Below, in pieces: positions 1-64,000 of a stretch of DNA of 64,000 nt; the first letter of the stretch is position 1; each line of letters begins with the position of its first letter. Location of the stretch: contig CAMWUI010000001.1 of assembly GCA_947177395.1 (NCBI GenBank), forward strand, positions 1 to 64,000. Reading direction: 5' to 3'. The translations under genes were made by a program, and so were the position numbers. Origin of the DNA: an uncultured Paraprevotella sp. (GTDB lineage: Bacteria; Bacteroidota; Bacteroidia; Bacteroidales; Bacteroidaceae). The notes under the pieces were generated by a model. That model saw only the letters and a program-made list of their open reading frames with translations. It had not been told where the DNA came from and searched no databases.

Positions 1-232
1 TTCTATTGCCATTGGCTTTATCCCGTCCCCTTCCTGGACGTGGGGGAATTTATAATTTATTTAAAGTGAGATTGTGTGCAACTCTCATTCCAAGAGAAAG
101 GGCGCATATTAGAATCAACAGTATTTGTGGAATAAAAAAACGATTGTTTACGCATATGGTTGGCTGGGTATCAATTGTTGCGCATATTTTTGGTTTTTCT
201 TTATTTTAGTTGTTACTATATAGATATTTACA
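1..232. other. left-edge region without a supported gene
   Basis: No gene is supported here. One frame reads a short open stretch that ends in TAA at about position 54 and could be the tail of a gene starting left of the window, but it is too short to judge. The rest is AT-rich and leads into the promoter of the S9 peptidase gene. The ORF-track entries in this stretch have no coding signs. Confidence 0.4.
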
Positions 233-240
233 TATCTTTG
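233..240 (+). promoter_or_regulatory. Bacteroidetes-type -7 box of the S9/SusCD locus
   Basis: TATCTTTG matches the Bacteroidetes sigma-ABfr -7 consensus TAnnTTTG exactly. A weak TTG lies about 20 bp upstream as a possible -33 element. It leaves a leader of about 70 nt before the peptidase start codon. Confidence 0.6.
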
Positions 241-315
241 CATTAATATATATCTTGGGAAGAAATGTATAGTATTGTGATAGGATTTTTTCCCTAAAGA
301 ATAAGGAAAGATTAG

Positions 316-2643
316 ATGAATATTGTAGAGAAAATCATTTTGTTTGCATGGGCTTGTGTGGGAACATGTGTGCTCTCTCATGCGGAGGACAAAGATGCTG
401 TTGCGGATTTTGTGAAAGCTGAACGTTGTACTGTAGATTCATTGTCGCGGTTGATGCTTAATAGTAATGTGACGCTTCGATGGTTAAACGGGCGTTTTGG
501 CTATTACACGATGGATGAGTATCGGGATAGCGACAAGGTGCAGCTTCATTATTTATTGGATACGCAGACCAAAAAAAGCCGGTTGCTTTTTGATACACCC
601 CGTCTCGCTGAATTGCTGACCCCGTTTATGGATGAGAAAAGACTTCCGCTCAAAGGTAATATTTATCTGAATAATCCGCGCATGGAGAAACGGGATGTAC
701 GTCGTTTGTATTTCACCTATGGCCGAAACGCTTTTGCGTATGACATACAGACAGGTAAGATGGAAATGACTGGAGAGGAGGAAGCACAGAAAAGGGATTG
801 GGGAATACGCAAGGAGTATTGGAAAGATTACAGTGCAGACAGTCTGTTCTATGTATATGCCTACGGTCACGACCTGTTCTTGTGTGAAGTCGCTTCAGGA
901 GATACAGTGCAACTGACGTCGGACGGGGAGCAGTATTACTCTTATGCTTCGGGCGGTAATAGTGTGAATGGGACGAAAGGGCATGCCTCGGGTATAGGAA
1001 AATGGGTGGGCGACACCCATAAGTATTTGTTGATAAGAGAAGACAAGCGTGAAGTGGGAATGCTGACTCTGGTGAACAATCTGACGGAGCCTCGTCCCAG
1101 ACCGGTGAGTTATAAATTTCCGATGCCCGGTGACAAGGAGGTCGTGCGTTATGCAGTATATGAAGTAGATGCCGATAGTGCATGTGTTTATCAGTTGGAT
1201 GTGGATGCATATCCGGACCAGATTATAGAAGTGCCTCGTTTCAAAATTTTCAGCGAGAGCGGAAATTATGCTTATTTTGTAAGGAAGAGCCGGGCTCAGG
1301 ACCAGATGGATCTTTGCCGTGTGGATGTACATAAGAGAGAAGTCAAAGTGTTGATTCACGAGGAATGCAAACCGCATCTAAACGAACAGCTTTTTACATA
1401 TCATGTGCTGAACAGAGGGAAAGAAATATTGTGGTGGAGCGAGCGGAACGGTCGCGGGCAATATTACCTTTACGATGGTGAAGGCCGATTGCAGCATGCC
1501 GTCACGCCACCGGATTTTGTAAGTGGAAACATCGTGCGGATAGATACGTTGGGCCGTTCATTCGTTTTTCACGGATATGGTCGGGAAAAAGGGGTGAATC
1601 CCACTTACCGTTTTTATTATAAAGTGGGGTTTGACGGGCGCGGACTCACTTGTCTGACACCGGGGAACGGGTATCACGAAGCGACTTTGTCGCCGGACGG
1701 AAAGATGCTGGTGGACCAGTGTTCCCGGATGGATAAGGCGCCGGAGCATAATGTGTTTGATCAGAAAGGACGTCTGGTGTATCATCTGGGGCAATGCGAT
1801 CTGAGCCGGCTGTATCAGCGCGGATGGCGCGAACCGGAAGTTGTGCAGGTACTGGCGGCGGACTCGGTGACACCGCTGTACGGCATTGTGTATACCCCCT
1901 TGGACATGAAGCCGGGACAGAAATATCCTGTCATAAGTAACGTATACCCGGGGCCTCACACAGATCTGGTGCCGGAAACATTCGTATTGGACGACAACGG
2001 CAACCAGTCGCTGGCGCAACTGGGTTTCATCGTCATCAACTTCTCGTACCGGGGAAGCAACCCTTATCGCGGGCGAGATTTTTACACGCATGGTTACGGC
2101 AACCTGCGCGACTATGCGCTGGCCGATGACAGGGCCGCTATCCTTCAGCTGGCCGAACGCTATCCCATGGATCTGTCCCGGGTGGGGATTTACGGGCATT
2201 CAGGCGGCGGATTCATGACGACCGCTGCCATGCTGACCTATCCGGACTTTTATAAAGTAGGGGTGGCGGCTTCGGGTAACCATGACAACAACATCTATAC
2301 CCAGTGGTGGGGAGAGACGTTTCACGGCGTGAGCCAACAGACGGACAGCACGGGGCATGCATCCTTCTCCTGCAAGATACCGACCAACATGGAGCTGGCG
2401 CAAAATCTGAAAGGACGGTTGCTGCTCATCACCGGCGATATGGACAACAATGTGCATCCTGCGTCCACGATACGTATGGCCGATGCCCTGATAAAGGCCC
2501 GCAAACGCTTCGACATGATGATAATCCCCGGAGCAGATCACGGGCTGGGCAATGCCTATTACCAGAATCTCATACGATATTATTTCGTGGATCATCTTTT
2601 GGGAAAGCAGACAAGCGATATAGATATAGTGAAGCATCAATAA
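316..2643 (+). CDS. secreted S9 family (prolyl oligopeptidase/DPP IV-like) serine peptidase
   Basis: The 775-aa protein begins with a short signal peptide and is probably periplasmic or surface-exposed. The N-terminal two thirds look like the beta-propeller part of DPP IV-type peptidases. The C-terminal part has the alpha/beta-hydrolase core: nucleophile GHSGGG (Ser about 629), acid in GDMDNNV (Asp about 710) and GADHG (His about 742). S9 enzymes cleave short peptides, often after proline. It lies 12 bp upstream of a SusC gene and appears to be the first gene of a SusC/SusD locus, so the import substrate may be a peptide rather than a glycan (inference). The family call is firm; substrate specificity cannot be read from the sequence. 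Confidence 0.9.
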   Translation: MNIVEKIILFAWACVGTCVLSHAEDKDAVADFVKAERCTVDSLSRLMLNSNVTLRWLNGRFGYYTMDEYRDSDKVQLHYLLDTQTKKSRLLFDTPRLAELLTPFMDEKRLPLKGNIYLNNPRMEKRDVRRLYFTYGRNAFAYDIQTGKMEMTGEEEAQKRDWGIRKEYWKDYSADSLFYVYAYGHDLFLCEVASGDTVQLTSDGEQYYSYASGGNSVNGTKGHASGIGKWVGDTHKYLLIREDKREVGMLTLVNNLTEPRPRPVSYKFPMPGDKEVVRYAVYEVDADSACVYQLDVDAYPDQIIEVPRFKIFSESGNYAYFVRKSRAQDQMDLCRVDVHKREVKVLIHEECKPHLNEQLFTYHVLNRGKEILWWSERNGRGQYYLYDGEGRLQHAVTPPDFVSGNIVRIDTLGRSFVFHGYGREKGVNPTYRFYYKVGFDGRGLTCLTPGNGYHEATLSPDGKMLVDQCSRMDKAPEHNVFDQKGRLVYHLGQCDLSRLYQRGWREPEVVQVLAADSVTPLYGIVYTPLDMKPGQKYPVISNVYPGPHTDLVPETFVLDDNGNQSLAQLGFIVINFSYRGSNPYRGRDFYTHGYGNLRDYALADDRAAILQLAERYPMDLSRVGIYGHSGGGFMTTAAMLTYPDFYKVGVAASGNHDNNIYTQWWGETFHGVSQQTDSTGHASFSCKIPTNMELAQNLKGRLLLITGDMDNNVHPASTIRMADALIKARKRFDMMIIPGADHGLGNAYYQNLIRYYFVDHLLGKQTSDIDIVKHQ

Positions 2644-2655
2644 TAAAGAATACCT

Positions 2656-5600
2656 ATGGTGAGAATTTACAGGTGGATATGTACGGTCGTGCTGATTGTC
2701 TTTATCGGCATCGGGGCTGTTGCTCAATCCGTTCCCATGGTGCATGGTACGGTGAAGGCCGCCGACGGTGAACCTTTGCCCGGTGTGACCATCCGTGTGA
2801 AAGGAAGCAAGGAGATGGCCATAACCGACATGGACGGACATTTTAAGATAAAGGTGCCGCAGAATGCCGTGCTTACCTTCGACTATCTGGGACACAAGAC
2901 GGTCGAGAGAAAGGCGAGTACGGAAAAGGCGATGGACATCGTGATGGAAGAGGACCACAAGGAACTGAGCGAGGTGGTGGTCACATCCGGATATTTCCAG
3001 ACGGACATCCGCAAGAGCACGGGGTCGGTGGGCATACTGACAGAAGAAGACCTGAAGGATGCGCCGCTGGCCAATGTGGACATGCTGATGCAGGGCAAGC
3101 TGGCCGGTGTGAACGTGCAGGCACAGTCCGGACGTCCCGGCGAGTCGGCCAAGATACGTATCCGCGGCACAAGTTCCATCACGGGCAACAACGAACCCTT
3201 GTGGGTGGTGGACGGTGTACCCATCCAGAAAGATCTGCCCGCCATGGGTAGCCGTTATGTGCGCACGGGGGATTTCAGTACGCTCTATGCCAACGGCGTG
3301 GCCGGAATCAGTCCGCAGAATATCGAAAGTATCAACGTGCTGAAAGACGCCGCTGCCGCAGCCATCTACGGTTCGCAGGCACAGGCCGGTGTCATTGTCA
3401 TCACGACAAAGAAGGGAAAGGCCGGTGCCACACGTCTGAACTATTCCGGCTCCGTGTCTGTGCAGACCTCGCCTTCGCGGGACGCCAATCTGATGAATTC
3501 GGCCGAGAAACTGGCTTACGAACAGAGCATCTGGGACGAATTCTCTGCCGAGGGTTACAGAAACGGGACGTACTATCCCCGTGTCGGCATCGTCGGACAG
3601 ATTCGTTCCGGATACGGGAAGTTCGCGGGGATGACCGTGGCTGAGCAGGACGAATACATCCGCCAGTTGGCGGGTACGTCGACCGACTGGTTCGAAGCCA
3701 TGTTCCGCAACACCGTCTCCACATCGCACAACGTGGCCGTCTCCGGAGGTTCGGACAAGATGACATTCTATGTATCCGGGGGGCTTAGCACCAACAAAGG
3801 TATCGTGAAGAAAACGGCAAGCGACGGTTATAACTTCAGTGCCAAAATCAACGGTACTCCTTCCCGCAGGCTCTCATACAGCGTCAGCGCCGACTACTCC
3901 AATCTCCAGAGCCTGTCGTCGAGCAACTCGTTCGACATCTTCCGGTATGCCTATTTTGCCAACCCCTATGAGAAACTGTACAACGCCGACGGCAGCTATG
4001 CGGCCGACAATACCTATTTCTCGCTGGCCAATGCCAACGGCTCCACAACCAGTCCGTTGCCGTCGAACGGTGTGAACATGATGCGCGAGATAGACCAGAC
4101 TACGACCGAGGCTATCAGTGCCGCCACAGTTCTGCGCGCAGATCTGACCTGGCGCGTCACCGACAACTTCCGCCTCTACGGACTGGCCTCTTACACGAAC
4201 AGCAATGACGAGTCGGACAACGAAGTGGGACAGGACACCTATACGGCGTGGCTCGACCGCCCGTTCGACGACGCGGCCATGAACTCCAAACGCATCTACG
4301 GATCCATGACACAGACGGCCAACCGTAACTCCTCCTGGCTGTTGCGCGCGCAGGCCAATTACAGCAAGGACTTCCTGCGCCATCATCACATCAGTGCCGT
4401 GGTCGGTACGGAGGTGCGCAAGAATTATGCCAAGACTATTTTCAGCAAGCGCTACGGCTACGACCCTGTGACGGGCAACCACTCCTTCCCGCTGTTGAAC
4501 GGCAGTTCGTCCGTCTCTACGGACATGGAGACCTACCAGACTATTCTGAACGGATGCAGCGGACAGAGCCGTTCGGAAAATGCTTTCGCCTCCTTCTACG
4601 GCGCGCTCGATTATGTGCTGATGAACCGTTATGTGGCCAACGTGACGGCCCGTTCCGACGGTTCGAACAATTTCGGCAGCAAGGAACAGTTCAACATGAC
4701 ATGGTCCGTCGGGCTGGGGTGGAACCTCGACGAAGAGCGGTTCATGAAAAAACTCCAGCCGTATGTCAGCCACGCCACGGTGCGCATGTCTGTCGGTCTG
4801 ACGGGCGGTGTCAACAAGAGCGTCTATCCCGTGCTTATCATGAACTATCTGTCCTCCTACCGCAACAGCGACACGCAGGCCTATCGTCTGGGCCAGATTG
4901 GCAATGCCCCCAATCCGCACCTGCGTTGGGAGCACACCCGCGACTGGAACGCCTCCATCGACCTCGGTTTCATGCGCGACCGTGTGAACCTCACTGTTTC
5001 GGCCTACCGTCGTCTGGGCTACGACCTGGTGACGCCAGTGACCGTGGTAACGACGACCGGTTTCAGCACACAGAGCTACAATACCTCCGAACAGGTCAAC
5101 CAGGGAGTGGAGTTTATGGTCAATGCCACGCCCGTACGTGTCAAGGACTTCAGTTGGTCGGTGTCGGTCAACGCCGCTTACAATCAGAATGTGCTGACGT
5201 CCTATAAGTCGCCCACCGGTTCCGTGTTCGGCGACTACTACGAGGGGTACCCTCTGGGCAAGATATTCACGGGAATCTCCGCAGGCATCAGTCCCGAGAC
5301 CGGTCTTTACACCTACAAGCCGCGTCCCGATGCCGTGTTCAACAACCTGGCCGACCGTCGCGACTTCAGGAACTACCTGTTCTATATCGGCACGAGCAAC
5401 TACCCCTGGACGGGCGGTCTGTCGACTCACTTCAGCTACAAAGACCTGTCGCTGAGCGTCAGCACCTCGTTCTCACTCAGCGGTTTCGTGAAGAACCGCA
5501 TCACGCCTGCCGTATCCTATTCCACTCTCTTCGGCTCCACGACCAACCACATCCCCACCGACCGCAACGACATCTACGTGGCACACTTGAACGTGCCTTC

Positions 5601-5955
5601 GGCCGCTGCTTACCGGTGGACTCCCGACAACCCCGTCACCGACGGCTATCCGCGGCTCATCGATGCTTACGGCCAGGCGCTCAATCTGGACGTCGACCTG
5701 CCCGCCACCTCTTCCACCATTACCGACTGCGTCTACTATGAGAACGCCTCCTACTGGAAGATAGGTTCCGTCACGCTCATGTACAACCTGCCCGAACGCA
5801 TCTACAAGAAGATGCGCATGACCGGTCTCGGCGTCTCCTTCACGGCCAACAACCTCTGGATTGTTTCCGGCTACTCCGGCATGAACCCCGAGACCCCCGG
5901 TGCCGTCTATCCCATGAGCCGCAGTTTCTCCGTCGGCCTGAACCTTGGACTTTAA
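2656..5955 (+). CDS. SusC/RagA-family TonB-dependent outer-membrane transporter
   Basis: The 1099-aa protein has a signal peptide (about residues 1-23), a carboxypeptidase-regulatory-like domain (about 28-105, GEPLPGVTIRVKG), a TonB plug with SusC hallmarks such as IRIRGTSSI, WVVDGVPI and AAAAIYGSQA, and then a long beta-barrel region. Length is typical for SusC. It should form the barrel under the SusD lid encoded directly downstream (its stop lies just ahead of the SusD ATG) and import a bulky nutrient with TonB energy. The gene is richer in GC than the peptidase before it. The cargo is unknown; pairing with an S9 peptidase suggests peptides (inference). Confidence 0.95.
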   Translation: MVRIYRWICTVVLIVFIGIGAVAQSVPMVHGTVKAADGEPLPGVTIRVKGSKEMAITDMDGHFKIKVPQNAVLTFDYLGHKTVERKASTEKAMDIVMEEDHKELSEVVVTSGYFQTDIRKSTGSVGILTEEDLKDAPLANVDMLMQGKLAGVNVQAQSGRPGESAKIRIRGTSSITGNNEPLWVVDGVPIQKDLPAMGSRYVRTGDFSTLYANGVAGISPQNIESINVLKDAAAAAIYGSQAQAGVIVITTKKGKAGATRLNYSGSVSVQTSPSRDANLMNSAEKLAYEQSIWDEFSAEGYRNGTYYPRVGIVGQIRSGYGKFAGMTVAEQDEYIRQLAGTSTDWFEAMFRNTVSTSHNVAVSGGSDKMTFYVSGGLSTNKGIVKKTASDGYNFSAKINGTPSRRLSYSVSADYSNLQSLSSSNSFDIFRYAYFANPYEKLYNADGSYAADNTYFSLANANGSTTSPLPSNGVNMMREIDQTTTEAISAATVLRADLTWRVTDNFRLYGLASYTNSNDESDNEVGQDTYTAWLDRPFDDAAMNSKRIYGSMTQTANRNSSWLLRAQANYSKDFLRHHHISAVVGTEVRKNYAKTIFSKRYGYDPVTGNHSFPLLNGSSSVSTDMETYQTILNGCSGQSRSENAFASFYGALDYVLMNRYVANVTARSDGSNNFGSKEQFNMTWSVGLGWNLDEERFMKKLQPYVSHATVRMSVGLTGGVNKSVYPVLIMNYLSSYRNSDTQAYRLGQIGNAPNPHLRWEHTRDWNASIDLGFMRDRVNLTVSAYRRLGYDLVTPVTVVTTTGFSTQSYNTSEQVNQGVEFMVNATPVRVKDFSWSVSVNAAYNQNVLTSYKSPTGSVFGDYYEGYPLGKIFTGISAGISPETGLYTYKPRPDAVFNNLADRRDFRNYLFYIGTSNYPWTGGLSTHFSYKDLSLSVSTSFSLSGFVKNRITPAVSYSTLFGSTTNHIPTDRNDIYVAHLNVPSAAAYRWTPDNPVTDGYPRLIDAYGQALNLDVDLPATSSTITDCVYYENASYWKIGSVTLMYNLPERIYKKMRMTGLGVSFTANNLWIVSGYSGMNPETPGAVYPMSRSFSVGLNLGL

Positions 5956-5968
5956 ACACGAAAACCGC

Positions 5969-7369
5969 ATGAAGATGAAAATACAGAAGAATATATTGTA
6001 CGGCCTGCTGGCAACCCTCGTGCTCGCCTCCTGCAACGATTTCCTCGACATCAAGCCCTATGGCAAGACCATTCCGCGGACCGCGGAAGAGTTCTCCGCC
6101 CTCGTGCACAAGATGCTCAAGGGCGTAGACGAGGGAACCACCGAAGAACGTTACATCATCGGCACCGTGTCCGAGAGTTCGCACTACGAGCAGGTGGCCG
6201 ACAACATGGAAGTCAACCTCACCGAGTACCCCGGCGGACAGATGCTGTCCACTTACATGGGCGACGTTGTCACCAGTGCGATGGGTAGCCCCTACAGCCT
6301 GCTCTATGAGAACATACGCAACTGCAACATCGTGCTCGACGAGTTCACCGACGGAAGCGACACGCCCGAGGGACGCGACCTCGTGGGTACGGCCTACGCG
6401 CTGCGCGGTATCTGCTACTACCAACTCCTGCGCCGCTTTTGTCCTCCCGCAGGCAGCGGCGACGAGATGCTTGGCGTGCCCCTCGTCACCACGTTCGACA
6501 TGGAAGCACGGCCGGTACGCTCTACTTTCGATGCCACCGTGGCGCAGGCCGAGAGTGATTTGCGGAAGGCCATTTCCTTCCACATCTCCGACGAGATGTT
6601 CCGCATCAACGACGACGTGCTCACCGGTTTCCTCGCCCGCCTCTACTTCTGGGTCGGACGCTATGCCGAAGCCCGCGCCGAGGCCCGCCTCCTCATGGCG
6701 AAATACCCACTGCTCAGCGGCGGCGATTACGAGACGATGATGCGCGAGCAGTATGGCCTGCACGGCAACATGCTCATCAAAGGTAATCTGTTGCGTTCGT
6801 CGACGTCCGACGTGAGCGGCAACTACAACTCCATTGCCTACCGCCCCCTGAGCGTACGCTTCGTCTCCCTCTTCGCCGAGGGCGACCGCGACATCCGCTA
6901 CCGTCTCTTCGTGGGCCGCAAGCGCAAGACCGCCAAGACCATCTTCGCTTGCATGCGTGCCGCCGAGATGTACCTCATTGCCATGGAGAGCAGTTACCAT
7001 CTGGGCGAAACGGAGGAGGCCCTTCGTCTGCTCAACGACTTCCGCCGCCATCGCATCGAGGGTGTCGAGGACTACACGTCGGAGACCCTGCCCGCCATCC
7101 GCGATGACGAATACATCCGCACCGATGCCATGGGACGCCCCCTCACGCCCTTGCTCTACGCCATCCTCTGCGAGCGCCGCAAGGAACTCTACATGGAGGG
7201 CGATCGTATTTTCGAACTCAAGCGCAACGGGCGCCCCGAGTTTTGGGTGACGCGCAACGGACTGAAATACTATACCCGTCGTTTCATGTACACCTTCCCC
7301 CTGCCGGCGAAGGACATCATGCTCCAGCCTGCCTTGCAGCAGAATCCGGGCTACGAAGAAACTTATTGA
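5969..7369 (+). CDS. SusD/RagB-family nutrient-binding outer-membrane lipoprotein
   Basis: I use the ATG at 5969 (466 aa) rather than the upstream TTG in the ORF track, because it gives a clean lipoprotein signal with lipobox LASC (Cys 22). The sequence after it (DFLDIKPYG) is typical of mature SusD starts. Further SusD marks are ALRGICYYQLLR near residues 135-145 and RRKELYMEGDRIFELKR near the C-terminus. It is the substrate-capturing lid on the neighbouring SusC barrel. The start lies 13 bp after the SusC stop, so the two genes are surely cotranscribed. Confidence 0.94.
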   Translation: MKMKIQKNILYGLLATLVLASCNDFLDIKPYGKTIPRTAEEFSALVHKMLKGVDEGTTEERYIIGTVSESSHYEQVADNMEVNLTEYPGGQMLSTYMGDVVTSAMGSPYSLLYENIRNCNIVLDEFTDGSDTPEGRDLVGTAYALRGICYYQLLRRFCPPAGSGDEMLGVPLVTTFDMEARPVRSTFDATVAQAESDLRKAISFHISDEMFRINDDVLTGFLARLYFWVGRYAEARAEARLLMAKYPLLSGGDYETMMREQYGLHGNMLIKGNLLRSSTSDVSGNYNSIAYRPLSVRFVSLFAEGDRDIRYRLFVGRKRKTAKTIFACMRAAEMYLIAMESSYHLGETEEALRLLNDFRRHRIEGVEDYTSETLPAIRDDEYIRTDAMGRPLTPLLYAILCERRKELYMEGDRIFELKRNGRPEFWVTRNGLKYYTRRFMYTFPLPAKDIMLQPALQQNPGYEETY

Positions 7370-7391
7370 ACGCGGGTAGAGGATAACGAAA

Positions 7392-7613
7392 ATGAATAAA
7401 TACGAACGCGATATGAGACAGATTATCAGATGGGCCGCCTTGTGCGCGGTGGCCGCCTGCGGACTGGCGTCCTGCGAACATGTGTCCGAAACACCGGAGG
7501 TCAACACGGGGTACAAGACGAACTTTCGTCTGCCCGACCCCGAGTTCCTGACGGACGAGGACCGTGCCTTCATCGAGGCACAGGAGGCCGAATACGAACG
7601 GAACGCAAAATAG
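7392..7613 (+). CDS. small lipoprotein of the SusC/SusD locus, function unknown
   Basis: The 73-aa product has a basic N-terminus, a hydrophobic stretch and a lipobox ending in LASC (Cys 28), followed by only about 45 polar, acidic residues ending in a Glu-rich segment. It lies 22 bp after SusD and about 46 bp before the next lipoprotein gene, so it looks like an operon member and not a chance ORF. An ATG at 7413 is an alternative start and leaves the lipobox intact. I do not recognise a family. A small surface lipoprotein associated with the SusCD complex is the simplest idea, without proof. Confidence 0.6.
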   Translation: MNKYERDMRQIIRWAALCAVAACGLASCEHVSETPEVNTGYKTNFRLPDPEFLTDEDRAFIEAQEAEYERNAK

Positions 7614-7659
7614 AGACAACCATTTTTTAATTTCATTTATTAATTCAAAAAACAACAAG

Positions 7660-8688
7660 ATGAAAAAGTTTTTTTATTCAATGATGGCTTGTGCGCTGGC
7701 TTTTGCCAACGTGGCCTGTAGTGACGATGAAGTGAGCGAGGCTACTAACGGCGGCACCGGCGAAGCTACTCCTGTAGCTGTGATGTATTCCTTTGCCCAA
7801 AAGGCTTATTTGTTGGGACAGTCTACGGAACTGACCGTGGAATTGCTTGACAAGAATGCCAAGGCTATCGTGGCCGAGGAGGATATTACCGTGACGTTGT
7901 TGGTGGATGAGGCAACTACGGCTGTTGAAGGCGTAAATTTCGAGGTTGAGAGCAAGACCGCAACGGTGGCCAAGGGCTCGAACAAGTGTACTTTCGTGCT
8001 GAAGAGCATCGTACCCGTTGAGGACAATGAGGAAGGCGAAGCCAAGCCGGAACCGGGCAAGACTATTGTCTTTGGTTTGCAGATAGAGGATAGCAAACTG
8101 TATGAGTTCAATGGCGGAGCCTTCCCGAAAGCAACGGTAAATGTTGTTGGTAGCATGGTTTCCAATCTCTACGGCACATGGGTGATGAACGAGGTACTGA
8201 CTACAAAGGAGTTTATGGAAGATATGTGGGGTGACATGGTCAGCGGCTATGAATATTTTCCTGTATTCGAAGCGAATGATAAGTTTATCTTTGAGGACGG
8301 TAAGCTGAAGACGGAACTGACGTCTGCTTTGAAAAACTATTTTAGTCCGGAATCGGAATTCGTGTTTGGTCCGGAGAGGCCGGCAGATAAGAACACAGGC
8401 GTTCGTCCAGTGGATTCTATGGATCCGATTGCTTTGCAGATGATAGAATTGCAGAATGTTAACCGTTATTTCTCGGCTACAGAGATGAGTGAGGACAAGG
8501 TTGCGTTGGTTGGCTTGCGCAACATTATGACCGACGATGGCGAGGTTCTGTTGGATGTGTATGTTCTCGATCACGAGTCTCGTTCTTTCATGCCGGAGAT
8601 GGCTGATTTCGGTATGTACGGCGACGAGAAACCGACGGCTTGGCAAACTGGTATGTACATTAACTTCACGTTGAAGAGGGCAGAGTAA
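7660..8688 (+). CDS. lipoprotein with Calx-beta-like N-terminal domain, SusCD-associated
   Basis: The start at 7660 is chosen because it begins a lipoprotein signal (lipobox NVAC, Cys 20); the longer ORF upstream is out of keeping. After a short linker, residues about 35-155 look like a beta-sandwich of Calx-beta type (alternating strands, TTAVEGVNFEV, a loop rich in Glu and Pro). The remaining 185 residues include alternating strands and may form a second beta domain. Its position at the end of a SusC/SusD operon matches that of surface glycan- or peptide-binding lipoproteins. A functionally equivalent gene (32540-33811) sits in the second SusCD locus of this window. Confidence 0.7.
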   Translation: MKKFFYSMMACALAFANVACSDDEVSEATNGGTGEATPVAVMYSFAQKAYLLGQSTELTVELLDKNAKAIVAEEDITVTLLVDEATTAVEGVNFEVESKTATVAKGSNKCTFVLKSIVPVEDNEEGEAKPEPGKTIVFGLQIEDSKLYEFNGGAFPKATVNVVGSMVSNLYGTWVMNEVLTTKEFMEDMWGDMVSGYEYFPVFEANDKFIFEDGKLKTELTSALKNYFSPESEFVFGPERPADKNTGVRPVDSMDPIALQMIELQNVNRYFSATEMSEDKVALVGLRNIMTDDGEVLLDVYVLDHESRSFMPEMADFGMYGDEKPTAWQTGMYINFTLKRAE

Positions 8689-8818
8689 GGATGCCGCGGG
8701 CGTTCGTCCCGCCGTCCTGTTTCATAGGGGAGACTTTTCGGTCCGTGCGGGCCGGGGAGCCTCCCCGATTATATTATTCCGCAGAGACTCCATAGGGGCA
8801 AAATGCATTTTTCTTCAT
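8689..8818. other. GC-rich spacer after the first SusCD locus
   Basis: No coding sequence is seen. It holds a short GC hairpin (CGGGGA-GCC-TCCCCG at 8753-8767) followed by an AT-rich run, possibly a weak terminator of the locus. Confidence 0.35.
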
Positions 8819-8972
8819 CCAGGGGGGCAGATGGGGGGCAGATAAAAGCCTTTTCTGCAAAGTATATAGAAAAGAAAATTAATTGCCTTCCCTTTAAAGG
8901 CGGCCTAATTAGTTTTTCACTCCGGAAAAGTTTGCAAAACATCTGCCTTATCTGCCCCATCTGCCCCCCTGG
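8819..8972. repeat. inverted-repeat element with CCTTTAAAGG centre (copy 1)
   Basis: The left arm (8819-8845) and right arm (8948-8972) are reverse complements over about 25 bp except for two extra Gs on the left. Each arm contains direct repeats of GCAGAT/ATCTGCC spaced 9-10 bp. The interior of about 100 bp holds the palindrome CCTTTAAAGG (8891-8900). A related arrangement is at 39723-39843. The element ends 7 bp before a 23-bp tandem array. The ORF predicted across it (8769-8993, minus) is an artefact of the arms. Confidence 0.7.
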
Positions 8973-8979
8973 GAGATAA

Positions 8980-9094
8980 GGATGCCCATCCAAGCGCTCT
9001 TAGGATGCCCATTCTAACCCCCTTATAATGCCCATTCAAGCACCCTTAGAATGCCCATCCTAATACCCTTAGGATGCCCATTCAAGCGACCTTA
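8980..9094. repeat. tandem array, five 23-bp units (TGCCCA-centred)
   Basis: Five contiguous units begin at 8980, 9003, 9026, 9049 and 9072 with an exact 23-bp period. When phased as arm-centre-arm, units read like TTAGGA-TGCCCA-TCCTAA or TTAGGA-TGCCCA-TTCTAA plus a 5-bp spacer, so most can fold into a 6-bp stem with a 6-nt loop. There are no spacers of CRISPR type. It belongs to the dispersed repeat family also found at about 26.6, 39.5, 52.1 and 60.1 kb. Confidence 0.9.
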
Positions 9095-9160
9095 GTTACA
9101 GTCCTGCGGCACTCCGCGCTTTTTACGCGGCTAATGTTTCGCCGGGCAGGCTTATTTTTA

Positions 9161-9168
9161 TATCTTTA
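9161..9168 (+). promoter_or_regulatory. probable -7 box for the PNGase F-like gene
   Basis: TATCTTTA differs from TAnnTTTG at the last base only. TTTC lies 20 bp upstream (9137-9140) as a near -33 element. The predicted transcript start leaves a leader of about 20-25 nt before the ATG at 9198. Confidence 0.45.
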
Positions 9169-9197
9169 CGCGGCCGACAGAGAATGCCTGTGGGAGA

Positions 9198-10628
9198 ATG
9201 AATAAAAAACATAGAGATATGGAAAGGATGAATGGGAAACTGATGGGAGCGGCTGCTGTGCTGCTTCTGTGTGCCGCGACGGCAGGGGCGCAGCGGAGGG
9301 ATACGTTGCGGGTGTTTGACGAAGTGACGTTTTACGACGGGTATCAGGAAACGGTGGTGGACGCGGACGTGGACGACGGCGTGTTGCGCCACTCCAATTC
9401 GCTGTATGCCGTGAAGCTGCCCGCGACGGTGCCGGTGGCGGAGGGCGACTCACTGGTGATGACGGTGAGTGTAAGGGCGTGTTGCGACAATTACGACCGC
9501 ATAGGAAATGTCAATCTGGCACTCGTGCCGCGCGGAGCGGGGAGTTACCGGCCGGAGGAGGTGCAGCGTATCGAGCTGGGGAGGTTCGTCACACCGTTTA
9601 TGGACCGTAACAGGCAACCGGACGAGGTGGTGTACCGCTACGACGCGGGCTTCCTGGGCTGCATCCTGCGCGACCGTGTCCTGAGGCGGCGTTACGACCT
9701 GTGGATGGAAATGGAATTATTCGGCGTGCCTTATGCGGCGCAGAAACAAGTGGCAGGCTGCGAAGGGCGGACGGATACGTTCGAGGGGACGGTGGAACTG
9801 TCGTCGTGTCCGCGGAAGCGCCGGGCGCCGGCGCGTACGGGGCATGTGCTGGTGCCGGTGGTATGCAAGAGGCCGGGCACGTACGGGGGAAACCTGAACA
9901 ATTATGATTCGGCGGCGACGGACACGCTGGGGCGGACGGTGAAGTCGTGGACGTTCGAGGTGCCGCGCACGGTGGAGGACGGGCAGATTGTGCTCATCAC
10001 GTCGAACCACGGGGCGAACGAGGGCGGCGAGGAGTATAGCCGGAGGTGGCATTATGTGTATGTGGACGGCGAATTGGTGACGACGTACATGCCGGGACGG
10101 CCGACGTGCGAGCCGTTCCGAAGACTGAACACACAGGGGAACGGGATTTACGGGCGGTCGCCGAAGCCCGACTACGTGTGGCAGTCGTTCAGCAACTGGT
10201 GTCCGGGCGACCGTATCGACAACCGCATCCTGGAGTTGGGACGCGTGGAGGCGGGTGTGCACCGGCTGACAGTGTCGGTGCCCGAGGCGCGCTTCGCGGG
10301 CGGGCAAGGTGATATTCCGGTGTCGGCTTTCTTTCAGGGCGTGGAGCACGGGCGACTGCCTGCGTCGACCGAAGGACCGGTCGTTGGCGGGACGGAGCGA
10401 CTGGCCGAGGTGAGTCTGGAAGGCGCGGTATTGCGGATGATGGCGACAGAGGCATCGGGACCGGTGGGCGCTGTGGAACTATGCGCTGCCGACGGTCGGC
10501 GGGTGCTGTGGTCGGAGCATGCGACGCCGGTGGACTTGGCGGCGTTCCCGGCGGGCGTGTATCTGCTGAACCTGTATTTTGCGGACGGGCGCGTGGAGAC
10601 GCACCGTGTGGAGTGGGCACCGCGGTAG
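9198..10628 (+). CDS. secreted PNGase F-like protein (peptide N-glycosidase) with C-terminal sorting-like domain
   Basis: The 476-aa protein has a signal peptide (hydrophobic run AAAVLLLCAATAGA; ATG at 9222 or 9231 is an alternative start). The body resembles peptide:N-glycosidase F, which removes N-glycans from asparagine: a first beta-sandwich domain (FYDGYQE; GNVNLALVPRG) and a second one with SNHGANEGGEEYSRRWHYVYVD. Residues about 400-476 look like a type IX secretion C-terminal domain (VELCAADGRRVLW, FPAGVYLLNLYFADGR), which would place the enzyme outside the cell if a T9SS exists. It is a single-gene unit with its own promoter and terminator. Catalytic acids were not verified by alignment, so activity is inferred. 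Confidence 0.72.
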   Translation: MNKKHRDMERMNGKLMGAAAVLLLCAATAGAQRRDTLRVFDEVTFYDGYQETVVDADVDDGVLRHSNSLYAVKLPATVPVAEGDSLVMTVSVRACCDNYDRIGNVNLALVPRGAGSYRPEEVQRIELGRFVTPFMDRNRQPDEVVYRYDAGFLGCILRDRVLRRRYDLWMEMELFGVPYAAQKQVAGCEGRTDTFEGTVELSSCPRKRRAPARTGHVLVPVVCKRPGTYGGNLNNYDSAATDTLGRTVKSWTFEVPRTVEDGQIVLITSNHGANEGGEEYSRRWHYVYVDGELVTTYMPGRPTCEPFRRLNTQGNGIYGRSPKPDYVWQSFSNWCPGDRIDNRILELGRVEAGVHRLTVSVPEARFAGGQGDIPVSAFFQGVEHGRLPASTEGPVVGGTERLAEVSLEGAVLRMMATEASGPVGAVELCAADGRRVLWSEHATPVDLAAFPAGVYLLNLYFADGRVETHRVEWAPR

Positions 10629-10660
10629 AGGCGTGGCTCGTGTGTTGAAATGCCGGATAG

Positions 10661-10702
10661 CATGCGGATTGGACGGACGCCCGTTTGATCCGCATGTTTT
10701 TT
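10661..10702 (+). terminator. Rho-independent terminator after the PNGase F-like gene
   Basis: CATGCGGAT and ATCCGCATG form a perfect 9-bp stem around an 18-nt loop and are followed by six Ts. The stop codon of the convergent ABC transporter gene overlaps the T-run. Confidence 0.85.
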
Positions 10703-12398
10703 ATGCATTCCGGTCGTCGGTGTGCCGGGTGATGTGAAGGACGTGGTCGCAGTGGTCGATGACGGCAGTGCGGTGGGTGATGAAGATAAGGGTGCGGCGC
10801 CGGGCGAGTCGGGTGAGGTTCCCGAGGAGGCGGCTCTCGGTGTCGCGGTCAAGTGCGGAGGTAGCCTCGTCGAGAAGTAGGATACTGCCGTCGCGCAGCA
10901 GGGCGCGGGCGATGGCGATACGCTGTGCCTGTCCGGCGCTGAGTCCGTCGCCGAGCTCTCCGCAGCGGGTGTCGAGGCCTTCGGGGCGTTCGAGGATGAA
11001 GTCGGCGCAGGCATCGCGCAGAGCCTGTTCCATCTGTGCGGCGTCGGCCTGCGGGTTGCCGAGCAGGAGGTTGTCGCGCACGGTGCCGCTGAAGAGAGTG
11101 TTGCCCTGCGGCACATAGACAAAGTTGCCGCGTGTACGGGGGCTGCAGGGATATTCGGTGTCAGCCCCATAGAGGGTGATGCAGCCTTCGTCGGGCGTGA
11201 CGAGGTTGAGCATCAGGCGTATGAGGGTGGTCTTGCCGGCACCGGTCTCGCCGAGTATGGCGGTGCTGCTGCCGGGAGGAAAGTCGTGGGTGAAGTGGCC
11301 TAGGACGGTGCGGCCGCCAGGAGTGTAGGCGTAGGAAACGTCGCTAAGGCGGATGCCGGCAGGACCGTCGGGGCGCTGAGGGGCGCCCTGTGCTTCGAGG
11401 GGAACTTCCTCAAGCTCGATGAGACGTTCGGCGGCGGTGAGGGTGGAGATGAGGAGGGGGACGAAGCGTGTCAGTTCGCGAAAGGGCCCCTGTATCTGTC
11501 CGACGAGCTGGATGAAGGCCATCATCATGCCGTATGTGATGGTGCCGGCCTGCAGGCGGGCGGCCCCCCAGAGGAAGGCTGTGAGGTAGCAGGCAGCGAA
11601 GCCGAGGTTGAGAACGCCGTTGGAGAAGGAAGAAAAGCGTACGCGGGTCACGGTCTGGCGGCGCAGATGAGCCTGCACGGTCTCAAGGCGTTCGGTCATG
11701 GTGTCGCTGCGCTGTAGGGTTTTGACGAGGATGTGGTGCTGTACGGCCTCCTGAAGTATACTCTGGACGCGGCTTTCGGTCTGGCGGATCTCGCGTGTGA
11801 GGCGGCGCATTCTGTTGACGTACAACCGGCTGATAAGCATGAAACTGGGAAGAAGAATGATGAGAAGGAGGGCTAGACGGCTGTCCATGGAGTGGAGAAA
11901 GAGGAAGGCGCCAGCCAGGCGGATGCCCACGGCAAGGGTAGCGGGTACGGTCTCGGTGATGGCGCCGGTGATGTCGGCGGTGTCCTTGCCCAGCCGGTTG
12001 AGAATGTCGCCGCTGTGGCGGTCACTGCCGGGCTGCCAGACACTGTCGAGTAGACGGCGGAAGAGTCGCTGCTGGCTGTGGTTGAGGGCTTTCACGCCGA
12101 GGAGGGCGCGTATCCATTTGGTGGTGAGGCCGACGGCCAGTTGGGCGAGGATGATGGCGACGAGCAAGACGGCAGCTTGGCGCAGGGTGCCTGCGGGCGA
12201 TTTGCCGACGGCGATGTCGATGGCCTGTTTGGTGGCCCAGATAAAAGCGAAGTCGAGCGCTACGGAGAAGCAGCGTAGCAGAGCGTTGGCCGAGGCCTGC
12301 AGGCGCAGTCCGGCGGAAGTGCGCCAGATCCATTTCAGGATGTAGCCCGTGGTGGGCTTTCCTTTGGCGGCGGTCGTTGTCAGAAGCGTGTCGTTCAT
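10701..12398 (-). CDS. ABC exporter, fused permease-ATPase (MsbA/MdlB-like half transporter)
   Basis: I start at the ATG at 12398 (565 aa), whose ATGA overlaps the nadK stop; the longer ORF reads into nadK. The N-terminal half has about six membrane segments of the type I exporter fold. The C-terminal half is the nucleotide-binding domain with Walker A GETGAGKTT, signature LSAGQAQR, Walker B ILLLDEATSALD and a switch histidine in FITHRT. Such proteins export lipids, peptides or drugs as dimers; the substrate is unknown. The four-base overlap indicates translational coupling with nadK. Confidence 0.9.
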   Translation of the reverse strand: MNDTLLTTTAAKGKPTTGYILKWIWRTSAGLRLQASANALLRCFSVALDFAFIWATKQAIDIAVGKSPAGTLRQAAVLLVAIILAQLAVGLTTKWIRALLGVKALNHSQQRLFRRLLDSVWQPGSDRHSGDILNRLGKDTADITGAITETVPATLAVGIRLAGAFLFLHSMDSRLALLLIILLPSFMLISRLYVNRMRRLTREIRQTESRVQSILQEAVQHHILVKTLQRSDTMTERLETVQAHLRRQTVTRVRFSSFSNGVLNLGFAACYLTAFLWGAARLQAGTITYGMMMAFIQLVGQIQGPFRELTRFVPLLISTLTAAERLIELEEVPLEAQGAPQRPDGPAGIRLSDVSYAYTPGGRTVLGHFTHDFPPGSSTAILGETGAGKTTLIRLMLNLVTPDEGCITLYGADTEYPCSPRTRGNFVYVPQGNTLFSGTVRDNLLLGNPQADAAQMEQALRDACADFILERPEGLDTRCGELGDGLSAGQAQRIAIARALLRDGSILLLDEATSALDRDTESRLLGNLTRLARRRTLIFITHRTAVIDHCDHVLHITRHTDDRNA

Positions 12399-13309
12399 GG
12401 TTCGGGAGGGGTCTGTTCGCGCAGGTCGGCTCCCCACATGAGTTTGCGGCGCAGGGTGGCGAAGAAAGTGTTCGACGGCCGGCGGCACACCTTGATAGCG
12501 TAGGGAGCCTTGCGCAGGATGAGGCGTGTGCCCTGCCGGCAGGATTCGCTGCGCCCGTCGATGGCCACGAGGAAGTTGTGGCTGCGGCTTTCTACGGTGA
12601 GGGCAATGACGGCGTCGTCGCACAGGGTGATGGGCCGGACGTTGAGGCTGTGTGGGGCGACGGGAGCGATGCCGAAGGCGCTGGAGCCGGGCGTGATGAT
12701 GGGGCCTCCGGCGCTCAGGGCGTACCCCGTGGAGCCCGTCGGGGTGTTGATGACGAGGCCGTCGGCCTGATAGGTGGTCAGGTATTCTCCGTTCACCTCA
12801 ACGCGTATGCTTATCATGGACGAGTGGTCGCGTTTGAGCACGGCCACCTCGTTGAGGGCGCAGGGATAGCCTTTCAGGATGTCTCCTTCGGCCTCGGCCT
12901 GCAGGAGACTGCGTTCCTCGATGGTGAATTTCCCGCAGCAGATGAGGGCGAGCGTATCCTCGATTTCCTCGGGCGAAATGTCGGCCAGAAAGCCGAGCCG
13001 CCCCGTGTTGATGCCCACGATGGGAATACCCTTGGCGCCCACGCGGCGGGCGGTCTCGAGAAATGTGCCGTCGCCGCCCAGACTGATGGCCAGGTCGGCT
13101 TCGAACGTCTCGTCTTCGATGAGGCCGCATGGAGCAGTGGTGAGTCCCAGGGAACCGGTCATATATTCATGGAAGTCTCGGTCGACGAGCAGTTCGGCTC
13201 CGTGGCTGTCCAGTGTGGTCAGCAGGGTACGGAGTGTCTCCGTCTTCCGGGTCTGGTGCTTGTTGCCGAAGAGGGCGACGCGGAGGGGGCGCGGAGGGAG
13301 TGTCTGCAT
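12395..13309 (-). CDS. nadK: NAD kinase
   Basis: The 304-aa protein phosphorylates NAD to NADP in the cytosol. It has the diagnostic GGDGTFL motif, NTGRLGFL and the glycine-rich TPTGSTGYALSAGGP segment that forms the NAD site. Length is normal. It is divergent from pdxJ, an arrangement common in Bacteroides relatives, and translationally coupled to the ABC exporter downstream. Confidence 0.96.
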   Translation of the reverse strand: MQTLPPRPLRVALFGNKHQTRKTETLRTLLTTLDSHGAELLVDRDFHEYMTGSLGLTTAPCGLIEDETFEADLAISLGGDGTFLETARRVGAKGIPIVGINTGRLGFLADISPEEIEDTLALICCGKFTIEERSLLQAEAEGDILKGYPCALNEVAVLKRDHSSMISIRVEVNGEYLTTYQADGLVINTPTGSTGYALSAGGPIITPGSSAFGIAPVAPHSLNVRPITLCDDAVIALTVESRSHNFLVAIDGRSESCRQGTRLILRKAPYAIKVCRRPSNTFFATLRRKLMWGADLREQTPPEP

Positions 13310-13354
13310 GAATGATTTTCGTTTTTATTAATAAAATGCGGGCGTTACCCGACG

Positions 13355-13362
13355 CAAATTTA
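13355..13362 (-). promoter_or_regulatory. -7 box for nadK
   Basis: On the minus strand this reads TAAATTTG, an exact TAnnTTTG match, about 46 bp before the nadK start. It lies back to back with the pdxJ promoter. No clear -33 TTTG is seen. Confidence 0.45.
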
Positions 13363-13373
13363 GTTATTTTTTC

Positions 13374-13381
13374 TAACTTTG
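13374..13381 (+). promoter_or_regulatory. -7 box for the pdxJ operon
   Basis: TAACTTTG fits the consensus and lies 28 bp before the pdxJ ATG. A T-rich stretch upstream may act as the -33 element. Confidence 0.55.
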
Positions 13382-13409
13382 CCTTTCGCGAAATCAAATA
13401 AAAAAGGAG

Positions 13410-14123
13410 ATGACGAGATTAAGTGTGAATATAAACAAAGTGGCCACGTTGCGCAACGCCCGCGGGGGGAACAATCCCGATGTACTGCAGGTGGCGCTGG
13501 ACTGCGAGGCTTTCGGCGCGCAGGGTATCACGGTGCATCCCCGTCCCGACGGGCGGCACATCCGCTATGCGGACGTGTATGCACTGAAACCGGCCTTACG
13601 CACGGAATTCAACATCGAGGGGAACCCCTCGCGCGACTTCATGGACCTCGTGCTGGCGGTATGCCCCACGCAGGTGACGCTCGTGCCCGATGAGCCGGGG
13701 CAGTTGACGTCCGACGCCGGATGGGACACGCGGGCGAACCTGTCGTTTCTGTCCGACGTGGTGACGGAATGCAGACGGAAGGGCATACGCACGTCGATTT
13801 TCGTCGGGACGGAGCCGGAGACTATCGAGTATGCCGCCCGTACGGGGGCCGACCGTGTGGAATTGTACACGGAACCTTATGCCGCGGCTTATGCCGCAGG
13901 AGCCGACGAGGCGGTGCGTCCTTTTGTCGAGGCGGCGTCGCTCGCGCGCAGTCTGGGGCTGGGCGTGAACGCGGGGCATGACCTGAGTCTGGAGAATCTG
14001 GCTCACATGCACCGTCATATTCCCTGGCTCGGCGAGGTGAGCATCGGGCATGCTCTCATCTGCGACGCCCTCTACCTCGGCCTGCAGGAGACTGTCAGGC
14101 GCTATCTGGAATGTTTGAAATAA
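13410..14123 (+). CDS. pdxJ: pyridoxine 5'-phosphate synthase
   Basis: The 237-aa TIM-barrel enzyme condenses 3-amino-2-oxopropyl phosphate with deoxyxylulose 5-phosphate, the ring-closing step of DXP-dependent vitamin B6 synthesis. Family marks are [16 protein letters not shown] at the start, [13 protein letters not shown], and [10 protein letters not shown] near the C-terminus. It heads a run pdxJ - DJ-1 - ispD - recG with very short gaps, so it probably drives their expression. Confidence 0.96.
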
Positions 14124-14137
14124 ATAAAGAAAATGCT

Positions 14138-14698
14138 ATGAAACCGATTTATATTTTTGCCGCCGAAGGCTTCGAAGATATTGAGCTGCTGGCCGTTGTC
14201 GATATATTGCGCCGCGCGGGGCTGCCCGCACAGATTGTGTCTGTCACGGGTGACAGACGGGTGAATACCGCTCACGGGGTGAGTCTCGGTGCCGACCTCC
14301 TGTTTGAGGAGGCCGACCTGGACGGGGCTGCGGCACTGGTATTGCCGGGCGGGTTGCCCGGTGCGCACAATCTGGATGCCCACGAAGGGCTGCGCGAGGC
14401 CATCCGGCGTCATTACGAGGCCGGCGGGCTACTGGCCGCCATCTGTGCCGCACCGCTGGTGTACGGCCGCATGGGACTGTTGCGCGGTGTGCGTGTCACC
14501 TGTTATCCCGGCTTCGAGGAGGAACTGGAGGGTGCCGTTCCGACGGGGGCGCTCGTGGAGCATGACGGACAGTTTGTGACGGCCAAGGGGCCGGCTGCCG
14601 CGTTCCCGTTCGGTTACAAACTCGTGGAATTGCTGGCCGGTAAGGAGAAGGCCGATGCGCTGCGCGAGGGGATGATCTTCACGGAATTGGTGCGATGA
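14138..14698 (+). CDS. DJ-1/PfpI family protein (ThiJ-like)
   Basis: I take the ATG at 14138 (186 aa), 14 bp after pdxJ; the longer ORF starts inside the pdxJ end. The fold signs are [13 protein letters not shown] at the N-terminus, the nucleophile elbow AAICAAPLV (conserved Cys of the DJ-1 family) and [14 protein letters not shown] near the end. Members act as glyoxalase/deglycase-like or redox-sensing proteins; the exact role is not readable. The stop overlaps the ispD start (ATGA). Confidence 0.9.
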
Positions 14699-15378
14699 GC
14701 GATTATGCTGTCATTGTGGCCGGCGGGAAGGGGCTCCGCATGGGGGCGGATGTGCCCAAGCAGTTTCTGCCCGTAGGCGGCCGACCGGTTCTCATGCGCA
14801 CGTTGGAGGCTTTCCACGCCTGCGATCCTGCGATACGGCTGGTGCTGGTGCTTCCTCATGCGCAACAGGACTATTGGCGGGAACTGTGCCGGACATACGC
14901 TTTCGACATACCTTATATATTGGCGGACGGAGGCGAGACGCGTTTCCATTCCGTGCGCAACGGACTGGCTTGTCTGCCCGATGGGGCGGACGGGGTAGTC
15001 GGCATACACGACGGTGTGAGGCCTTTCGTGGCTCCGGAAGTCATCCGGCGGGCCTATGAGACCGCTCGCCGCAGCGGGACGGCGGTGCCAGTCGTGGACG
15101 TGGTGGACTCCGTGCGCCGGACAACGGATGCGCAGGGGAGCAACGAGGCCGTCGACCGTTCGGCTTACAGGCTTGTCCAGACGCCGCAGGTGTTCCGTAT
15201 TCCCTTGCTTCGGCAGGCTTACCGGCAGGAGTATTCCCCGGCGTTCACGGACGACGCTTCGGTCGTGGAGGCCGTCGGGGCGAAAATCATGCTGGTGGAA
15301 GGAAACCGGGAGAATATCAAGATTACCACACCTTTTGACCGCCGGGTGGCGGAGGCGCTGGTCGCCGGACAGGAGTGA
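14695..15378 (+). CDS. ispD: 2-C-methyl-D-erythritol 4-phosphate cytidylyltransferase
   Basis: The 227-aa enzyme makes CDP-methylerythritol in the non-mevalonate isoprenoid pathway. It has the nucleotide-binding loop [11 protein letters not shown] followed by [13 protein letters not shown], then [13 protein letters not shown] and [10 protein letters not shown], all typical. It overlaps the DJ-1 gene by 4 bp and the recG GTG start by 4 bp. Confidence 0.96.
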
Positions 15379-17480
15379 CGCGTATGTACGACATGCTCCA
15401 GCAAGATATCACGTACCTGCCGGGGGTGGGGCCGCAACGGGCGAAACTGCTGAAGGACGAACTGCAGATCGGGACGTTGCGCGATTTGCTGTATTATTTC
15501 CCCTACAAGCATATCGACCGCACGCGTCTTTACTATATCCACGAACTGACGGCCGACATGCCTTACGTGCAACTGCGGGGGCATATCCTGAGCTTTGAGA
15601 CGGAAGGAGAGGGGCGCAAGCGGAGGCTGGTGGCTCATTTCACTGACGGACACGGGAAGGTGGAGCTGGTCTGGTTTCAGGGTATCAAATACGTGATGTC
15701 CCGTTATAAGCTCCACACGGAGTACATCGTGTTCGGAAAACCTTCGGTGTATGGCGGCCGGATAAACATCGCCCATCCCGATCTGGATCCGGCTGACGGT
15801 TTTTCCCTGTCGGCACTGGGCATGCAACCTTATTATACGGTCACGGAGAAAATGAAGCGGCAGGGGATAAACTCCCGCTCGCTGGAGCGTTTCACCGCGA
15901 CTTTGTTTTCCCGTCTGGATGCACCTCTGCCGGAGACGTTGCCCGCCTACATCGTGGAGCAGCTGTGCCTGATGCCGCTGGACGAGGCTTTGCGGAAAGT
16001 GCATTATCCGGCCACGGCCGAGGAATTGCGCCGGGCCATGCTCCGGCTGAAGTTCGAGGAACTCTTTTATCTCCAACTGAATATCCTGCGTTACGCCCGC
16101 GACCGTCAGTGCCGCTACCGTGGCTTCGTGTTCGCCCGGGTGGGCGGTGCGTTCCACCGGTTTTATGAAGAACGCCTGCCTTTCAGTCTGACCGGGGCGC
16201 AGAAGCGGGTGATTCGCGAGATACGTCACGACATGGGAAGCGGCAGGCAGATGAATCGCCTGCTGCAGGGCGACGTGGGGAGCGGCAAGACGCTGGTGGC
16301 CCTCATGTGCATGCTGATAGCTGTGGACAACGGGTTTCAGGCCTGCATCATGGCGCCCACCGAGATTCTGGCCGAGCAGCATTGCGCCACGTTCCGCCAG
16401 TTCCTTGGCGACATGGATGTGGAAGTGGCCCTGCTTACGGGTTCGGTGAAAGGCAAACAGCGCGAGGCGGTGCTGGCCGGTATCCGTAACGGGGATATAC
16501 AAATACTCGTGGGGACCCATGCCGTGCTGGAGGATACGGTGGATTTCCGTTCGTTGGGGCTGGTGGTCATCGACGAACAACACCGTTTCGGTGTCGCTCA
16601 GCGTGCTCGGCTGTGGGGCAAGAGCGCGCAGCCTCCCCACGTACTTGTCATGACGGCCACTCCCATTCCCCGGACGCTGGCCATGACGCTCTATGGCGAT
16701 CTGGACGTATCTGTCATCGACGAACTTCCGCCGGGACGGAAACCGATACGGACCATGCACCGCTTCGACAACAACCGGGAGGGGCTTTACAAGGCTGTCC
16801 GCCAGCAGCTGGACGAGGGGCGTCAGGCGTATGTGGTATTCCCGCTCATCAGCGAGAGCGAGAAGATGGACATCAAGAATCTGGAGGATGGTTATGAGCA
16901 TCTCTGCAAGGTGTTTCCTGAATACAAGATAAGTAAGGTGCACGGCAGGATGAAGCCCGCGGAGAAAGACGAGGAAATGCGGAAGTTTCAGTCCGGTGAG
17001 ACGCGGATACTCGTGGCTACGACCGTGATAGAGGTAGGTGTGAACGTGCCGAACGCTTCCGTCATGGTTATCGAGAATGCGGAACGTTTCGGACTGGCCC
17101 AGTTGCATCAGTTGCGGGGGCGTGTGGGACGCGGTGCCGACCAGTCTTATTGTCTGCTCGTGACCCGTTACCAGTTGAGCGAGGATACCCGCAGACGCAT
17201 ACAGATAATGACTGAGACCAACGACGGTTTCGAGATAGCGGAGGCCGACTTGAAGTTGCGTGGTCCCGGCGACCTGGAAGGAACGCAGCAGAGCGGCGTG
17301 GCTTTCGATCTGAAACTGGCGAATCTGGCTCGCGACGGACAGATATTGCAGCTGGCCCGCGATACGGCGCAACGGGTGCTCGACGGCGACCCGCAGGGGA
17401 CGTTGCAGGAGAATGCCTTGCTGTGGCAACAGTTGCAGGCCTTGCGCAAGGCCCACGTCGACTGGTCGGCAATTTCTTGA
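15375..17480 (+). CDS. recG: ATP-dependent DNA helicase RecG
   Basis: The 701-aa helicase remodels stalled forks and Holliday junctions. It has an N-terminal helix-hairpin/OB wedge region ([12 protein letters not shown] at about 14-25), Walker A GDVGSGKT, the DEQH box in [18 protein letters not shown], and the C-terminal [12 protein letters not shown]. The GTG at 15375 overlaps the ispD stop; an ATG at 15384 is an alternative start three codons in. It ends the pdxJ-led operon. Confidence 0.96.
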
Positions 17481-17484
17481 CCTT

Positions 17485-17512
17485 GAAGCCGCTGACGGGG
17501 CATGCGGCTTTC
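17485..17512 (+). terminator. weak hairpin after recG
   Basis: GAAGCCGC pairs with GCGGCTTTC with one bulge. The following T-rich stretch begins only about 18 bp further on, so this is a weak terminator candidate. Confidence 0.3.
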
Positions 17513-17576
17513 AGCTTCCGGATAAACTTAATTTTTTGATTTATTTGTTTTCTTTTCTCAAAAAGTGCTAATATTC

Positions 17577-17608
17577 TTTGTGATTCTTTCAGAAAAAGAC
17601 TATCTTTG
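17577..17608 (+). promoter_or_regulatory. promoter of ndk
   Basis: TTTG (17577-17580), a 20-bp gap and TATCTTTG (17601-17608) form a near-ideal Bacteroidetes -33/-7 promoter. The leader to the ndk ATG is about 45 nt. Confidence 0.75.
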
Positions 17609-17660
17609 TCGCACTTGTATGCAGGACTATATCTGCGCGAAACTGAAAATCTTCTGACAC

Positions 17661-18122
17661 ATGGAAAAGACATTAGTCCTTCTAAAACCTTGTACACTGC
17701 AACGGGGATTGGTAGGTGAAGTAATAAACAGATTCGAAAAACGGGGGCTAAGGTTGGCCGGAATGAAGATGATGCAGCTGACGGACGAGTTGCTCAATGA
17801 ACATTACGCCCATTTGCGGGAGAAGCCTTTTTTTCAGATACTGAAGGATTCCATGATGTGTACGCCCGTGATAGCCTGTTGTTTCGAAGGTATCGAAGCG
17901 GTAAGGGTGGTGCGTGCCATGGCCGGATCTACAAACGGAAGAAACGCTTTGCCGGGTACGATTCGCGGAGACTATTGCATGAGCAATCAGCAGAATATCG
18001 TGCATACGTCGGACTCTTTGGAGAATGCCGAAGTGGAATTGGCGCGCTTCTTCAGACCGGAAGAAATTTTTGACTTCGAGTCTTCAAATCTGAAGTATTT
18101 GTATGCTTCTGACGAACTATAA
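17661..18122 (+). CDS. ndk: nucleoside diphosphate kinase
   Basis: The 153-aa enzyme balances NTP/NDP pools by a phosphohistidine intermediate. Visible marks are TLVLLKPCTLQRGLVGEV at the N-terminus, PGTIRGDY and the active-site segment NIVHTSDS, where His is the phospho-acceptor (the usual IHGSDS has Thr in place of Gly). The length matches the family. It has its own promoter and is followed by the M23 peptidase gene after about 40 bp. Confidence 0.96.
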   Translation: MEKTLVLLKPCTLQRGLVGEVINRFEKRGLRLAGMKMMQLTDELLNEHYAHLREKPFFQILKDSMMCTPVIACCFEGIEAVRVVRAMAGSTNGRNALPGTIRGDYCMSNQQNIVHTSDSLENAEVELARFFRPEEIFDFESSNLKYLYASDEL

Positions 18123-18161
18123 AATTAACAGATAATTTGATAAAAAGAGGAAAGGAAGAAA

Positions 18162-19115
18162 ATGCATTTTAATTTTAAAGGATTTAAGAGAGGAATCATT
18201 GTGGTACTGAGCGCTGCCGCCCTCCCTGTCTGCGGGCAGGACCTGATAGCCAGCCAGGCACCCATTGATAAGAAAATGAGAGCTGTGGACTCTGTCGCCT
18301 TGCAGCGTTTGATAAACGAGGAGCAGCTTGAAAATCCCTCATTCAGCCTTTATCCCGAATGGAGCAACCAGTATGTCCATCGTTATAATGCAGAGTTGCC
18401 GGAAGAATTCAAGATTGACTTGCGGCATTTCTGCATGCCTACGCCCAGCCGGCAGATTACGTCGAATTATGGCTATCGGAAGAATTTCCGGCGTATGCAT
18501 AAGGGTCTGGACATTAAGGTCTACATCGGTGATACGATTCGTTCGGCCTTCAGTGGTAAGGTGCGTGTCGTGGCTTACGAGGGTAAAGGTTATGGTAAGT
18601 ATGTGGTGATTCGCCACAACAACGGTCTGGAGACGGTTTACGGACATCTGTCGGCCCAGTTGGTGCGTGAGAATGATGTAGTGAAAGCTGGTGAACCTAT
18701 CGGTCTGGGCGGAAATACGGGGCGTTCCACGGGATCGCACTTGCACTTCGAGACCCGTCTGCTGGGAGAAGCCATCAATCCGGCCGAGATGTTCGATTTC
18801 GAAGCACAGGATGTTACGGGAGATTTCTATGTGTTCCGCGCTCACGGAAGCAACTCTCTGCTGGCGTCGCACGACGGTAGCGGTGACAGGGAAATCGCCA
18901 GCGTTCCGTCGTATCCTGCTGTGAAGAAAGGCAATGACAGCCATTCCGGCCAGCGACGTCCCCGTGTCAGCGGCAATGTGCATAAGGTGAAGTCGGGCGA
19001 GACGCTTTCCGTCATTGCCCGCAAATACGGTACTTCCGTAGCCCAGTTGTGCAAGTTGAACCGTATCAAGGCGACAACGGTGTTGCGTGTGGGACAGATA
19101 TTGAGATGTTCATAA
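18162..19115 (+). CDS. M23 family (LytM) metallopeptidase with C-terminal LysM domain
   Basis: The 317-aa exported protein (signal peptide ending near VCGQ) has an M23 domain at about 95-215: the metal ligands sit in HKGLDIK, and the HLHFE motif follows GNTGRSTGS. A LysM peptidoglycan-binding module follows at about 270-317 (HKVKSGETLSVIARKYG). Both parts point to cell-wall peptide hydrolysis or activation of amidases in the periplasm. It is probably cotranscribed with ndk and is followed by a clear terminator. Confidence 0.93.
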   Translation: MHFNFKGFKRGIIVVLSAAALPVCGQDLIASQAPIDKKMRAVDSVALQRLINEEQLENPSFSLYPEWSNQYVHRYNAELPEEFKIDLRHFCMPTPSRQITSNYGYRKNFRRMHKGLDIKVYIGDTIRSAFSGKVRVVAYEGKGYGKYVVIRHNNGLETVYGHLSAQLVRENDVVKAGEPIGLGGNTGRSTGSHLHFETRLLGEAINPAEMFDFEAQDVTGDFYVFRAHGSNSLLASHDGSGDREIASVPSYPAVKKGNDSHSGQRRPRVSGNVHKVKSGETLSVIARKYGTSVAQLCKLNRIKATTVLRVGQILRCS

Positions 19116-19140
19116 AATAATATCGAAATACATGGGAAAA

Positions 19141-19171
19141 GAGTCCGCAGAAAACAGCGGGCTCTTTTTTG
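19141..19171 (+). terminator. Rho-independent terminator after the M23 peptidase gene
   Basis: GAGTCCGC and GCGGGCTC pair (one G-U) around an 8-nt loop and are followed by six Ts. Confidence 0.85.
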
Positions 19172-19199
19172 TAATTTTCGTTTTAAAAAGTTACCTTTG
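19168..19199 (+). promoter_or_regulatory. promoter of the DUF1599-DoxX-tpiA-SPOR-folE operon
   Basis: TTTG (19168-19171), a 20-bp spacer and TACCTTTG (19192-19199). The -33 box overlaps the end of the upstream terminator. The -7 box overlaps the TTG start listed in the ORF track, which rules that start out in favour of the ATG at 19224. Confidence 0.7.
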
Positions 19200-19223
19200 C
19201 AAGGTACAATCATTTATCTGCGC

Positions 19224-19781
19224 ATGGAAATGGAAACTCAACAACAATTTGAGCAGATTATGGCTGAATGCCGCGAGTTGTTCGCCAAGAAACTGCATGA
19301 TTACGGAGCGGCCTGGCGGATTATGCGGCCTTCGTCCGTGACAGATCAGATTTATATCAAAGCCAATCGGATTCGCAGTATAGAAGTGAAAGGGGTGGCT
19401 CTGGTGGACGAAGGGATTCGCGGCGAGTTCATGGCGATTGTCAACTATGGAATCGTGGGGCTGATTCAGTTGGAACTGGGATATGCTGAGAAAGAAGACC
19501 TGACGGCCGACCAAGCATTGGAGTGGTATGACAAATATGCGCGTATGACTTTGGAACTGATGCTGAAAAAGAATCATGATTACGATGAGGCCTGGCGGGG
19601 AATGCGTATCAGTTCCTATACGGATTTGATACTGATGAAGCTGTACCGTACGAAGCAAATCGAATCGTTGGCCGGCGCTACTCTGGTTTCGGAAGGAGTG
19701 GATGCCAATTATATGGACATGATTAATTATTCGGTGTTCGGCCTTATAAAACTACAGTTCGGTGAGGAAACACTTTCATAA
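19224..19781 (+). CDS. DUF1599 domain protein (two tandem copies)
   Basis: The 185-aa cytosolic protein consists of two homologous halves: KLHDYGAAWRIMR with NYGIVGLIQLELG, then KNHDYDEAWRGMR with [13 protein letters not shown]. This is the DUF1599 (nucleotide-modification-associated) type of protein that commonly precedes a DoxX-like gene and tpiA in Bacteroidales. The biochemical role is not established to my knowledge. The start at 19224 is set by the promoter just upstream. The end overlaps the next gene by 20 bp. Confidence 0.85.
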   Translation: MEMETQQQFEQIMAECRELFAKKLHDYGAAWRIMRPSSVTDQIYIKANRIRSIEVKGVALVDEGIRGEFMAIVNYGIVGLIQLELGYAEKEDLTADQALEWYDKYARMTLELMLKKNHDYDEAWRGMRISSYTDLILMKLYRTKQIESLAGATLVSEGVDANYMDMINYSVFGLIKLQFGEETLS

Positions 19782-21099
19782 GATCAGGTGGGCTGGTGTC
19801 AATATCGCGCGCCTGCTGCTTGCTTCCGCTTTTATTGTTTCGGGCTTTGTGAAGGCCGTGGATCCGCGGGGGACCCAATATAAGATTGAAGACTATCTGC
19901 AGGTATTAGGGTGGGAAAACATGTTCCCCTCTTTTTTTCCGCTTGTCGGCGCCGTGTTGTTGTGCGCTCTTGAGTTCTGTCTGGGCATTTATCTCCTGTT
20001 CGGTATCCGCCGGCGGCGTACCTCCCGCGTCACGCTGTTCTTTATGTGTCTTGTCACGCCTTTTACGCTTTATCTGGCGCTGGCCGATCCGGTGGCTGAT
20101 TGCGGTTGTTTCGGGGATGCGTGGATACTTACCAACTGGCAGACATTCGGCAAAAACGTTGTGTTACTCACGGCGGCGGTGCTTGTGTCCCGCCATTGGC
20201 GCAGAATGACCCGGCTGATATCGGAGCGCAACCAATGGATGATTTCCATGTATTCCATCCTCTTTATCTTCTTCTTCGCCTCATATTGTATCTATCGCCT
20301 TCCTTTTATGGATTTCCGGCCTTACTATATAGGCGCCGATCTGAAGACTGTCGTGGAAGGCGGGGATGCACAGTATGAGACTGTTTTCATCCTGGAGAAA
20401 GACGGGGAGACAAAAGAATTCTCGCTGGAGAATTATCCCGACAGTACTTGGACTTTCGTAGACAGCAGGACGGTGGCGGTAGGAGGTGACAAGGATGCGG
20501 ACACACGCGATTTCTCGATATCGCTGTTGCCCACCCAGGAGGATATAACGGCATCCGTGCTACAGGATGAGTCATACGTATTCCTGCTGGTCGCTCCCCG
20601 TCTGGAGTATGCGGACGACAGTTATATCGACCGGATAAACATACTGTACGATTATTGTGTGGAGCGCGGTTATGCTTTTTATTGCCTGACTGCTTCCGAC
20701 GAGACGGCCATCGGCCGCTGGGAGGAACTGACCGGAGCGGAGTATCCGTTCTGTTTTACGGACGAACTGGCGTTGAAGACAATGATACGCTCCAATCCCG
20801 GACTGATATTGTTGAAAGAAGGTGTGGTGCTGAACAAGTGGAGTTGTACGAACCTTCCTTCGGAGGATGAGTTGTCCGCTCCTTTGGAGAAATTGCCTTT
20901 GGCAAACCTGGTGCCCGAAGATTATTATATGAAGATAATAAATGTGCTTTTATGGTTTTTTGTCCCGTTCATAATTCTTACCTTTGCAGACAGAATCTGG
21001 ATGGGCGGTAAAATGTACAAGAGATTCAAGCATAAGAACAAGATTATAAATCAACTTAAAGAAAGGAAAAACTATGAGAAAGAAAATCGTAGCAGGTAA
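19762..21099 (+). CDS. DoxX/MauE-like inner-membrane protein with C-terminal thioredoxin-like part
   Basis: The 445-aa protein (GTG start inside the preceding gene) has four N-terminal membrane helices of DoxX/MauE type with [10 protein letters not shown] in the loop after the third. A further helix follows at about residue 160, then a periplasmic domain (about 190-380) of possible thioredoxin-like fold, and a last helix near 395-415. BT-type genomes carry this gene between DUF1599 and tpiA. The cysteines suggest a role in thiol/disulphide or respiratory chemistry (inference). Confidence 0.75.
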
Positions 21100-21832
21100 C
21101 TGGAAGATGAACATGAACCTGCAGGAAGGTGTCGCGCTGGCTACGGAACTCAAGGAAGCATTGGCTGCCGATCAGCCGAACTGCGACGTAGTTATCTGTA
21201 CGCCCTTTATCCATCTGGCCACTGTTGCCGGTATTCTGGACAACACGGTTATCGGTCTGGGTGCGGAAAACTGCGCTGATAAGGAAAAAGGTGCCTATAC
21301 GGGTGAGGTTTCGGCCGCTATGGTGAAGTCTACGGGTGCGCAATACGTGATTCTGGGTCACTCAGAACGTCGTGCCTACTATGGTGAAACGGCAGAAATC
21401 CTGAAAGAGAAAGTTAATCTGGCTTTGGCCAATGGCTTGAAAGTCATTTTCTGCATCGGTGAGGTTCTGGAAGAGCGCGAGGCCGACAAGCAGAACGAGG
21501 TTGTAAAGGCACAGCTGGAAGGTTCGTTGTTCGATCTGACAGCCGAGCAGTTTGCCGATATCATTCTGGCTTATGAACCGGTATGGGCTATCGGTACGGG
21601 CAAGACTGCAACATCCGACCAGGCAGAAGAAATGCATGCTTTCATCCGTACCACGATTGCTGAGAAGTTCGGTGCTGAGGCAGCCGAGAACGTCAGCATT
21701 CTCTATGGCGGAAGCTGCAAGCCTTCCAATGCCAAGGAAATCTTCTCGAAACCCGACGTGGATGGCGGTCTGATTGGTGGCGCTGCTTTGAAATGTGCTG
21801 ATTTCAAGGGTATCATCGACGCTTGGAAATAA
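21074..21832 (+). CDS. tpiA: triosephosphate isomerase
   Basis: The 252-aa glycolytic TIM-barrel enzyme interconverts DHAP and glyceraldehyde 3-phosphate. Catalytic residues are visible: Lys in NWKMN, His in ILGHSERR, Glu in [14 protein letters not shown], and the phosphate-binding [10 protein letters not shown]. It overlaps the end of the DoxX-like gene by 26 bp. A strong terminator follows. Confidence 0.97.
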
Positions 21833-21852
21833 TCCTTATAATAGACGGCAAG

Positions 21853-21898
21853 AGAACCGTTTCCGGGCGGATGCATAGCCGGAACGGTTCTTTTGTTT
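21853..21898 (+). terminator. Rho-independent terminator after tpiA
   Basis: AGAACCGTTTCCGG pairs with CCGGAACGGTTCT (one bulge) around a 12-nt loop, followed by TTTTGTTT. The downstream SPOR gene is only 20 bp away, so some read-through may feed SPOR-folE. Confidence 0.8.
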
Positions 21899-21917
21899 CC
21901 AATTACAGAACTGACGT

Positions 21918-22442
21918 ATGAAGTGTGATTTTTTCGTTTGTCTTTTGGCCTTATGCCTATGCGGCCGGCTCTCCGCCCAGCAGACTTTTACATCCCATCT
22001 GCAGAAAGCGCAAGCAGGGAAAGGGACTGTCGTTCTGCATCAGGACGCTACAATAGACAGACTCGTGAACGGGGGAACTGCGACCGTGCCGGCTTCGGAC
22101 GCCAGTGAGGCGCAACAGCCCGGAAACAGCGTTACCGATGTGTCGGACCAGTCGTCCGGTAGTTCCAGAGCCCGTATGAAGGCAAACGGTTACCGCATTC
22201 AGGTTTATTCGGGAGGCAATTCCCGTATGGCACGCCAGGAAGCGACCAAGGTGGGCGGACAGGTGAAAGCTTTGTTTCCCGAGTTGCAGGTATACACTCA
22301 CTTCAAGAGTCCGCGATGGATATGTCGGGTCGGTGACTTTAAAACCTATGAAGAGGCCAACGAAGTGTTCCGTGCCTTGCGTGAGACACAAAAATTCGGA
22401 GAGGCCATTATTGTTAAAAGTGTTATCCTAATTCCTTATTGA
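21918..22442 (+). CDS. SPOR domain exported protein
   Basis: The 174-aa protein has a signal peptide (ending near LSAQQ), a low-complexity linker with Ser and Gln, and a C-terminal SPOR domain at about 93-172 ([40 protein letters not shown]). SPOR domains bind denuded glycan strands of septal peptidoglycan, so a periplasmic role at the cell wall or division site is likely. The stop overlaps the folE ATG by one base. Confidence 0.88.
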
Positions 22443-23032
22443 TGGAACATAAGTCAAGTGGCTCCGACGGGAAGCAAGCGGAACTCGCGGAACATTATGA
22501 GAAAATACTGGCTCTGCTGGGTGAAGACCCTGAACGTGAAGGTTTGCAAAAGACTCCTTTGCGTGTGGCCAAGGCCATGCAGACGCTTACGCGCGGATAT
22601 GGAGAAGATCCGCAAGCCATGCTTTTGTCAGCCCGTTTCAAGGAAGACTATCGGCAGATGGTCATAGTGAAGGACATCGATTTCTTTTCTCTCTGTGAAC
22701 ATCACATGCTGCCGTTTTATGGAAAAGTACATGTTGCCTATATCCCTAACGGTTATATCACAGGACTGAGCAAGATCGCCCGCGTGGTGGATTGTTTCTC
22801 CCATCGTCTGCAGGTGCAGGAGAGAATGACTCTCCAGATAAAGGAGTGTATTCAGCAGGCGCTTGATCCCTTGGGCGTCATGGTGGTGGTGGAAGCCAAA
22901 CACATGTGCATGCAGATGAGGGGTGTGGAGAAGCAGAATTCCGTGACAACGACCAGTGACTTTACCGGAGCGTTTCAGCAGGCAAAGACGCGCGAGGAAT
23001 TTCTCAATCTCATCAGTCACGCTGCTCATTAA
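22442..23032 (+). CDS. folE: GTP cyclohydrolase I
   Basis: The enzyme (196 aa from ATG 22442, TGATG junction with SPOR) opens GTP to dihydroneopterin triphosphate, the first step of folate synthesis. Zinc ligands and active-site residues sit in [10 protein letters not shown] and [32 protein letters not shown] is the family core. Length is normal. Confidence 0.97.
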
Positions 23033-23250
23033 CCTTTTTCTCAAAGTTCGTTGCCGCATGCAGCCTCTTCAGTGTGCACAGACCATCTGTTTGTCTGTGC
23101 AATGGGGCGACGTAATCTCTTTTGTGAATAAAATTAAGGTTTCCCTATATATAATAAGGTATGGATTGTTAATCAATCTGTAAAGAACTATATAACGTTA
23201 ACACCCCTGATTTTTTTATTCCGGAAAGAGGCGCTGTGTTTTCTTTTTTA

Positions 23251-23258
23251 TATCTTTG
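23251..23258 (+). promoter_or_regulatory. -7 box of the ferritin gene
   Basis: TATCTTTG is an exact match, with a T-rich segment about 20 bp upstream. The leader to the ferritin ATG is about 50 nt. The roughly 220 bp between folE and this box show no other feature. Confidence 0.65.
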
Positions 23259-23314
23259 TCTTGTGATAAGAGAGAGACAGGTGATATAAAAAACTAATTT
23301 AAAACCTTTTAACT

Positions 23315-23797
23315 ATGATTACGGATAAATTGCAAAAAGCTATTAACGATCAGATTGCAGCTGAGGTATGGTCTGCCAACCTTTATTTATCCATGTCCTT
23401 TTATTTGCAGAAAGAAGGATACGACGGTTTTGCCTCATGGGCGAAAAAGCAGTCGCAGGAAGAAATGGAACACGCCTGCGCCATGGCTGATTATATGATC
23501 AAGCGGGGAGGAGTGGCCCGTCTGGACAAGATCGATGTCGTTCCTCAGGAATGGACTGGTGTGCTTCGTGTGTTTGAAAACATATACGAGCATGAGTGCA
23601 AGGTTTCCAAGATGATCGATCATCTGGTGAATCTGGCGGCAGCAGATGACGACAAGGCCAGTCAGGACTTCTTCTGGGGATTTGTGCGCGAGCAGGTCGA
23701 GGAGGAAGCTACGGCACAGGATATTGTGGAGAAGATAAAGAAAGCCGGTGAGGCCGGTATACTTTATCTGAATGATAAAATGGGACTTCGTAAATAG
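23315..23797 (+). CDS. ftnA: bacterial non-haem ferritin
   Basis: The 160-aa four-helix protein stores iron as a 24-mer. Ferroxidase-centre residues are visible: Glu in NDQIAAEVWSANLYL, the EEMEHA motif, and the Glu-rich FVREQVEEEATAQDIV helix. Length is as for FtnA. It is a single-gene unit with its own promoter and a double hairpin behind it. No Fur-like site is evident to me. Confidence 0.95.
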   Translation: MITDKLQKAINDQIAAEVWSANLYLSMSFYLQKEGYDGFASWAKKQSQEEMEHACAMADYMIKRGGVARLDKIDVVPQEWTGVLRVFENIYEHECKVSKMIDHLVNLAAADDDKASQDFFWGFVREQVEEEATAQDIVEKIKKAGEAGILYLNDKMGLRK

Positions 23798-23804
23798 TTT
23801 CCAG

Positions 23805-23872
23805 CTTACCCGAAAGGGTAAGAACAAAAAGGGATTCTCCGTCGGCTGTCTGGCCGGCGGAGATGTTTTTTT
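23805..23872. terminator. double hairpin between ferritin and dnaG (probably bidirectional)
   Basis: CTTACCC-GAAA-GGGTAAG forms a perfect stem with a GNRA loop (23805-23822). TCTCCGTCGGC/GCCGGCGGAGA (23836-23863) forms a second stem followed by a T-run on the plus strand and, on the minus strand, by TTTTTGTTC. It separates the convergent ends of ftnA and dnaG. Confidence 0.8.
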
Positions 23873-23896
23873 ACCGGTGTATGAACGAGATGTACG

Positions 23897-26047
23897 TTAT
23901 CGTATTGTCAGCACACGGTCGCCCCGTTGGCGGGCCAGGGAACTCTCAATCTCTTTCACTTCCTTGTAGTGTTTCATGATGTCCATGTAGCGGTCCTTGT
24001 CCTGCAATATGTCAGGCCTTCGCAGTTGGAACAGAATCTGTTTCAGTTCCTCATCCACGATGGCCAGTTTGAAGTCCGTCATCAGGTGAGGGACCAGTTC
24101 CATAAGCCTTTCTTCGTTGCTTACCACCTTCTGGCTTTTGGAGTGATATTTGCTCAGGATATACCGGTCGCTCATCAGCTCGAATGCCAGACTGCTGACT
24201 GCCGGGGACGGATGGTTCATGAAATACCGTTCAGTGGTGAAGCCCTCGTCTTGCAGATGCGTCTCGGCCTCGTCCAATAGCTGGTTGTGCAGGGGATTGT
24301 GGAACTGCAGCGTGTCCTCCTGCAATGTGTAGCGGATGTATTCGACGACAGTGAGAGGCTGCTCCTCCCCATTTTCGTTTTCCACATTGCACATGACTTT
24401 GTCTCCGTAACGAACCAGGGCCTGCACCAGCAGCAGTTCCTTTTCGTAGAACACCATTTCTTCGGCTCCCGTGCGGGGGATGAAACTGAGCGTGTGTGAC
24501 GTTTCAGGAACTTCGGCCGCCGTTTCCGCCGCCGGTATGCCTGCCAGTGGTTGCGTGCCGTCGGGATATGCTTCGGGAGGTATTTCTGTGGGAGGAGGCG
24601 GAGGAACGTTGGCATCATTGGCCGGTGGCGGGACCGGTGTTTCGTCCACTCCCGTCGGTGTGGAGGGGACATCGGACTGCTGTTGCAGCGCGCGTCGGTT
24701 GCGCTCCTGTTCCTGTTGTTTCTTTTTCTCTTCCCGTGCCTTGACGATACACCGTCCCACGGCCGCGGCCAGCATCTGTTCGTCCATGGCCAGCATGGCC
24801 GACGTCTCCCGTGTGTAGAGTGAACGGGTGATTTCGTCCGGAATCACCGAAATGCTCTGCACGATGTTGTTCACTAACCGTGACAGTTTGATGGGGTCTC
24901 CTTTGGCCTCCTGCAACAGCAGGTCGGTCTTGAACTTGATGAAGTCCACCTGATGTTCGTTCAGATACGCTTGATACTCGGTGGCGTTGTGCTTGCGGGC
25001 AAAACTATCCGGATCGTCTCCATCGGGCAACAGCAACAGTTTCACGTTCATGCCTTCGGCCAGTAGCATGTCGATACCCCGTTCGGATGCCTTGATACCT
25101 GCCGCATCTCCGTCGTAGATGACCGTGATGTTTTCCGTGAACCGGTGGATAAGCCGGATTTGGTCGGTTGTCAGGGCGGTACCCGACGAGGAAACCACGT
25201 TTTCCACGCCTGCCTGGTGCATGGAGATAACGTCGGTATATCCCTCTACCAGAAAACAGTTGTCGTTTTTGACAATGGCCTGCTTGGCCTGAAACAGCCC
25301 GTAGAGTTCCTTCTTTTTGGAATAAATGGCGGATTCGGGTGAATTCTGATACTTGATGTTCACTCCTTTGGTGGCGGCGTCGAGCACCCGCCCTCCGAAT
25401 GCCACCACCTTGCCGCTCAGTGTGTGGACGGGAAAGATGACGCGCCCCCGGAAACGGTCCTGCAACTGCCCGTTGTCGCGCTGGAAACACAGTCCGGTCT
25501 TCAGCAGATAGTCGTCCCTGTATCCCTTGGCTCTGGCCTCGCGTACCAGAGCATCCCATTGGTTGGGGCTGAAACCCAGTTGGAACTTGGCGATGATGTC
25601 GTCGCGGAATCCCCTGTTCCGGAAATAAGCCATGCCGATGGCCCGTCCGTCCACGGTGTCCGTCAGTTGGTTGCGGAAGAAGCCGCAGGCCCATTCGTTG
25701 ACGATGAACATGCTTTCCCGTTCGTTCCGGGCCTGCTGTTCTTCGTCGGTCATCTCCTTTTCCTTTATCTCGATGTGGTATTTTCTGGCCAGATAGCGCA
25801 GGGCGTCGGGGAATGACAGCTGTTCGTGCTCCATGATGAAGTGCACGGCGTTGCCTCCCTTGCCGCAGGCGAAGCATTTGCAAAGCCCCTTGGCCGGAGA
25901 GACGACGAACGACGGGGTGCGGTCTTCGTGGAAAGGGCATAGCCCCTTGTAATTGACGCCGGCTTTTTTCAGCGTCACGAAGTCCGACACGACGTCCACT
26001 ATCTGGGCGGCGTCCAGTATTCTGTCTACGGTGGCTCTGTCTATCAT
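23897..26047 (-). CDS. dnaG: DNA primase
   Basis: The 716-aa primase has an N-terminal CHC2 zinc finger (CPFHEDRTPSF, CKCFACGKGG), a catalytic core with TOPRIM signatures (LVEGYTDVI, VIYDGDAAGIKA), a Pro-rich linker at about 450-525 (VPPPPPTEIPPEAYP), and a C-terminal helicase-interacting region. The long linker is usual in Bacteroidales. It starts 2 bp after the yjbQ stop and shares its transcript. Confidence 0.96.
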   Translation of the reverse strand: MIDRATVDRILDAAQIVDVVSDFVTLKKAGVNYKGLCPFHEDRTPSFVVSPAKGLCKCFACGKGGNAVHFIMEHEQLSFPDALRYLARKYHIEIKEKEMTDEEQQARNERESMFIVNEWACGFFRNQLTDTVDGRAIGMAYFRNRGFRDDIIAKFQLGFSPNQWDALVREARAKGYRDDYLLKTGLCFQRDNGQLQDRFRGRVIFPVHTLSGKVVAFGGRVLDAATKGVNIKYQNSPESAIYSKKKELYGLFQAKQAIVKNDNCFLVEGYTDVISMHQAGVENVVSSSGTALTTDQIRLIHRFTENITVIYDGDAAGIKASERGIDMLLAEGMNVKLLLLPDGDDPDSFARKHNATEYQAYLNEHQVDFIKFKTDLLLQEAKGDPIKLSRLVNNIVQSISVIPDEITRSLYTRETSAMLAMDEQMLAAAVGRCIVKAREEKKKQQEQERNRRALQQQSDVPSTPTGVDETPVPPPANDANVPPPPPTEIPPEAYPDGTQPLAGIPAAETAAEVPETSHTLSFIPRTGAEEMVFYEKELLLVQALVRYGDKVMCNVENENGEEQPLTVVEYIRYTLQEDTLQFHNPLHNQLLDEAETHLQDEGFTTERYFMNHPSPAVSSLAFELMSDRYILSKYHSKSQKVVSNEERLMELVPHLMTDFKLAIVDEELKQILFQLRRPDILQDKDRYMDIMKHYKEVKEIESSLARQRGDRVLTIR

Positions 26048-26049
26048 TA

Positions 26050-26463
26050 TTATTCTCCCGTCAGTGTGGCGACAATGCGGCGCGGGCCGCCGTAGTCGCG
26101 GAATTCACATAGATAAATGCCTTGCCACGTGCCCAGATTCAGCCGTCCTTTCGTGACGGGGACGGTCAGTTCCACGCCGCACAGCGTGCTTTTGGCATGC
26201 GCCGGCATGTCGTCCGCCCCTTCCAGGACATGGTTGTAGTAGGGCTCGTTTTCCCGTACCAGCCGGTCGAAGATGCGCGCCATGTCTCCCCGCACGTCCG
26301 GATCGGCATTCTCATTGATGCTCAGCGCACAGCTGGTGTGCTTGATAAGCAGGTGCAACAGCCCCGTGCCGGGCAGTGGGGGAAGGTGTTCGAGCACCTC
26401 CCGGGTGATGAGATGGAAGCCGCGCGGCCGTGCTTTCAGCGTAAATTCTATCTGTAGTATCAT
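26050..26463 (-). CDS. yjbQ: YjbQ/UPF0047 family protein
   Basis: The 137-aa protein shows the family core HLLIKHTSCALSINENADPDV and the C-terminal LGTWQGIYLCEFRDYGGPR. Members have a jelly-roll-like fold with conserved His residues; weak thiamine-phosphate synthase activity has been reported for some, but the true role is open. It forms a two-gene unit with dnaG. A TATCTTTA box on the minus strand at 26485-26492 may be the promoter. Confidence 0.9.
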   Translation of the reverse strand: MILQIEFTLKARPRGFHLITREVLEHLPPLPGTGLLHLLIKHTSCALSINENADPDVRGDMARIFDRLVRENEPYYNHVLEGADDMPAHAKSTLCGVELTVPVTKGRLNLGTWQGIYLCEFRDYGGPRRIVATLTGE

Positions 26464-26484
26464 GGGTTGTGGTAAAAGCCGGGT

Positions 26485-26492
26485 TAAAGATA
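26485..26492 (-). promoter_or_regulatory. possible -7 box of yjbQ-dnaG
   Basis: TATCTTTA on the minus strand differs from TAnnTTTG in the last base and is 21 bp from the yjbQ start. Confidence 0.4.
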
Positions 26493-26581
26493 CTACATTT
26501 CGGGGGATTTTCTATTGTCTTTTCTTTCTTTTTCCTTGCATCTGCGAATCCGACGGTTCCCGTTTCGTTGTCACTCAGGTA

Positions 26582-26736
26582 AGTGAACAACTGTTCACTA
26601 TGGGTAGTGGAGCGCTGTTCACTGGGGGTAGTGGAGTGCTGTTCACTGGGAGTAGTGGAGTGCTGTTCACTGGGAGTAGTGGAGCGCTGTTCACAGGAGG
26701 TAGTGGAGTGCTGTCCACTATGGGTAGTGGAGTGCT
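26582..26736. repeat. tandem array, six and a half 24-bp units (AGTGGA family)
   Basis: Units start at 26582, 26606, 26630, 26654, 26678 and 26702, with a partial one at 26726; the period is exactly 24 bp. Each reads arm-centre-arm-spacer, such as AGTGAA-CAACTG-TTCACT or AGTGGA-GTGCTG-TCCACT. The arms pair perfectly or by one G-U, and the first unit shows a compensated change. Because 24 is divisible by three, ORFs on both strands stay open across it, which explains the repetitive ORF-track entries. Confidence 0.92.
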
Positions 26737-26771
26737 TACGGGGTGACATTAGAACAGTTGTCATGAAAAGA

Positions 26772-26811
26772 CAAGGAATACTGTCGTGAGGACATAAGGA
26801 ATACTATCCAC
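26772..26811. repeat. two 23-bp units of the AGTATTCCTT family, minus orientation
   Basis: AAGGAATACT occurs at 26773 and again at 26796, spacing 23 bp. Read on the minus strand this is the same AGTATTCCTT core as in the arrays at 39.5 and 52.3 kb. It lies just beside the 24-bp array. Confidence 0.75.
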
Positions 26812-26868
26812 TCCCAAAATCAGGAATAAATTATTTTGAAAACGACACAAATTGACGCTTTTGTTCCA

Positions 26869-26876
26869 TAACTTTG
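26869..26876 (+). promoter_or_regulatory. -7 box adjoining the WYL gene start
   Basis: TAACTTTG is an exact match and ends 4 bp before the ATG at 26881. Transcription would begin at or next to that ATG, so either the message is leaderless or the true start is the in-frame ATG at 26893. Confidence 0.5.
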
Positions 26877-26880
26877 CGGT

Positions 26881-27795
26881 ATGAATCAGAAAATGGGGCG
26901 GCTGGTCCGCTATATACTCATTGTCCACAGGCTTTCAGGACATAAGAAATATGTATCGGGAGACGACCTGATTTCATTCCTTAATCTCCAAATGGAGCTT
27001 CGGGGATATGAGGTCGGGATCGGTTTACGTACTCTGCAGCGGGACTTCAAAGAGATTGAAAGCATGTTTGAGATTGAAATAGAGAATCGTCGGGGAAAGG
27101 GGTACTTCATCTCCGAACGTAACAGGAATGCTGAGATACGTTACGAAGAACTGTTGATGAACTTCGATCTTCTTACGTCATTGAACCATACCGGTGATAC
27201 GACCGGTTTCATCATCCCTGAACATCATCGGCCCAAGGGGGCTGAAAGCATTCCGGTACTTATCCATGCGATAAAGAACTGCCGGAAGGTGGCGTTTGAT
27301 TACAGGCTTGTCAGAAAGGACAACCGGATAATCTCTAAATGCGTGAAACCCCATTTCCTCAAGGAGTCGTTGGGTCTGTGGTATCTGATAGCGTTGGATG
27401 AACATCACGAACTCAGGACTTATGCCGTGGACAGAATTTCCAGATTGGAAATCGGTAGCGAGAGTTTCGTAAGGAGTGTTTCGACCGATCCGAACCGGCT
27501 GTTTAAAAACAGCTATGGCATATGGGACGATGAATCGGTTCCGGTGGAAGAAATCGAACTTTCTTATTCTCCGCTTGACGGATATTTCCTGAAATCCATG
27601 CCGTTGCATACCTCACAGGAGATACTCGTTGATAATGAGGAAGAGTTTCGCATACGGGTTCATCTGCGTATTACCAATGATTTCGTTATGGCATTGCTTG
27701 CAAGGAGCCATTCTTTGACGGTTATTAAACCGATGTCTCTGCGCCGGCGGATCAATGAAATATATCGGCAAGGATTGAGGAGGAACGAGGTATGA
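26881..27795 (+). CDS. WYL domain transcriptional regulator
   Basis: The 304-aa protein has an N-terminal helix-turn-helix region (about 1-90, with GIGLRTLQRDFKEIESMF as recognition part) and a WYL domain at about 125-200 (KVAFDYRLVRKDN, KPHFLKESLGLWYLIALDEHHELRTYAVDRI). A WCX-like C-terminal part follows. WYL proteins sense ligands, possibly nucleic acids, and often control stress or phage-defence genes. The only close downstream gene is a GIY-YIG-like protein. An ATG at 26893 is an alternative start. Confidence 0.9.
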   Translation: MNQKMGRLVRYILIVHRLSGHKKYVSGDDLISFLNLQMELRGYEVGIGLRTLQRDFKEIESMFEIEIENRRGKGYFISERNRNAEIRYEELLMNFDLLTSLNHTGDTTGFIIPEHHRPKGAESIPVLIHAIKNCRKVAFDYRLVRKDNRIISKCVKPHFLKESLGLWYLIALDEHHELRTYAVDRISRLEIGSESFVRSVSTDPNRLFKNSYGIWDDESVPVEEIELSYSPLDGYFLKSMPLHTSQEILVDNEEEFRIRVHLRITNDFVMALLARSHSLTVIKPMSLRRRINEIYRQGLRRNEV

Positions 27796-27897
27796 GGAAT
27801 AGTGCAGATGTCATTCCGTGGGTGTTCCGTTTGGAAGATTGGGTGAAATGCTATATATTAAATCATTCAGACTCCGCTTCCTGCTCCGTATTTACTG

Positions 27898-27905
27898 TAT
27901 ATTTG
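27898..27905 (+). promoter_or_regulatory. -7 box of the GIY-YIG-like gene
   Basis: TATATTTG matches the consensus; the leader to the ATG at 27934 would be about 22 nt. The gene may thus be transcribed apart from the WYL gene. Confidence 0.5.
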
Positions 27906-27933
27906 CATAAAAGAAACTAAAAACAAAATTACA

Positions 27934-28410
27934 ATGAAACAAGAAATTGAAGAGTACAAGAAAGAAGGCTTCACGGGATTTGTTCCGGTTGAGCAGTTGC
28001 GTTCATCAGCATCTTTGATTCCAAAGATGCAAGGGGTATATATTGTTATACGCCCCAGTGAGTCCGAACCTGTTTTTTTAGAGAAAGGTACCGGTGGATT
28101 CTTTAAAAGTAAAGATCCCAACGTCGCAATCTCGGAACTTCAGGCGAAATATGTACCCGAAAGTGCGGTTGTATATATAGGTAAGGCTACAACACTTCAT
28201 GAAAGAATCAAGCAGCTTTTAAACTTCGGCGCTGGCAAATCAGTCGGTCACAGGGGCGGCCGATATCTCTGGCAGCTTGCAGACTCAGCATCCTTGCTTG
28301 TAGCGTGGAAGACGACACCAATGGAAGAACCGAGAGAGGTGGAGAAAAAGATGCTTGAAGATTTTGAAGGGCGGCATGGACGTCTTCCTTTTGCAAACCT
28401 TCAATCTTGA
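27934..28410 (+). CDS. GIY-YIG nuclease-like protein
   Basis: The 158-aa protein carries a likely GIY-YIG core: GVYIVIR at about 35 and VVYIGKATTLHERIKQLL at about 75, with the conserved Gly, Arg and a distal Glu (EEPREVEKKML). A Gly/Arg-rich segment SVGHRGGRYLWQL follows. The family covers homing, repair and restriction endonucleases; members of this short type are mostly unnamed. It sits behind a WYL regulator and before a decayed ORF, so an accessory or defence origin is plausible (inference). Catalytic residues were not confirmed by alignment. Confidence 0.6.
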   Translation: MKQEIEEYKKEGFTGFVPVEQLRSSASLIPKMQGVYIVIRPSESEPVFLEKGTGGFFKSKDPNVAISELQAKYVPESAVVYIGKATTLHERIKQLLNFGAGKSVGHRGGRYLWQLADSASLLVAWKTTPMEEPREVEKKMLEDFEGRHGRLPFANLQS

Positions 28411-28644
28411 GCCATTCTATCAACTTATACGACGGATCTTGTGGGCGGAACAGATGATAGAGCACAGGGAACAAGAGGAGAACGATGAACTGTTGCTCAA
28501 GAATATCCTATAACCCCAAAAGGTATGGAGGAGTCATGGAGAAGCATGCTTTCAGACCAGAGCAAATATGTTATTGTAGATCCTATAATAGAGAATAGTT
28601 ATCCATCTCTCTATAACTATCTTAAGACAAGATATTGGCAATAA
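28409..28644 (+). pseudogene. remnant ORF, probably frameshifted, unknown family
   Basis: From 28409 one frame reads 34 codons with protein-like composition (EPFYQLIRRILWAEQMIEH...) up to TAA at 28511. From 28498 another frame reads on without a stop to TAA at 28642 (about 48 codons, containing KGMEESWRSML and YNYLKTRYWQ). The two pieces join across a single shift near 28490-28510. This suggests the C-terminal remains of one gene; no family is recognised and neither piece is long enough to prove coding. Confidence 0.35.
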
Positions 28645-28667
28645 TGAATTTTGTTTCCTCCGTATTA

Positions 28668-28713
28668 TCAAAAAGGCAGCGCCCCCAGTTAAACAGCCAT
28701 TTAACCGGGGGCG
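28668..28713 (-). terminator. terminator of the second SusCD operon
   Basis: CGCCCCCAGTTAAA and TTTAACCGGGGGCG form a 14-bp stem with one mismatch around a 6-nt loop (28680-28713). On the minus strand the stem is followed by TTTTT, so it closes the operon ending in the ChaN-like gene. Confidence 0.85.
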
Positions 28714-28758
28714 TTGGAATCAGCAGATAAAAGCACGAATAGCCCTATTCTTGTGTTA

Positions 28759-29658
28759 TCAGTAACTTGTCACCATATCCTCGGGCACGCAGATATAGAA
28801 ATCGGCAAGTCCGAGGTTCTCTTCGTCCAGTTGCTCCACCGACTCCTGACGTATGGTGGTGATGATGCCGATGGTGGTACCGGGGCGGTATTTCAGTAGA
28901 TAGGGGATGATGCCGTCGCGGCTGTCGGAATGATAGCGGCCGTTGATGTGCAGGAATTTGTGTTTCAGATTCCGGGCGATGAACCATGCCATCGTGGCAT
29001 CCTTGATGGCCTGCGCTTCGGCTATCAGACGTGTATCGCCCTTTGTCCGGCCCCCCAACAGTTGCATCAGGCCGAAAGCCTCGCTGCTTTTCCCTTCGTC
29101 ATATTCGAAAGGAACGGGCAGCGGGGGTAAATAACGCCTGGCTTCTTCCGAAAGAGAATCCAGATAGAGCAGTCCCTTGTTCTTCACCACGTTGGCATAG
29201 CGGCGCGGCACGTTGGTGGCGATAAGCGGAATGTTGTTTTCCTTGGCAAAGTAGACCACCGGATAATAGTCGGTGGAGTAGTTGTCCCACAGGCGGGTCT
29301 CGGCTTCGAACCGGTCGTAGGAGATCTGACTGTTCATGTATTCGTCGAGAATCAGTTGGTTGTCCGCTTCCATCATCTCTTCGCCGATAACCAGTTTGTC
29401 GCCGTGCCGTTCGTACAGCGAACGGGCCACGTTCAGTTCCATCCAGTGGGCGATGGGGCAGTTGTGGTTTTCTCCGAAGAACACGACATCGCAGCCGGCC
29501 AGTTGGTCTATCATCTGTTGGTAGGACACTTCCTTTCCTTTGCTGTCGAACAAGGTGTAGGCTTTGGGTCCCTGTGCCTTTGCGTGTTCAGTTCCAGTCA
29601 GGAGGAGCAGGGCGGCACAAAGCATCCGTGTGATTTTTCTGTTCATGTATTTTTTCAT
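28759..29658 (-). CDS. ChaN-like (haem-binding uptake/TIKI superfamily) exported protein
   Basis: The 299-aa protein has a signal peptide ending near HAKAQ; no clear lipobox is seen. It then shows the PF04187-type core: VVFFGENHNCPIAHW (Glu and His of the TIKI/EreA-like site), LVIGEEMM, PLIATNVPRRYANVV and a C-terminal HINGRYHSD. ChaN of Campylobacter binds haem; TIKI relatives are metalloproteases. The gene overlaps the M16 peptidase gene by 4 bp, so it is the last cistron of the SusCD operon. This could point to haem or peptide handling, but substrate is unproven. Confidence 0.82.
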   Translation of the reverse strand: MKKYMNRKITRMLCAALLLLTGTEHAKAQGPKAYTLFDSKGKEVSYQQMIDQLAGCDVVFFGENHNCPIAHWMELNVARSLYERHGDKLVIGEEMMEADNQLILDEYMNSQISYDRFEAETRLWDNYSTDYYPVVYFAKENNIPLIATNVPRRYANVVKNKGLLYLDSLSEEARRYLPPLPVPFEYDEGKSSEAFGLMQLLGGRTKGDTRLIAEAQAIKDATMAWFIARNLKHKFLHINGRYHSDSRDGIIPYLLKYRPGTTIGIITTIRQESVEQLDEENLGLADFYICVPEDMVTSY

Positions 29659-32510
29659 TGTTTTTCTATTTCCTGATTACTCATGTAAAGCAACACATAC
29701 TTGTCTAAGTCGATATACTGGCGGAACGCTTCCAATATGTCAGTCGGAGTGATGCTGTTCAGACATTCCTCGTAACGGGCGAAATCCGCCAGGCTCTCTC
29801 CGTTTTTCAGCAGACCTGTCAAGGTAGTACGCCAGTTTGCGGTGTTATTGTCATCCAAGGCTTCCCGTTTGTTGATAAGGAAAGATTGTTTCAGTTTGTT
29901 CAGCTCCTCCTCTGTTACGTTTTTTTGCCGCAGGTTTTGCAGGATATCGCGCAGCAAGGTTTGTACTCGAGGCATGTTCCTGTTCTCAACAGAAGCATTT
30001 ATGTCGAAATAATACACCGACTTGGGGATTCCGTCGTAGAACAATGATATGTAGGGAGAGTAAACCAGCGACTCACGTTCGCGCAGGTCGGATATCAGAC
30101 GGTTGCGGATGATATTGCTCATCAGTTTCAGGATAAGCGAATTGCGTAGCCCCGGTTCATAAAATCCGAAATAAATCTGGTCGAATACCGTTTGTGTCTC
30201 GTTCTCATTGGAGAAACGTTCTACCGTTGTCTTCTCCGGCAGCCGTACGGGAGGAACAGGCCATTCGGCGGGTTTTTCCGACCGTGGCATCTGTGAGAAA
30301 ACGGAGGTAAAGCGTTGCATCAGGGTGTCCGGGTCGAATTTGCCGCACACAATGTAGACCGTACGGTCAGGCTCGTTGTACAGCCGGTTGTAGAATAGAG
30401 CGATGCTGTCCAGATTGAGCGCGTCTATCTGTGTGGAGTCCGGCGTCTGCTCGTTGTGTTCCAGTGTGTTGCCCATTAATGTATTGAGACGGGCTGCCAA
30501 CAGACGGTCTTGTGTGCGGCTGAGCATTTTGTCGAGCAGAGTCTCCTTGCCGGCGGAGCGGCGCAAATCCTTTCGGACTTCCTCGAAGTCCTCATAGCGC
30601 AGTTCCGGGTCGGTGATTTTCTCGTAAATCAGATTGAAGAATGCCGTTGCGTCCTTCTCCCGGAAAAATCCCATGAATCCGTGCCAATAACTTTCCATTG
30701 TGAGGGTCAGAGCCATATCGTTCCGATACAGATATTCCTCCAGTTGTTCGTAGTCGGCTTTGGCGATTCCCCCCAGATCTATGTAGCTGGCTATGCCTTC
30801 CAGCTGGTAGAAGCGTTTGGGCGGGATGGACGCAAGTCCTCCCGGTGCGACCGATGTAAGCAGGATGTTGCCCTCCTCACGGGTCGGTTTCAGAATGAGC
30901 CGTATGCCGTTGGTCAATTGTATGTCACGGATATTCAGTTCCGGATATATGCGGATACTGTCTATGCTGGCCGGGTCGAAAGGATGAGCGGTTTCCAGGC
31001 AGGCCGGTGTGACCACCTCTTTTTCTTCCTCCTGAACAGTCTCCTTGTATTCGTAAGGCACGCAAGGGAGTTTTTCTCCTTCTGCCCAGGTTTCCCGGAT
31101 GAAATTTTCTGTCAACCGTTCTGCCCGGGAAGGGTGTATCCGTCCTGCCACCAGTAGAGTGCTGTCCTTGTAAGCAAGCCAGTTGTTCAGCAGGTTCTGC
31201 AATAGCCGACTGTCGGTGGTCTGTAGCTTTTTTACAATCTGTTCCATCTGAGTGGAGTCACTCACCTGGGCATCTCCCGACAGGACGTAGTCGGTCAGTT
31301 CGTCGCACCATGCGGCCGACGGACGTCCCCGGTAATCGCTGGTATTGCCCAGTCGGCGGATAATACTTTGGGTTGCATGCTCCACTTCCTTGGGATGAAA
31401 ACCGTTTTCGAGAATGTTTTTCAGTTCGCCGGACAGGGACGCGATGCTTTTCGGCAGGTCGTTGCCGGTGTTTTCCTGCACCGTGAACACCAGATGATCC
31501 TTGTCGCTGAGGTACCATTTGTTGGATACGTCGCAACTGATTTTGCGGTTCTGAAACCTCTGTGTCAGTGCATTGAGTAATATTGCTCCGGTCTTCTGCC
31601 GGCAGACATCTTCCAGTGTGCGGGTGGTGATACTGGGGTGGGGAATTATCAGTTCCACCTTGTCGTGCAACTGGAGCGAGTCCGTCACTTTGCTTATTTG
31701 TATGCCGGGAGTATAGACAAGCGGATAGGTCCGGTAGTCGGGATGCCGTCGGGATTTCCGTGTGTCGAACATTTTTTTGATTGCCAGCTCCATGTCCAGT
31801 GGTTCGATGTCGCCGACAATCACCAGCGTGGCCAGTTCCGGTACATACCATGTGCGGTAGTATTGTTTCAGTGTCTCCGGTGTCATGTTGCGTATGTCCT
31901 CGATGTTGCCCAGCGGCATACGGTCTTTAAAGATGCCCTGCCCGATTTTCAGGCCGTAGAAATCATCTCCGACATCGTATCCCCGCAGTTCTTCCAGGAT
32001 GATACCCTTCTCTGTCTCTATCCGTTGCGGGTTGATGGTCATGTCTGTAAGCCAGTCCTTCAGAATGAGCAGCGGCTGATGGTAGGCGGAAGATTTCGTT
32101 CGGTCCGAGGGTACAGAAAACATGTAGATGGTACGGTCGAAACCGGTGTAGGCATTGATGTCCTGTCCGTATTTCATACCTAAGGATTCCAGATACTCCA
32201 CGGCTCCGCGGCGGGGGAAATGGCGTGTACCCCCGAAAGCGATATGTTCTAGAAAATGTGCGCCGCCTTTTTGTTGTTCGGTCTCCTGTACGGAACCGAC
32301 ACGCATGATAAGCCGGAACTCAGTGCGTGAGGTCGGCGTGTCATTCTTTTTTAATATGTATCGCAAGCCGTTTCGCAGTCTCCCTTCCACGATGTCCGCA
32401 GCCGGCCGGATGGTGTCGGTCAGGCTCTGTGCCGTGAGAGGGATACAAACGAGCCATGCCGCCCCTGAGAGGACGGCATGACTTAACCAGTGATATAAGT
32501 GTCTTTTCAT
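29655..32510 (-). CDS. secreted M16 family zinc metallopeptidase (pitrilysin-like)
   Basis: The 951-aa protein has a signal peptide (ending near LTAQS) and a full M16 layout of four repeated domains. The inverted zinc motif HxxEH is HFLEH, and the distal Glu lies in ETEKGIILEEL, about 75 residues later, as in pitrilysin. The C-terminal half has the R/Y pair region (RESLVYSPY). Such enzymes cut peptides inside a closed chamber; the export signal puts it in the periplasm or on the surface. It is the fourth gene of the second SusCD operon. Confidence 0.93.
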   Translation of the reverse strand: MKRHLYHWLSHAVLSGAAWLVCIPLTAQSLTDTIRPAADIVEGRLRNGLRYILKKNDTPTSRTEFRLIMRVGSVQETEQQKGGAHFLEHIAFGGTRHFPRRGAVEYLESLGMKYGQDINAYTGFDRTIYMFSVPSDRTKSSAYHQPLLILKDWLTDMTINPQRIETEKGIILEELRGYDVGDDFYGLKIGQGIFKDRMPLGNIEDIRNMTPETLKQYYRTWYVPELATLVIVGDIEPLDMELAIKKMFDTRKSRRHPDYRTYPLVYTPGIQISKVTDSLQLHDKVELIIPHPSITTRTLEDVCRQKTGAILLNALTQRFQNRKISCDVSNKWYLSDKDHLVFTVQENTGNDLPKSIASLSGELKNILENGFHPKEVEHATQSIIRRLGNTSDYRGRPSAAWCDELTDYVLSGDAQVSDSTQMEQIVKKLQTTDSRLLQNLLNNWLAYKDSTLLVAGRIHPSRAERLTENFIRETWAEGEKLPCVPYEYKETVQEEEKEVVTPACLETAHPFDPASIDSIRIYPELNIRDIQLTNGIRLILKPTREEGNILLTSVAPGGLASIPPKRFYQLEGIASYIDLGGIAKADYEQLEEYLYRNDMALTLTMESYWHGFMGFFREKDATAFFNLIYEKITDPELRYEDFEEVRKDLRRSAGKETLLDKMLSRTQDRLLAARLNTLMGNTLEHNEQTPDSTQIDALNLDSIALFYNRLYNEPDRTVYIVCGKFDPDTLMQRFTSVFSQMPRSEKPAEWPVPPVRLPEKTTVERFSNENETQTVFDQIYFGFYEPGLRNSLILKLMSNIIRNRLISDLRERESLVYSPYISLFYDGIPKSVYYFDINASVENRNMPRVQTLLRDILQNLRQKNVTEEELNKLKQSFLINKREALDDNNTANWRTTLTGLLKNGESLADFARYEECLNSITPTDILEAFRQYIDLDKYVLLYMSNQEIEKQ

Positions 32511-32539
32511 TATGTTGTTTATCCGATGCAGTCTGATTG

Positions 32540-33811
32540 TCAGTTTGCTGTATAAGTGACGTTCACACGGGCATATCCTCCGGCCAGCTGATGGTCTGCC
32601 GGGAATTCAAATGTCATTGTCCCGTTGGTGAAGTCAATGCTGCCGCGCGGTTCTACATAGTAGTTGTTTTCTTCTGAGTCGTATCCATCTTCGTTTACAG
32701 AAGAAAACAGTAAGAAGTATTCCGGGTCTGCCGTACTTAAACCGATAGCCATTTCCAATGCTTCTTCATCGCCTTCGGCCACCATAGTCAATAGGCGGGT
32801 CCATGCAGAGAACTCATATTTGAAAGGAATCCAGCATTCTTTGCTATAAAACCAGGGTTCCGGCTCTTCATCCTCCAAAGCATACAGCAATGGATTGCCG
32901 TTCACATCGTAAACGTATGCTGTACCTTCCTTTGTGAAGTGTATGGCATAACCGTTATCCGTAGCTTGGGTCAGATCGATTTCGATACCGTCCAATGTTA
33001 CGTTGAATATCTCCTGACTGTCTTTGTTCCAGTTGATCTTTTCCATGGTTTCAAGACCGGTACCCCATTCTTCATTTGCATAATACTCAAAGTCCTCAAC
33101 CGTGTTCTTGCGGAACCAGTCATAAAGGAAAGCCGTGAGGCCCATCGGGTTGTCCACCATTTTCAGTACGATTTTATCTTCCGTGCAGCCTTCGCCCAAT
33201 GTGATGATGCTGGCACCCTGCAAAGTGGTTTCTTTGGGTTCCGTGAAATCGGCCGTGTATCCATCTCCCGGTTCCGTTACATTACCGGTGAGGCTTATCT
33301 TGCCAATCCAGGGGGTGACATCAATGCCGTAGTTCGTCTTCCAACTCTCTACCAGAGCCTTTTGTTCATGGGTCAGATCATCCATGCCTGTGCGTGTACG
33401 CAGAGTGATGTTGACCGTTTGGATTATTTCCATATCACTCTGCAAATTCGTCATGTTCAGAGTGTATTGGTGTTGTTCTGCCAGGTTTCCGAGTTGGGCG
33501 GAAACAACTTGGAATGTGGTGCTTTTGCTGCCGGCTTTGACGGTTACCGGATTGGGGGTTATGAGCAGATGTTCCGGTTCCGGTCCCTGAACATTGACTG
33601 TCAGATTAATGTCCGTGTCGTAGGGACGGTCCAGTGTCACAGAGACAGTCACGGCGTCATCCTCATCCTCAATCAGGGTGCCGTTGCCGTTAAGTATATT
33701 CAGTGTAACACCATTTTTACCCGTGTAAGTTGCGGGTTCTTCATCTTCGTTGCAGGCACTTACAAAGCAAGCTGCCAGCAAAATTGTTGCATACGCAAAA
33801 TACTTTTTCAT
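32540..33811 (-). CDS. lipoprotein with Calx-beta-like domain of the second SusCD locus
   Basis: The start at 33811 gives a lipobox VSAC (Cys 20) and 423 aa; the longer ORF only adds an unrelated N-terminus. Residues about 30-135 look like a Calx-beta sandwich (DAVTVSVTLDRPYDTDINLTV, TVKAGSKSTTFQVV). The C-terminal 280 residues may form one or more beta-rich domains (GYAIHFTKEGTAYVYDVNG). It lies 14 bp after SusD. Position and layout mirror the lipoprotein at 7660-8688, so both are probably surface binding proteins of related uptake systems. Confidence 0.75.
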   Translation of the reverse strand: MKKYFAYATILLAACFVSACNEDEEPATYTGKNGVTLNILNGNGTLIEDEDDAVTVSVTLDRPYDTDINLTVNVQGPEPEHLLITPNPVTVKAGSKSTTFQVVSAQLGNLAEQHQYTLNMTNLQSDMEIIQTVNITLRTRTGMDDLTHEQKALVESWKTNYGIDVTPWIGKISLTGNVTEPGDGYTADFTEPKETTLQGASIITLGEGCTEDKIVLKMVDNPMGLTAFLYDWFRKNTVEDFEYYANEEWGTGLETMEKINWNKDSQEIFNVTLDGIEIDLTQATDNGYAIHFTKEGTAYVYDVNGNPLLYALEDEEPEPWFYSKECWIPFKYEFSAWTRLLTMVAEGDEEALEMAIGLSTADPEYFLLFSSVNEDGYDSEENNYYVEPRGSIDFTNGTMTFEFPADHQLAGGYARVNVTYTAN

Positions 33812-33825
33812 GATTTGGTTTTTAT

Positions 33826-35238
33826 TTAGTGAATAAATTGATTCCATCCGGTGTTTTGTGTGACATTATCATTATACAGATATTCCTCTTTGGGAATGGG
33901 AAAATTCCAGCGATAATCATCGGCTGTGATGTTCTTGCCGGCTGCTGTCGTCCAGGTGGACAATAAGGTGCGGCGATAGCGTTTTAAGTCGAAGTAACGT
34001 TGTCCTTCACCGGCGAACTCTTTCCATTTTTCTGTCAGGATGCGTCGCATCAAAGCATTGCCCCGCAGGTTGTCATCCAAGGGGGGCGCTCCCCGCCGTG
34101 CGAGGTATTCATTCATGATTTCGACAGCCCGCGCCTCGTTCTTTCCGTCCAGACAGGAAGCCTCAGCCAACAGGAAACAGGCTCCGGCTGTGCGCAGTTT
34201 GTTGATGTAGGTTATTTCTTGTTTCTCCTTGCGCATCCGGTTGTATTTCCCCATGTATTGCGCTGTCCGGAAGATGGTCTGGAAAGGAAGCACGGTGTAT
34301 TCCTTGCGTATGTCGTCTTCCGTATACGACGAAACCAATGTTTCGTTCAACGCCAGATAATCTCCGGAACTTGTATCGTAGACGATGTCTATGTAGAAAG
34401 ACGAGGCCGTGGTCGAACTATAATAAGAGAAGATTCGTTCGTCGCTTGGATTGTTGCTCCAGAGGTTGGCATAGGCAGACGCGGACATGCTTTCGATGCC
34501 CCCCTTATCCTCAATTACCAGACCGGCCAGTTGGGCGGCCTGTGCGTAGTTGCCGGCATACAGTTCAAGTTCGGCTTGCAGGTATAGGCAGGCCGTATGT
34601 GAAAGCCAGTAGCAGACATCCGTTTGTTTCATGGCGGAGGCCGCTTCCTGCAACAACTGGCGGATGGCGGTTACACCGTTTTCCACGCTCGTGCGGGGGA
34701 GGAATTCCAGTTCCAGTCTGTCTTTAAGCAGAATGCCGGGCTTCTCTTTTCCATCTCGATAGTCGGGCGCGAACAGACGCAGCAGGTCGAAGTAGCAGTA
34801 AGCTTTCAACACCTTGGCTTCAGCCGTGATCTGTTCTACTTCCCTGCGGGCTTCCTCCGAAGAGATCGGTATGGCCGGCAGGCGCTCGGAAAGTGCGTTC
34901 AGGGTCGCTATTACTCCGTAATACTTCTGCCACAGGGAGCTCCCCAGATCTAAAATGGGCTGAGGTTCCCATTTATGAAGGTTTTCCAGATCGCTGTTCT
35001 TTTTGATCCAGGAAGTAGGGGTGAAGTCATCGCTCAGTACGGATAATTCAAATTCGGGATGAGGCAGTTGGCTGTAGGCCGTGGACAGCAGTTCGCGTGC
35101 GGCCCGCGGGGTGTTGACGGCATCGGGATCGGAAAACTGGTTTTCGTACGGGATGTCCAAGGAACAGGCATGAATCATTCCTGTCAATACGGCGATGCTT
35201 ATGAGTCGGATAAATAGTTTCGTTTTCATGGCGGACAT
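33826..35238 (-). CDS. SusD/RagB-family nutrient-binding lipoprotein
   Basis: The 470-aa protein (ATG at 35229 is an equally good start) has a lipoprotein signal ending in GMIHAC. SusD features are the TPR-like AKVLKAYCYFDLLRLFAPDY near residues 140-160, a central helical part, and the C-terminal ILTEKWKEFAGEGQRYFDLKRYRR followed by WNFPIPKEEYLYND. It starts 3 nt after the SusC stop and forms the lid of that transporter. Confidence 0.94.
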   Translation of the reverse strand: MSAMKTKLFIRLISIAVLTGMIHACSLDIPYENQFSDPDAVNTPRAARELLSTAYSQLPHPEFELSVLSDDFTPTSWIKKNSDLENLHKWEPQPILDLGSSLWQKYYGVIATLNALSERLPAIPISSEEARREVEQITAEAKVLKAYCYFDLLRLFAPDYRDGKEKPGILLKDRLELEFLPRTSVENGVTAIRQLLQEAASAMKQTDVCYWLSHTACLYLQAELELYAGNYAQAAQLAGLVIEDKGGIESMSASAYANLWSNNPSDERIFSYYSSTTASSFYIDIVYDTSSGDYLALNETLVSSYTEDDIRKEYTVLPFQTIFRTAQYMGKYNRMRKEKQEITYINKLRTAGACFLLAEASCLDGKNEARAVEIMNEYLARRGAPPLDDNLRGNALMRRILTEKWKEFAGEGQRYFDLKRYRRTLLSTWTTAAGKNITADDYRWNFPIPKEEYLYNDNVTQNTGWNQFIH

Positions 35239-35241
35239 AAC

Positions 35242-38200
35242 TTAAAACGTGACACTCAGATTCATGGTCAGCACCGGTTGTACGGCGGCGCCCAACTGCC
35301 CCGTTTCCGGATCTGATTCGTTGTAGGGAGTCAGCGTGAACAGGTTGGACGCCTGCATGGCGATGTTGGCATACTTGATGAACGGGCATCGTCTGGACAG
35401 GAACTTGCGAGGTATGCGGTAGCGCAGGGAAAGCATGGACATACGCAGGTAGTTGCTTTTTCCTACCGTATTGGTGTTGGGATAACTAAGGGTTTCGATG
35501 GCTGCGGAGGAATAGAACGGAGAATAGTATATTTTGTTCTGATCTCCGTTTTCGAACCACATCTTGTCCAATAATCCGTGAACTGCGTTTTGGTGTGCGC
35601 TGCTCATGTCGCGCACATACGTATAATTGTATTGGCGGACGCCGCCGGCCACGTAATAGAAATCCATATCCAGGTCCAAGTCCCGGTAAGTGAAAGTCAC
35701 GTTGATGGTGCCGCTGTAAGGAGGAGTACTGTGCCCCAGTTCCACGAAATCCTCTCGTTTCAGTTGGTCTGTGGCTTTAAATTCCCGCCCGTCTGCTCCC
35801 TCGAATACAGGGAGTCCGGTACGCGGATTGATGCCCAATGACTTCAGGCCATATACGATGTCATAGGCTTTGCCAATCTGAAAGTCGGGAATCAAGGACG
35901 TCTCGTTGGCATACAACTTGTCCGTGAAATAAAGATCCGTCACCTTATTGCTGTTGTAGGCGAACGATCCTCCCAGCCGGAATGTGAACACGTCCGTATC
36001 TATGATTTTCATGGAGGCGCTCAGTTCGATACCATCGTTCCTTAGCACACCGATGTTGCGTTTCATGGTACTGAAACCGTTGGAAGCCGGTACCGGTACG
36101 TCCAGCAGGGCATCTGCCGTTTCCCGTTTGTACCATCCGAAATCTACGGTCAGCCGTTTGAAGAACTCCAACGAGATGCCGGCATCGATGGAAGTCGTCT
36201 GTTCGGGTTTCAGGTCGGTGTTGTAGAGAGCCAGCAGTTCCAGCAGGCGTTGGTTGCCGTACGTGTTTTCCGAATAAGCGAATGTGCCGATGGTGGAAGC
36301 GGCGGACACACCGGCCAGACTGGCCGTTACGCCATAAGATGTCTTGAAGTTCAGGCGGGTGAGCACTTTGTTGTCTTTCAGAAACCGATAGTTGCTGGGA
36401 GTCCATCCCGCGCCGACAGCCCAGGCGCCGTTCCAGCGTTTGTCTTTCGGCAGGACGGACGACGCGTCCCATTTGTAGGTGGCGAACAAGTCGTACAGGC
36501 TGTTGTATGTATAACCGCCCACGAGCCCGTAACCGATTTGTGCCGTTTTTTCTTTAAGCGAGCCGACAGACGGTTTTCTGTTCTTCTCAAGCGATTGGTT
36601 GATAAGGGCTGCGGACGGATGGTCTCCCACGCCGTATCCGGTAATGGACACGTTGTCGTTATCAGTCAGATAGTAGTCCATGTTGGCACTCAGGGTCAAG
36701 TCGTGTTTTTCCTTGAATGTCCGGGTGTAGGTGGCGCGGATATTGGACGAGATGTTGGCAACCGTATTTTTGTATTTGTTCAGTTTTCCCAATGCTTCCT
36801 GCGGTGCGCCGCTCTGCTGTTCCGCGTATGACGACGCCGGTGTGAATTGCAGCCCTTCCGTGAGCAGGAAGTCGATACCGGCCACGGCCGCTACGGTCAG
36901 TCCTTCCAGCGGGTCTAAGTTTATGCTGCCGCTGAAACCTCCCCGTTTGTCGGACGAACTGGCACTGTATTGGTTCAGCAGGTCGCTGTATGTCCGGTTC
37001 GGGTATGACCAAAGTTTGCCGCCGGACGGCTGTTCGTATGGATTCAGGTTATAGACGAGCGAAGCCGGTGTGAATGAAGTTCCCGTGGGAGTATCGGTCT
37101 CGGCATATCCTCCGTCCACGCTCAGTGAAAGTATTCCGATTTTACCCAGTTGTTGGTCGAGACTCATCCGGACGGTTGCCCGTTGGGTGTCGTTACCCGG
37201 GAGCATACCTCCCTGCATGGTGTAATTGGCCGATATGTAATAGGCCGTTTGTTCATTGCCGCCTTTGAAACTCAGGTTATGGCGTTGATACATACTGCGG
37301 CGTATCAGTTCCCGGAACCAGTCGGTGTTGATGGTGCGTAATGAGTCGAGAACCCGTTGCCCGTCGGCTATCATTGCGCTCAGTTCGGGAGAGTTCGGGT
37401 ATTTGGTCCGAAAATAATCCGCACTGTAACGGTAGCCTGGTGTCGCTTCGTTTTTCAGCCGTCTTTCAAATTCCAGCTTTTCGTCCGTCTCCATAAGTTC
37501 CACGCCCCGTCGTCCGCGCATGGTGACCCCCATGTTGAAATTATAGCTTACGCTTACATGGCCGTCGTTTGTGCCACGCTGCGACGTGATTTCCAGTACG
37601 CCGTTTGCGGCCTTGATGCCGTAAAGGGCACAGGCGGCAGCGTCTTTCAGCACTTTGATTTCCTTGATGTCTTGCGGGTTCAGCGTCATGAATGCATCTG
37701 ACGAGATGACTTTGCCATCGAGTACATACAAAGGCTCGTTGGCCGCATCCCCTTTGCGCAACGAAGAATTTCCCCGGATGCGGATGGTTGGCTTGGAACC
37801 CAGATCGCCGGTATTGGTTACGATGAGTCCGGGCACGCTTCCCTGCAGTGCCAATGACATGTCCATCATCGGTTTCTCGTTCAGGCGCTTCATGTCCACG
37901 GTCTGTACTACGCCGGCACGCGCCCGCAGGTCGATGGCATTGATGTTTTGCCGAGCCGTCACGGATACCTCTTTCAGCGCTTTGTCGTCGGATTGCATGG
38001 CAGCGTCCTGTTCCTTTTGTCCCCAGAATTCCATCAGCACGTCTTTCATGCCGATGTAACTGAACATGATGACAGCTCCTTTTTTCCACTTACCTCTCAA
38101 CTGGTATTTGCCGTCCATGTCAGTCACGGTGCCGTAAGGAGTATTTTTGATACGGATGTTTGCGCCGGGTAGAGGTTGCCCTTCCGGGTCGGTAACCAGT

Positions 38201-38313
38201 CCGGATAACAAATGGTCTTCTGTCTCCTGTGAACAGATCGGATGAGGTATATGAATGAAAAGAGCCCACAGAAGCAATCCGACGAGATTGAATGGTAATG
38301 GCCTGGATTTCAT
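35242..38313 (-). CDS. SusC/RagA-family TonB-dependent outer-membrane transporter
   Basis: The start at 38313 gives a signal peptide (LLLWALFIHIPHPICSQ) and 1023 aa; the ORF track start lies upstream of the promoter. It has a carboxypeptidase-regulatory-like domain (about 35-110, GQPLPGANIRIKN), a plug with IRIRGNSSL and YVLDGKVI, AACALYGIKAANG, and a long barrel ending NLSVTF. It heads the operon SusC-SusD-lipoprotein-M16-ChaN. No anti-sigma or hybrid two-component regulator lies next to it, so its control is not visible. Confidence 0.95.
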   Translation of the reverse strand: MKSRPLPFNLVGLLLWALFIHIPHPICSQETEDHLLSGLVTDPEGQPLPGANIRIKNTPYGTVTDMDGKYQLRGKWKKGAVIMFSYIGMKDVLMEFWGQKEQDAAMQSDDKALKEVSVTARQNINAIDLRARAGVVQTVDMKRLNEKPMMDMSLALQGSVPGLIVTNTGDLGSKPTIRIRGNSSLRKGDAANEPLYVLDGKVISSDAFMTLNPQDIKEIKVLKDAAACALYGIKAANGVLEITSQRGTNDGHVSVSYNFNMGVTMRGRRGVELMETDEKLEFERRLKNEATPGYRYSADYFRTKYPNSPELSAMIADGQRVLDSLRTINTDWFRELIRRSMYQRHNLSFKGGNEQTAYYISANYTMQGGMLPGNDTQRATVRMSLDQQLGKIGILSLSVDGGYAETDTPTGTSFTPASLVYNLNPYEQPSGGKLWSYPNRTYSDLLNQYSASSSDKRGGFSGSINLDPLEGLTVAAVAGIDFLLTEGLQFTPASSYAEQQSGAPQEALGKLNKYKNTVANISSNIRATYTRTFKEKHDLTLSANMDYYLTDNDNVSITGYGVGDHPSAALINQSLEKNRKPSVGSLKEKTAQIGYGLVGGYTYNSLYDLFATYKWDASSVLPKDKRWNGAWAVGAGWTPSNYRFLKDNKVLTRLNFKTSYGVTASLAGVSAASTIGTFAYSENTYGNQRLLELLALYNTDLKPEQTTSIDAGISLEFFKRLTVDFGWYKRETADALLDVPVPASNGFSTMKRNIGVLRNDGIELSASMKIIDTDVFTFRLGGSFAYNSNKVTDLYFTDKLYANETSLIPDFQIGKAYDIVYGLKSLGINPRTGLPVFEGADGREFKATDQLKREDFVELGHSTPPYSGTINVTFTYRDLDLDMDFYYVAGGVRQYNYTYVRDMSSAHQNAVHGLLDKMWFENGDQNKIYYSPFYSSAAIETLSYPNTNTVGKSNYLRMSMLSLRYRIPRKFLSRRCPFIKYANIAMQASNLFTLTPYNESDPETGQLGAAVQPVLTMNLSVTF

Positions 38314-38407
38314 GTATTTGTTTTTGTTGGACAGAAAAGATTCTTTCGTGTCTGGTTCGGACACCAAGAATGTCTTTGTCTTTACTTGCTTGTAAATATT
38401 ACGGGTG

Positions 38408-38415
38408 CAAAGATA
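38408..38415 (-). promoter_or_regulatory. -7 box of the second SusCD operon
   Basis: TATCTTTG on the minus strand, an exact match, about 95 bp before the SusC start. It also shows that the longer SusC ORF start at 38625 cannot be used. The leader of about 90 nt could hold control elements; I see no known riboswitch. Confidence 0.65.
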
Positions 38416-38504
38416 TATTAAAATATAAAAGAAAGCAATATTTAAAAATAAAAGAGGGGAAAAAGCGGGTGTCAGGTCTTTACATATAAAGAATGTCCGA
38501 CATG

Positions 38505-39386
38505 CTAATCCTGATGTATGGTCAGTTGCGGGAACGGGAAACTGATGCCGGCCTTGTTGAACTCTTCGTAGATGGTTTTGTTCGTGTCGAAAAATACCCC
38601 CCAGTAGTCTTCCTGTTTCACCCATGCGCGTATGAGGATGTTCACACTACTGTCGGCCAAGGCCGTGACGGCAATGAACGGTTCCGGTTCGGTAAGGATG
38701 CGCTGGTCGGTTGCCAGTAATGTCCGCAGCAGGTTTTTTACGTCGTCGGTGGATGTTCCGTATTCCACCCCGATAGTCCATTCCACACGCCGGGTTTCTT
38801 TACGGCTATAATTAGTGATGATGCCGCTGCTCATGGCGCCGTTGGGTACATACACCGTTTTGTTGTCGCCTGTAATCAGGATGGTATGGAATATCTGTAT
38901 TTCAGAGACGGTGCCGGCCACTCCCTGGCCTTCCACCCAGTCGCCAACTTTATAGGGGCGAAACAGCAGAATGATAAGACCGCCGGCTAAATTCTGTAAA
39001 TTGCCGGACAATGCCATGCCGATGGCCACACCGGCCGAAGCCAATAGGGCGGCGAAAGATGTCGTGTTGACTCCGAGAGCGCTTACTACCGAAATAACCA
39101 GCAGCATCATGAGCAGAATATTCACCAGGCTCTTCAGGAATGTCTGTATGGTGGTCTCTACATGGCGGCGTTCCAGCATGCGGGCCAGCAGACGGTTGAG
39201 GAAGGAAACGATGATGCGTCCGACAATAAATACGATGACTGCTACCAGAATATTTTTTCCGGCTTCCACGCACCAGCCTATCATTTGTTGCAATACGGTG
39301 TTTATCTGACTTTTGTCCAATACTATCTTTTCGGCTTCTTCGGTTATTTTTGCCGCCGCCTGGACTGCTTCCATAAGTTGTATCAT
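38505..39386 (-). CDS. small-conductance mechanosensitive channel, MscS family
   Basis: The 293-aa inner-membrane protein has three transmembrane segments (about 43-66, 84-106, 110-135), of which the third is the Gly/Ala-rich pore helix (LLASAGVAIGMALSGNLQNLAGG). The cytosolic beta domain follows with FRPYKVGDWVEGQGVAGTVSEI and VYVPNGAM. It opens under osmotic downshock. It stands alone, divergent from the FtsZ-like operon. Length and fold match minimal MscS. Confidence 0.95.
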   Translation of the reverse strand: MIQLMEAVQAAAKITEEAEKIVLDKSQINTVLQQMIGWCVEAGKNILVAVIVFIVGRIIVSFLNRLLARMLERRHVETTIQTFLKSLVNILLMMLLVISVVSALGVNTTSFAALLASAGVAIGMALSGNLQNLAGGLIILLFRPYKVGDWVEGQGVAGTVSEIQIFHTILITGDNKTVYVPNGAMSSGIITNYSRKETRRVEWTIGVEYGTSTDDVKNLLRTLLATDQRILTEPEPFIAVTALADSSVNILIRAWVKQEDYWGVFFDTNKTIYEEFNKAGISFPFPQLTIHQD

Positions 39387-39422
39387 ACGGTTTGTCTTTT
39401 AAAGAGTTCCATTAGAGCACTA

Positions 39423-39430
39423 CAAATATA
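39423..39430 (-). promoter_or_regulatory. possible -7 box of the MscS gene
   Basis: TATATTTG on the minus strand, 37 bp before the start codon; no -33 element is clear. Confidence 0.45.
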
Positions 39431-39516
39431 ACAAAAATATTCCATACTGCGGCATTTTTTAGGGGATAGTTTATTGGTTCAATACGACAAATCGACAAAG
39501 CGCTGTCCTTGTCTCC

Positions 39517-39631
39517 TTACGAATGCATTCCTTACCCCCTAAGGAAAGTATTCCTTACACCCTTAAAAACGTATTTCTTAGCACCTTACGATAGTATTCG
39601 TTAGGCCCTAAGGATAGTATTCCTAAGGATG
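39517..39631. repeat. tandem array, five 23-bp units (AGTATTCCTTA family)
   Basis: Units begin at 39517, 39540, 39563, 39586 and 39609, exactly 23 bp apart. Phased as arm-centre-arm they read TTACGA-ATGCAT-TCCTTA, TAAGGA-AAGTAT-TCCTTA, TTAAAA-ACGTAT-TTCTTA, TTACGA-TAGTAT-TCGTTA and TAAGGA-TAGTAT-TCCTAA. The last unit and the 15 bp behind it (GGATGCCATTTCAGTT) recur nearly unchanged at 60153-60186. Confidence 0.9.
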
Positions 39632-39722
39632 CCATTTCAGTTCTTAGACCCTCGTGACAGTTTTTCTTGTGGCGAAGATGTCTTGGCATTATAAAGTATT
39701 GATATTTAGAGTAATGAAGGAA

Positions 39723-39843
39723 ATGCAACAGATATTACACTTATTTGCTTAATATTTCTGTATATGATAATAAATATACCCCTCCTTTAAAGGAAGACTA
39801 TTTATTATTTCTCCTTAAGACTTTAAGGGAATATCTGTCGCAT
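39723..39843. repeat. inverted-repeat element with CCTTTAAAGG centre (copy 2)
   Basis: ATGCAACAGATAT (39723-39735) pairs with ATATCTGTCGCAT (39831-39843), one mismatch, around an interior of about 95 bp that holds the palindrome CCTTTAAAGG at 39784-39793. A third related arm, GCGACAGATGTGGCACATGTC, lies at about 39892-39912. The layout matches the element at 8819-8972. As there, a 23-bp array lies close by (here 91 bp upstream). Confidence 0.6.
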
Positions 39844-40042
39844 CTGTCTCGATTTTTGTAATTTGTTGGTGTTTAGTGTGATGAAATGGGCGCGACAGAT
39901 GTGGCACATGTCAGCTTGATATTTTTGGAAATGGGAAGTAATGTTTCCTCGCCTCCGTGTCGCAAATTTGCTGGAATATATTTTTTATGAGTATCCTGTG
40001 ATTTTTTTTGTTTTGAATTTTATTTTATTCAAAACAATTGTA

Positions 40043-40050
40043 TATCTTTG
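40043..40050 (+). promoter_or_regulatory. -7 box of the FtsZ/tubulin-like operon
   Basis: TATCTTTG is an exact match. The transcript would start near 40057 and have a leader of about 115 nt before the ATG at 40172. A 24-codon ORF (ATG at 40064) and a CCGG...GCCGGC stem lie in the leader. No other strong promoter is seen between the genes of this operon. Confidence 0.6.
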
Positions 40051-40171
40051 TCTCGTTAATGCCATGAAGGCGGAACACCCGTTGTCTGCAAAGGGGACGA
40101 GGTGTGAAAGAATCCCTGCGCCTTTAGTTCTGATTTGAAAAACAGCCGGTTCTCGGGGAATATCTGCCGGC

Positions 40172-40813
40172 ATGAAAAACAGAATGGAAGTTATGGGCGG
40201 TTTTTGGGGCCTTGGCTATTTGTTTAACATCCTTTCCTATTCCATCGGGAGCTTGCTGCTGGGTGTCCTGATTACCTTGTTGGGTATCGTGTTGATGTTT
40301 GTGTTGATACGTTCCTGGTGGCGCGACAGCACCTTCACCCCCATGAGCTTCCTTGTGGCCGGCATCCTGTTTTTCTTCTTGGCCTTCCAGTCCGTGCTCC
40401 TATGCGGGGCGGTGACTATCAAGTCTTATTGCTCGGATGTGGAAGAGGCCGTCAACGAAATGTTGGACGGTATGCCCAAGTATGCCGAAGTGCCGCAGGA
40501 TGCAACCAACGAAATATTGGGTGAAGTCATGGAGCGGTGGCCGTTGGTGGCTTATTACATAGGGAGTTACGAGTCGTGGGGATATACGCCTGTGAACTAT
40601 GCCAAAGCAATGGCCGATGAGCTGCATCATTTTATGAACATGTATATCCTGCGCCGTTTGGCGTGGGCGTTGGGCTTTATTATAGTCGGTGCCGTATTGG
40701 TCATCAAGACCATATCCCGGCGATATGACAGGCGTCCGGCGGGGCGCCCGGCTTCTCGCCAGTCGCAGGTGCCCGGGAGGGAGCGCCTGCATGTGAGGCG
40801 GAGCCGTAGATAG
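40172..40813 (+). CDS. predicted membrane protein, first gene of the FtsZ-like operon
   Basis: The 213-aa protein has hydrophobic segments at about 17-47, 57-82 and 160-182, the first possibly one long or two short helices. Between the second and third lies a loop of about 75 polar residues; the C-terminal 30 residues are strongly basic (RRYDRRPAGRPASRQ...) and probably cytosolic. I do not recognise a family. Its place at the head of an operon with a tubulin-like GTPase makes it a candidate membrane anchor or scaffold (inference). ATGs at 40184 and 40193 are alternative starts. Confidence 0.7.
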   Translation: MKNRMEVMGGFWGLGYLFNILSYSIGSLLLGVLITLLGIVLMFVLIRSWWRDSTFTPMSFLVAGILFFFLAFQSVLLCGAVTIKSYCSDVEEAVNEMLDGMPKYAEVPQDATNEILGEVMERWPLVAYYIGSYESWGYTPVNYAKAMADELHHFMNMYILRRLAWALGFIIVGAVLVIKTISRRYDRRPAGRPASRQSQVPGRERLHVRRSRR

Positions 40814-40857
40814 CGTTGGGAAAAGAAAAATACGAAAAAATAATATAAAGAAGTACT

Positions 40858-43842
40858 ATGACAACAAGTTTTTGTAACAGCAACCATATCCTGGTGGGAT
40901 TGGGCGGTACGGGCGGAAAGATTCTCCGCGCGTTCAAAATGCGTATGTTTGAGGAATTCCCGACAGCGGAAGAGCGTAAGAAACAACCCGTGGCTTTGCT
41001 TTATGTGGACTCTACGGACGAGATGATGCCGAAGGACGGAAAGCCGAGGCCCGACTTCCGTGTGATGGGGCAGGATGCCTCGTTCACCAACAACGAGTTC
41101 TTGAACATCAAGGCTGTGGATGTGGAGCATATCCTCGACCATATCGGTAATTATCCTTCGGTGAGAGGTATTGTAAACAACGTGGCCGCTGTGAAGTCAG
41201 CTATCGGTTCGCTGGGACAGGCCGCCGGGCAGAAACGCCGTGCCGGCCGCTTGTTGTTCGCGGCCAACGCAGTGGGCTATGTCAACAGCCTGCGCGATGC
41301 GTATGCCCGTTGCGAGCAGGTATCGGGAGATTCCTCCAACCTCAATATCCATATTTTTGCCGGCCTTTGCGGCGGAACGGGATCCGGTTCGGTCGTGGAT
41401 GTGTTGGTGCAGACGCGTAAGACATTCCCCAACGCTAAAATTTCCGTGTATGCCATGATTCCGGAGATGAACCTGCCTAAGATCGAGATGGATCAGGGAC
41501 GTTATTACCAGAACGGTTACGCCGCCTTGAACGAACTGAACGCCTTGCAGGCCGGTCGCTGGAATCCGCAGGATGTGACCGGCGGCGGAGAAGCGCGCTT
41601 GTACAACGACCGGGTTAAGGGTGTGGCCGACGGTCTGACCGTATACAGCAATGTAAACGAGAATGGACTGACAATAAATTCTTTGTCGGAATTGCCCAAG
41701 ATAGTCAGTGATTATTTGTTTGCCCGTATCTTCTTTGTCAGCGAGGAAGATGCGGTGAACTCGGATATCATCCGCGCGTATAATTTTGAAAACATGGATG
41801 ATTTCGCGTTGGAGTATGATGAAGTAGCCAATCCGGGACCCGACGGCCGTATTCCGGTGGCGCGCACCAAGAAAGTCAATTCGTTTGGTATCAAGCGTGT
41901 GATGTATCCCGAATTGCGCGTGTTGAAACACATCACGTACACCGTGGGCGAGAGCGTCCTCTATCAGTTTAAATACAACAACTGGCGCGAGAACCAGGGA
42001 TTCGTCAACGAAGAGCGCAACAAAGACTATCGCAAGGAATATCTGAACGCCGACAACTTGTCCAAATGGATGCTCGACCTCAAGCACCTGACGCTGGACC
42101 TGAAAGTGTTGGATTCAGACACGGATTACCCTACATTCAATGACTATTGGCACGACAAGGCGCTCATTTATGCTGAGGACGCCAAGAAAGCTGACTGTCC
42201 ACTGAATGAGTTGGACAACATCATGAGCGAGTTCTATGAGAACCATTTCCGGGAGGAAGGCGTGGTGAAATTCTTCTCCGGTAAGGAGCGCGTCATACCC
42301 GAATTGTCCCGCGAAATCCGTCATAAAGTGGAAAGCGAATTGTTCGACAAATGGAAGACGGGCGATGTGTCCATCGTGGAGTTGCAGAAAGTATCCAAAC
42401 TGTTGCTGGAGCGCATAGGCGAACTCCGTGGCGAGATAGAGGCTGCCTGCAAGGAAGAAGGCGAGAACTACAAGGCATACGATGAGGACCGTAGCGCCAA
42501 TGTGGCCGAGTGGAGCCGTTTGGGCATCCTCCAGCGTATGGTGGGAGCCGGTGCGCGCCGCTATGCCGACCATCAGGGTATCCTGACGGATTATTACACT
42601 TCGAAGACCATGCTTGTGGCTTTGGACTTCGCCCGTAAACTGGCGGCCAAAGTGCTCATGGAACTGGGTAAGATGGACGCCGATATCACAGCCTTCGGGC
42701 AGAAAATCAACGAAGCGCTGGAAGAGACCGAGCGTCTGGTTACGGCACAGCGTAAAGTAAACAAGGGTCTGGAAGACATGAAGGGAGCCATCATCGAGGT
42801 GAGTGAGGACGAGGTGATGAGCGAGTTTGAAATAGAACTTAAGGTGGATAAAATCGATATGCCTAACATCGCCCGCCAGATTCGCGAAGCTATCCTGCCG
42901 CAAGGCGACTTCGTCAACTTCGGGCGACTGACCGCAGACATCGGCATTGACGATATTACGGATGCGTTTGACATAAAGCTCTCCCAGATAGTCAAGGCCA
43001 AACACGACGAGAAGGCCGACAGCGACAAGAAGGTGCTGGGATTGAACATCCTGACCCAATTGCAGCAAAAGCTCCGCACCGATGATGATATAAAGGCTTT
43101 TGCGGCGAAGATAGTGACGCAAAGCGGTTGTTACCTGAAATTAAACAACGACCAGATTCAACTGCATCTGCGCAACAACGAAGGTAACTTGAGTCCTACG
43201 AATCCGGCCAGCATCAACAAGAAGGCCATTCTCGTATCGATACCTTCCCCGGACGAGAACGAAGGTTTGAAGAAGTTTGCCGATAAATTGGAAGAAGCAT
43301 TCAAGAATTCCTTCAATCAGAGCACGGCACGCACGAGTATCACCGTGAACCGCAAGAGTCCGCGCAAGGATGAGTTGTCGATAATCACGGTCTCTTATTG
43401 TTTCCCCATCCGTGCCATCGATTGGATGTCGCCGTATAAGGAGCGTTACGAACGCTTCCTGCATACCGGTAACCCGGCTACGGATTTGGGGAATGCCATC
43501 CTGTTGCATAGCGAAGGCGACGGTAGCCAGTTGCCTTCCCTGTTTCCCGGCGCCCCGGTTCCTCCTCCTGTTATGATGCCGCCTCAGCCGGAACCGGAAA
43601 TACAGCTCTTTATGGCAGTAGGCGGCCAGCAATATGGCCCTTATAACAGGGAAATGTGCAAGCAGATGGTGCAGAACAAGCAACTTACGCCCCAGACAGT
43701 GGTGTGGATGGAAGGAATGCCCGCTTGGACGCCTGCCGGACAAGTGCCTGCGCTCATGTCGCTTTTTGCACCTCCGGCCGCTACTCCCGGCATGCCCCCG
43801 ATGCCGCCTATGGGTGGGCCGACGCCTCCTCCCATGATGTGA
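40858..43842 (+). CDS. FtsZ/tubulin-like GTPase (Tubulin_2 type) with C-terminal GYF_2 domain
   Basis: The 994-aa cytosolic protein starts with a Rossmann-type loop HILVGLGGTGGKILRAF (about 10-26) and carries the tubulin/FtsZ signature as GLCGGTGSGS at about 169-178, followed by VSVYAMIPE-like strands. The wide spacing and size fit the large bacterial tubulin-like families rather than cell-division FtsZ. The middle (about 400-750) is helical and probably coiled in part. At 917-970 lies a GYF_2 domain (LFMAVGGQQYGPYNREMCKQ, WMEGMPAWTPAG), flanked on both sides by Pro-rich runs; the tail ends PPMPPMGGPTPPPMM. It likely forms or regulates a filament. Genes around it encode membrane and exported proteins. 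Confidence 0.85.
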   Translation: MTTSFCNSNHILVGLGGTGGKILRAFKMRMFEEFPTAEERKKQPVALLYVDSTDEMMPKDGKPRPDFRVMGQDASFTNNEFLNIKAVDVEHILDHIGNYPSVRGIVNNVAAVKSAIGSLGQAAGQKRRAGRLLFAANAVGYVNSLRDAYARCEQVSGDSSNLNIHIFAGLCGGTGSGSVVDVLVQTRKTFPNAKISVYAMIPEMNLPKIEMDQGRYYQNGYAALNELNALQAGRWNPQDVTGGGEARLYNDRVKGVADGLTVYSNVNENGLTINSLSELPKIVSDYLFARIFFVSEEDAVNSDIIRAYNFENMDDFALEYDEVANPGPDGRIPVARTKKVNSFGIKRVMYPELRVLKHITYTVGESVLYQFKYNNWRENQGFVNEERNKDYRKEYLNADNLSKWMLDLKHLTLDLKVLDSDTDYPTFNDYWHDKALIYAEDAKKADCPLNELDNIMSEFYENHFREEGVVKFFSGKERVIPELSREIRHKVESELFDKWKTGDVSIVELQKVSKLLLERIGELRGEIEAACKEEGENYKAYDEDRSANVAEWSRLGILQRMVGAGARRYADHQGILTDYYTSKTMLVALDFARKLAAKVLMELGKMDADITAFGQKINEALEETERLVTAQRKVNKGLEDMKGAIIEVSEDEVMSEFEIELKVDKIDMPNIARQIREAILPQGDFVNFGRLTADIGIDDITDAFDIKLSQIVKAKHDEKADSDKKVLGLNILTQLQQKLRTDDDIKAFAAKIVTQSGCYLKLNNDQIQLHLRNNEGNLSPTNPASINKKAILVSIPSPDENEGLKKFADKLEEAFKNSFNQSTARTSITVNRKSPRKDELSIITVSYCFPIRAIDWMSPYKERYERFLHTGNPATDLGNAILLHSEGDGSQLPSLFPGAPVPPPVMMPPQPEPEIQLFMAVGGQQYGPYNREMCKQMVQNKQLTPQTVVWMEGMPAWTPAGQVPALMSLFAPPAATPGMPPMPPMGGPTPPPMM

Positions 43843-43892
43843 TGAATCAATAAAACAAGTAATCGGAATAAAAATAGAAAAAAAACGTAAAT

Positions 43893-44771
43893 ATGGCAAG
43901 TACAAATCGTTCGGAACGTGTACGTTTCAGATACGGCCTCTGTCTGAATGACAGTTGCCCGAAATGTAAATCAAAAGAAGTGCAGCAGATAGCAGCCCGC
44001 AAGGACTTTGTCTGTGCGGAGTGTGGTAAGGCCTTGCGCGAATGCCCGCCTCCCCGGTCTTTCTGGGACAAGTATGGCAAGATGATCATAGGTGGCGGTG
44101 TGGCCTTGGTGGCCATCATCTTGGGCGTGGTGTTCCTGGCCGGCGGAGACAAAAAGAACGAGACGGAAAAGCCGCCCGTGGAGAACGTCGATTCGGTGAA
44201 GGTCCCCGAACCGGAAGAAGATGGCATGGAAGTGGAAGAAGTGAACGTGGAGAAGATGACGTTTATGGAAACGGAAGCGGACATGACATTGAAACCCGGC
44301 AGCGAGAAGCAGCTCAATATCGATTGTACGCCGGGCAATGCCAATGAAGACGTGTCATGGATTTCATCGGATGAGTCTGTGGCTACCGTAAGCGAATCCG
44401 GATTAGTGACGACTGTCAAAGCCGGTACGGCCACCGTGAAGGCTGTGGCCGTCCGTTCCAAAGTGGCTGCGTCCATTAAAGTTACCGTGAAGGAAGAGAA
44501 GAAAGGCGGTTCTGGCGGCAATGGCGGTGGCGCTTCGGTGAAGAACGGCCAAGGACATCTGGAACTGGGATACGCCTCTTATGACGGAGATATCCGGAAC
44601 GGACAGCCGCATGGTAATGGAACCATTACTTATAAGTCGTCTCATAAGATTATTCCTTCCAAGGACTATATGGCTTCTCCGGGGGAATATGTGATAGGTA
44701 ACTTTGCCAACGGAGTATTGCGTATGGGTACGTGGTACAAAAACGATGGCAATCAGATTGTAGTGAAGTGA
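43893..44771 (+). CDS. zinc ribbon - transmembrane - Ig-like (Big_2) - MORN protein
   Basis: The 292-aa protein combines four parts. Residues 22-44 hold a zinc ribbon (CPKC ... CAEC) that should be cytosolic. A single helix spans about 63-84 (MIIGGGVALVAIILGVVFLAG). After an acidic linker comes a bacterial Ig-like Big_2 domain at about 120-205 (VSWISSDESVATVSESGLVTTVKAGTATV). The C-terminal part from about 218 is MORN-like (YDGDIRNGQPHGNGTITY). The topology would link the cytosolic tubulin-like protein with the periplasm. It follows that gene by 50 bp and overlaps the next start by 4 bp. Confidence 0.8.
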   Translation: MASTNRSERVRFRYGLCLNDSCPKCKSKEVQQIAARKDFVCAECGKALRECPPPRSFWDKYGKMIIGGGVALVAIILGVVFLAGGDKKNETEKPPVENVDSVKVPEPEEDGMEVEEVNVEKMTFMETEADMTLKPGSEKQLNIDCTPGNANEDVSWISSDESVATVSESGLVTTVKAGTATVKAVAVRSKVAASIKVTVKEEKKGGSGGNGGGASVKNGQGHLELGYASYDGDIRNGQPHGNGTITYKSSHKIIPSKDYMASPGEYVIGNFANGVLRMGTWYKNDGNQIVVK

Positions 44772-45886
44772 TACGAAGAAACTCCCTCTGTGGCGCATGG
44801 ATGGTAGCTCTGTTGTGGGGCTACCTCCTGCCACTTTTTGCAGGACAGCCTCGGTTCGCTACCGAGCGTCTCCGGGGAATGGCCGATGTCATGGCCTTGG
44901 AAGGGCTGGACACGTTGGCTGTTGCTGCGGATTATCGGAGCGGATATACTTACAACGGACGTCCGTTACATATCACGACGAATCCATGGGGGGAGGTTTC
45001 ACATATAGGTTATCGTTTGTTCGATCCCGGTTTGAGCATAGTGCAACCGTCTCCCGTCTATAACTTTCTGGAACGCTATTTGCTGGAGTTGGATTTGCCC
45101 TCTGACATCAATCGTTTCCTCCGGCTCGAATGTGATCAGGTGCATGTGCAGGGCAACTTGGGGGTGTTGGCTTCGCTGGACGGGACGGAGGAATTTGTTA
45201 TTGACCGCCGCCCTTATCTCAAATATCGCGTCTATTGGACGCGCGGAGGCAAGGAGTTGCTTTCTCTCTCGTTCAACATGGAATGTCAGTTGTTCATGGG
45301 TTGTATCACTACGGAACAAGAGACAAACCTTGTGCGTGACTTGAAACGCACACAACCTTACGCCGTGGCTCTGCCCGACAAACCGGTTGGGGGCGAACTG
45401 ACGAAGGCGGACGACTTTTATATCCTGCACGGACGCAATTATATGCAAGACCACATACGCAACGATCTGTTTTTCCGGAAGGCCGGGGAGCGTTTCGTGC
45501 TTGTGGAAGATGCGGGGTATCCTTTGCAGGCCATTTCCGACATTCTGCTTACCGGACAATCGGTGAGAGACTACAACCTGGATGTGTGCTTGGACAAGTA
45601 TGGTTATGAGACGGAGGATTTCACCGTCACGTGGAAGCAGTGGGTGGCCTTTTGCAAGGAAGAGGGATGCGAATTCTTTTTCGGGGTGAAGAGCCGTACT
45701 GACGAGGCCATTGTGGGGACATTCTTTGCTGTGAACGACCAGATGGGGTACAACCACATGATGAATGTCACCTTTCCCCTTTCGCTGTTGGAAGGCGGGG
45801 ACGGGCAGTTGGCCGCACGTCTCTATGCTTACATACCGTTGCATAACGTGTCGGAGAAATATTTTAAGTTTGATTATAAAAAGTAA
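44768..45886 (+). CDS. exported protein of unknown function, FtsZ-like operon
   Basis: I choose the GTG at 44768, which overlaps the previous stop (GTGA) and gives an N-terminus IRRNSLCGAW followed by a hydrophobic stretch, a good signal peptide; the ATG at 44801 would remove the positive charges. The 372-aa product has alternating strands and no motif I know (SYLRL-type repeats are absent; notable are TVTWKQWVAFCKEEGCEFFFGV and AYIPLHNVSEKYFKFDYKK). Translational coupling to the zinc-ribbon/MORN gene argues for a joint function. Confidence 0.7.
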   Translation: MIRRNSLCGAWMVALLWGYLLPLFAGQPRFATERLRGMADVMALEGLDTLAVAADYRSGYTYNGRPLHITTNPWGEVSHIGYRLFDPGLSIVQPSPVYNFLERYLLELDLPSDINRFLRLECDQVHVQGNLGVLASLDGTEEFVIDRRPYLKYRVYWTRGGKELLSLSFNMECQLFMGCITTEQETNLVRDLKRTQPYAVALPDKPVGGELTKADDFYILHGRNYMQDHIRNDLFFRKAGERFVLVEDAGYPLQAISDILLTGQSVRDYNLDVCLDKYGYETEDFTVTWKQWVAFCKEEGCEFFFGVKSRTDEAIVGTFFAVNDQMGYNHMMNVTFPLSLLEGGDGQLAARLYAYIPLHNVSEKYFKFDYKK

Positions 45887-45890
45887 CGCA

Positions 45891-46667
45891 ATGAAGAAGA
45901 TAGGATGTTTGTTGCTGGCCTGCTGCAGTGTGTTTTCTCTATGGGGGCAGACAGACGCGGATGCCCAGAAGAAAGAGATAAACAAGGTGAAGAAAAGTAA
46001 CCAATATCTTTACGGAGAGGCAACGATGGCAACGCAGGAAGAGGCGATGTTGTTGGCCGAAGAGTTGTTGTATTCCAATATAAACCAGTGGGTGGCTGAG
46101 CAGAAGAAATTGAATGCGGCAAACAAGGTTGTGGTGGTGAACACGAAGCAACTTTGGGGTAATATAGCCTTGCCTCGCGGAAATATGTTCAGGGCTTTCT
46201 ATTATGTAAAGAAGTCGGATATCCTGCCGGCTGAGAATACAAACATCATCGAAAAGGAACGGGCGGGAAATGGCGGCACTTCTGTGGAGCCGTTGTCGGC
46301 TGAAGAAGTCGTAGCCGGGGACACTCAATCCGAAAAGACTGTAACTGAAGAGGTCGGAACCGAAGAGAAAACAACAACCGACGTGACTATTCCTCCCGTA
46401 GTGCGGGAGGTGGCGGAAGTGACGGATTTTTCCCGGTTGCAATCCGTCCTGAACCGGTTGAAATCGGAAGGCAAGGTGAAGGATTTCAATAAGTATGCGG
46501 TATTGACGAATAAGGATGATTATTACCTAATTATATATAATAAAGAAGGAAAAATTGAAGCAGTCCTGAGCAAAGGCCCCTCCCGCTTGAATGTAAAGAC
46601 GGGGCAGACTGACGGCGTGGAGAATTATTCGGGAAGAGGTGCCATTGGTTTCAGTATTGTTGAATAA
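45891..46667 (+). CDS. exported protein of unknown function, FtsZ-like operon
   Basis: The ATG at 45891, 4 bp after the previous stop, begins a signal peptide (MKKIGCLLLACCSVFSLWGQ); the longer ORF of the track overlaps the neighbour. The 258-aa product has an N-terminal helical part with Gln/Glu/Leu-rich sequence (QEEAMLLAEELLYSNINQWV), an acidic Glu/Thr-rich linker at about 135-175 and a C-terminal part (VLTNKDDYYLIIYNKEGKIEAVLS). The cysteines at 13-14 could form an alternative lipobox, but its context is poor. Family unknown. Confidence 0.7.
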   Translation: MKKIGCLLLACCSVFSLWGQTDADAQKKEINKVKKSNQYLYGEATMATQEEAMLLAEELLYSNINQWVAEQKKLNAANKVVVVNTKQLWGNIALPRGNMFRAFYYVKKSDILPAENTNIIEKERAGNGGTSVEPLSAEEVVAGDTQSEKTVTEEVGTEEKTTTDVTIPPVVREVAEVTDFSRLQSVLNRLKSEGKVKDFNKYAVLTNKDDYYLIIYNKEGKIEAVLSKGPSRLNVKTGQTDGVENYSGRGAIGFSIVE

Positions 46668-46688
46668 AAGACAGAAAAGGGGATTTTT

Positions 46689-47687
46689 ATGAAAAGATAT
46701 GTTATTACATTATTGTGTATGTGCTTGGGAATGGTAGGAATGTATGCACAGACCGTGGGAGTGACGCTTACAACGGATGAACATGCCGGGCGTCCGGCGG
46801 TGGTCGGCCGTGTGCAGGACAACCTGTCGGCTTTGCTCACGGAAATCAACGCGGCGCAGAAGGCTAATCGTGATTTGAATATCGTGGGTTTGCCGCTTGA
46901 CGATTTTGCCAAGAAGTCGCTGACTATGATGTGGGCCAACATCCATTTCTATTGCGATGACGAGGAGGTCGTAGACCGTTGCTGGGTATTTGAAGACGGA
47001 TTCATGGTGCGCCAGATACCGCTTATCATCACACCGCAAGGAGAGACTTTCGGAAGCGGCACTTATCAAGAGGCCGTGGCGGAATTCGACAAGAACGGGA
47101 ATATTAAGGATTTCCGTTTCGCCCTTGATGCACAGTTGTCTGAAGGCATGGAAAAGTGTGGGGCGGCTGTGGAAGAGGACCGACGCATGATTATCCTCAA
47201 GTATTGCGAGCGCTTCCGCACGGCATACAACACGAAAGATATCCAGTTCATGAAGCAGATTTTCAGCGACGATGCACTGATTATTACGGGAAACGTGGTA
47301 ATGGCCAAGCCGACGGAAACAAGCTACGGCGGACAAAAGGTGGTGTATAAGAAGCAAACCAAGCAGCAATACATCACCAACCTGCAACGTGCCTTTATCC
47401 GTAACAAATGGATAGACGTGAAGTTCAGCCAGATTGGAGACAACGGGGAGCAAGGCGGATGCCCCGGCATCACACGCTCTTCTGTCAATCCCAATATGTA
47501 TGGTGTACGCTTGCGTCAGGAATGGCGATCGAGTAACTACAACGACGAGGGCTACCTCTTCCTGCTGTGGGACTTTACGGATGAGGCTAAACCGGTTATC
47601 CACGTCCGTACCTGGCAACCCGAATGGGTAGGCGGGCAGAAACTCCCGGAAAAGGATGTGTTCTCGTTGACAGACTTCGACTTGTAA
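46689..47687 (+). CDS. exported protein with NTF2/SnoaL-like domain, FtsZ-like operon
   Basis: The 332-aa product has a signal peptide (MKRYVITLLCMCLGMVGMYAQ). The region at about 165-320 resembles the NTF2-like cone fold: ILKYCERFRTAYNTKDIQFMKQIFSDDALIITG is typical of its first helix and strand, and the end YLFLLWDFTDEAKPVIHVRTWQPEW fits its last strands. Such domains bind small ligands or act as assembly modules. The N-terminal 160 residues are unknown. It lies 21 bp after the preceding gene. Confidence 0.7.
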   Translation: MKRYVITLLCMCLGMVGMYAQTVGVTLTTDEHAGRPAVVGRVQDNLSALLTEINAAQKANRDLNIVGLPLDDFAKKSLTMMWANIHFYCDDEEVVDRCWVFEDGFMVRQIPLIITPQGETFGSGTYQEAVAEFDKNGNIKDFRFALDAQLSEGMEKCGAAVEEDRRMIILKYCERFRTAYNTKDIQFMKQIFSDDALIITGNVVMAKPTETSYGGQKVVYKKQTKQQYITNLQRAFIRNKWIDVKFSQIGDNGEQGGCPGITRSSVNPNMYGVRLRQEWRSSNYNDEGYLFLLWDFTDEAKPVIHVRTWQPEWVGGQKLPEKDVFSLTDFDL

Positions 47688-47707
47688 TCATAAAACAATA
47701 GATACGT

Positions 47708-49225
47708 ATGAATTTAAGACACTGCTTGGGTATGTTTGCCCTGTTTGCCTCTTGCGCACTGGCTGCCCAAAACAATCTTTTTTATAATTACCAGATAACT
47801 TCGGAAAGCAAGGCTGTGGCTTTGGATGGTAAATCGCAGCTTGTCGTAGTTTCACCCCACGATGATTTGACCGCTACGGTTTCAGGTCAGGCGACAGGCC
47901 GGTTCGGTACTCCGAAGAAACGGTCGGATGGGCTGTATGCCTATACGACTCTGTTCGACCTTTCGCAAGGCCGTGAAGTGAAGCTGGTGTTCGCACGCAA
48001 AGGGTCTCCTTTGCAAACGGACATGAAAGAGGTGTTGGCACCGAACAAAAGCATCACCTACAAGGTGGAGGAGGTGGAGAACCCCATTTCGCTCAACGAA
48101 CAAACCGGGCGTAACATGTCGAGCAAGGTGCATGGGGAGTCGGATTTGGAATTCACCACCGACATCGAGGGGCTCAGTGTGAAGGTCTCTCCCTTGTTGA
48201 AGAGCCGCATCTCGAAATCCAAAACAGCTGCCGGCGCCCAGGTCGTCACGATAAGCATCGTGATGAAGCCGCTGACGGACTTGCGGGAGGAGTTGCAGAA
48301 GTGTAAAGAGGAATATGAACTGCTGACGCAGGAAATGAGCGAGGGCAAGATACAAGCAGGCGATACGGCCAAACTGAACAGGCAGGAAGCGTTGGAAGGT
48401 ATTGTCGAAGAGATGGGAATACGTTTGAGCGACATGGCGCAGGTGACTCTGAGCGCTCCCAACAGTAACACACTGGCCATCTCCTTGGACAATGTGAGCG
48501 AAAATGAGCGGAAGGCGTATGCTGTGTTGGCCATGAAACAGGTGGAAAACGTATACAACACCAGTTACGACCAATACCTGGCTAATGCGCTGGAGGCGGT
48601 GAAGACACGCAAGTTCAAGGCTGCGGCCGACTTCTTCCGTCAGGCAGCGGAGGCTGCCGATGCTCCGGAGGAGGGTAAGGCCACATGCGGGGAGCGGGCT
48701 ACGGACATGGACAATTGTTTTGAGTTCATGGATATGGCAAACAAGGCGTTGCGCCGCTTGAAGGAGGAAAAGAAGAAAGGGGAGATGGTGGACTACGGAC
48801 TGATTGAGGAGTGCTACAACGTGGCCATCAAGAACTACGAAAGCCTGTACCAGTTGACGCAGGACGAGGAGTTTAAGAGAAGAATCTCTGTGTTGGAGAA
48901 AGACCTTAAGAAATTGGGCATTGTGGTGGAAGGCGCAGTCACGGGTATAGACCGCAAAGGAGGTGTCTTGTGGGAAAATCCCCTTACGGGCGTGAACATT
49001 TATGCCGTTCCATTCGGGCAGGGCGGTGCTTCCTATGTCAAAGGCACTTGTGGCGACTTGGTGGGAAGCGTGGACGAAAAGGGACGCTACCACGTCCAGT
49101 TGGAACGCGGGAAATACGAAGGGTTGCTTTTCGTGCCCGTTGCCTCCAAGGATTACAAGAAAAATGCGTGGCGCGCCCTGAAAGAGCAGCGCCATGCCAA
49201 AATCGACGTCAAATTCAACAAATAA
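47708..49225 (+). CDS. exported protein with TPR-like helical region, FtsZ-like operon
   Basis: The 505-aa product starts with a signal peptide (CLGMFALFASCALAAQ). The first 190 residues look like beta strands; about 200-400 is helical with a possible TPR-like stretch (RKFKAAADFFRQAAEAADAPEEGKATCGERATD) and Glu/Lys-rich segments; the end (about 415-505) is again beta-rich and could be a carboxypeptidase-regulatory-type sandwich (VNIYAVPFGQGGASYV, GSVDEKGRYHVQLERGKY). No family is recognised. It belongs to the same transcript as its neighbours, with 20- and 26-bp gaps. Confidence 0.7.
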   Translation: MNLRHCLGMFALFASCALAAQNNLFYNYQITSESKAVALDGKSQLVVVSPHDDLTATVSGQATGRFGTPKKRSDGLYAYTTLFDLSQGREVKLVFARKGSPLQTDMKEVLAPNKSITYKVEEVENPISLNEQTGRNMSSKVHGESDLEFTTDIEGLSVKVSPLLKSRISKSKTAAGAQVVTISIVMKPLTDLREELQKCKEEYELLTQEMSEGKIQAGDTAKLNRQEALEGIVEEMGIRLSDMAQVTLSAPNSNTLAISLDNVSENERKAYAVLAMKQVENVYNTSYDQYLANALEAVKTRKFKAAADFFRQAAEAADAPEEGKATCGERATDMDNCFEFMDMANKALRRLKEEKKKGEMVDYGLIEECYNVAIKNYESLYQLTQDEEFKRRISVLEKDLKKLGIVVEGAVTGIDRKGGVLWENPLTGVNIYAVPFGQGGASYVKGTCGDLVGSVDEKGRYHVQLERGKYEGLLFVPVASKDYKKNAWRALKEQRHAKIDVKFNK

Positions 49226-49251
49226 TTATAGTATTAAAAAAAGAAATCATT

Positions 49252-50025
49252 ATGAGACAGTTTTTCAGATGGAGCCTTTTGGCGATGGCCATGGTCTTGT
49301 CCCTTCCCCAGTCTTCTTGGGCTGACAAGAAAGAGAAGAAAAAAGAAAAGAAGCCTTATGAGTGGGTAATGCCCAATTTGTCCGGTAACGAGGAGATGGA
49401 CAAATACCTGCTTGCTTGTGACACGATGTTCAACCAGGTGAAGAGCTATAAGGAAAGCATCACCTTCTACGAAGTGAAGAAAATTCAGATTACGGATGAA
49501 GACGGAGCTGTGGTTACGGATGAGAACGGTAATCCGAAGGAAGTGTATGCCGTGGTAGACGAGAACAACACCATCCGTGGCGCAGGTGAGGCATTGGCCC
49601 AGTACCTGCAGATGACGATGGCCGGTGCGAACCTGATTCTCGACATGACGAACATCGGTTTGCTGACAACTTCCGCCAGCTTGGCATTGCCCAAGTTGGG
49701 ATTGGGCGCCATCACTTATGGCAAGTATATCAAGGCCGGTCCCAAGCTCATCGGTATAGCATCTTCCGAGATTAAGGGCATCGTGAAGGATTGCCGCGCA
49801 CAGGCCCGTAACATAAAAGCCTACAAGAAGAATTTCTCCGAGAAGGGTGAATTGCTGGATCCGCAGGCTGATTTGTCCAATCTCGACGGCACGAACTTGG
49901 CCGATGTGCCGACGGTGCAGAAACCGCAGGCTGAGTATGAGAAGGAGATTCTGTCTGCTGCAGAGGAAGACAAGAACGCTTCTGCCGTGGATGACGATGC
50001 ATTCGACGGAGCCATGGAAGATTAA
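49252..50025 (+). CDS. exported protein of unknown function, last gene of the FtsZ-like operon
   Basis: The ATG at 49252 begins a signal peptide (LLAMAMVLSLPQSSWA) followed by a Lys-rich stretch DKKEKKKEKKPYEW; the longer ORF runs back through the previous gene. The 257-aa product has a hydrophobic segment at about 123-160 (NLILDMTNIGLLTTSASLALPKLGLG), perhaps membrane-associating, and an acidic C-terminus. Family unknown. A terminator follows within 35 bp. Confidence 0.7.
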   Translation: MRQFFRWSLLAMAMVLSLPQSSWADKKEKKKEKKPYEWVMPNLSGNEEMDKYLLACDTMFNQVKSYKESITFYEVKKIQITDEDGAVVTDENGNPKEVYAVVDENNTIRGAGEALAQYLQMTMAGANLILDMTNIGLLTTSASLALPKLGLGAITYGKYIKAGPKLIGIASSEIKGIVKDCRAQARNIKAYKKNFSEKGELLDPQADLSNLDGTNLADVPTVQKPQAEYEKEILSAAEEDKNASAVDDDAFDGAMED

Positions 50026-50055
50026 TTTCCTGAATGCAGGCTGAAGAATCGGAAT

Positions 50056-50091
50056 ACGGCGGTGGGGCTTTTGTGTCCTGCCGCCGTTTTT
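50056..50091 (+). terminator. terminator of the FtsZ-like operon
   Basis: ACGGCGG pairs with CCGCCGT around an 18-nt loop and is followed by TTTTT. It ends the operon 31 bp after the last stop codon. Confidence 0.8.
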
Positions 50092-50109
50092 CGGTTTTAA
50101 GGGTACGGC

Positions 50110-51615
50110 CTAATTCTGCACCACCAAATACCTGTTCCCCTCCGCCGTGTGCACCTTCTTCACGCCGGCCGCCACCAGCGACCGGGACAGCGGCCGCATC
50201 TTCACCTCGCCGCCCGCACCCGGACAACGCCGGCGCATCACGGCGAGCAACTCCGGCAGCGAGCGCAACACACCCTGCTCGCCCGGACGGGGCGCACGGA
50301 AACAGTGACGGAACACCTCCTCCACCGGGCTCACACGGTAATACGACAGGTTGCCGCGACGGATGCACTCTTCCTCCTCCTTGCTGAACCAATACCGCTC
50401 GCCCGCCTGCAACTCCGCCTTCAGCTGGGCGTACACCTGCGCGTGGTCGATGCCATCCACCCGTATGGGACGCTCCACCGACACGCAGATGAAGCGACGG
50501 CTGCCCGTGGGGTCGGTCAGCAGCTCGCGCGAGTTGGACGTGCCGATGAACGAGGCCACGCGGGGCAGGTGACCGGCATGGCGGCGGTAGGCGCGCCGCA
50601 GGTGGAGCGCGCTGAGCTGCATCACGTTCTTCAGCTGAGGCTGCCGCGAGGACGGGATGCGGTCGAACTCGTCGAGGTTGATGAGACCCATCTCCACCAG
50701 GTGGCGCTCCACCGTCCCGGGGCGCGAGAGGTCGACGCTGTCGGTGTAGTAGGCCGCCAGTTCGGGCGGCATCAGGGAGCGGCAGAACGTGGACTTGCCC
50801 ATCCCCTGCTCGTCGCTCACCAGCAGCGGCGCCACGCTCTGGGCGTGCAGACCGTCGTTCACGCCGGACCACTGCGCCGCCACGCCCAGCATCCAGCGGT
50901 GGAAATGGCCGGCCCACTCTCCGTCGGAGGACACGCGCGCGGCCAGCTCGCGCAACCGGTCGCGACCGTCCCACGCGGGCAACGTGTCGAAGTAGCGGCG
51001 GAAGGGGTGGTAGTCCGCCACGCGGCCGGACTCGACGACGCGCGTCACGTCGCGGTCCCAGCATCCGATGCCGGCCGCGTGGGCGTGCAGGCAGATGCCG
51101 TTGCGGGCCCGGGCGTCCAGCGGGCGGAACTCCCCGCCGCCCTTGGGGCGGTACTCCGTCGTCTCGGTCAGCAGGTTGAAACGCAGGTCGTAATGCCGGT
51201 CAAGGAACGTCTGTATGTCCCCGTCCATCCGTGCCGCCTGCTGCAACGCGGCGCGCTCCTTGTCTGTCGGTTGGGAAGCGGGAGTTTCTTCTGCACGAAC
51301 GGCTTCTTCCTCCGGGGCGGTTACTGTCGTTGAAACGGCCGTGTTTTCCGCGGAAACGGTGGCTTCTTTCACGGGGATAATCCCTTCTGATGGATCGGCT
51401 TCTTCCACCGAAGCGGTAGTCTCCGCTGGGGCGGAAGCCTCTGCGGCGGCAACCACCAATTCCTCCGCCATTTCGGCCAGGAGGCCGGAGAGCAGGCCGA
51501 GCATGCGGGCGGCGTCGGCGAACAAGGCTGTTTCGGTGACGGCGGTCGGCGAGAGGGTTTTCTGTTTCTCCATCCAGTGCAGGAGGACGGAGCGGGCGAT
51601 GTTTTTCAGTTCCAT
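50110..51615 (-). CDS. VapE-type (virulence-associated E) primase-helicase ATPase
   Basis: I start at the ATG at 51615 (501 aa) rather than the TTG two codons upstream. The N-terminal 110 residues are a helix plus a low-complexity Glu/Ala/Thr/Val linker. The core at about 190-430 shows DTLPAWDGRDRLRELA, Walker A SDEQGMGKSTF, Walker B-like LINLDEFDRI, sensor FIGTSNSRELL and arginine finger-like GSRRFICV. VapE proteins occur on phages, satellites and integrated elements and serve in replication. No integrase, capsid or partner gene is here, so this is a solitary copy, perhaps a remnant or a domesticated gene. It is much richer in GC than its surroundings. Confidence 0.85.
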   Translation of the reverse strand: MELKNIARSVLLHWMEKQKTLSPTAVTETALFADAARMLGLLSGLLAEMAEELVVAAAEASAPAETTASVEEADPSEGIIPVKEATVSAENTAVSTTVTAPEEEAVRAEETPASQPTDKERAALQQAARMDGDIQTFLDRHYDLRFNLLTETTEYRPKGGGEFRPLDARARNGICLHAHAAGIGCWDRDVTRVVESGRVADYHPFRRYFDTLPAWDGRDRLRELAARVSSDGEWAGHFHRWMLGVAAQWSGVNDGLHAQSVAPLLVSDEQGMGKSTFCRSLMPPELAAYYTDSVDLSRPGTVERHLVEMGLINLDEFDRIPSSRQPQLKNVMQLSALHLRRAYRRHAGHLPRVASFIGTSNSRELLTDPTGSRRFICVSVERPIRVDGIDHAQVYAQLKAELQAGERYWFSKEEEECIRRGNLSYYRVSPVEEVFRHCFRAPRPGEQGVLRSLPELLAVMRRRCPGAGGEVKMRPLSRSLVAAGVKKVHTAEGNRYLVVQN

Positions 51616-51644
51616 AGTCAAGGTGATTTAAGGGTTTCCGCCCG

Positions 51645-51652
51645 CAAAGATA
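51645..51652 (-). promoter_or_regulatory. -7 box of the VapE-like gene
   Basis: TATCTTTG on the minus strand, an exact match, leaving a leader of about 22 nt to the ATG at 51615. This shows that the gene has an intact promoter. Confidence 0.6.
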
Positions 51653-51702
51653 CAACATGAAAAAGCCCTTGTCAAGACCCCAGGCCCCGGCAGCCGCCTT
51701 CC

Positions 51703-52026
51703 TGAACCATTACCCGTTGAAGCACAACGCGTTCCGCACGTTGGTTGCCGGCGCAACCAAACGGGCGTCCCCTATACACAGATGTTGGCGGGAAATGGCT
51801 TCAATGGTTCAGACTCACTGGGAATCAATGAGTAATGGTTCACAAATGGTTCAGCGATGGTTCATATCCGCTGGGAATCAGCGGACAATGGTTCAGGAAT
51901 TACCGGTTGCGGCGTGCCGCAACGGCCGGAAACTGAATCATTGAACGGAAAAACTGAAGGATGGATGAAGGAAAAGTGAAGGATAAATGAACTATTTACC
52001 ACTGGCAATCAAACAGTTTGAACCAT
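51703..52026. repeat. iteron-like ATGGTTCA cluster with two hairpins upstream of VapE
   Basis: ATGGTTCA occurs five times on the plus strand at 51804, 51835, 51846, 51857 and 51888, spacing 31-11-11-31. Between the outer pairs sit hairpins with the same GGAAT loop: ACTCACTG/CAATGAGT (51813-51833, one G-U) and TCCGCTG/CAGCGGA (51867-51885). Inverted copies TGAACCAT lie at 51703 and 52019, with variants at about 51795, 51933 and 51988. The array resembles a replication-initiator or repressor binding region. No gene is supported in this stretch. Confidence 0.8.
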
Positions 52027-52113
52027 TGAAGGCTTTTTCCACAAACATTTGTGTAAGGAGGAGGGCGGCGCCAGCCGAAGGCGGCTTCCCTCCCGCAGAC
52101 GATTCCCGTGTCG

Positions 52114-52358
52114 AGCCGTGTGCTGTTCACTTGTCGAGTGGAGCGCTGTCCACTTATTGAGCCGCAAGCTGTTCACTGAGGGTAGTGGAGCGCTGTTCAT
52201 TAGGTGTAGTAGAGCACTATCCACTTGGGGTAGTGAAGCACAGTCCACTCGGGGAGTGAAATACTATCGTTAGGTGCCAACAATAGTATTCCTTACCTCC
52301 TTACAATCGTATTCCTTAGTATCTTACGATTGTATTCGTTACACCCCAAGGATAGTAT
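52114..52358. repeat. mixed tandem array, eleven 23/24-bp units, two subfamilies joined
   Basis: Units start at 52114, 52137, 52160, 52184, 52208, 52232, 52255, 52278, 52301, 52324 and 52347 (lengths 23 or 24). The first six belong to the AGTGGA...TCCACT type, the last four to the TAGTAT-TCCTTA type, and the one at 52255 (AGTGAA-ATACTA-TCGTTA) is a hybrid with one arm of each. The array ends 25 bp before the -7 box of the phosphatase gene. Confidence 0.9.
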
Positions 52359-52383
52359 TTTTTTAAATAATCAAAGAAATGTC

Positions 52384-52391
52384 TATCTTTG
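52384..52391 (+). promoter_or_regulatory. -7 box of the HAD phosphatase gene
   Basis: TATCTTTG, exact match, downstream of the repeat array. It lies behind the ORF-track start at 52379, which shows that the true start must be the ATG at 52409 or 52415. Confidence 0.65.
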
Positions 52392-52414
52392 TTCCTCATT
52401 TTATTTTGATGCAG

Positions 52415-53092
52415 ATGGGAACGAAGATAACGACGGTGATATTCGATTTGGACGGGACGCTGCTGGATACGTTGCAGGATTTGGCGGACAGTACGAACTA
52501 TGCCTTGCGTGTGAACGGATTGCCGGAACGTTCGGTGGAGGAAATCAGGATGTTTGTCGGGAACGGAGTGCGTCTGTTGGTGGAGCGTGCTATGCCGGAC
52601 GGAGCGGAGAATCCTTGCTTTGAACAGGTGTTCCGGGATTTTAAAGGACATTATGTGCGCAATTGCCGCAATAAGACGGGGCTTTATCCGGGGATAGACG
52701 GACTGTTGTGCAACCTTAAAGAGGCGGGCTACCGTATGGCCATCGTGTCCAATAAACTTCAGAGCGGGGTGACGGAACTGTATCGTTCCTATTTTGCAGG
52801 GACGGTGGAAGTGGCTGTTGGTGAACGTCCGGAGCTACAGCGCAAACCAGCGCCGGATATGGTGGAACAGGCGTTGCGTGAATTAGGAGTGTCCCGTGAG
52901 GAGGCTGTGTATGTGGGAGACTCGGAGGTCGACATCGCTACGGCGCGCAATGCCGGTCTGCCTTGTCTGTCAGTGCTGTGGGGATTCCGGGACCGCGATC
53001 TGCTTATACGTGAAGGGGCTACCCGTCTGATTGGTAGCCCCGAGGAAATACTTGTGTGGCTGGAACAGGAGAACCGTGCCGGCCGTTCTTAG
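52415..53092 (+). CDS. gph: HAD-superfamily phosphatase, phosphoglycolate phosphatase-like
   Basis: The 225-aa enzyme (or 227 aa from the ATG at 52409) has the HAD motifs in order: VIFDLDGTLLDT (nucleophile Asp), MAIVSNK, KPAPDMV (Lys) and VYVGDSEVDIATARNAG. The cap domain with a helical bundle lies between the first two. Phosphoglycolate phosphatase is the nearest named function, but HAD substrates are hard to tell by sequence; a pyrophosphatase (PpaX-like) is possible. It converges with the SIMPL gene, overlapping by 4 bp. Confidence 0.85.
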   Translation: MGTKITTVIFDLDGTLLDTLQDLADSTNYALRVNGLPERSVEEIRMFVGNGVRLLVERAMPDGAENPCFEQVFRDFKGHYVRNCRNKTGLYPGIDGLLCNLKEAGYRMAIVSNKLQSGVTELYRSYFAGTVEVAVGERPELQRKPAPDMVEQALRELGVSREEAVYVGDSEVDIATARNAGLPCLSVLWGFRDRDLLIREGATRLIGSPEEILVWLEQENRAGRS

Positions 53093-53790
53093 TCTTCCAA
53101 GGAATAGTCGATGGTGGAGACGATGCGCACCCGCTTGATGTACGGTGTGTTGGCATCCCGGTCTTCGATGCTGAACTGTCCTTGGTATGCCCGTTTGATG
53201 GGGCCTAATTCGCTTTCGCTGTCCTTGGCGAACTTCTCGGCGGCGATGCGGGCGTTCTTGGTGGCCTCTTCAATCATCTGGGGCTTGATTTTATTCAGAC
53301 TGGTGTATTCGAACTGCACGTTACAACGATAGTCTCCGTTTATGATGGCGATGCCCTGTTTCAGCAGTTCGCTCTGTTCGTTGATGAGTTTGCGTATCAG
53401 GTCCACCTTGTCGGAGGTCACGGTGATGATTGCGGTCACCTGGTAGCGGTACAACTGGAGCGCGTTGTCATACCGGTCGGCCTGTTTGTCCGTGATTTCC
53501 GGTGCGTTGATGGTGATCTCCTCATCGGTGATGCCTTTCTGTTTCAGGAAATCGACGATGGCCTTGTTCGTTTCTTTTATTTTGTTGTAAAGTGAAGGCA
53601 GATCGTTGCCTAGTTCCTTATACATCAACGGCCATATCACCTTGTCGGCCGGAACCTCCATCTCGGCCAGTCCTTTGACGTTGACCACCCGGCTTCCGCC
53701 CGAGAATCTGTCAAGTCCTGTCTTGATGAAATAGCCGGTCACAGCCAGGCCTACGGACAGGATAATGGCCTCTAATCGCATGTTTTTCAT
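53089..53790 (-). CDS. SIMPL (DUF541) domain protein
   Basis: The 233-aa protein has one N-terminal hydrophobic segment (LEAIILSVGLAVTGYFI), which acts as anchor or signal peptide, then the SIMPL domain (about 38-230): VVNVKGLAEMEVPADKVIWPL, QGIAIINGDYRCNVQFEYTSLN, and ARIAAEKFAKDSESELG. The family is periplasmic or membrane-bound and of unclear function; YggE-like members are linked with stress. ATG at 53781 is an alternative start. Confidence 0.88.
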   Translation of the reverse strand: MKNMRLEAIILSVGLAVTGYFIKTGLDRFSGGSRVVNVKGLAEMEVPADKVIWPLMYKELGNDLPSLYNKIKETNKAIVDFLKQKGITDEEITINAPEITDKQADRYDNALQLYRYQVTAIITVTSDKVDLIRKLINEQSELLKQGIAIINGDYRCNVQFEYTSLNKIKPQMIEEATKNARIAAEKFAKDSESELGPIKRAYQGQFSIEDRDANTPYIKRVRIVSTIDYSLED

Positions 53791-53887
53791 ATTCGTTCGT
53801 TTTTAAAAGTTGATAGGGTTGCGAAAGTAAGGAATCCCTGTCACTTTGGCAAGCAGCAGGCGATAAATATTCTTAAACCGGATGTTT

Positions 53888-54415
53888 TTAAACTTCGATT
53901 CTCTCTACTCCGCCGTAAGGTGTCAGCTGGTCGAATCCGTCTTCCATGCGTATCTGGCCGGCAAACACGCGGGCGCAGATGAGCACGCCGCCGTGGGCGA
54001 ACAGGGCTACTCGCTTGTATTCCTTACCACGCAGTTCATTGAGAAAGTCCGTAACCCGGGCATACAGGTCGCGGAAACTTTCGCCGCCTTTCGTGGGTTG
54101 GTTCAGATAGTCGTCGTACCAGCGTTGCAGTTGCGGATCGGTGATGTCATCAAACCGGCGCATCTCCCATTCCCCCATGTTCATTTCTTTCAGCCGGTCG
54201 CATCGCTCTGCATCGGGATAGCCACAGAAAGCCGCCAGACGGGCGGCCCGTGACAAGGGGCTGCAGAAAACCTTGTCGAAAGACAAGCCTTCTAACCGGC
54301 GGCGTGTCTCGGCAGCTTCCTGTTCAAAGGTATCGCGCAGAGGGACGTCCGTGCATCCGTAGCAGGTGCCTGGCGGCACGTCGACGGAAGTGTGTCTGAT
54401 GAGGTATATTTCCAT
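53888..54415 (-). CDS. cobC: alpha-ribazole phosphatase (histidine phosphatase family)
   Basis: The 175-aa enzyme removes the phosphate from alpha-ribazole 5'-phosphate or adenosylcobalamin 5'-phosphate. It shows the phosphohistidine motif LIRHTSV at residues 4-10, KVFCSPLSRAARLA, GEWEMRRFDDI, GESFRDLYARV, and the second catalytic His in LFAHGGV. It is the last gene of the cobUTSC operon, 9 bp after cobS, which supports the call over a general phosphoglycerate mutase-like enzyme. Confidence 0.9.
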   Translation of the reverse strand: MEIYLIRHTSVDVPPGTCYGCTDVPLRDTFEQEAAETRRRLEGLSFDKVFCSPLSRAARLAAFCGYPDAERCDRLKEMNMGEWEMRRFDDITDPQLQRWYDDYLNQPTKGGESFRDLYARVTDFLNELRGKEYKRVALFAHGGVLICARVFAGQIRMEDGFDQLTPYGGVERIEV

Positions 54416-54424
54416 GTATAGAAT

Positions 54425-55195
54425 TTATGATAAGGTGTGAACGATGTAAAAGAACAGATAAAACGATAACTCGCATAGCAGGAACGTGGCTCCACAACAG
54501 TCGCCCGTATATCCGCCGAGCTGCCGGCGCATCCAGTGTACCAATGCTACTTCCGTCAGAGGAGGAGCCAAAAAGGCCGAAAGCAATGGGAGCGGGAGGC
54601 TCCACACATACCATACTGCGGCGGGCAGAAGGGCCAGCAGTCCGCGGCACAAATGCAGGAATACGTCACGCCCCCGGGGACGCGTATATACGATGCGCGC
54701 CTTGGCCTCCCGTTCGGTGCGCGCATAAGGCAATTGACGCACAATCCACATGGCGCAGGTTTTGGCATAGATGTCGGCGGTGAAAAGCAGGAGAGGAACC
54801 GTTGCGGGAGGCAGGGCGGATACCGTCGTTGTGCCGAGCCCGAAGTACAGTCCCAGTCCCAACACGCCCAGTGTGCCGATATGGGAATCTTTCATGATGG
54901 CCAGCCGGCGCTCGGGAGTACATCCGCCGGTGCCGTCGCAGAAGTCGGCCAGTCCGTCTTCGTGCAGGGCGCCGGTGAGCAGAATGCGGGCGGCGAATGC
55001 CAGTATCAGGGCTGTTGCAGGAGGAAAGACCTGTATTGCCGATGCGTAGACAACGGCCAGACAACCTCCTGTCAGCCATCCGGCGAACGGCCAGTAATCC
55101 ACCACATGGCGAAAACATTCGCTATCCACCTGTCGGATGCGTCCCCAGGGCAGGCGGGTGAAAAACATCAGTGCGGCCAGTAGTCTGTCTGTCAT
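54425..55195 (-). CDS. cobS: adenosylcobinamide-GDP ribazoletransferase (cobalamin synthase)
   Basis: The 256-aa inner-membrane enzyme joins adenosylcobinamide-GDP to alpha-ribazole, the last assembly step of the lower loop. It begins MFFTRLPWGRI, has the acidic signature LLTGALHEDGLADFCDGTGG (metal-binding Asp/Glu) with KDSHIGTLGVLGLGLYFGLG, and about six membrane helices. Length fits CobS. It lies 19 bp after cobT. Confidence 0.95.
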   Translation of the reverse strand: MTDRLLAALMFFTRLPWGRIRQVDSECFRHVVDYWPFAGWLTGGCLAVVYASAIQVFPPATALILAFAARILLTGALHEDGLADFCDGTGGCTPERRLAIMKDSHIGTLGVLGLGLYFGLGTTTVSALPPATVPLLLFTADIYAKTCAMWIVRQLPYARTEREAKARIVYTRPRGRDVFLHLCRGLLALLPAAVWYVWSLPLPLLSAFLAPPLTEVALVHWMRRQLGGYTGDCCGATFLLCELSFYLFFYIVHTLS

Positions 55196-55214
55196 TTTCA
55201 GTTTGTGATGGTGG

Positions 55215-56264
55215 TTAGAAATAACGTGTGATTCCCGAACCGGTGAAACTGTTCATCTCGCATACCATGTTGACAGCCGACTGCAGCAGCGGGTAGGCGC
55301 ACAGGGCGCCGGTGCCTTCGCCCAGACGAAGGTTCAGGTGGAGCAACGGCCGGGCGTTCATTGTCTCCAGCAGCCGCCGGTGGCCCGTCTCGTCGCCCGC
55401 ATGTCCGAATACGGCGTACGGCAACACTTCGGGGCAAAGGCGTGAGGCCGCCAGCATGCAGGCGCTCATGATAAATCCGTCCACAAGAATAATCATGCGA
55501 TGTTCGGCGGCTCGCAGCATGCCGCCTATGGCCGCCACCATCTCAAAGCCTCCGAACCACCGGATGATCTCTTCCGTGTCGGCGTCAGTATGACAAGCAT
55601 GGAAGTTTTCTATGGCTCGGTTCAGTATGTTCTTTTTGCGGGAGATGCCGTCGTTGTCCAGTCCGGCACCGGCACCGATGCATTCGGGCAGAGGAATGTT
55701 GCCGAACAAGTGCATCCATACGGACGAAGGAGAAGTGTTGCCGATGCCCATCTCACCGAAACAGATGACATTGCATCCCTGTCCGTGTTGTTCGTCCACC
55801 AGCGCCGCACCGGCCTGCATGCAATGCTCCATCTCGTTCCGGCTCATAGCCGCCTCGTACAGGAAATTGCGTGTGCCTGCCGCTGTCTTTCGGTTGCGGA
55901 TGTCCGGCCATGCGCTGAGGTCGTGGTCCACTCCCATGTCGGCCAGCACAAGCCGAAAGCCATGCTGGCGGCAGAACATGTTCACTCCTCCGCCTCCCTT
56001 TGTGAAATTGATCATCTGTTGCCATGTGACCTCCCGCGGCGACACGCTCACGCCTTCCCGTTCGATGCCGTGGTCGGCGCCGAACAGGATGTGGCACGGA
56101 TGGTTCAGCGCCGGTTCCGTCGTCTGTTGTATCAGGCAGATCTGCATGGCCAGTTCCTCCAGCCGTCCCAGCGAGCCTTTCGGTTTGTTCAGGCCGTCTA
56201 TTTTCTCCTGCACCAGCGGGCGCATGCGCTCGTCAGGTGCCGTAATGTTCGGATATGCTTTCAT
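55215..56264 (-). CDS. cobT: nicotinate-nucleotide-dimethylbenzimidazole phosphoribosyltransferase
   Basis: The 349-aa enzyme activates the lower-ligand base of cobalamin to its alpha-riboside phosphate. Visible family parts are GSLGRLEELA near residue 32, LFGADHGIEREGVS, the phosphate-binding ICFGEMGIGNTSPSS and the catalytic Glu region LGEGTGALCAYPLLQSA near the end. Overlaps cobU by 4 bp. Length matches CobT. Confidence 0.96.
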   Translation of the reverse strand: MKAYPNITAPDERMRPLVQEKIDGLNKPKGSLGRLEELAMQICLIQQTTEPALNHPCHILFGADHGIEREGVSVSPREVTWQQMINFTKGGGGVNMFCRQHGFRLVLADMGVDHDLSAWPDIRNRKTAAGTRNFLYEAAMSRNEMEHCMQAGAALVDEQHGQGCNVICFGEMGIGNTSPSSVWMHLFGNIPLPECIGAGAGLDNDGISRKKNILNRAIENFHACHTDADTEEIIRWFGGFEMVAAIGGMLRAAEHRMIILVDGFIMSACMLAASRLCPEVLPYAVFGHAGDETGHRRLLETMNARPLLHLNLRLGEGTGALCAYPLLQSAVNMVCEMNSFTGSGITRYF

Positions 56265-56821
56265 TTTTTTATGATTACGGGGATGCCGCTCACCATCAGT
56301 ACCACTTCATCGGCCAAAGCCGCCAGATGTTGGTTCAGCCATCCCAGCAAGTCCGTGAATTGCCTTTGTACGGGGTGGGGCGGTACTCCGCCCATCCCTA
56401 TTTCGTTCGTTACGAATATATAAGTGGCGTCCTGTACCGTGAATCGTTCCAGTTCGTCTTTCATCTCCTGCAGGACGGAGGCCAGTCTCACCCGCTCCAG
56501 TTTCGCTTTTTCTGTTTCGTTTCCGTCCGTTGAGTCCGTTCGGCGGTCGAAGAAAAAGTTGGTACACCACAGTGTCACGCAGTCTATCACGACCGTACGC
56601 CCCGTGATGTCGTGACGGCTCAGGTGTTTTTCTTCCTCGATGCAGTCCCACTGCTCACCTCTCCGTGCCCGATGCATGAGTACACGTTGCCGGAACTCCT
56701 CGTCCCAGATGCGTGCCGTGGCCATATACAGAGGGCGTCCGCCCTCCTGTAGCGCGCGCTTCTCGGCGTACGTACTTTTGCCCGACCGTTCTCCTCCGGT
56801 AATCAGAATTATGCGTTTCAT
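56261..56821 (-). CDS. cobU: adenosylcobinamide kinase/adenosylcobinamide-phosphate guanylyltransferase
   Basis: The start at ATG 56821 gives 186 aa beginning MKRIILITGGERSGKS, the Walker A loop of CobU. The upstream ATG (56839) would precede the promoter box and add only six unrelated residues. Other marks are the guanylylation His in HRARRGEQWDCIEE, VIDCVTLW and TYIFVTNEIGMGG...PVQRQFTDLLGWLNQHLA. It phosphorylates and guanylylates adenosylcobinamide, so this operon salvages or completes cobalamin. It is first of the cobUTSC operon. Confidence 0.95.
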   Translation of the reverse strand: MKRIILITGGERSGKSTYAEKRALQEGGRPLYMATARIWDEEFRQRVLMHRARRGEQWDCIEEEKHLSRHDITGRTVVIDCVTLWCTNFFFDRRTDSTDGNETEKAKLERVRLASVLQEMKDELERFTVQDATYIFVTNEIGMGGVPPHPVQRQFTDLLGWLNQHLAALADEVVLMVSGIPVIIKK

Positions 56822-56825
56822 GCGG

Positions 56826-56833
56826 CAAAGATA
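56826..56833 (-). promoter_or_regulatory. -7 box adjoining the cobU start
   Basis: TATCTTTG on the minus strand, an exact match only 4 bp before the ATG at 56821. The transcript would start at or very near that ATG. No cobalamin riboswitch or B12 box can be seen between here and the next gene. Confidence 0.55.
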
Positions 56834-57068
56834 ATGCAATTTGGGAACATAATCATCAAGCTTGTTTGAATGTCATACTAAGATGCAGTTTATCTTGTCT
56901 GAATTAGTGTGAAATTAATGCGAGTTCGATATAAGGGGATGTCCAATAGGCCTATACAAGGTGGGTAAATAGACAGCTTTTGTCCTATTTACTATTAAAA
57001 TTGCACAAGAAGTGCTTGGAATATATGCGAAACAAAGACTTTCATGCTGGTTTCCAGATAATTAGTTG
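56834..57068. other. intergenic region between cobU and the AlbA_2 gene
   Basis: No gene is supported; the ORF-track start at 56980 for the next gene lies upstream of its promoter. One inverted repeat, TAAATAG (56966-56972) with CTATTTA (56985-56991), could be an operator for either neighbour. The region is AT-rich. Confidence 0.4.
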
Positions 57069-57076
57069 TAATTTTG
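57069..57076 (+). promoter_or_regulatory. -7 box of the AlbA_2 gene
   Basis: TAATTTTG fits TAnnTTTG. It leaves a leader of about 50 nt to the ATG at 57133 and lies behind the longer ORF start. Confidence 0.5.
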
Positions 57077-57132
57077 TATTCATAAATCAACCTGAGTTTT
57101 ACTTAAATGATAATATAGTAGCCATCATAACA

Positions 57133-58515
57133 ATGGATTTGAAGACTCTGATAACAGAATGTACCGCATACGATTTTAAATTGATGCTTGAAGAAAAGAA
57201 ACCCAAAAGTTGGTTGAAAAGCGTAAGTGCTTTTGCCAATGGAATTGGTGGCTCACTTTTCTTTGTTGTTGATAATGAGGGAATAATTAGAGGTCTGGAT
57301 AATATACAACATGTTTGTGAAACCATTAGCGCCAAAGTTCGTGACCATATGGATCCGTTGCCTGATGTTGAGATGATTCCACAAAAAATCAGCGACTTTG
57401 ATATACTTCAGCTAAAGGTCGGTACCGGCAATTATACTCCTTATTATTACGTGGGTGATGGTCAGCGTGTCGCTTTTGTCCGTGTGGGTGATGAGAGCCT
57501 GCCTGCAACAGCTGAGCAAATGGTTCGTTTAGTATTGAAGGGCTCAAATAAAACATTTGACTCTCTGTATACGGACTATAACGTAGAAGATTTCTCCTTT
57601 ACGATATTGGCCAATACCTTTAAATCGCGTACCAGTCAAGAATGGAACAAGAAATACCTTTTGTCATTTGGACTTGTTACGGGTACAGGATGTCTTACCA
57701 ATGCAGGCGCCTTGTTTGCCGATGATTGTCCATTGTGGCAATCGCGTTTGTATTATACCCGGTGGGATGGCAGAGAAAAGGGCGATGCGATTAATGATGC
57801 GGAGTTCACGGGTAACGTCCTTATGCTGTTACGTGAAGCGATGAACTTTGTGAAATCAAATACAAGGAGAGGATGGGAGAAATTGCCTGACGGTCGGAAA
57901 AACAAACCAGAGTATGCAGAACGCGCGGTTCTTGAAGCGATGGTTAATCACCTCATCCATCGCGACTATAAGGTAATGGGCAGCGAGGTGCATCTGGATA
58001 TCTATGATGACCGCCTTTCCGTAACATCGCCCGGAGGCATGTATAACGGGGCACTGATTCAGGACTTGGACATTGCAGACGTTTCTTCTGAAAGACGTAA
58101 TCCGATACTTGCGAATGTGATGGCGCAACTGGACTATATGGAGAAGCGAGGCAGTGGACTTTTGCGTATCCGTAAAGAGACAAAGGCTTTAGACGGATAC
58201 AGAGATGAACTGCAACCCATATTCAAATCTACTCCAACCCAGTTTCAGACCACTATCTTCGCCTCCACCGACCTGTCGGAAGTCGGAGATAATGTCGGAG
58301 ACTTGTCGAAGACAAAACTTACTGACCGTCAACTGAAAATACTGAATCTTATTAAAGAGTATCCGACAATGACAGGTCGACGAATGTCGGAGATGTTGTC
58401 GGTGAGTCAACGTACTATCGAACGCGACATTTCCGCTTTGAAGGATGCTGGGATTTTGAAACATGAAGGAACAGATAATAACGGACTATGGCGGATATTA
58501 ACAACTATGGAATAA
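57133..58515 (+). CDS. AlbA_2 (Schlafen-like) ATP-binding transcriptional regulator
   Basis: The 460-aa protein from ATG 57133 has an N-terminal AlbA_2 domain (about 1-130: EEKKPKSWLKSVSAFANGIGGSLFFVVDNEG), a middle ATPase part of the HATPase_c_4/RecG-like type (about 260-360: ERAVLEAMVNHLIHRDY, LSVTSPGGM) and a C-terminal winged helix (about 405-460: MSEMLSVSQRTIERDISALKDAG). Such proteins are scattered among bacterial genomes, often on accessory DNA, and are thought to act as regulators; some are linked to defence. Its AT-rich composition differs from the flanking cob and MFS genes, a sign of transfer. Confidence 0.88.
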   Translation: MDLKTLITECTAYDFKLMLEEKKPKSWLKSVSAFANGIGGSLFFVVDNEGIIRGLDNIQHVCETISAKVRDHMDPLPDVEMIPQKISDFDILQLKVGTGNYTPYYYVGDGQRVAFVRVGDESLPATAEQMVRLVLKGSNKTFDSLYTDYNVEDFSFTILANTFKSRTSQEWNKKYLLSFGLVTGTGCLTNAGALFADDCPLWQSRLYYTRWDGREKGDAINDAEFTGNVLMLLREAMNFVKSNTRRGWEKLPDGRKNKPEYAERAVLEAMVNHLIHRDYKVMGSEVHLDIYDDRLSVTSPGGMYNGALIQDLDIADVSSERRNPILANVMAQLDYMEKRGSGLLRIRKETKALDGYRDELQPIFKSTPTQFQTTIFASTDLSEVGDNVGDLSKTKLTDRQLKILNLIKEYPTMTGRRMSEMLSVSQRTIERDISALKDAGILKHEGTDNNGLWRILTTME

Positions 58516-58625
58516 TCCGTCGAATAAATAAAATATTGCGCTATTAAATTCAAGCTGTTTCTGGTCATCAACACGTGGAATTAGGAATAAAGCTACAAAC
58601 CCGATGTTCTTTTCCATATTTTGCG

Positions 58626-58633
58626 TACTTTTG
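58626..58633 (+). promoter_or_regulatory. -7 box of the MFS transporter gene
   Basis: TACTTTTG fits TAnnTTTG; the leader to the ATG at 58683 is about 43 nt. The track ORF start at 58575 lies upstream of it and is therefore excluded. Confidence 0.55.
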
Positions 58634-58682
58634 CACATTGATAAATCACGAACCGTTACCAACGGAAAAACACAACACACGT

Positions 58683-60104
58683 ATGAAAAAGAACGACTCA
58701 TTTCTTCGCAAGGGAGGACACGGGTTCCTCCTGCCTTTTATTCTGGTTACCGTATGTTTCGCGCTATGGGGATTTGCCAATGATATCACCAATCCGTTGG
58801 TGGAGGCTTTCTCCAAGATTTTCCGCATGAACGTGGCGCAGGGCGCCCTGGTGCAGACGGCGTTCTACGGAGGCTATTTCGTAATGGCCTTTCCGGCTGC
58901 CCTGTTCATTCGCCGTTACTCCTACAAGGCGGGCGTACTGCTGGGATTGTCACTTTATGCGGCGGGTGCGTTGCTCTTCTTTCCGGCCAAGATGGCGGGT
59001 GCGTTTTCTTTCTTCCTGCTGGCTTATTTCGTGCTGACGTGCGGCCTTTCTTTTCTGGAAACCAGTTGCAATCCTTATATTCTCTCGATGGGTTCCCCCG
59101 CGACGGCCACGCGGAGACTCAATCTGGCCCAGTGTTTCAATCCCGTCGGTTCGCTGTCCGGGATGGCTGTGGCCATGGTGTTCATACAGGCGCGGCTGAA
59201 TCCGGCTGACATGGCGGAGCGCGCACAGTGGGATGAGGCGACTTTCCGTGCAGTAGTGGAGTCGGATCTGGCCATCCTCATCCGTCCCTATCTGTGGGTG
59301 GTGGCCGTGATAGTCCTGCTGTTTGTTTCGCTCTGCCTGGTTCGGGTGCCGTCTGTGACTGACGGTGCGGGAGAAAAGAAAATGGGTAATCGGGAGGCCT
59401 TGCGGCGTCTGTGTGCTTTGCCCCGTTACCGTGAGGGAGTCGTGGCCCAGTTCTTTTATGTCGGGGCGCAGATCATGTGCTGGACATTCATCATCCAGTA
59501 CGGCAAGTTCCTGCTGATGCACGACGCCACAGCCATGGATTCGGCTTTGATGCGGGGAGCCATGAACGTGCTGGGGCTGCTGGATGCGGATACGCACCGT
59601 GCCATTCTGTCAGCTCCGGTCATGACGGAAGCCCACGCCGCCATATTGTCCCAGATGGTGAACATCATGGCCATGGCCGGTTTCTGTCTGAGTCGCTTTG
59701 CCTGTACTTTCCTGATGCGCTATATTTCGGCCGGTCTTTTGTTGACGGTCTTTGCCCTGTTGGCCGGCGGGTGTACGCTGTGCACCATCGTTTCCCAAGG
59801 GATAACGGGCTTTTATGCCCTGATTGGCATATCGGTGTGCATGTCACTCATGTTTCCCACCATCTACGGTATAGCTCTGGAGGGCATGGGCGAGGAGGCC
59901 AAGTTCGGCGCGGCCGGTCTCATCATGAGCATCCTGGGTGGTTCGGTGCTGCCGCCGTTGCAGGGAGCCATTATGGACGCAGGCGATGCCGCAGGTATGC
60001 TGGGCAGTCTTCCTTCCGTCAACCTCTCTTTCGTATTGCCGCTCGTCTGTTTCACCGTCATCGGAATCTATGGTTTCCGGATTTATCGGGGGCGTCTGAA
60101 CTGA
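58683..60104 (+). CDS. MFS sugar:proton symporter, FucP family
   Basis: The 473-aa inner-membrane protein has about 12 helices. The first carries FALWGFANDITNPLV, the hallmark of FucP-type symporters, followed by GYFVMAFPAALFIRRYSYKAG and FLETSCNPYILSMG. Known members import L-fucose, glucose/galactose or N-acetylglucosamine; the sugar here cannot be told. No catabolic or regulator gene lies next to it, so it stands alone between the AlbA_2 gene and the aromatic operon. The start at 58683 gives the expected length. Confidence 0.92.
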   Translation: MKKNDSFLRKGGHGFLLPFILVTVCFALWGFANDITNPLVEAFSKIFRMNVAQGALVQTAFYGGYFVMAFPAALFIRRYSYKAGVLLGLSLYAAGALLFFPAKMAGAFSFFLLAYFVLTCGLSFLETSCNPYILSMGSPATATRRLNLAQCFNPVGSLSGMAVAMVFIQARLNPADMAERAQWDEATFRAVVESDLAILIRPYLWVVAVIVLLFVSLCLVRVPSVTDGAGEKKMGNREALRRLCALPRYREGVVAQFFYVGAQIMCWTFIIQYGKFLLMHDATAMDSALMRGAMNVLGLLDADTHRAILSAPVMTEAHAAILSQMVNIMAMAGFCLSRFACTFLMRYISAGLLLTVFALLAGGCTLCTIVSQGITGFYALIGISVCMSLMFPTIYGIALEGMGEEAKFGAAGLIMSILGGSVLPPLQGAIMDAGDAAGMLGSLPSVNLSFVLPLVCFTVIGIYGFRIYRGRLN

Positions 60105-60106
60105 TT

Positions 60107-60175
60107 CCGGTCACGCTGTCCACTCGGTGAGTGGAATGCATTCCTTATCCCCTAAGGATAGTATTCCTAAGGATG
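60107..60175. repeat. tandem array, three 23-bp units, mixed family
   Basis: Units begin at 60107, 60130 and 60153. The middle one (AGTGGA-ATGCAT-TCCTTA) joins a left arm of the 24-bp family to a right arm of the 23-bp family. The last unit with its flank is nearly the same as 39609-39646 (TAAGGATAGTATTCCTAAGG, then GATGTCATTCCAGTT). It begins 2 bp after the transporter's stop codon. Confidence 0.85.
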
Positions 60176-60192
60176 TCATTCCAGTTGGTTTG

Positions 60193-60202
60193 TCCCCCCC
60201 CC
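60193..60202. repeat. homopolymer tract of ten C
   Basis: Ten consecutive C between the repeat array and the tyrA terminator. Such tracts slip during replication; here it is intergenic and near no start codon, so a switching role is not evident. Confidence 0.7.
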
Positions 60203-60226
60203 CACGATACTGTTCCCCCTGGGGAT

Positions 60227-60270
60227 AAAAGAAAGTCCCCGAAAACTCTTATGTGTGGCTTTTCGGGGAC
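60227..60270 (-). terminator. terminator of the aromatic amino acid operon
   Basis: GTCCCCGAAAA and TTTTCGGGGAC form a perfect 11-bp stem around a 14-nt loop (60235-60270). On the minus strand the stem is followed by TTTCTTTTATC; on the plus strand by a weaker GCTTTGTTT, so it may work in both directions. Confidence 0.88.
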
Positions 60271-60278
60271 AGCTTTGT

Positions 60279-61052
60279 TTACTGTATGTTGGTCCGTATC
60301 TTGCGCAGGTAAGCGTCCAGCCCTTCCTCGTCGTGCCGCTCGATGATGTCGATGAGCGTTTTCATTTCCGAACAGATGTTGGACACCTGATGTTTGGTGC
60401 GCGGGTTGAACAGAATTTCCCGTAGCAGGCAATCATCCTCGCCTAGGACGCCGCGTGCTATCTTCAGATGGCGTTTGAACGTCGTGCCCGGTGCGTCCTG
60501 ATGCTTCATGACGGCGGAGAAGACGAAGGTGGAGACGAACGGGATGCTCAGCGAGTAAGCCATTGTCTCGTCGTGCTCTTCGAACGTGTACTCGCAGATG
60601 TTCAGTCCCAGCCGGTTGTACAGGTCGCGGAAGAAAATACGTCCCATGTAGTCGCCTTCGCTGATGATGATGGCGTTTTCGTGGCTCAGATTGCCCAAGT
60701 TGGCGAAAGTGGGGCCGAACATAGGGTGGGTGCTCACGTAGCGCATGCCGCATGCGTCGTAAAATTCCTTGAAACCGGTCTTTACCGAGGAAATGTCACT
60801 GATGATACAGTCCTTGGAGAGATGCGGAATCACCTGCCGGAACACATCGAGCGTATATTTCAGTGTCACGGCGTTGATGACCAGTTCGGGATCGAACGTG
60901 TCGATTTCGTCGAGCGATGTGAACCGTTGCGTGTTGTAGAGGAACCTCAACCGGCGGGGCTCTACGTCATATACGGCCATTTCGTGGTCGAAGCTCAGCA
61001 GGTCCGTGAAAAACGTGCCCATTTTGCCGGCACCTAATATCAATATTCTCAT
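60279..61052 (-). CDS. tyrA: prephenate dehydrogenase
   Basis: The 257-aa enzyme oxidises prephenate to 4-hydroxyphenylpyruvate for tyrosine synthesis. It has the NAD-binding loop ILILGAGKMGTFFTDLL at the N-terminus, Asp in AVYDVEPR which favours NAD, SDISSVK, and the conserved His region YVSTHPMFGPTF. Short form without fused chorismate mutase or ACT domain; the mutase comes from the neighbouring gene. It is last in the operon, 21 bp after aroF. Confidence 0.93.
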   Translation of the reverse strand: MRILILGAGKMGTFFTDLLSFDHEMAVYDVEPRRLRFLYNTQRFTSLDEIDTFDPELVINAVTLKYTLDVFRQVIPHLSKDCIISDISSVKTGFKEFYDACGMRYVSTHPMFGPTFANLGNLSHENAIIISEGDYMGRIFFRDLYNRLGLNICEYTFEEHDETMAYSLSIPFVSTFVFSAVMKHQDAPGTTFKRHLKIARGVLGEDDCLLREILFNPRTKHQVSNICSEMKTLIDIIERHDEEGLDAYLRKIRTNIQ

Positions 61053-61073
61053 GGTGGGTCTTGCCGGAAAAAG

Positions 61074-62141
61074 TTATTTGTTGATGGTTTCCAACTGTTG
61101 TCTCACGCTCTCGCCGTGGATGGCCTCGAATACGACTTTGATGAAGTCGGGGCTCATGCCGCTCATGGCACCCTGTGCCGCGCGTTTGTCGAGTATTTCC
61201 GTATATCGTCCGGTCTGCACGACGGGCATGTTGTGTTCTTTTTTGTAAGTGGCGATCTCGCGGCTGATGCGCATACGTTTGGTGAGCAGGTCCAGCAGCG
61301 TGTTATCTATTTCGTCAATCTGTTTGCGCAGGGCCGACAGACTCTCGGTCGTATCCTTGCTGTCACGGATTACCAGACGGTCCAGGATGAAGTCGAGCAC
61401 CTCCGGGAGCACCTGCTGTTTGGCATCGCTCCAAGCATTGTCCGGGTCGCAATGGCTCTCCACGATGAGGCCTTCGAAGCCCATGTCCATAGCCTGTTGG
61501 CAGAGCGGGGCTATCAGGTCGCGGCGTCCGCCGATGTGGCTCGGGTCGCAGAATATGGGCAACCGGGGGTAGCGGCGGTGCAATTCGATGGGCAGATGCC
61601 ACATCGGGGCGTTGCGGTACATTTTCTGGTCTATGCTGGAGAATCCGCGGTGGATGGCTCCGAGGCGCTTGATACCGGCGCCGTTGATACGCTCCAGGGC
61701 GCCGACCCATAGTTCCACGTCGGGGTTTACGGGATTCTTTACCAATACGGGGATGTCCACTCCCCGAAGCGAGTCGGCCAGTTCCTGCATGGCAAAGGGG
61801 TTGGCCGTGGTGCGGGCACCGATCCAGAGTAGGTCCATGCCGGCATTCAGAGCCTGTTCCACATGCTTGGGCGTGGCCACTTCCGTGGTGATGAGCATGC
61901 CGGTTTCCTCCTTGACGCGCTGCATCCACGGCAGTCCGGCTTCTCCCACGCCTTCGAAGCCTCCCGGTTTGGTGCGGGGTTTCCAGATGCCCGCGCGGAA
62001 CACCTTGCAGCCTTTGGCGGCCAGTTGCCGGGCGGTTTCCATCACTTGTTCTTCAGTCTCGGCGCTACAGGGGCCTGCGATGACCCGCGGTCTCTTGTCT
62101 CCCGTGCCGGGTAACGACAGGGGTTGAAGTTCTAAATCCAT
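61074..62141 (-). CDS. bifunctional DAHP synthase / type II chorismate mutase
   Basis: The 355-aa protein starts with a KDSA-like DAHP synthase (about 1-250: VIAGPCSAET, KPRTKPGGFEGVGEAGL, IGARTTANPFAMQ, IFCDPSHIGGRRD), the first step of the shikimate pathway. A chorismate mutase of AroQ type follows at about 265-350 (LSALRKQIDEIDNTLLDLLTKRMRISREIATYKKEHN). The fusion couples entry into the pathway to the branch to prephenate and may allow feedback by prephenate or tyrosine. The gene lies between aminotransferase and tyrA in the operon. Confidence 0.94.
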   Translation of the reverse strand: MDLELQPLSLPGTGDKRPRVIAGPCSAETEEQVMETARQLAAKGCKVFRAGIWKPRTKPGGFEGVGEAGLPWMQRVKEETGMLITTEVATPKHVEQALNAGMDLLWIGARTTANPFAMQELADSLRGVDIPVLVKNPVNPDVELWVGALERINGAGIKRLGAIHRGFSSIDQKMYRNAPMWHLPIELHRRYPRLPIFCDPSHIGGRRDLIAPLCQQAMDMGFEGLIVESHCDPDNAWSDAKQQVLPEVLDFILDRLVIRDSKDTTESLSALRKQIDEIDNTLLDLLTKRMRISREIATYKKEHNMPVVQTGRYTEILDKRAAQGAMSGMSPDFIKVVFEAIHGESVRQQLETINK

Positions 62142-62186
62142 AGTCTTTCTTATGTTTATTGTTTATGATTCTTTCTTAGGGATGTG

Positions 62187-63374
62187 TCAGGCAAATACGG
62201 CCCGGATGCGTGCCAGTGCCTCTTCTATCTTTTCGTCCTTGGCGCAGAGCGAGATGCGGATATACCGTCGGCCGTTGCTGCCGAAGATGAAGCCCGGTGT
62301 GATGAACACGCGCGCCTCGTGGAGCACGCGCTCGGTCAGTTCCTCCGCGTCGGCATAGTTGTCGGGAATGCGTCCCCACAGAAACATACCTACCTGCGAC
62401 GGGTCGAACGAGCAGCCGAGTGTTCTCATGATTTCCTCGGCCAATGCCCGCCGGCGGGCATACGTGACGATGTTGGCCTGTTCGTGCCAGTCCTTGTCAT
62501 TGCGGTAAGCTTCGGCTGCCGCCAGTTGCAGGGCACGGAACGTGCCGGAGTCAATGTTGCTCTTCACTTTCACTATCCAACTGACGAATTCGGCGTTCGT
62601 GGCCAGCATGCCTACGCGCCATCCCGGCATGTTGTGGCTTTTGCTCATGGAGTTGAACTCGATGCAGCATTCTTTGGCTCCCGGTATCTGAAGCAGGCTG
62701 ATGGGCTGCCGGTTGAGGATGAAACTATAGGGGTTGTCGTTCACCACCACGATATTGTGCCGCCAGGCGAAGTCCACCAGCGCTTCGTAGGTTTCCCGCC
62801 GGGCGTTGGCCCCGGTCGGCATGTTCGGATAGTTGGTCCACATGATTTTTACGCGCGACAAGTCCGTGCGTTCCAGTGCCCCGAAGTCAGGTTGCCATCC
62901 GTTTTCGGGCAACAGGTCGTAGGTGACGATGTCGCTGCCCAGAATCTTGTTGAGCGACGTGTAGGTGGGGTAGCCCGGATTGGGGACCAGTACCTGGTCT
63001 CCCGGATTGGCCAGTGCCAGTGTCACATGCAGGATGCCTTCCTTCGACCCGATGAGCGGCTGGATTTCCGTCCGCGGGTCGAGCGTCACGCCGTACCATC
63101 GCCGGTAGAAGTCCGCCATAGCCTCTTTCAATTCCGGTATGCCCACGGTGGGCTGGTAGCCGTGCATGTCCGGTCTTCGTGCGTTCTCGCAGAGAGTCTC
63201 TATCGTTTTTTGCGACGGCGGCATGTCCGGGCTTCCGATGGCCAGACTGATGATGTCCTTTCCTTCCGCATTCATGCGGGCCACTTCCTTGCCCTTGACA
63301 GAGAAGTAGTATTCGTTGACGAGTGACAGGCGTTCCGCCGGCCGTATGTTCGGGTTATAAACTTTGTTTTCCAT
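62187..63374 (-). CDS. class I/II PLP-dependent aminotransferase of the aromatic operon
   Basis: The start at ATG 63374 (395 aa) is preferred over the GTG at 63386. It overlaps the pheA end by 20 bp. Marks of fold type I are SIAIGSPDMPPS-like N-terminal sequence, NPGYPTYTSL, NYPNMPTGA, VVVNDNPYSFI and the PLP lysine in FNSMSKSHNMPGWRVGM. In this operon it most likely transaminates phenylpyruvate and hydroxyphenylpyruvate; sequence alone also allows an aspartate or LL-diaminopimelate aminotransferase. Confidence 0.9.
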   Translation of the reverse strand: MENKVYNPNIRPAERLSLVNEYYFSVKGKEVARMNAEGKDIISLAIGSPDMPPSQKTIETLCENARRPDMHGYQPTVGIPELKEAMADFYRRWYGVTLDPRTEIQPLIGSKEGILHVTLALANPGDQVLVPNPGYPTYTSLNKILGSDIVTYDLLPENGWQPDFGALERTDLSRVKIMWTNYPNMPTGANARRETYEALVDFAWRHNIVVVNDNPYSFILNRQPISLLQIPGAKECCIEFNSMSKSHNMPGWRVGMLATNAEFVSWIVKVKSNIDSGTFRALQLAAAEAYRNDKDWHEQANIVTYARRRALAEEIMRTLGCSFDPSQVGMFLWGRIPDNYADAEELTERVLHEARVFITPGFIFGSNGRRYIRISLCAKDEKIEEALARIRAVFA

Positions 63375-64000
63375 CTGTGTATTCACCTAATATTTTTAAT
63401 TCCTGAGTAAGCGGTATGATGGCGTCGATGCCTTGCGTGTAGCGTGTGTAGTTCCCGAAGGTCAGGTCGATGTAGAACATGTACTGCCATTCCTTGCCGA
63501 TGATGGGGAGCGACTGGATTTTGGTCAGGTTCAGTTTGTAGAACGAGAGAATGGACAGCACCTGCGACAGGGAACCTTCCTCGTGGGGCAGGGAGAATAC
63601 CAGGCTGGCCTTGTTCGTCTGCCGTATGTCGCGCAGCAGGTTGGCCCGCTGCGGGTTGCAGAACACGAGGAAGCGCGTATAGTTGTGCTTGTTGGTCTCG
63701 ATGCCCTCCTGCAGCACTTTCATGCCGTAGAGCGGGGCCGCATACTTGGAACAGATGGCGGCATGCCCCCTCAGTTCCTTGCGGCTGATGTTTTCGGCCG
63801 AGCCTGCCGTGTCGTCGCATTCCACCACCTTCATTTCCGGATGCCGGTTCAGAAAATCCCGGCATTGCATCAGGGCCACGGGGTGTGAGTTCACTTCCGT
63901 GATATCTTCCCAGTTGTCTTCCGGCAGACACATGATGCTGTGCGAAATGTGCAGTTTGTGTTCGCCGATGATGGTGGCGCCGCTGTCGCGCAGCAGTTCG
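63355..64000 (-). CDS. pheA: prephenate dehydratase, partial (N-terminus beyond window edge)
   Basis: The reading frame stays open from the stop at 63355 to the right edge, with ELLRDSGATIIGEHKLHIS upstream of the ORF-track ATG, so that ATG is internal. The catalytic part ends with DDTAGSAENIS and AAICSKYAAPLYGM, and the C-terminal ACT domain contains TRFLVFCNP and SLVFSLPHEEGSLSQVLSILSFYKLNLTKIQSLP, including the ESRP-like phenylalanine-binding position (here IQSLP). About 65-70 residues lie outside the window. It makes phenylpyruvate from prephenate and is the first visible gene of the operon. Confidence 0.94.
   Translation of the reverse strand, partial: ELLRDSGATIIGEHKLHISHSIMCLPEDNWEDITEVNSHPVALMQCRDFLNRHPEMKVVECDDTAGSAENISRKELRGHAAICSKYAAPLYGMKVLQEGIETNKHNYTRFLVFCNPQRANLLRDIRQTNKASLVFSLPHEEGSLSQVLSILSFYKLNLTKIQSLPIIGKEWQYMFYIDLTFGNYTRYTQGIDAIIPLTQELKILGEYTDGKQSL

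Follow-up and report, generated by a model that had tools for sequence, protein, structure and literature searches.

A tubulin-like protein of the FtsZl1 (Tubulin_2) family, encoded by an uncultured Paraprevotella sp., ends in a GYF domain that may dock it on a membrane protein encoded next door, through the juxtamembrane motif RECPPP of that neighbor. We infer both the binding and the recruitment from conservation and gene order, and put the probability of this reading at roughly 0.5. Both domains and the family are already known; the fusion, together with a conserved motif in the neighboring protein, is new. A description of the fusion was not found in the searchable literature, which leaves out most subscription papers. 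FtsZl1/Tubulin_2 proteins are widespread, no functional characterization of them was met in the literature examined, and they have been linked to membrane remodeling solely through gene neighborhoods, an inference Makarova and Koonin drew from operons (PMC2875224). If the docking is real, a defined adaptor and a six-residue candidate ligand would offer a concrete, mutable handle on membrane tethering of these proteins, and there would be a specific ligand to test on the bacterial GYF_2 domain, in which the pocket residues of eukaryotic GYF domains are missing.

The Tub2-GYF protein

The gene occupies positions 40858..43842 of the window (the whole 64,000-nucleotide stretch of DNA analyzed), on the forward strand, as do all window features located below. 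Its 994-residue product, with orthologues in related genomes, was initially annotated as a GYF_2 domain fused to a tubulin-like protein, and both halves of that call are borne out within one open reading frame. Tubulin_2 (PF13809) matches residues 11-367 (40888..41958; Pfam E 3.6e-48), a region with invariant columns and with Foldseek matches to tubulins, CetZ and TubZ. GYF_2 (PF14237) matches residues 918-966 (E 3.6e-15) with 55.9 bits against a curated cut-off of 25.8, and this is the sole GYF_2 match in the genome assembly. PADLOC returned no defense-system match worth keeping.

Glycine-rich loops are found in the Tubulin_2 domain at residues 14-20 (GLGGTGG) and 169-177 (GLCGGTGSG); the GGTGSG loop of the FtsZ-like N-terminal domain, residues 172-177, is invariant in the alignment of relatives. 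An AlphaFold model built on an alignment of 50 relatives (mean pLDDT 86.9, pTM 0.75) runs from the tubulin-like domain through very long helices and another alpha/beta region to a linker, the GYF domain and a tail, and the whole model is matched by Foldseek to tubulins, BtubABC, CetZ and TubZ. The long predicted helices (residues 506-554 and 564-630; 42373..42747; pLDDT mostly >90) are the probable coiled coil of the FtsZl1 family. In that family an FtsZ-like N-terminal domain, an extended coiled coil and a mostly helical C-terminal domain form the majority organization, not a strict requirement; a Bacteroides caccae member appears in the 2010 alignment of Makarova and Koonin, and neither GTP binding nor filament formation is established for the family (PMC2875224). 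The Tub2-GYF protein shares the FtsZ-like domain, the glycine-rich GTP loops, the long coiled-coil region and an operon with membrane proteins, but has a GYF domain with proline-rich flanks in place of the helical C-terminal domain. Unlike FtsZl1 operons, the adjacent operon genes scanned with Pfam include no recognizable vWA or GTPase gene.

The C-terminal region first flagged at 43600-43842 corresponds to residues 915-994, the GYF domain and tail, and the motifs quoted for it are exact: APVPPPVMMPPQPEPE upstream, GPYNREMCKQMV and WMEGMPAW within, and a tail ending in PGMPPMPPMGGPTPPPMM. The GYF domain itself, delimited at residues 917-970 (43606..43767) by the Pfam match, conservation and the Foldseek result below, has pLDDT block means of about 75-88. 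It is preceded by a proline-rich linker of low pLDDT (residues 897-914; 43546..43599), whose PPP at 902-904 is conserved among relatives (P902 in 41/42, P903 in 40/42, P904 in 32/42), and followed by a Met/Pro/Gly-rich tail (residues 971-994; 43768..43839; pLDDT about 40) ending TPPPMM. Residues 899-911 of the linker and 974-994 of the tail are predicted to be disordered.

Models confirm the GYF fold. With a GYF-containing model of an orthologue (locus L034), Foldseek returned 7z3c, 8z9y, 7rup and 3fma at a probability of about 1, the matched proteins being the GltJ GYF domain, Tic56, GIGYF1/2 and Smy2. Among solved structures the closest is 7z3c, the GYF domain of GltJ (AglX) from Myxococcus xanthus, the best match in both sequence and fold. 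GltJ itself is a gliding-motility protein, whereas the GYF domain here sits on a tubulin-like protein, and the whole-protein match to GltJ (NF033761) fails, scoring 25.8 bits where the cut-off is 450, from the GYF part only.

Distribution and origin of the fusion

Scanning a single genome for each GTDB species recovered 74 loci, the majority with 47-91% identity to the Tub2-GYF protein over nearly its full length, in records that bear the names Prevotella/Xylanibacter, Phocaeicola, Bacteroides, Muribaculaceae, Paludibacteraceae and others. The GYF domain with its proline-rich flanks recurs in about 65 distinct Bacteroidales loci, which takes the arrangement far beyond chance. The distribution of PF13809 is patchy, as seen from its presence in 47/399 genomes of the window's family and 15/393 of the order sample.

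In a tree of the core, the GYF-bearing Bacteroidales proteins form one clade. Their sister (L092) and deeper relatives have no GYF domain, and carry instead about 120 C-terminal residues of helical-looking sequence. A C-terminal GYF domain is also found, after additional domain sequence, on a Tub2 protein from a lineage that we call Chlorobi-like (L152), a class placement read from the sampled group, and on one from an Azospirillum plasmid (L166). With that extra sequence in both, more than one origin of the fusion is probable.

Several variants were seen along the way. On plasmid p2 of Azospirillum sp. TSA2s the fusion gene (L166:6935-10579) is flanked by caspase-family, OmpA-family and DUF4384 genes, a neighborhood that resembles a conflict or surveillance island. 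A second genome of the same genus (G132) holds a divergent Tub2 paralogue with two tandem GYF_2 domains (L149:3-3035), without a proline tail and without a zinc-ribbon neighbor. Just 3' of one complete operon lies a shortened Tub2-GYF copy of 561 amino acids that lacks the middle (L057:17358-19043), likely a duplication remnant. In the Xylanibacter muris-type locus an in-frame TAG splits the protein into 755 + 265 amino acids (L010:1066-4194 and L068:7986-11114). Finally, a second Tub2-like ORF of about 775 amino acids, with part of the N-terminal domain apparently missing, immediately precedes the main GYF-less Tub2 in genome G149 (L165:1354-3678), and similarly in G160; the pair is possibly a two-subunit version.

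The zinc-ribbon neighbor and its RECPPP motif

Gene order around Tub2 is conserved: a multi-TM protein (213 amino acids; 40172..40813; no PPP in 62 homologues), Tub2, a zinc-ribbon/TM protein, and five further genes. The latter, g384, g300, g332, g505 and g351 (44732..50025, as judged from synteny and sequences, with the start of the last more likely near 49252), have signal-peptide-like starts in most cases and no Pfam or NCBIfam match above cut-off. The zinc-ribbon gene (43893..44771) adjoins Tub2 in almost every locus whose flank is long enough to show it. Its product, the proposed membrane partner, has 292 amino acids, one TM helix and a Pfam Big_2 match (E 6.8e-13); its zinc ribbon and MORN matches are weak, below the Pfam cut-off.

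Just before the TM helix of this protein stands the candidate GYF ligand, RECPPP (residues 49-54; 44037..44054). The longer motif LRECPPP is near-invariant in the zinc-ribbon proteins of 56 GYF-bearing loci, with proline at its last three positions in 54/56, 53/56 and 56/56, and variability jumps at the residue directly after it. The prolines are encoded by all four synonymous codons, hence the conservation is at the level of the protein. Together with the GYF fold, the near-invariance of the motif, its sharp edge of conservation and its varied codons argue for docking. A further argument comes from the other six operon proteins, none of whose roughly 296 homologues contains PPP. Across 32 genes of the window (15.7 thousand residues), PPP is otherwise present only in a DnaG-type primase linker. 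Lysine and arginine are richer before the TM helix than after it, so the positive-inside rule predicts a cytoplasmic location for RECPPP, on the same side as Tub2, which favors docking.

Does RECPPP track the GYF domain?

PPP is present in the neighbor at 57/66 loci with a GYF domain (assigned by HMM and hand correction) versus 2/27 without (57 loci with both, nine with GYF only, two with PPP only and 25 with neither). The zinc-ribbon gene persists in relatives without GYF, where its product is mostly devoid of PPP and has sequences such as EVKPKK or EIPQKG at the site of ECPPP. In the Chlorobi-like L152, the Tub2-GYF gene is followed by a zinc-ribbon protein with PVPPPLSP directly before its TM helix. 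These observations favor docking. A simple Fisher test of the counts gives p 5e-13, which we set aside as evidence since the tree shows only about two independent gains of GYF, too few for the association to reach significance there. The tree counts two changes of GYF and eight of PPP. Of independent pairs it yields two, which differ in the same direction or not at all, never in the opposite one.

Against docking stand this small number of GYF gains, one of which (L152) sits on a very long branch, and a handful of exceptions: GYF without PPP at L094 and L098, PPPP without GYF at L016 and L017, and no zinc-ribbon neighbor beside the Azospirillum fusion. The association is best called suggestive, and rests mainly on conservation of the motif within the clade and on its restriction to one of the seven neighbors.

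A model of docking and adaptor exchange

In the mechanism that we favor, the GYF domain at the C-terminus would serve as an adaptor: by binding RECPPP on the cytoplasmic side of the zinc-ribbon/TM protein, it would tether a cytosolic member of the FtsZl1 family to the membrane. Through this contact the tubulin-like protein would join an envelope complex, the remaining parts of which are encoded by the downstream genes. The linker, GYF domain and tail would have taken the place of the helical C-terminal domain of relatives as the neighbor gained the matching motif, so that GYF-RECPPP docking might substitute for a contact made by that helical domain. A single chain of GYF domain, tail and neighbor was folded for the in-frame locus L034, with stops read through using NCBI table 6; its domains are confident, and their arrangement is not (pTM 0.35).

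The wider evolutionary picture, toward which we lean slightly less than away, is that of a Bacteroidales tubulin-superfamily protein rewired to the membrane by an adaptor swap, in which a GYF cassette replaced the helical domain and the neighbor gained RECPPP. The result would be a GYF-polyproline recruitment module connecting the protein to a new envelope complex, with a related pairing of independent origin in the Chlorobi-like lineage.

Residues of the GYF pocket

Among 42 aligned GYF-bearing proteins G927, P928, W957, A960 and F970 do not vary at all, and Y926, Y929, W950 and G953 hardly vary. Eukaryotic GYF domains (CD2BP2, Smy2, GIGYF1/2, PSIG1) share the fold and the GP[YF] core, and work as adaptors using proline-rich ligands, a role also proposed for the Tub2 domain. 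They differ in the pocket: the W and Y of the motif GP[YF]xxxx[MV]xxWxxx[GN]YF are absent here, replaced by M937 and Q942, which leaves the eukaryotic-type pocket incomplete, and the candidate ligand is PPP[K/R] without a PPG motif. In the plant protein PSIG1, the W570A/Y575A and Y575A substitutions abolish proline binding (PMC5657617); in an alignment with the GYF domain of 1wh2, M937 and Q942 map to W570 and Y575. The canonical W position is also occupied by L in GltJ and by M in Bd0075 of Bdellovibrio (PMC12034629), from which the missing W is a trait of bacterial GYF_2 domains rather than decay of Tub2-GYF.

The M937 and Q942 replacements speak against docking, and bring in a quite unlikely alternative, in which the GYF domain binds no proline, or binds an unrelated partner, the proline-rich segments are flexible linkers and the PPP of the neighbor is structural. 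Proline-rich flanks stand beside nearly all bacterial GYF_2 proteins surveyed, as generic linkers would, and REC forms a short strand of the zinc-ribbon domain in the predicted model, which could explain the conservation of REC and, less well, that of PPP. Most GYF-less zinc-ribbon orthologues, however, lack PPP though the ribbon is kept. The aromatic binding surface, whose absence would have counted against the initial annotation, is partly lost and partly in place: the W and Y pocket positions are replaced, but W950 and W957 are conserved. F918, Y926 and Y929 remain aromatic at canonical positions, with the first strand mapped by comparison to CD2BP2.

The protein's own proline-rich flanks

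Instead of docking on RECPPP, the GYF domain could bind the proline-rich linker or tail of its own chain, for auto-inhibition, or that of a neighboring subunit, for multivalent cross-linking or bundling. We regard this as rather unlikely. It draws on the tails themselves, which follow the GYF domain with PP in 66/67 GYF-bearing proteins and are found in 0/27 GYF-less relatives; SPFH-GYF proteins and the Azospirillum fusion likewise end in PPP-rich tails, and a self-ligand beside a GYF domain was proposed for PSIG1 (PMC5657617). Yet the tail drifts in sequence and length among relatives and is disordered in both models, the monomer model showing the GYF fold but no tail docked on the GYF domain or the body. 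Two GYF domains occur without any tail in L149, the invariant motif of the neighbor is left unexplained, and bundling presupposes filaments, which are unproven for the FtsZl1 family (PMC2875224). The earlier interpretation is as a whole partly supported: it sought the ligand solely within the same protein, and the most conserved candidate is RECPPP of the adjacent membrane protein. Under docking on RECPPP, the protein's own proline-rich flanks would probably be secondary, weaker or competing ligands.

Related GYF cassettes

In the same bacterial family, SPFH (Band_7_1)-GYF_2 proteins have in common with Tub2-GYF a C-terminal cassette of TPPPMP, GYF, LFAPP and a PPP tail (PPPPPMP), which may thus have moved as a whole between different types of protein. 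The SPFH-GYF_2 proteins differ in having SPFH instead of Tubulin_2, and in the short loci examined no zinc-ribbon PPP neighbor was seen. Such SPFH proteins ending in the Pro-GYF_2-Pro cassette were met at L026-L031 (e.g., L030:1498-2850, reverse strand), and their genes often adjoin that of a second small GYF_2 protein ending PPPLP or PPPMP, a GYF/PPP family without a tubulin. At L180, L189, L194 and similar loci, small proteins combine an N-terminal GYF_2 domain with MPPDPP or MPPEPP directly before a predicted TM helix, and thus hold a GYF domain and a juxtamembrane PP motif in one chain.
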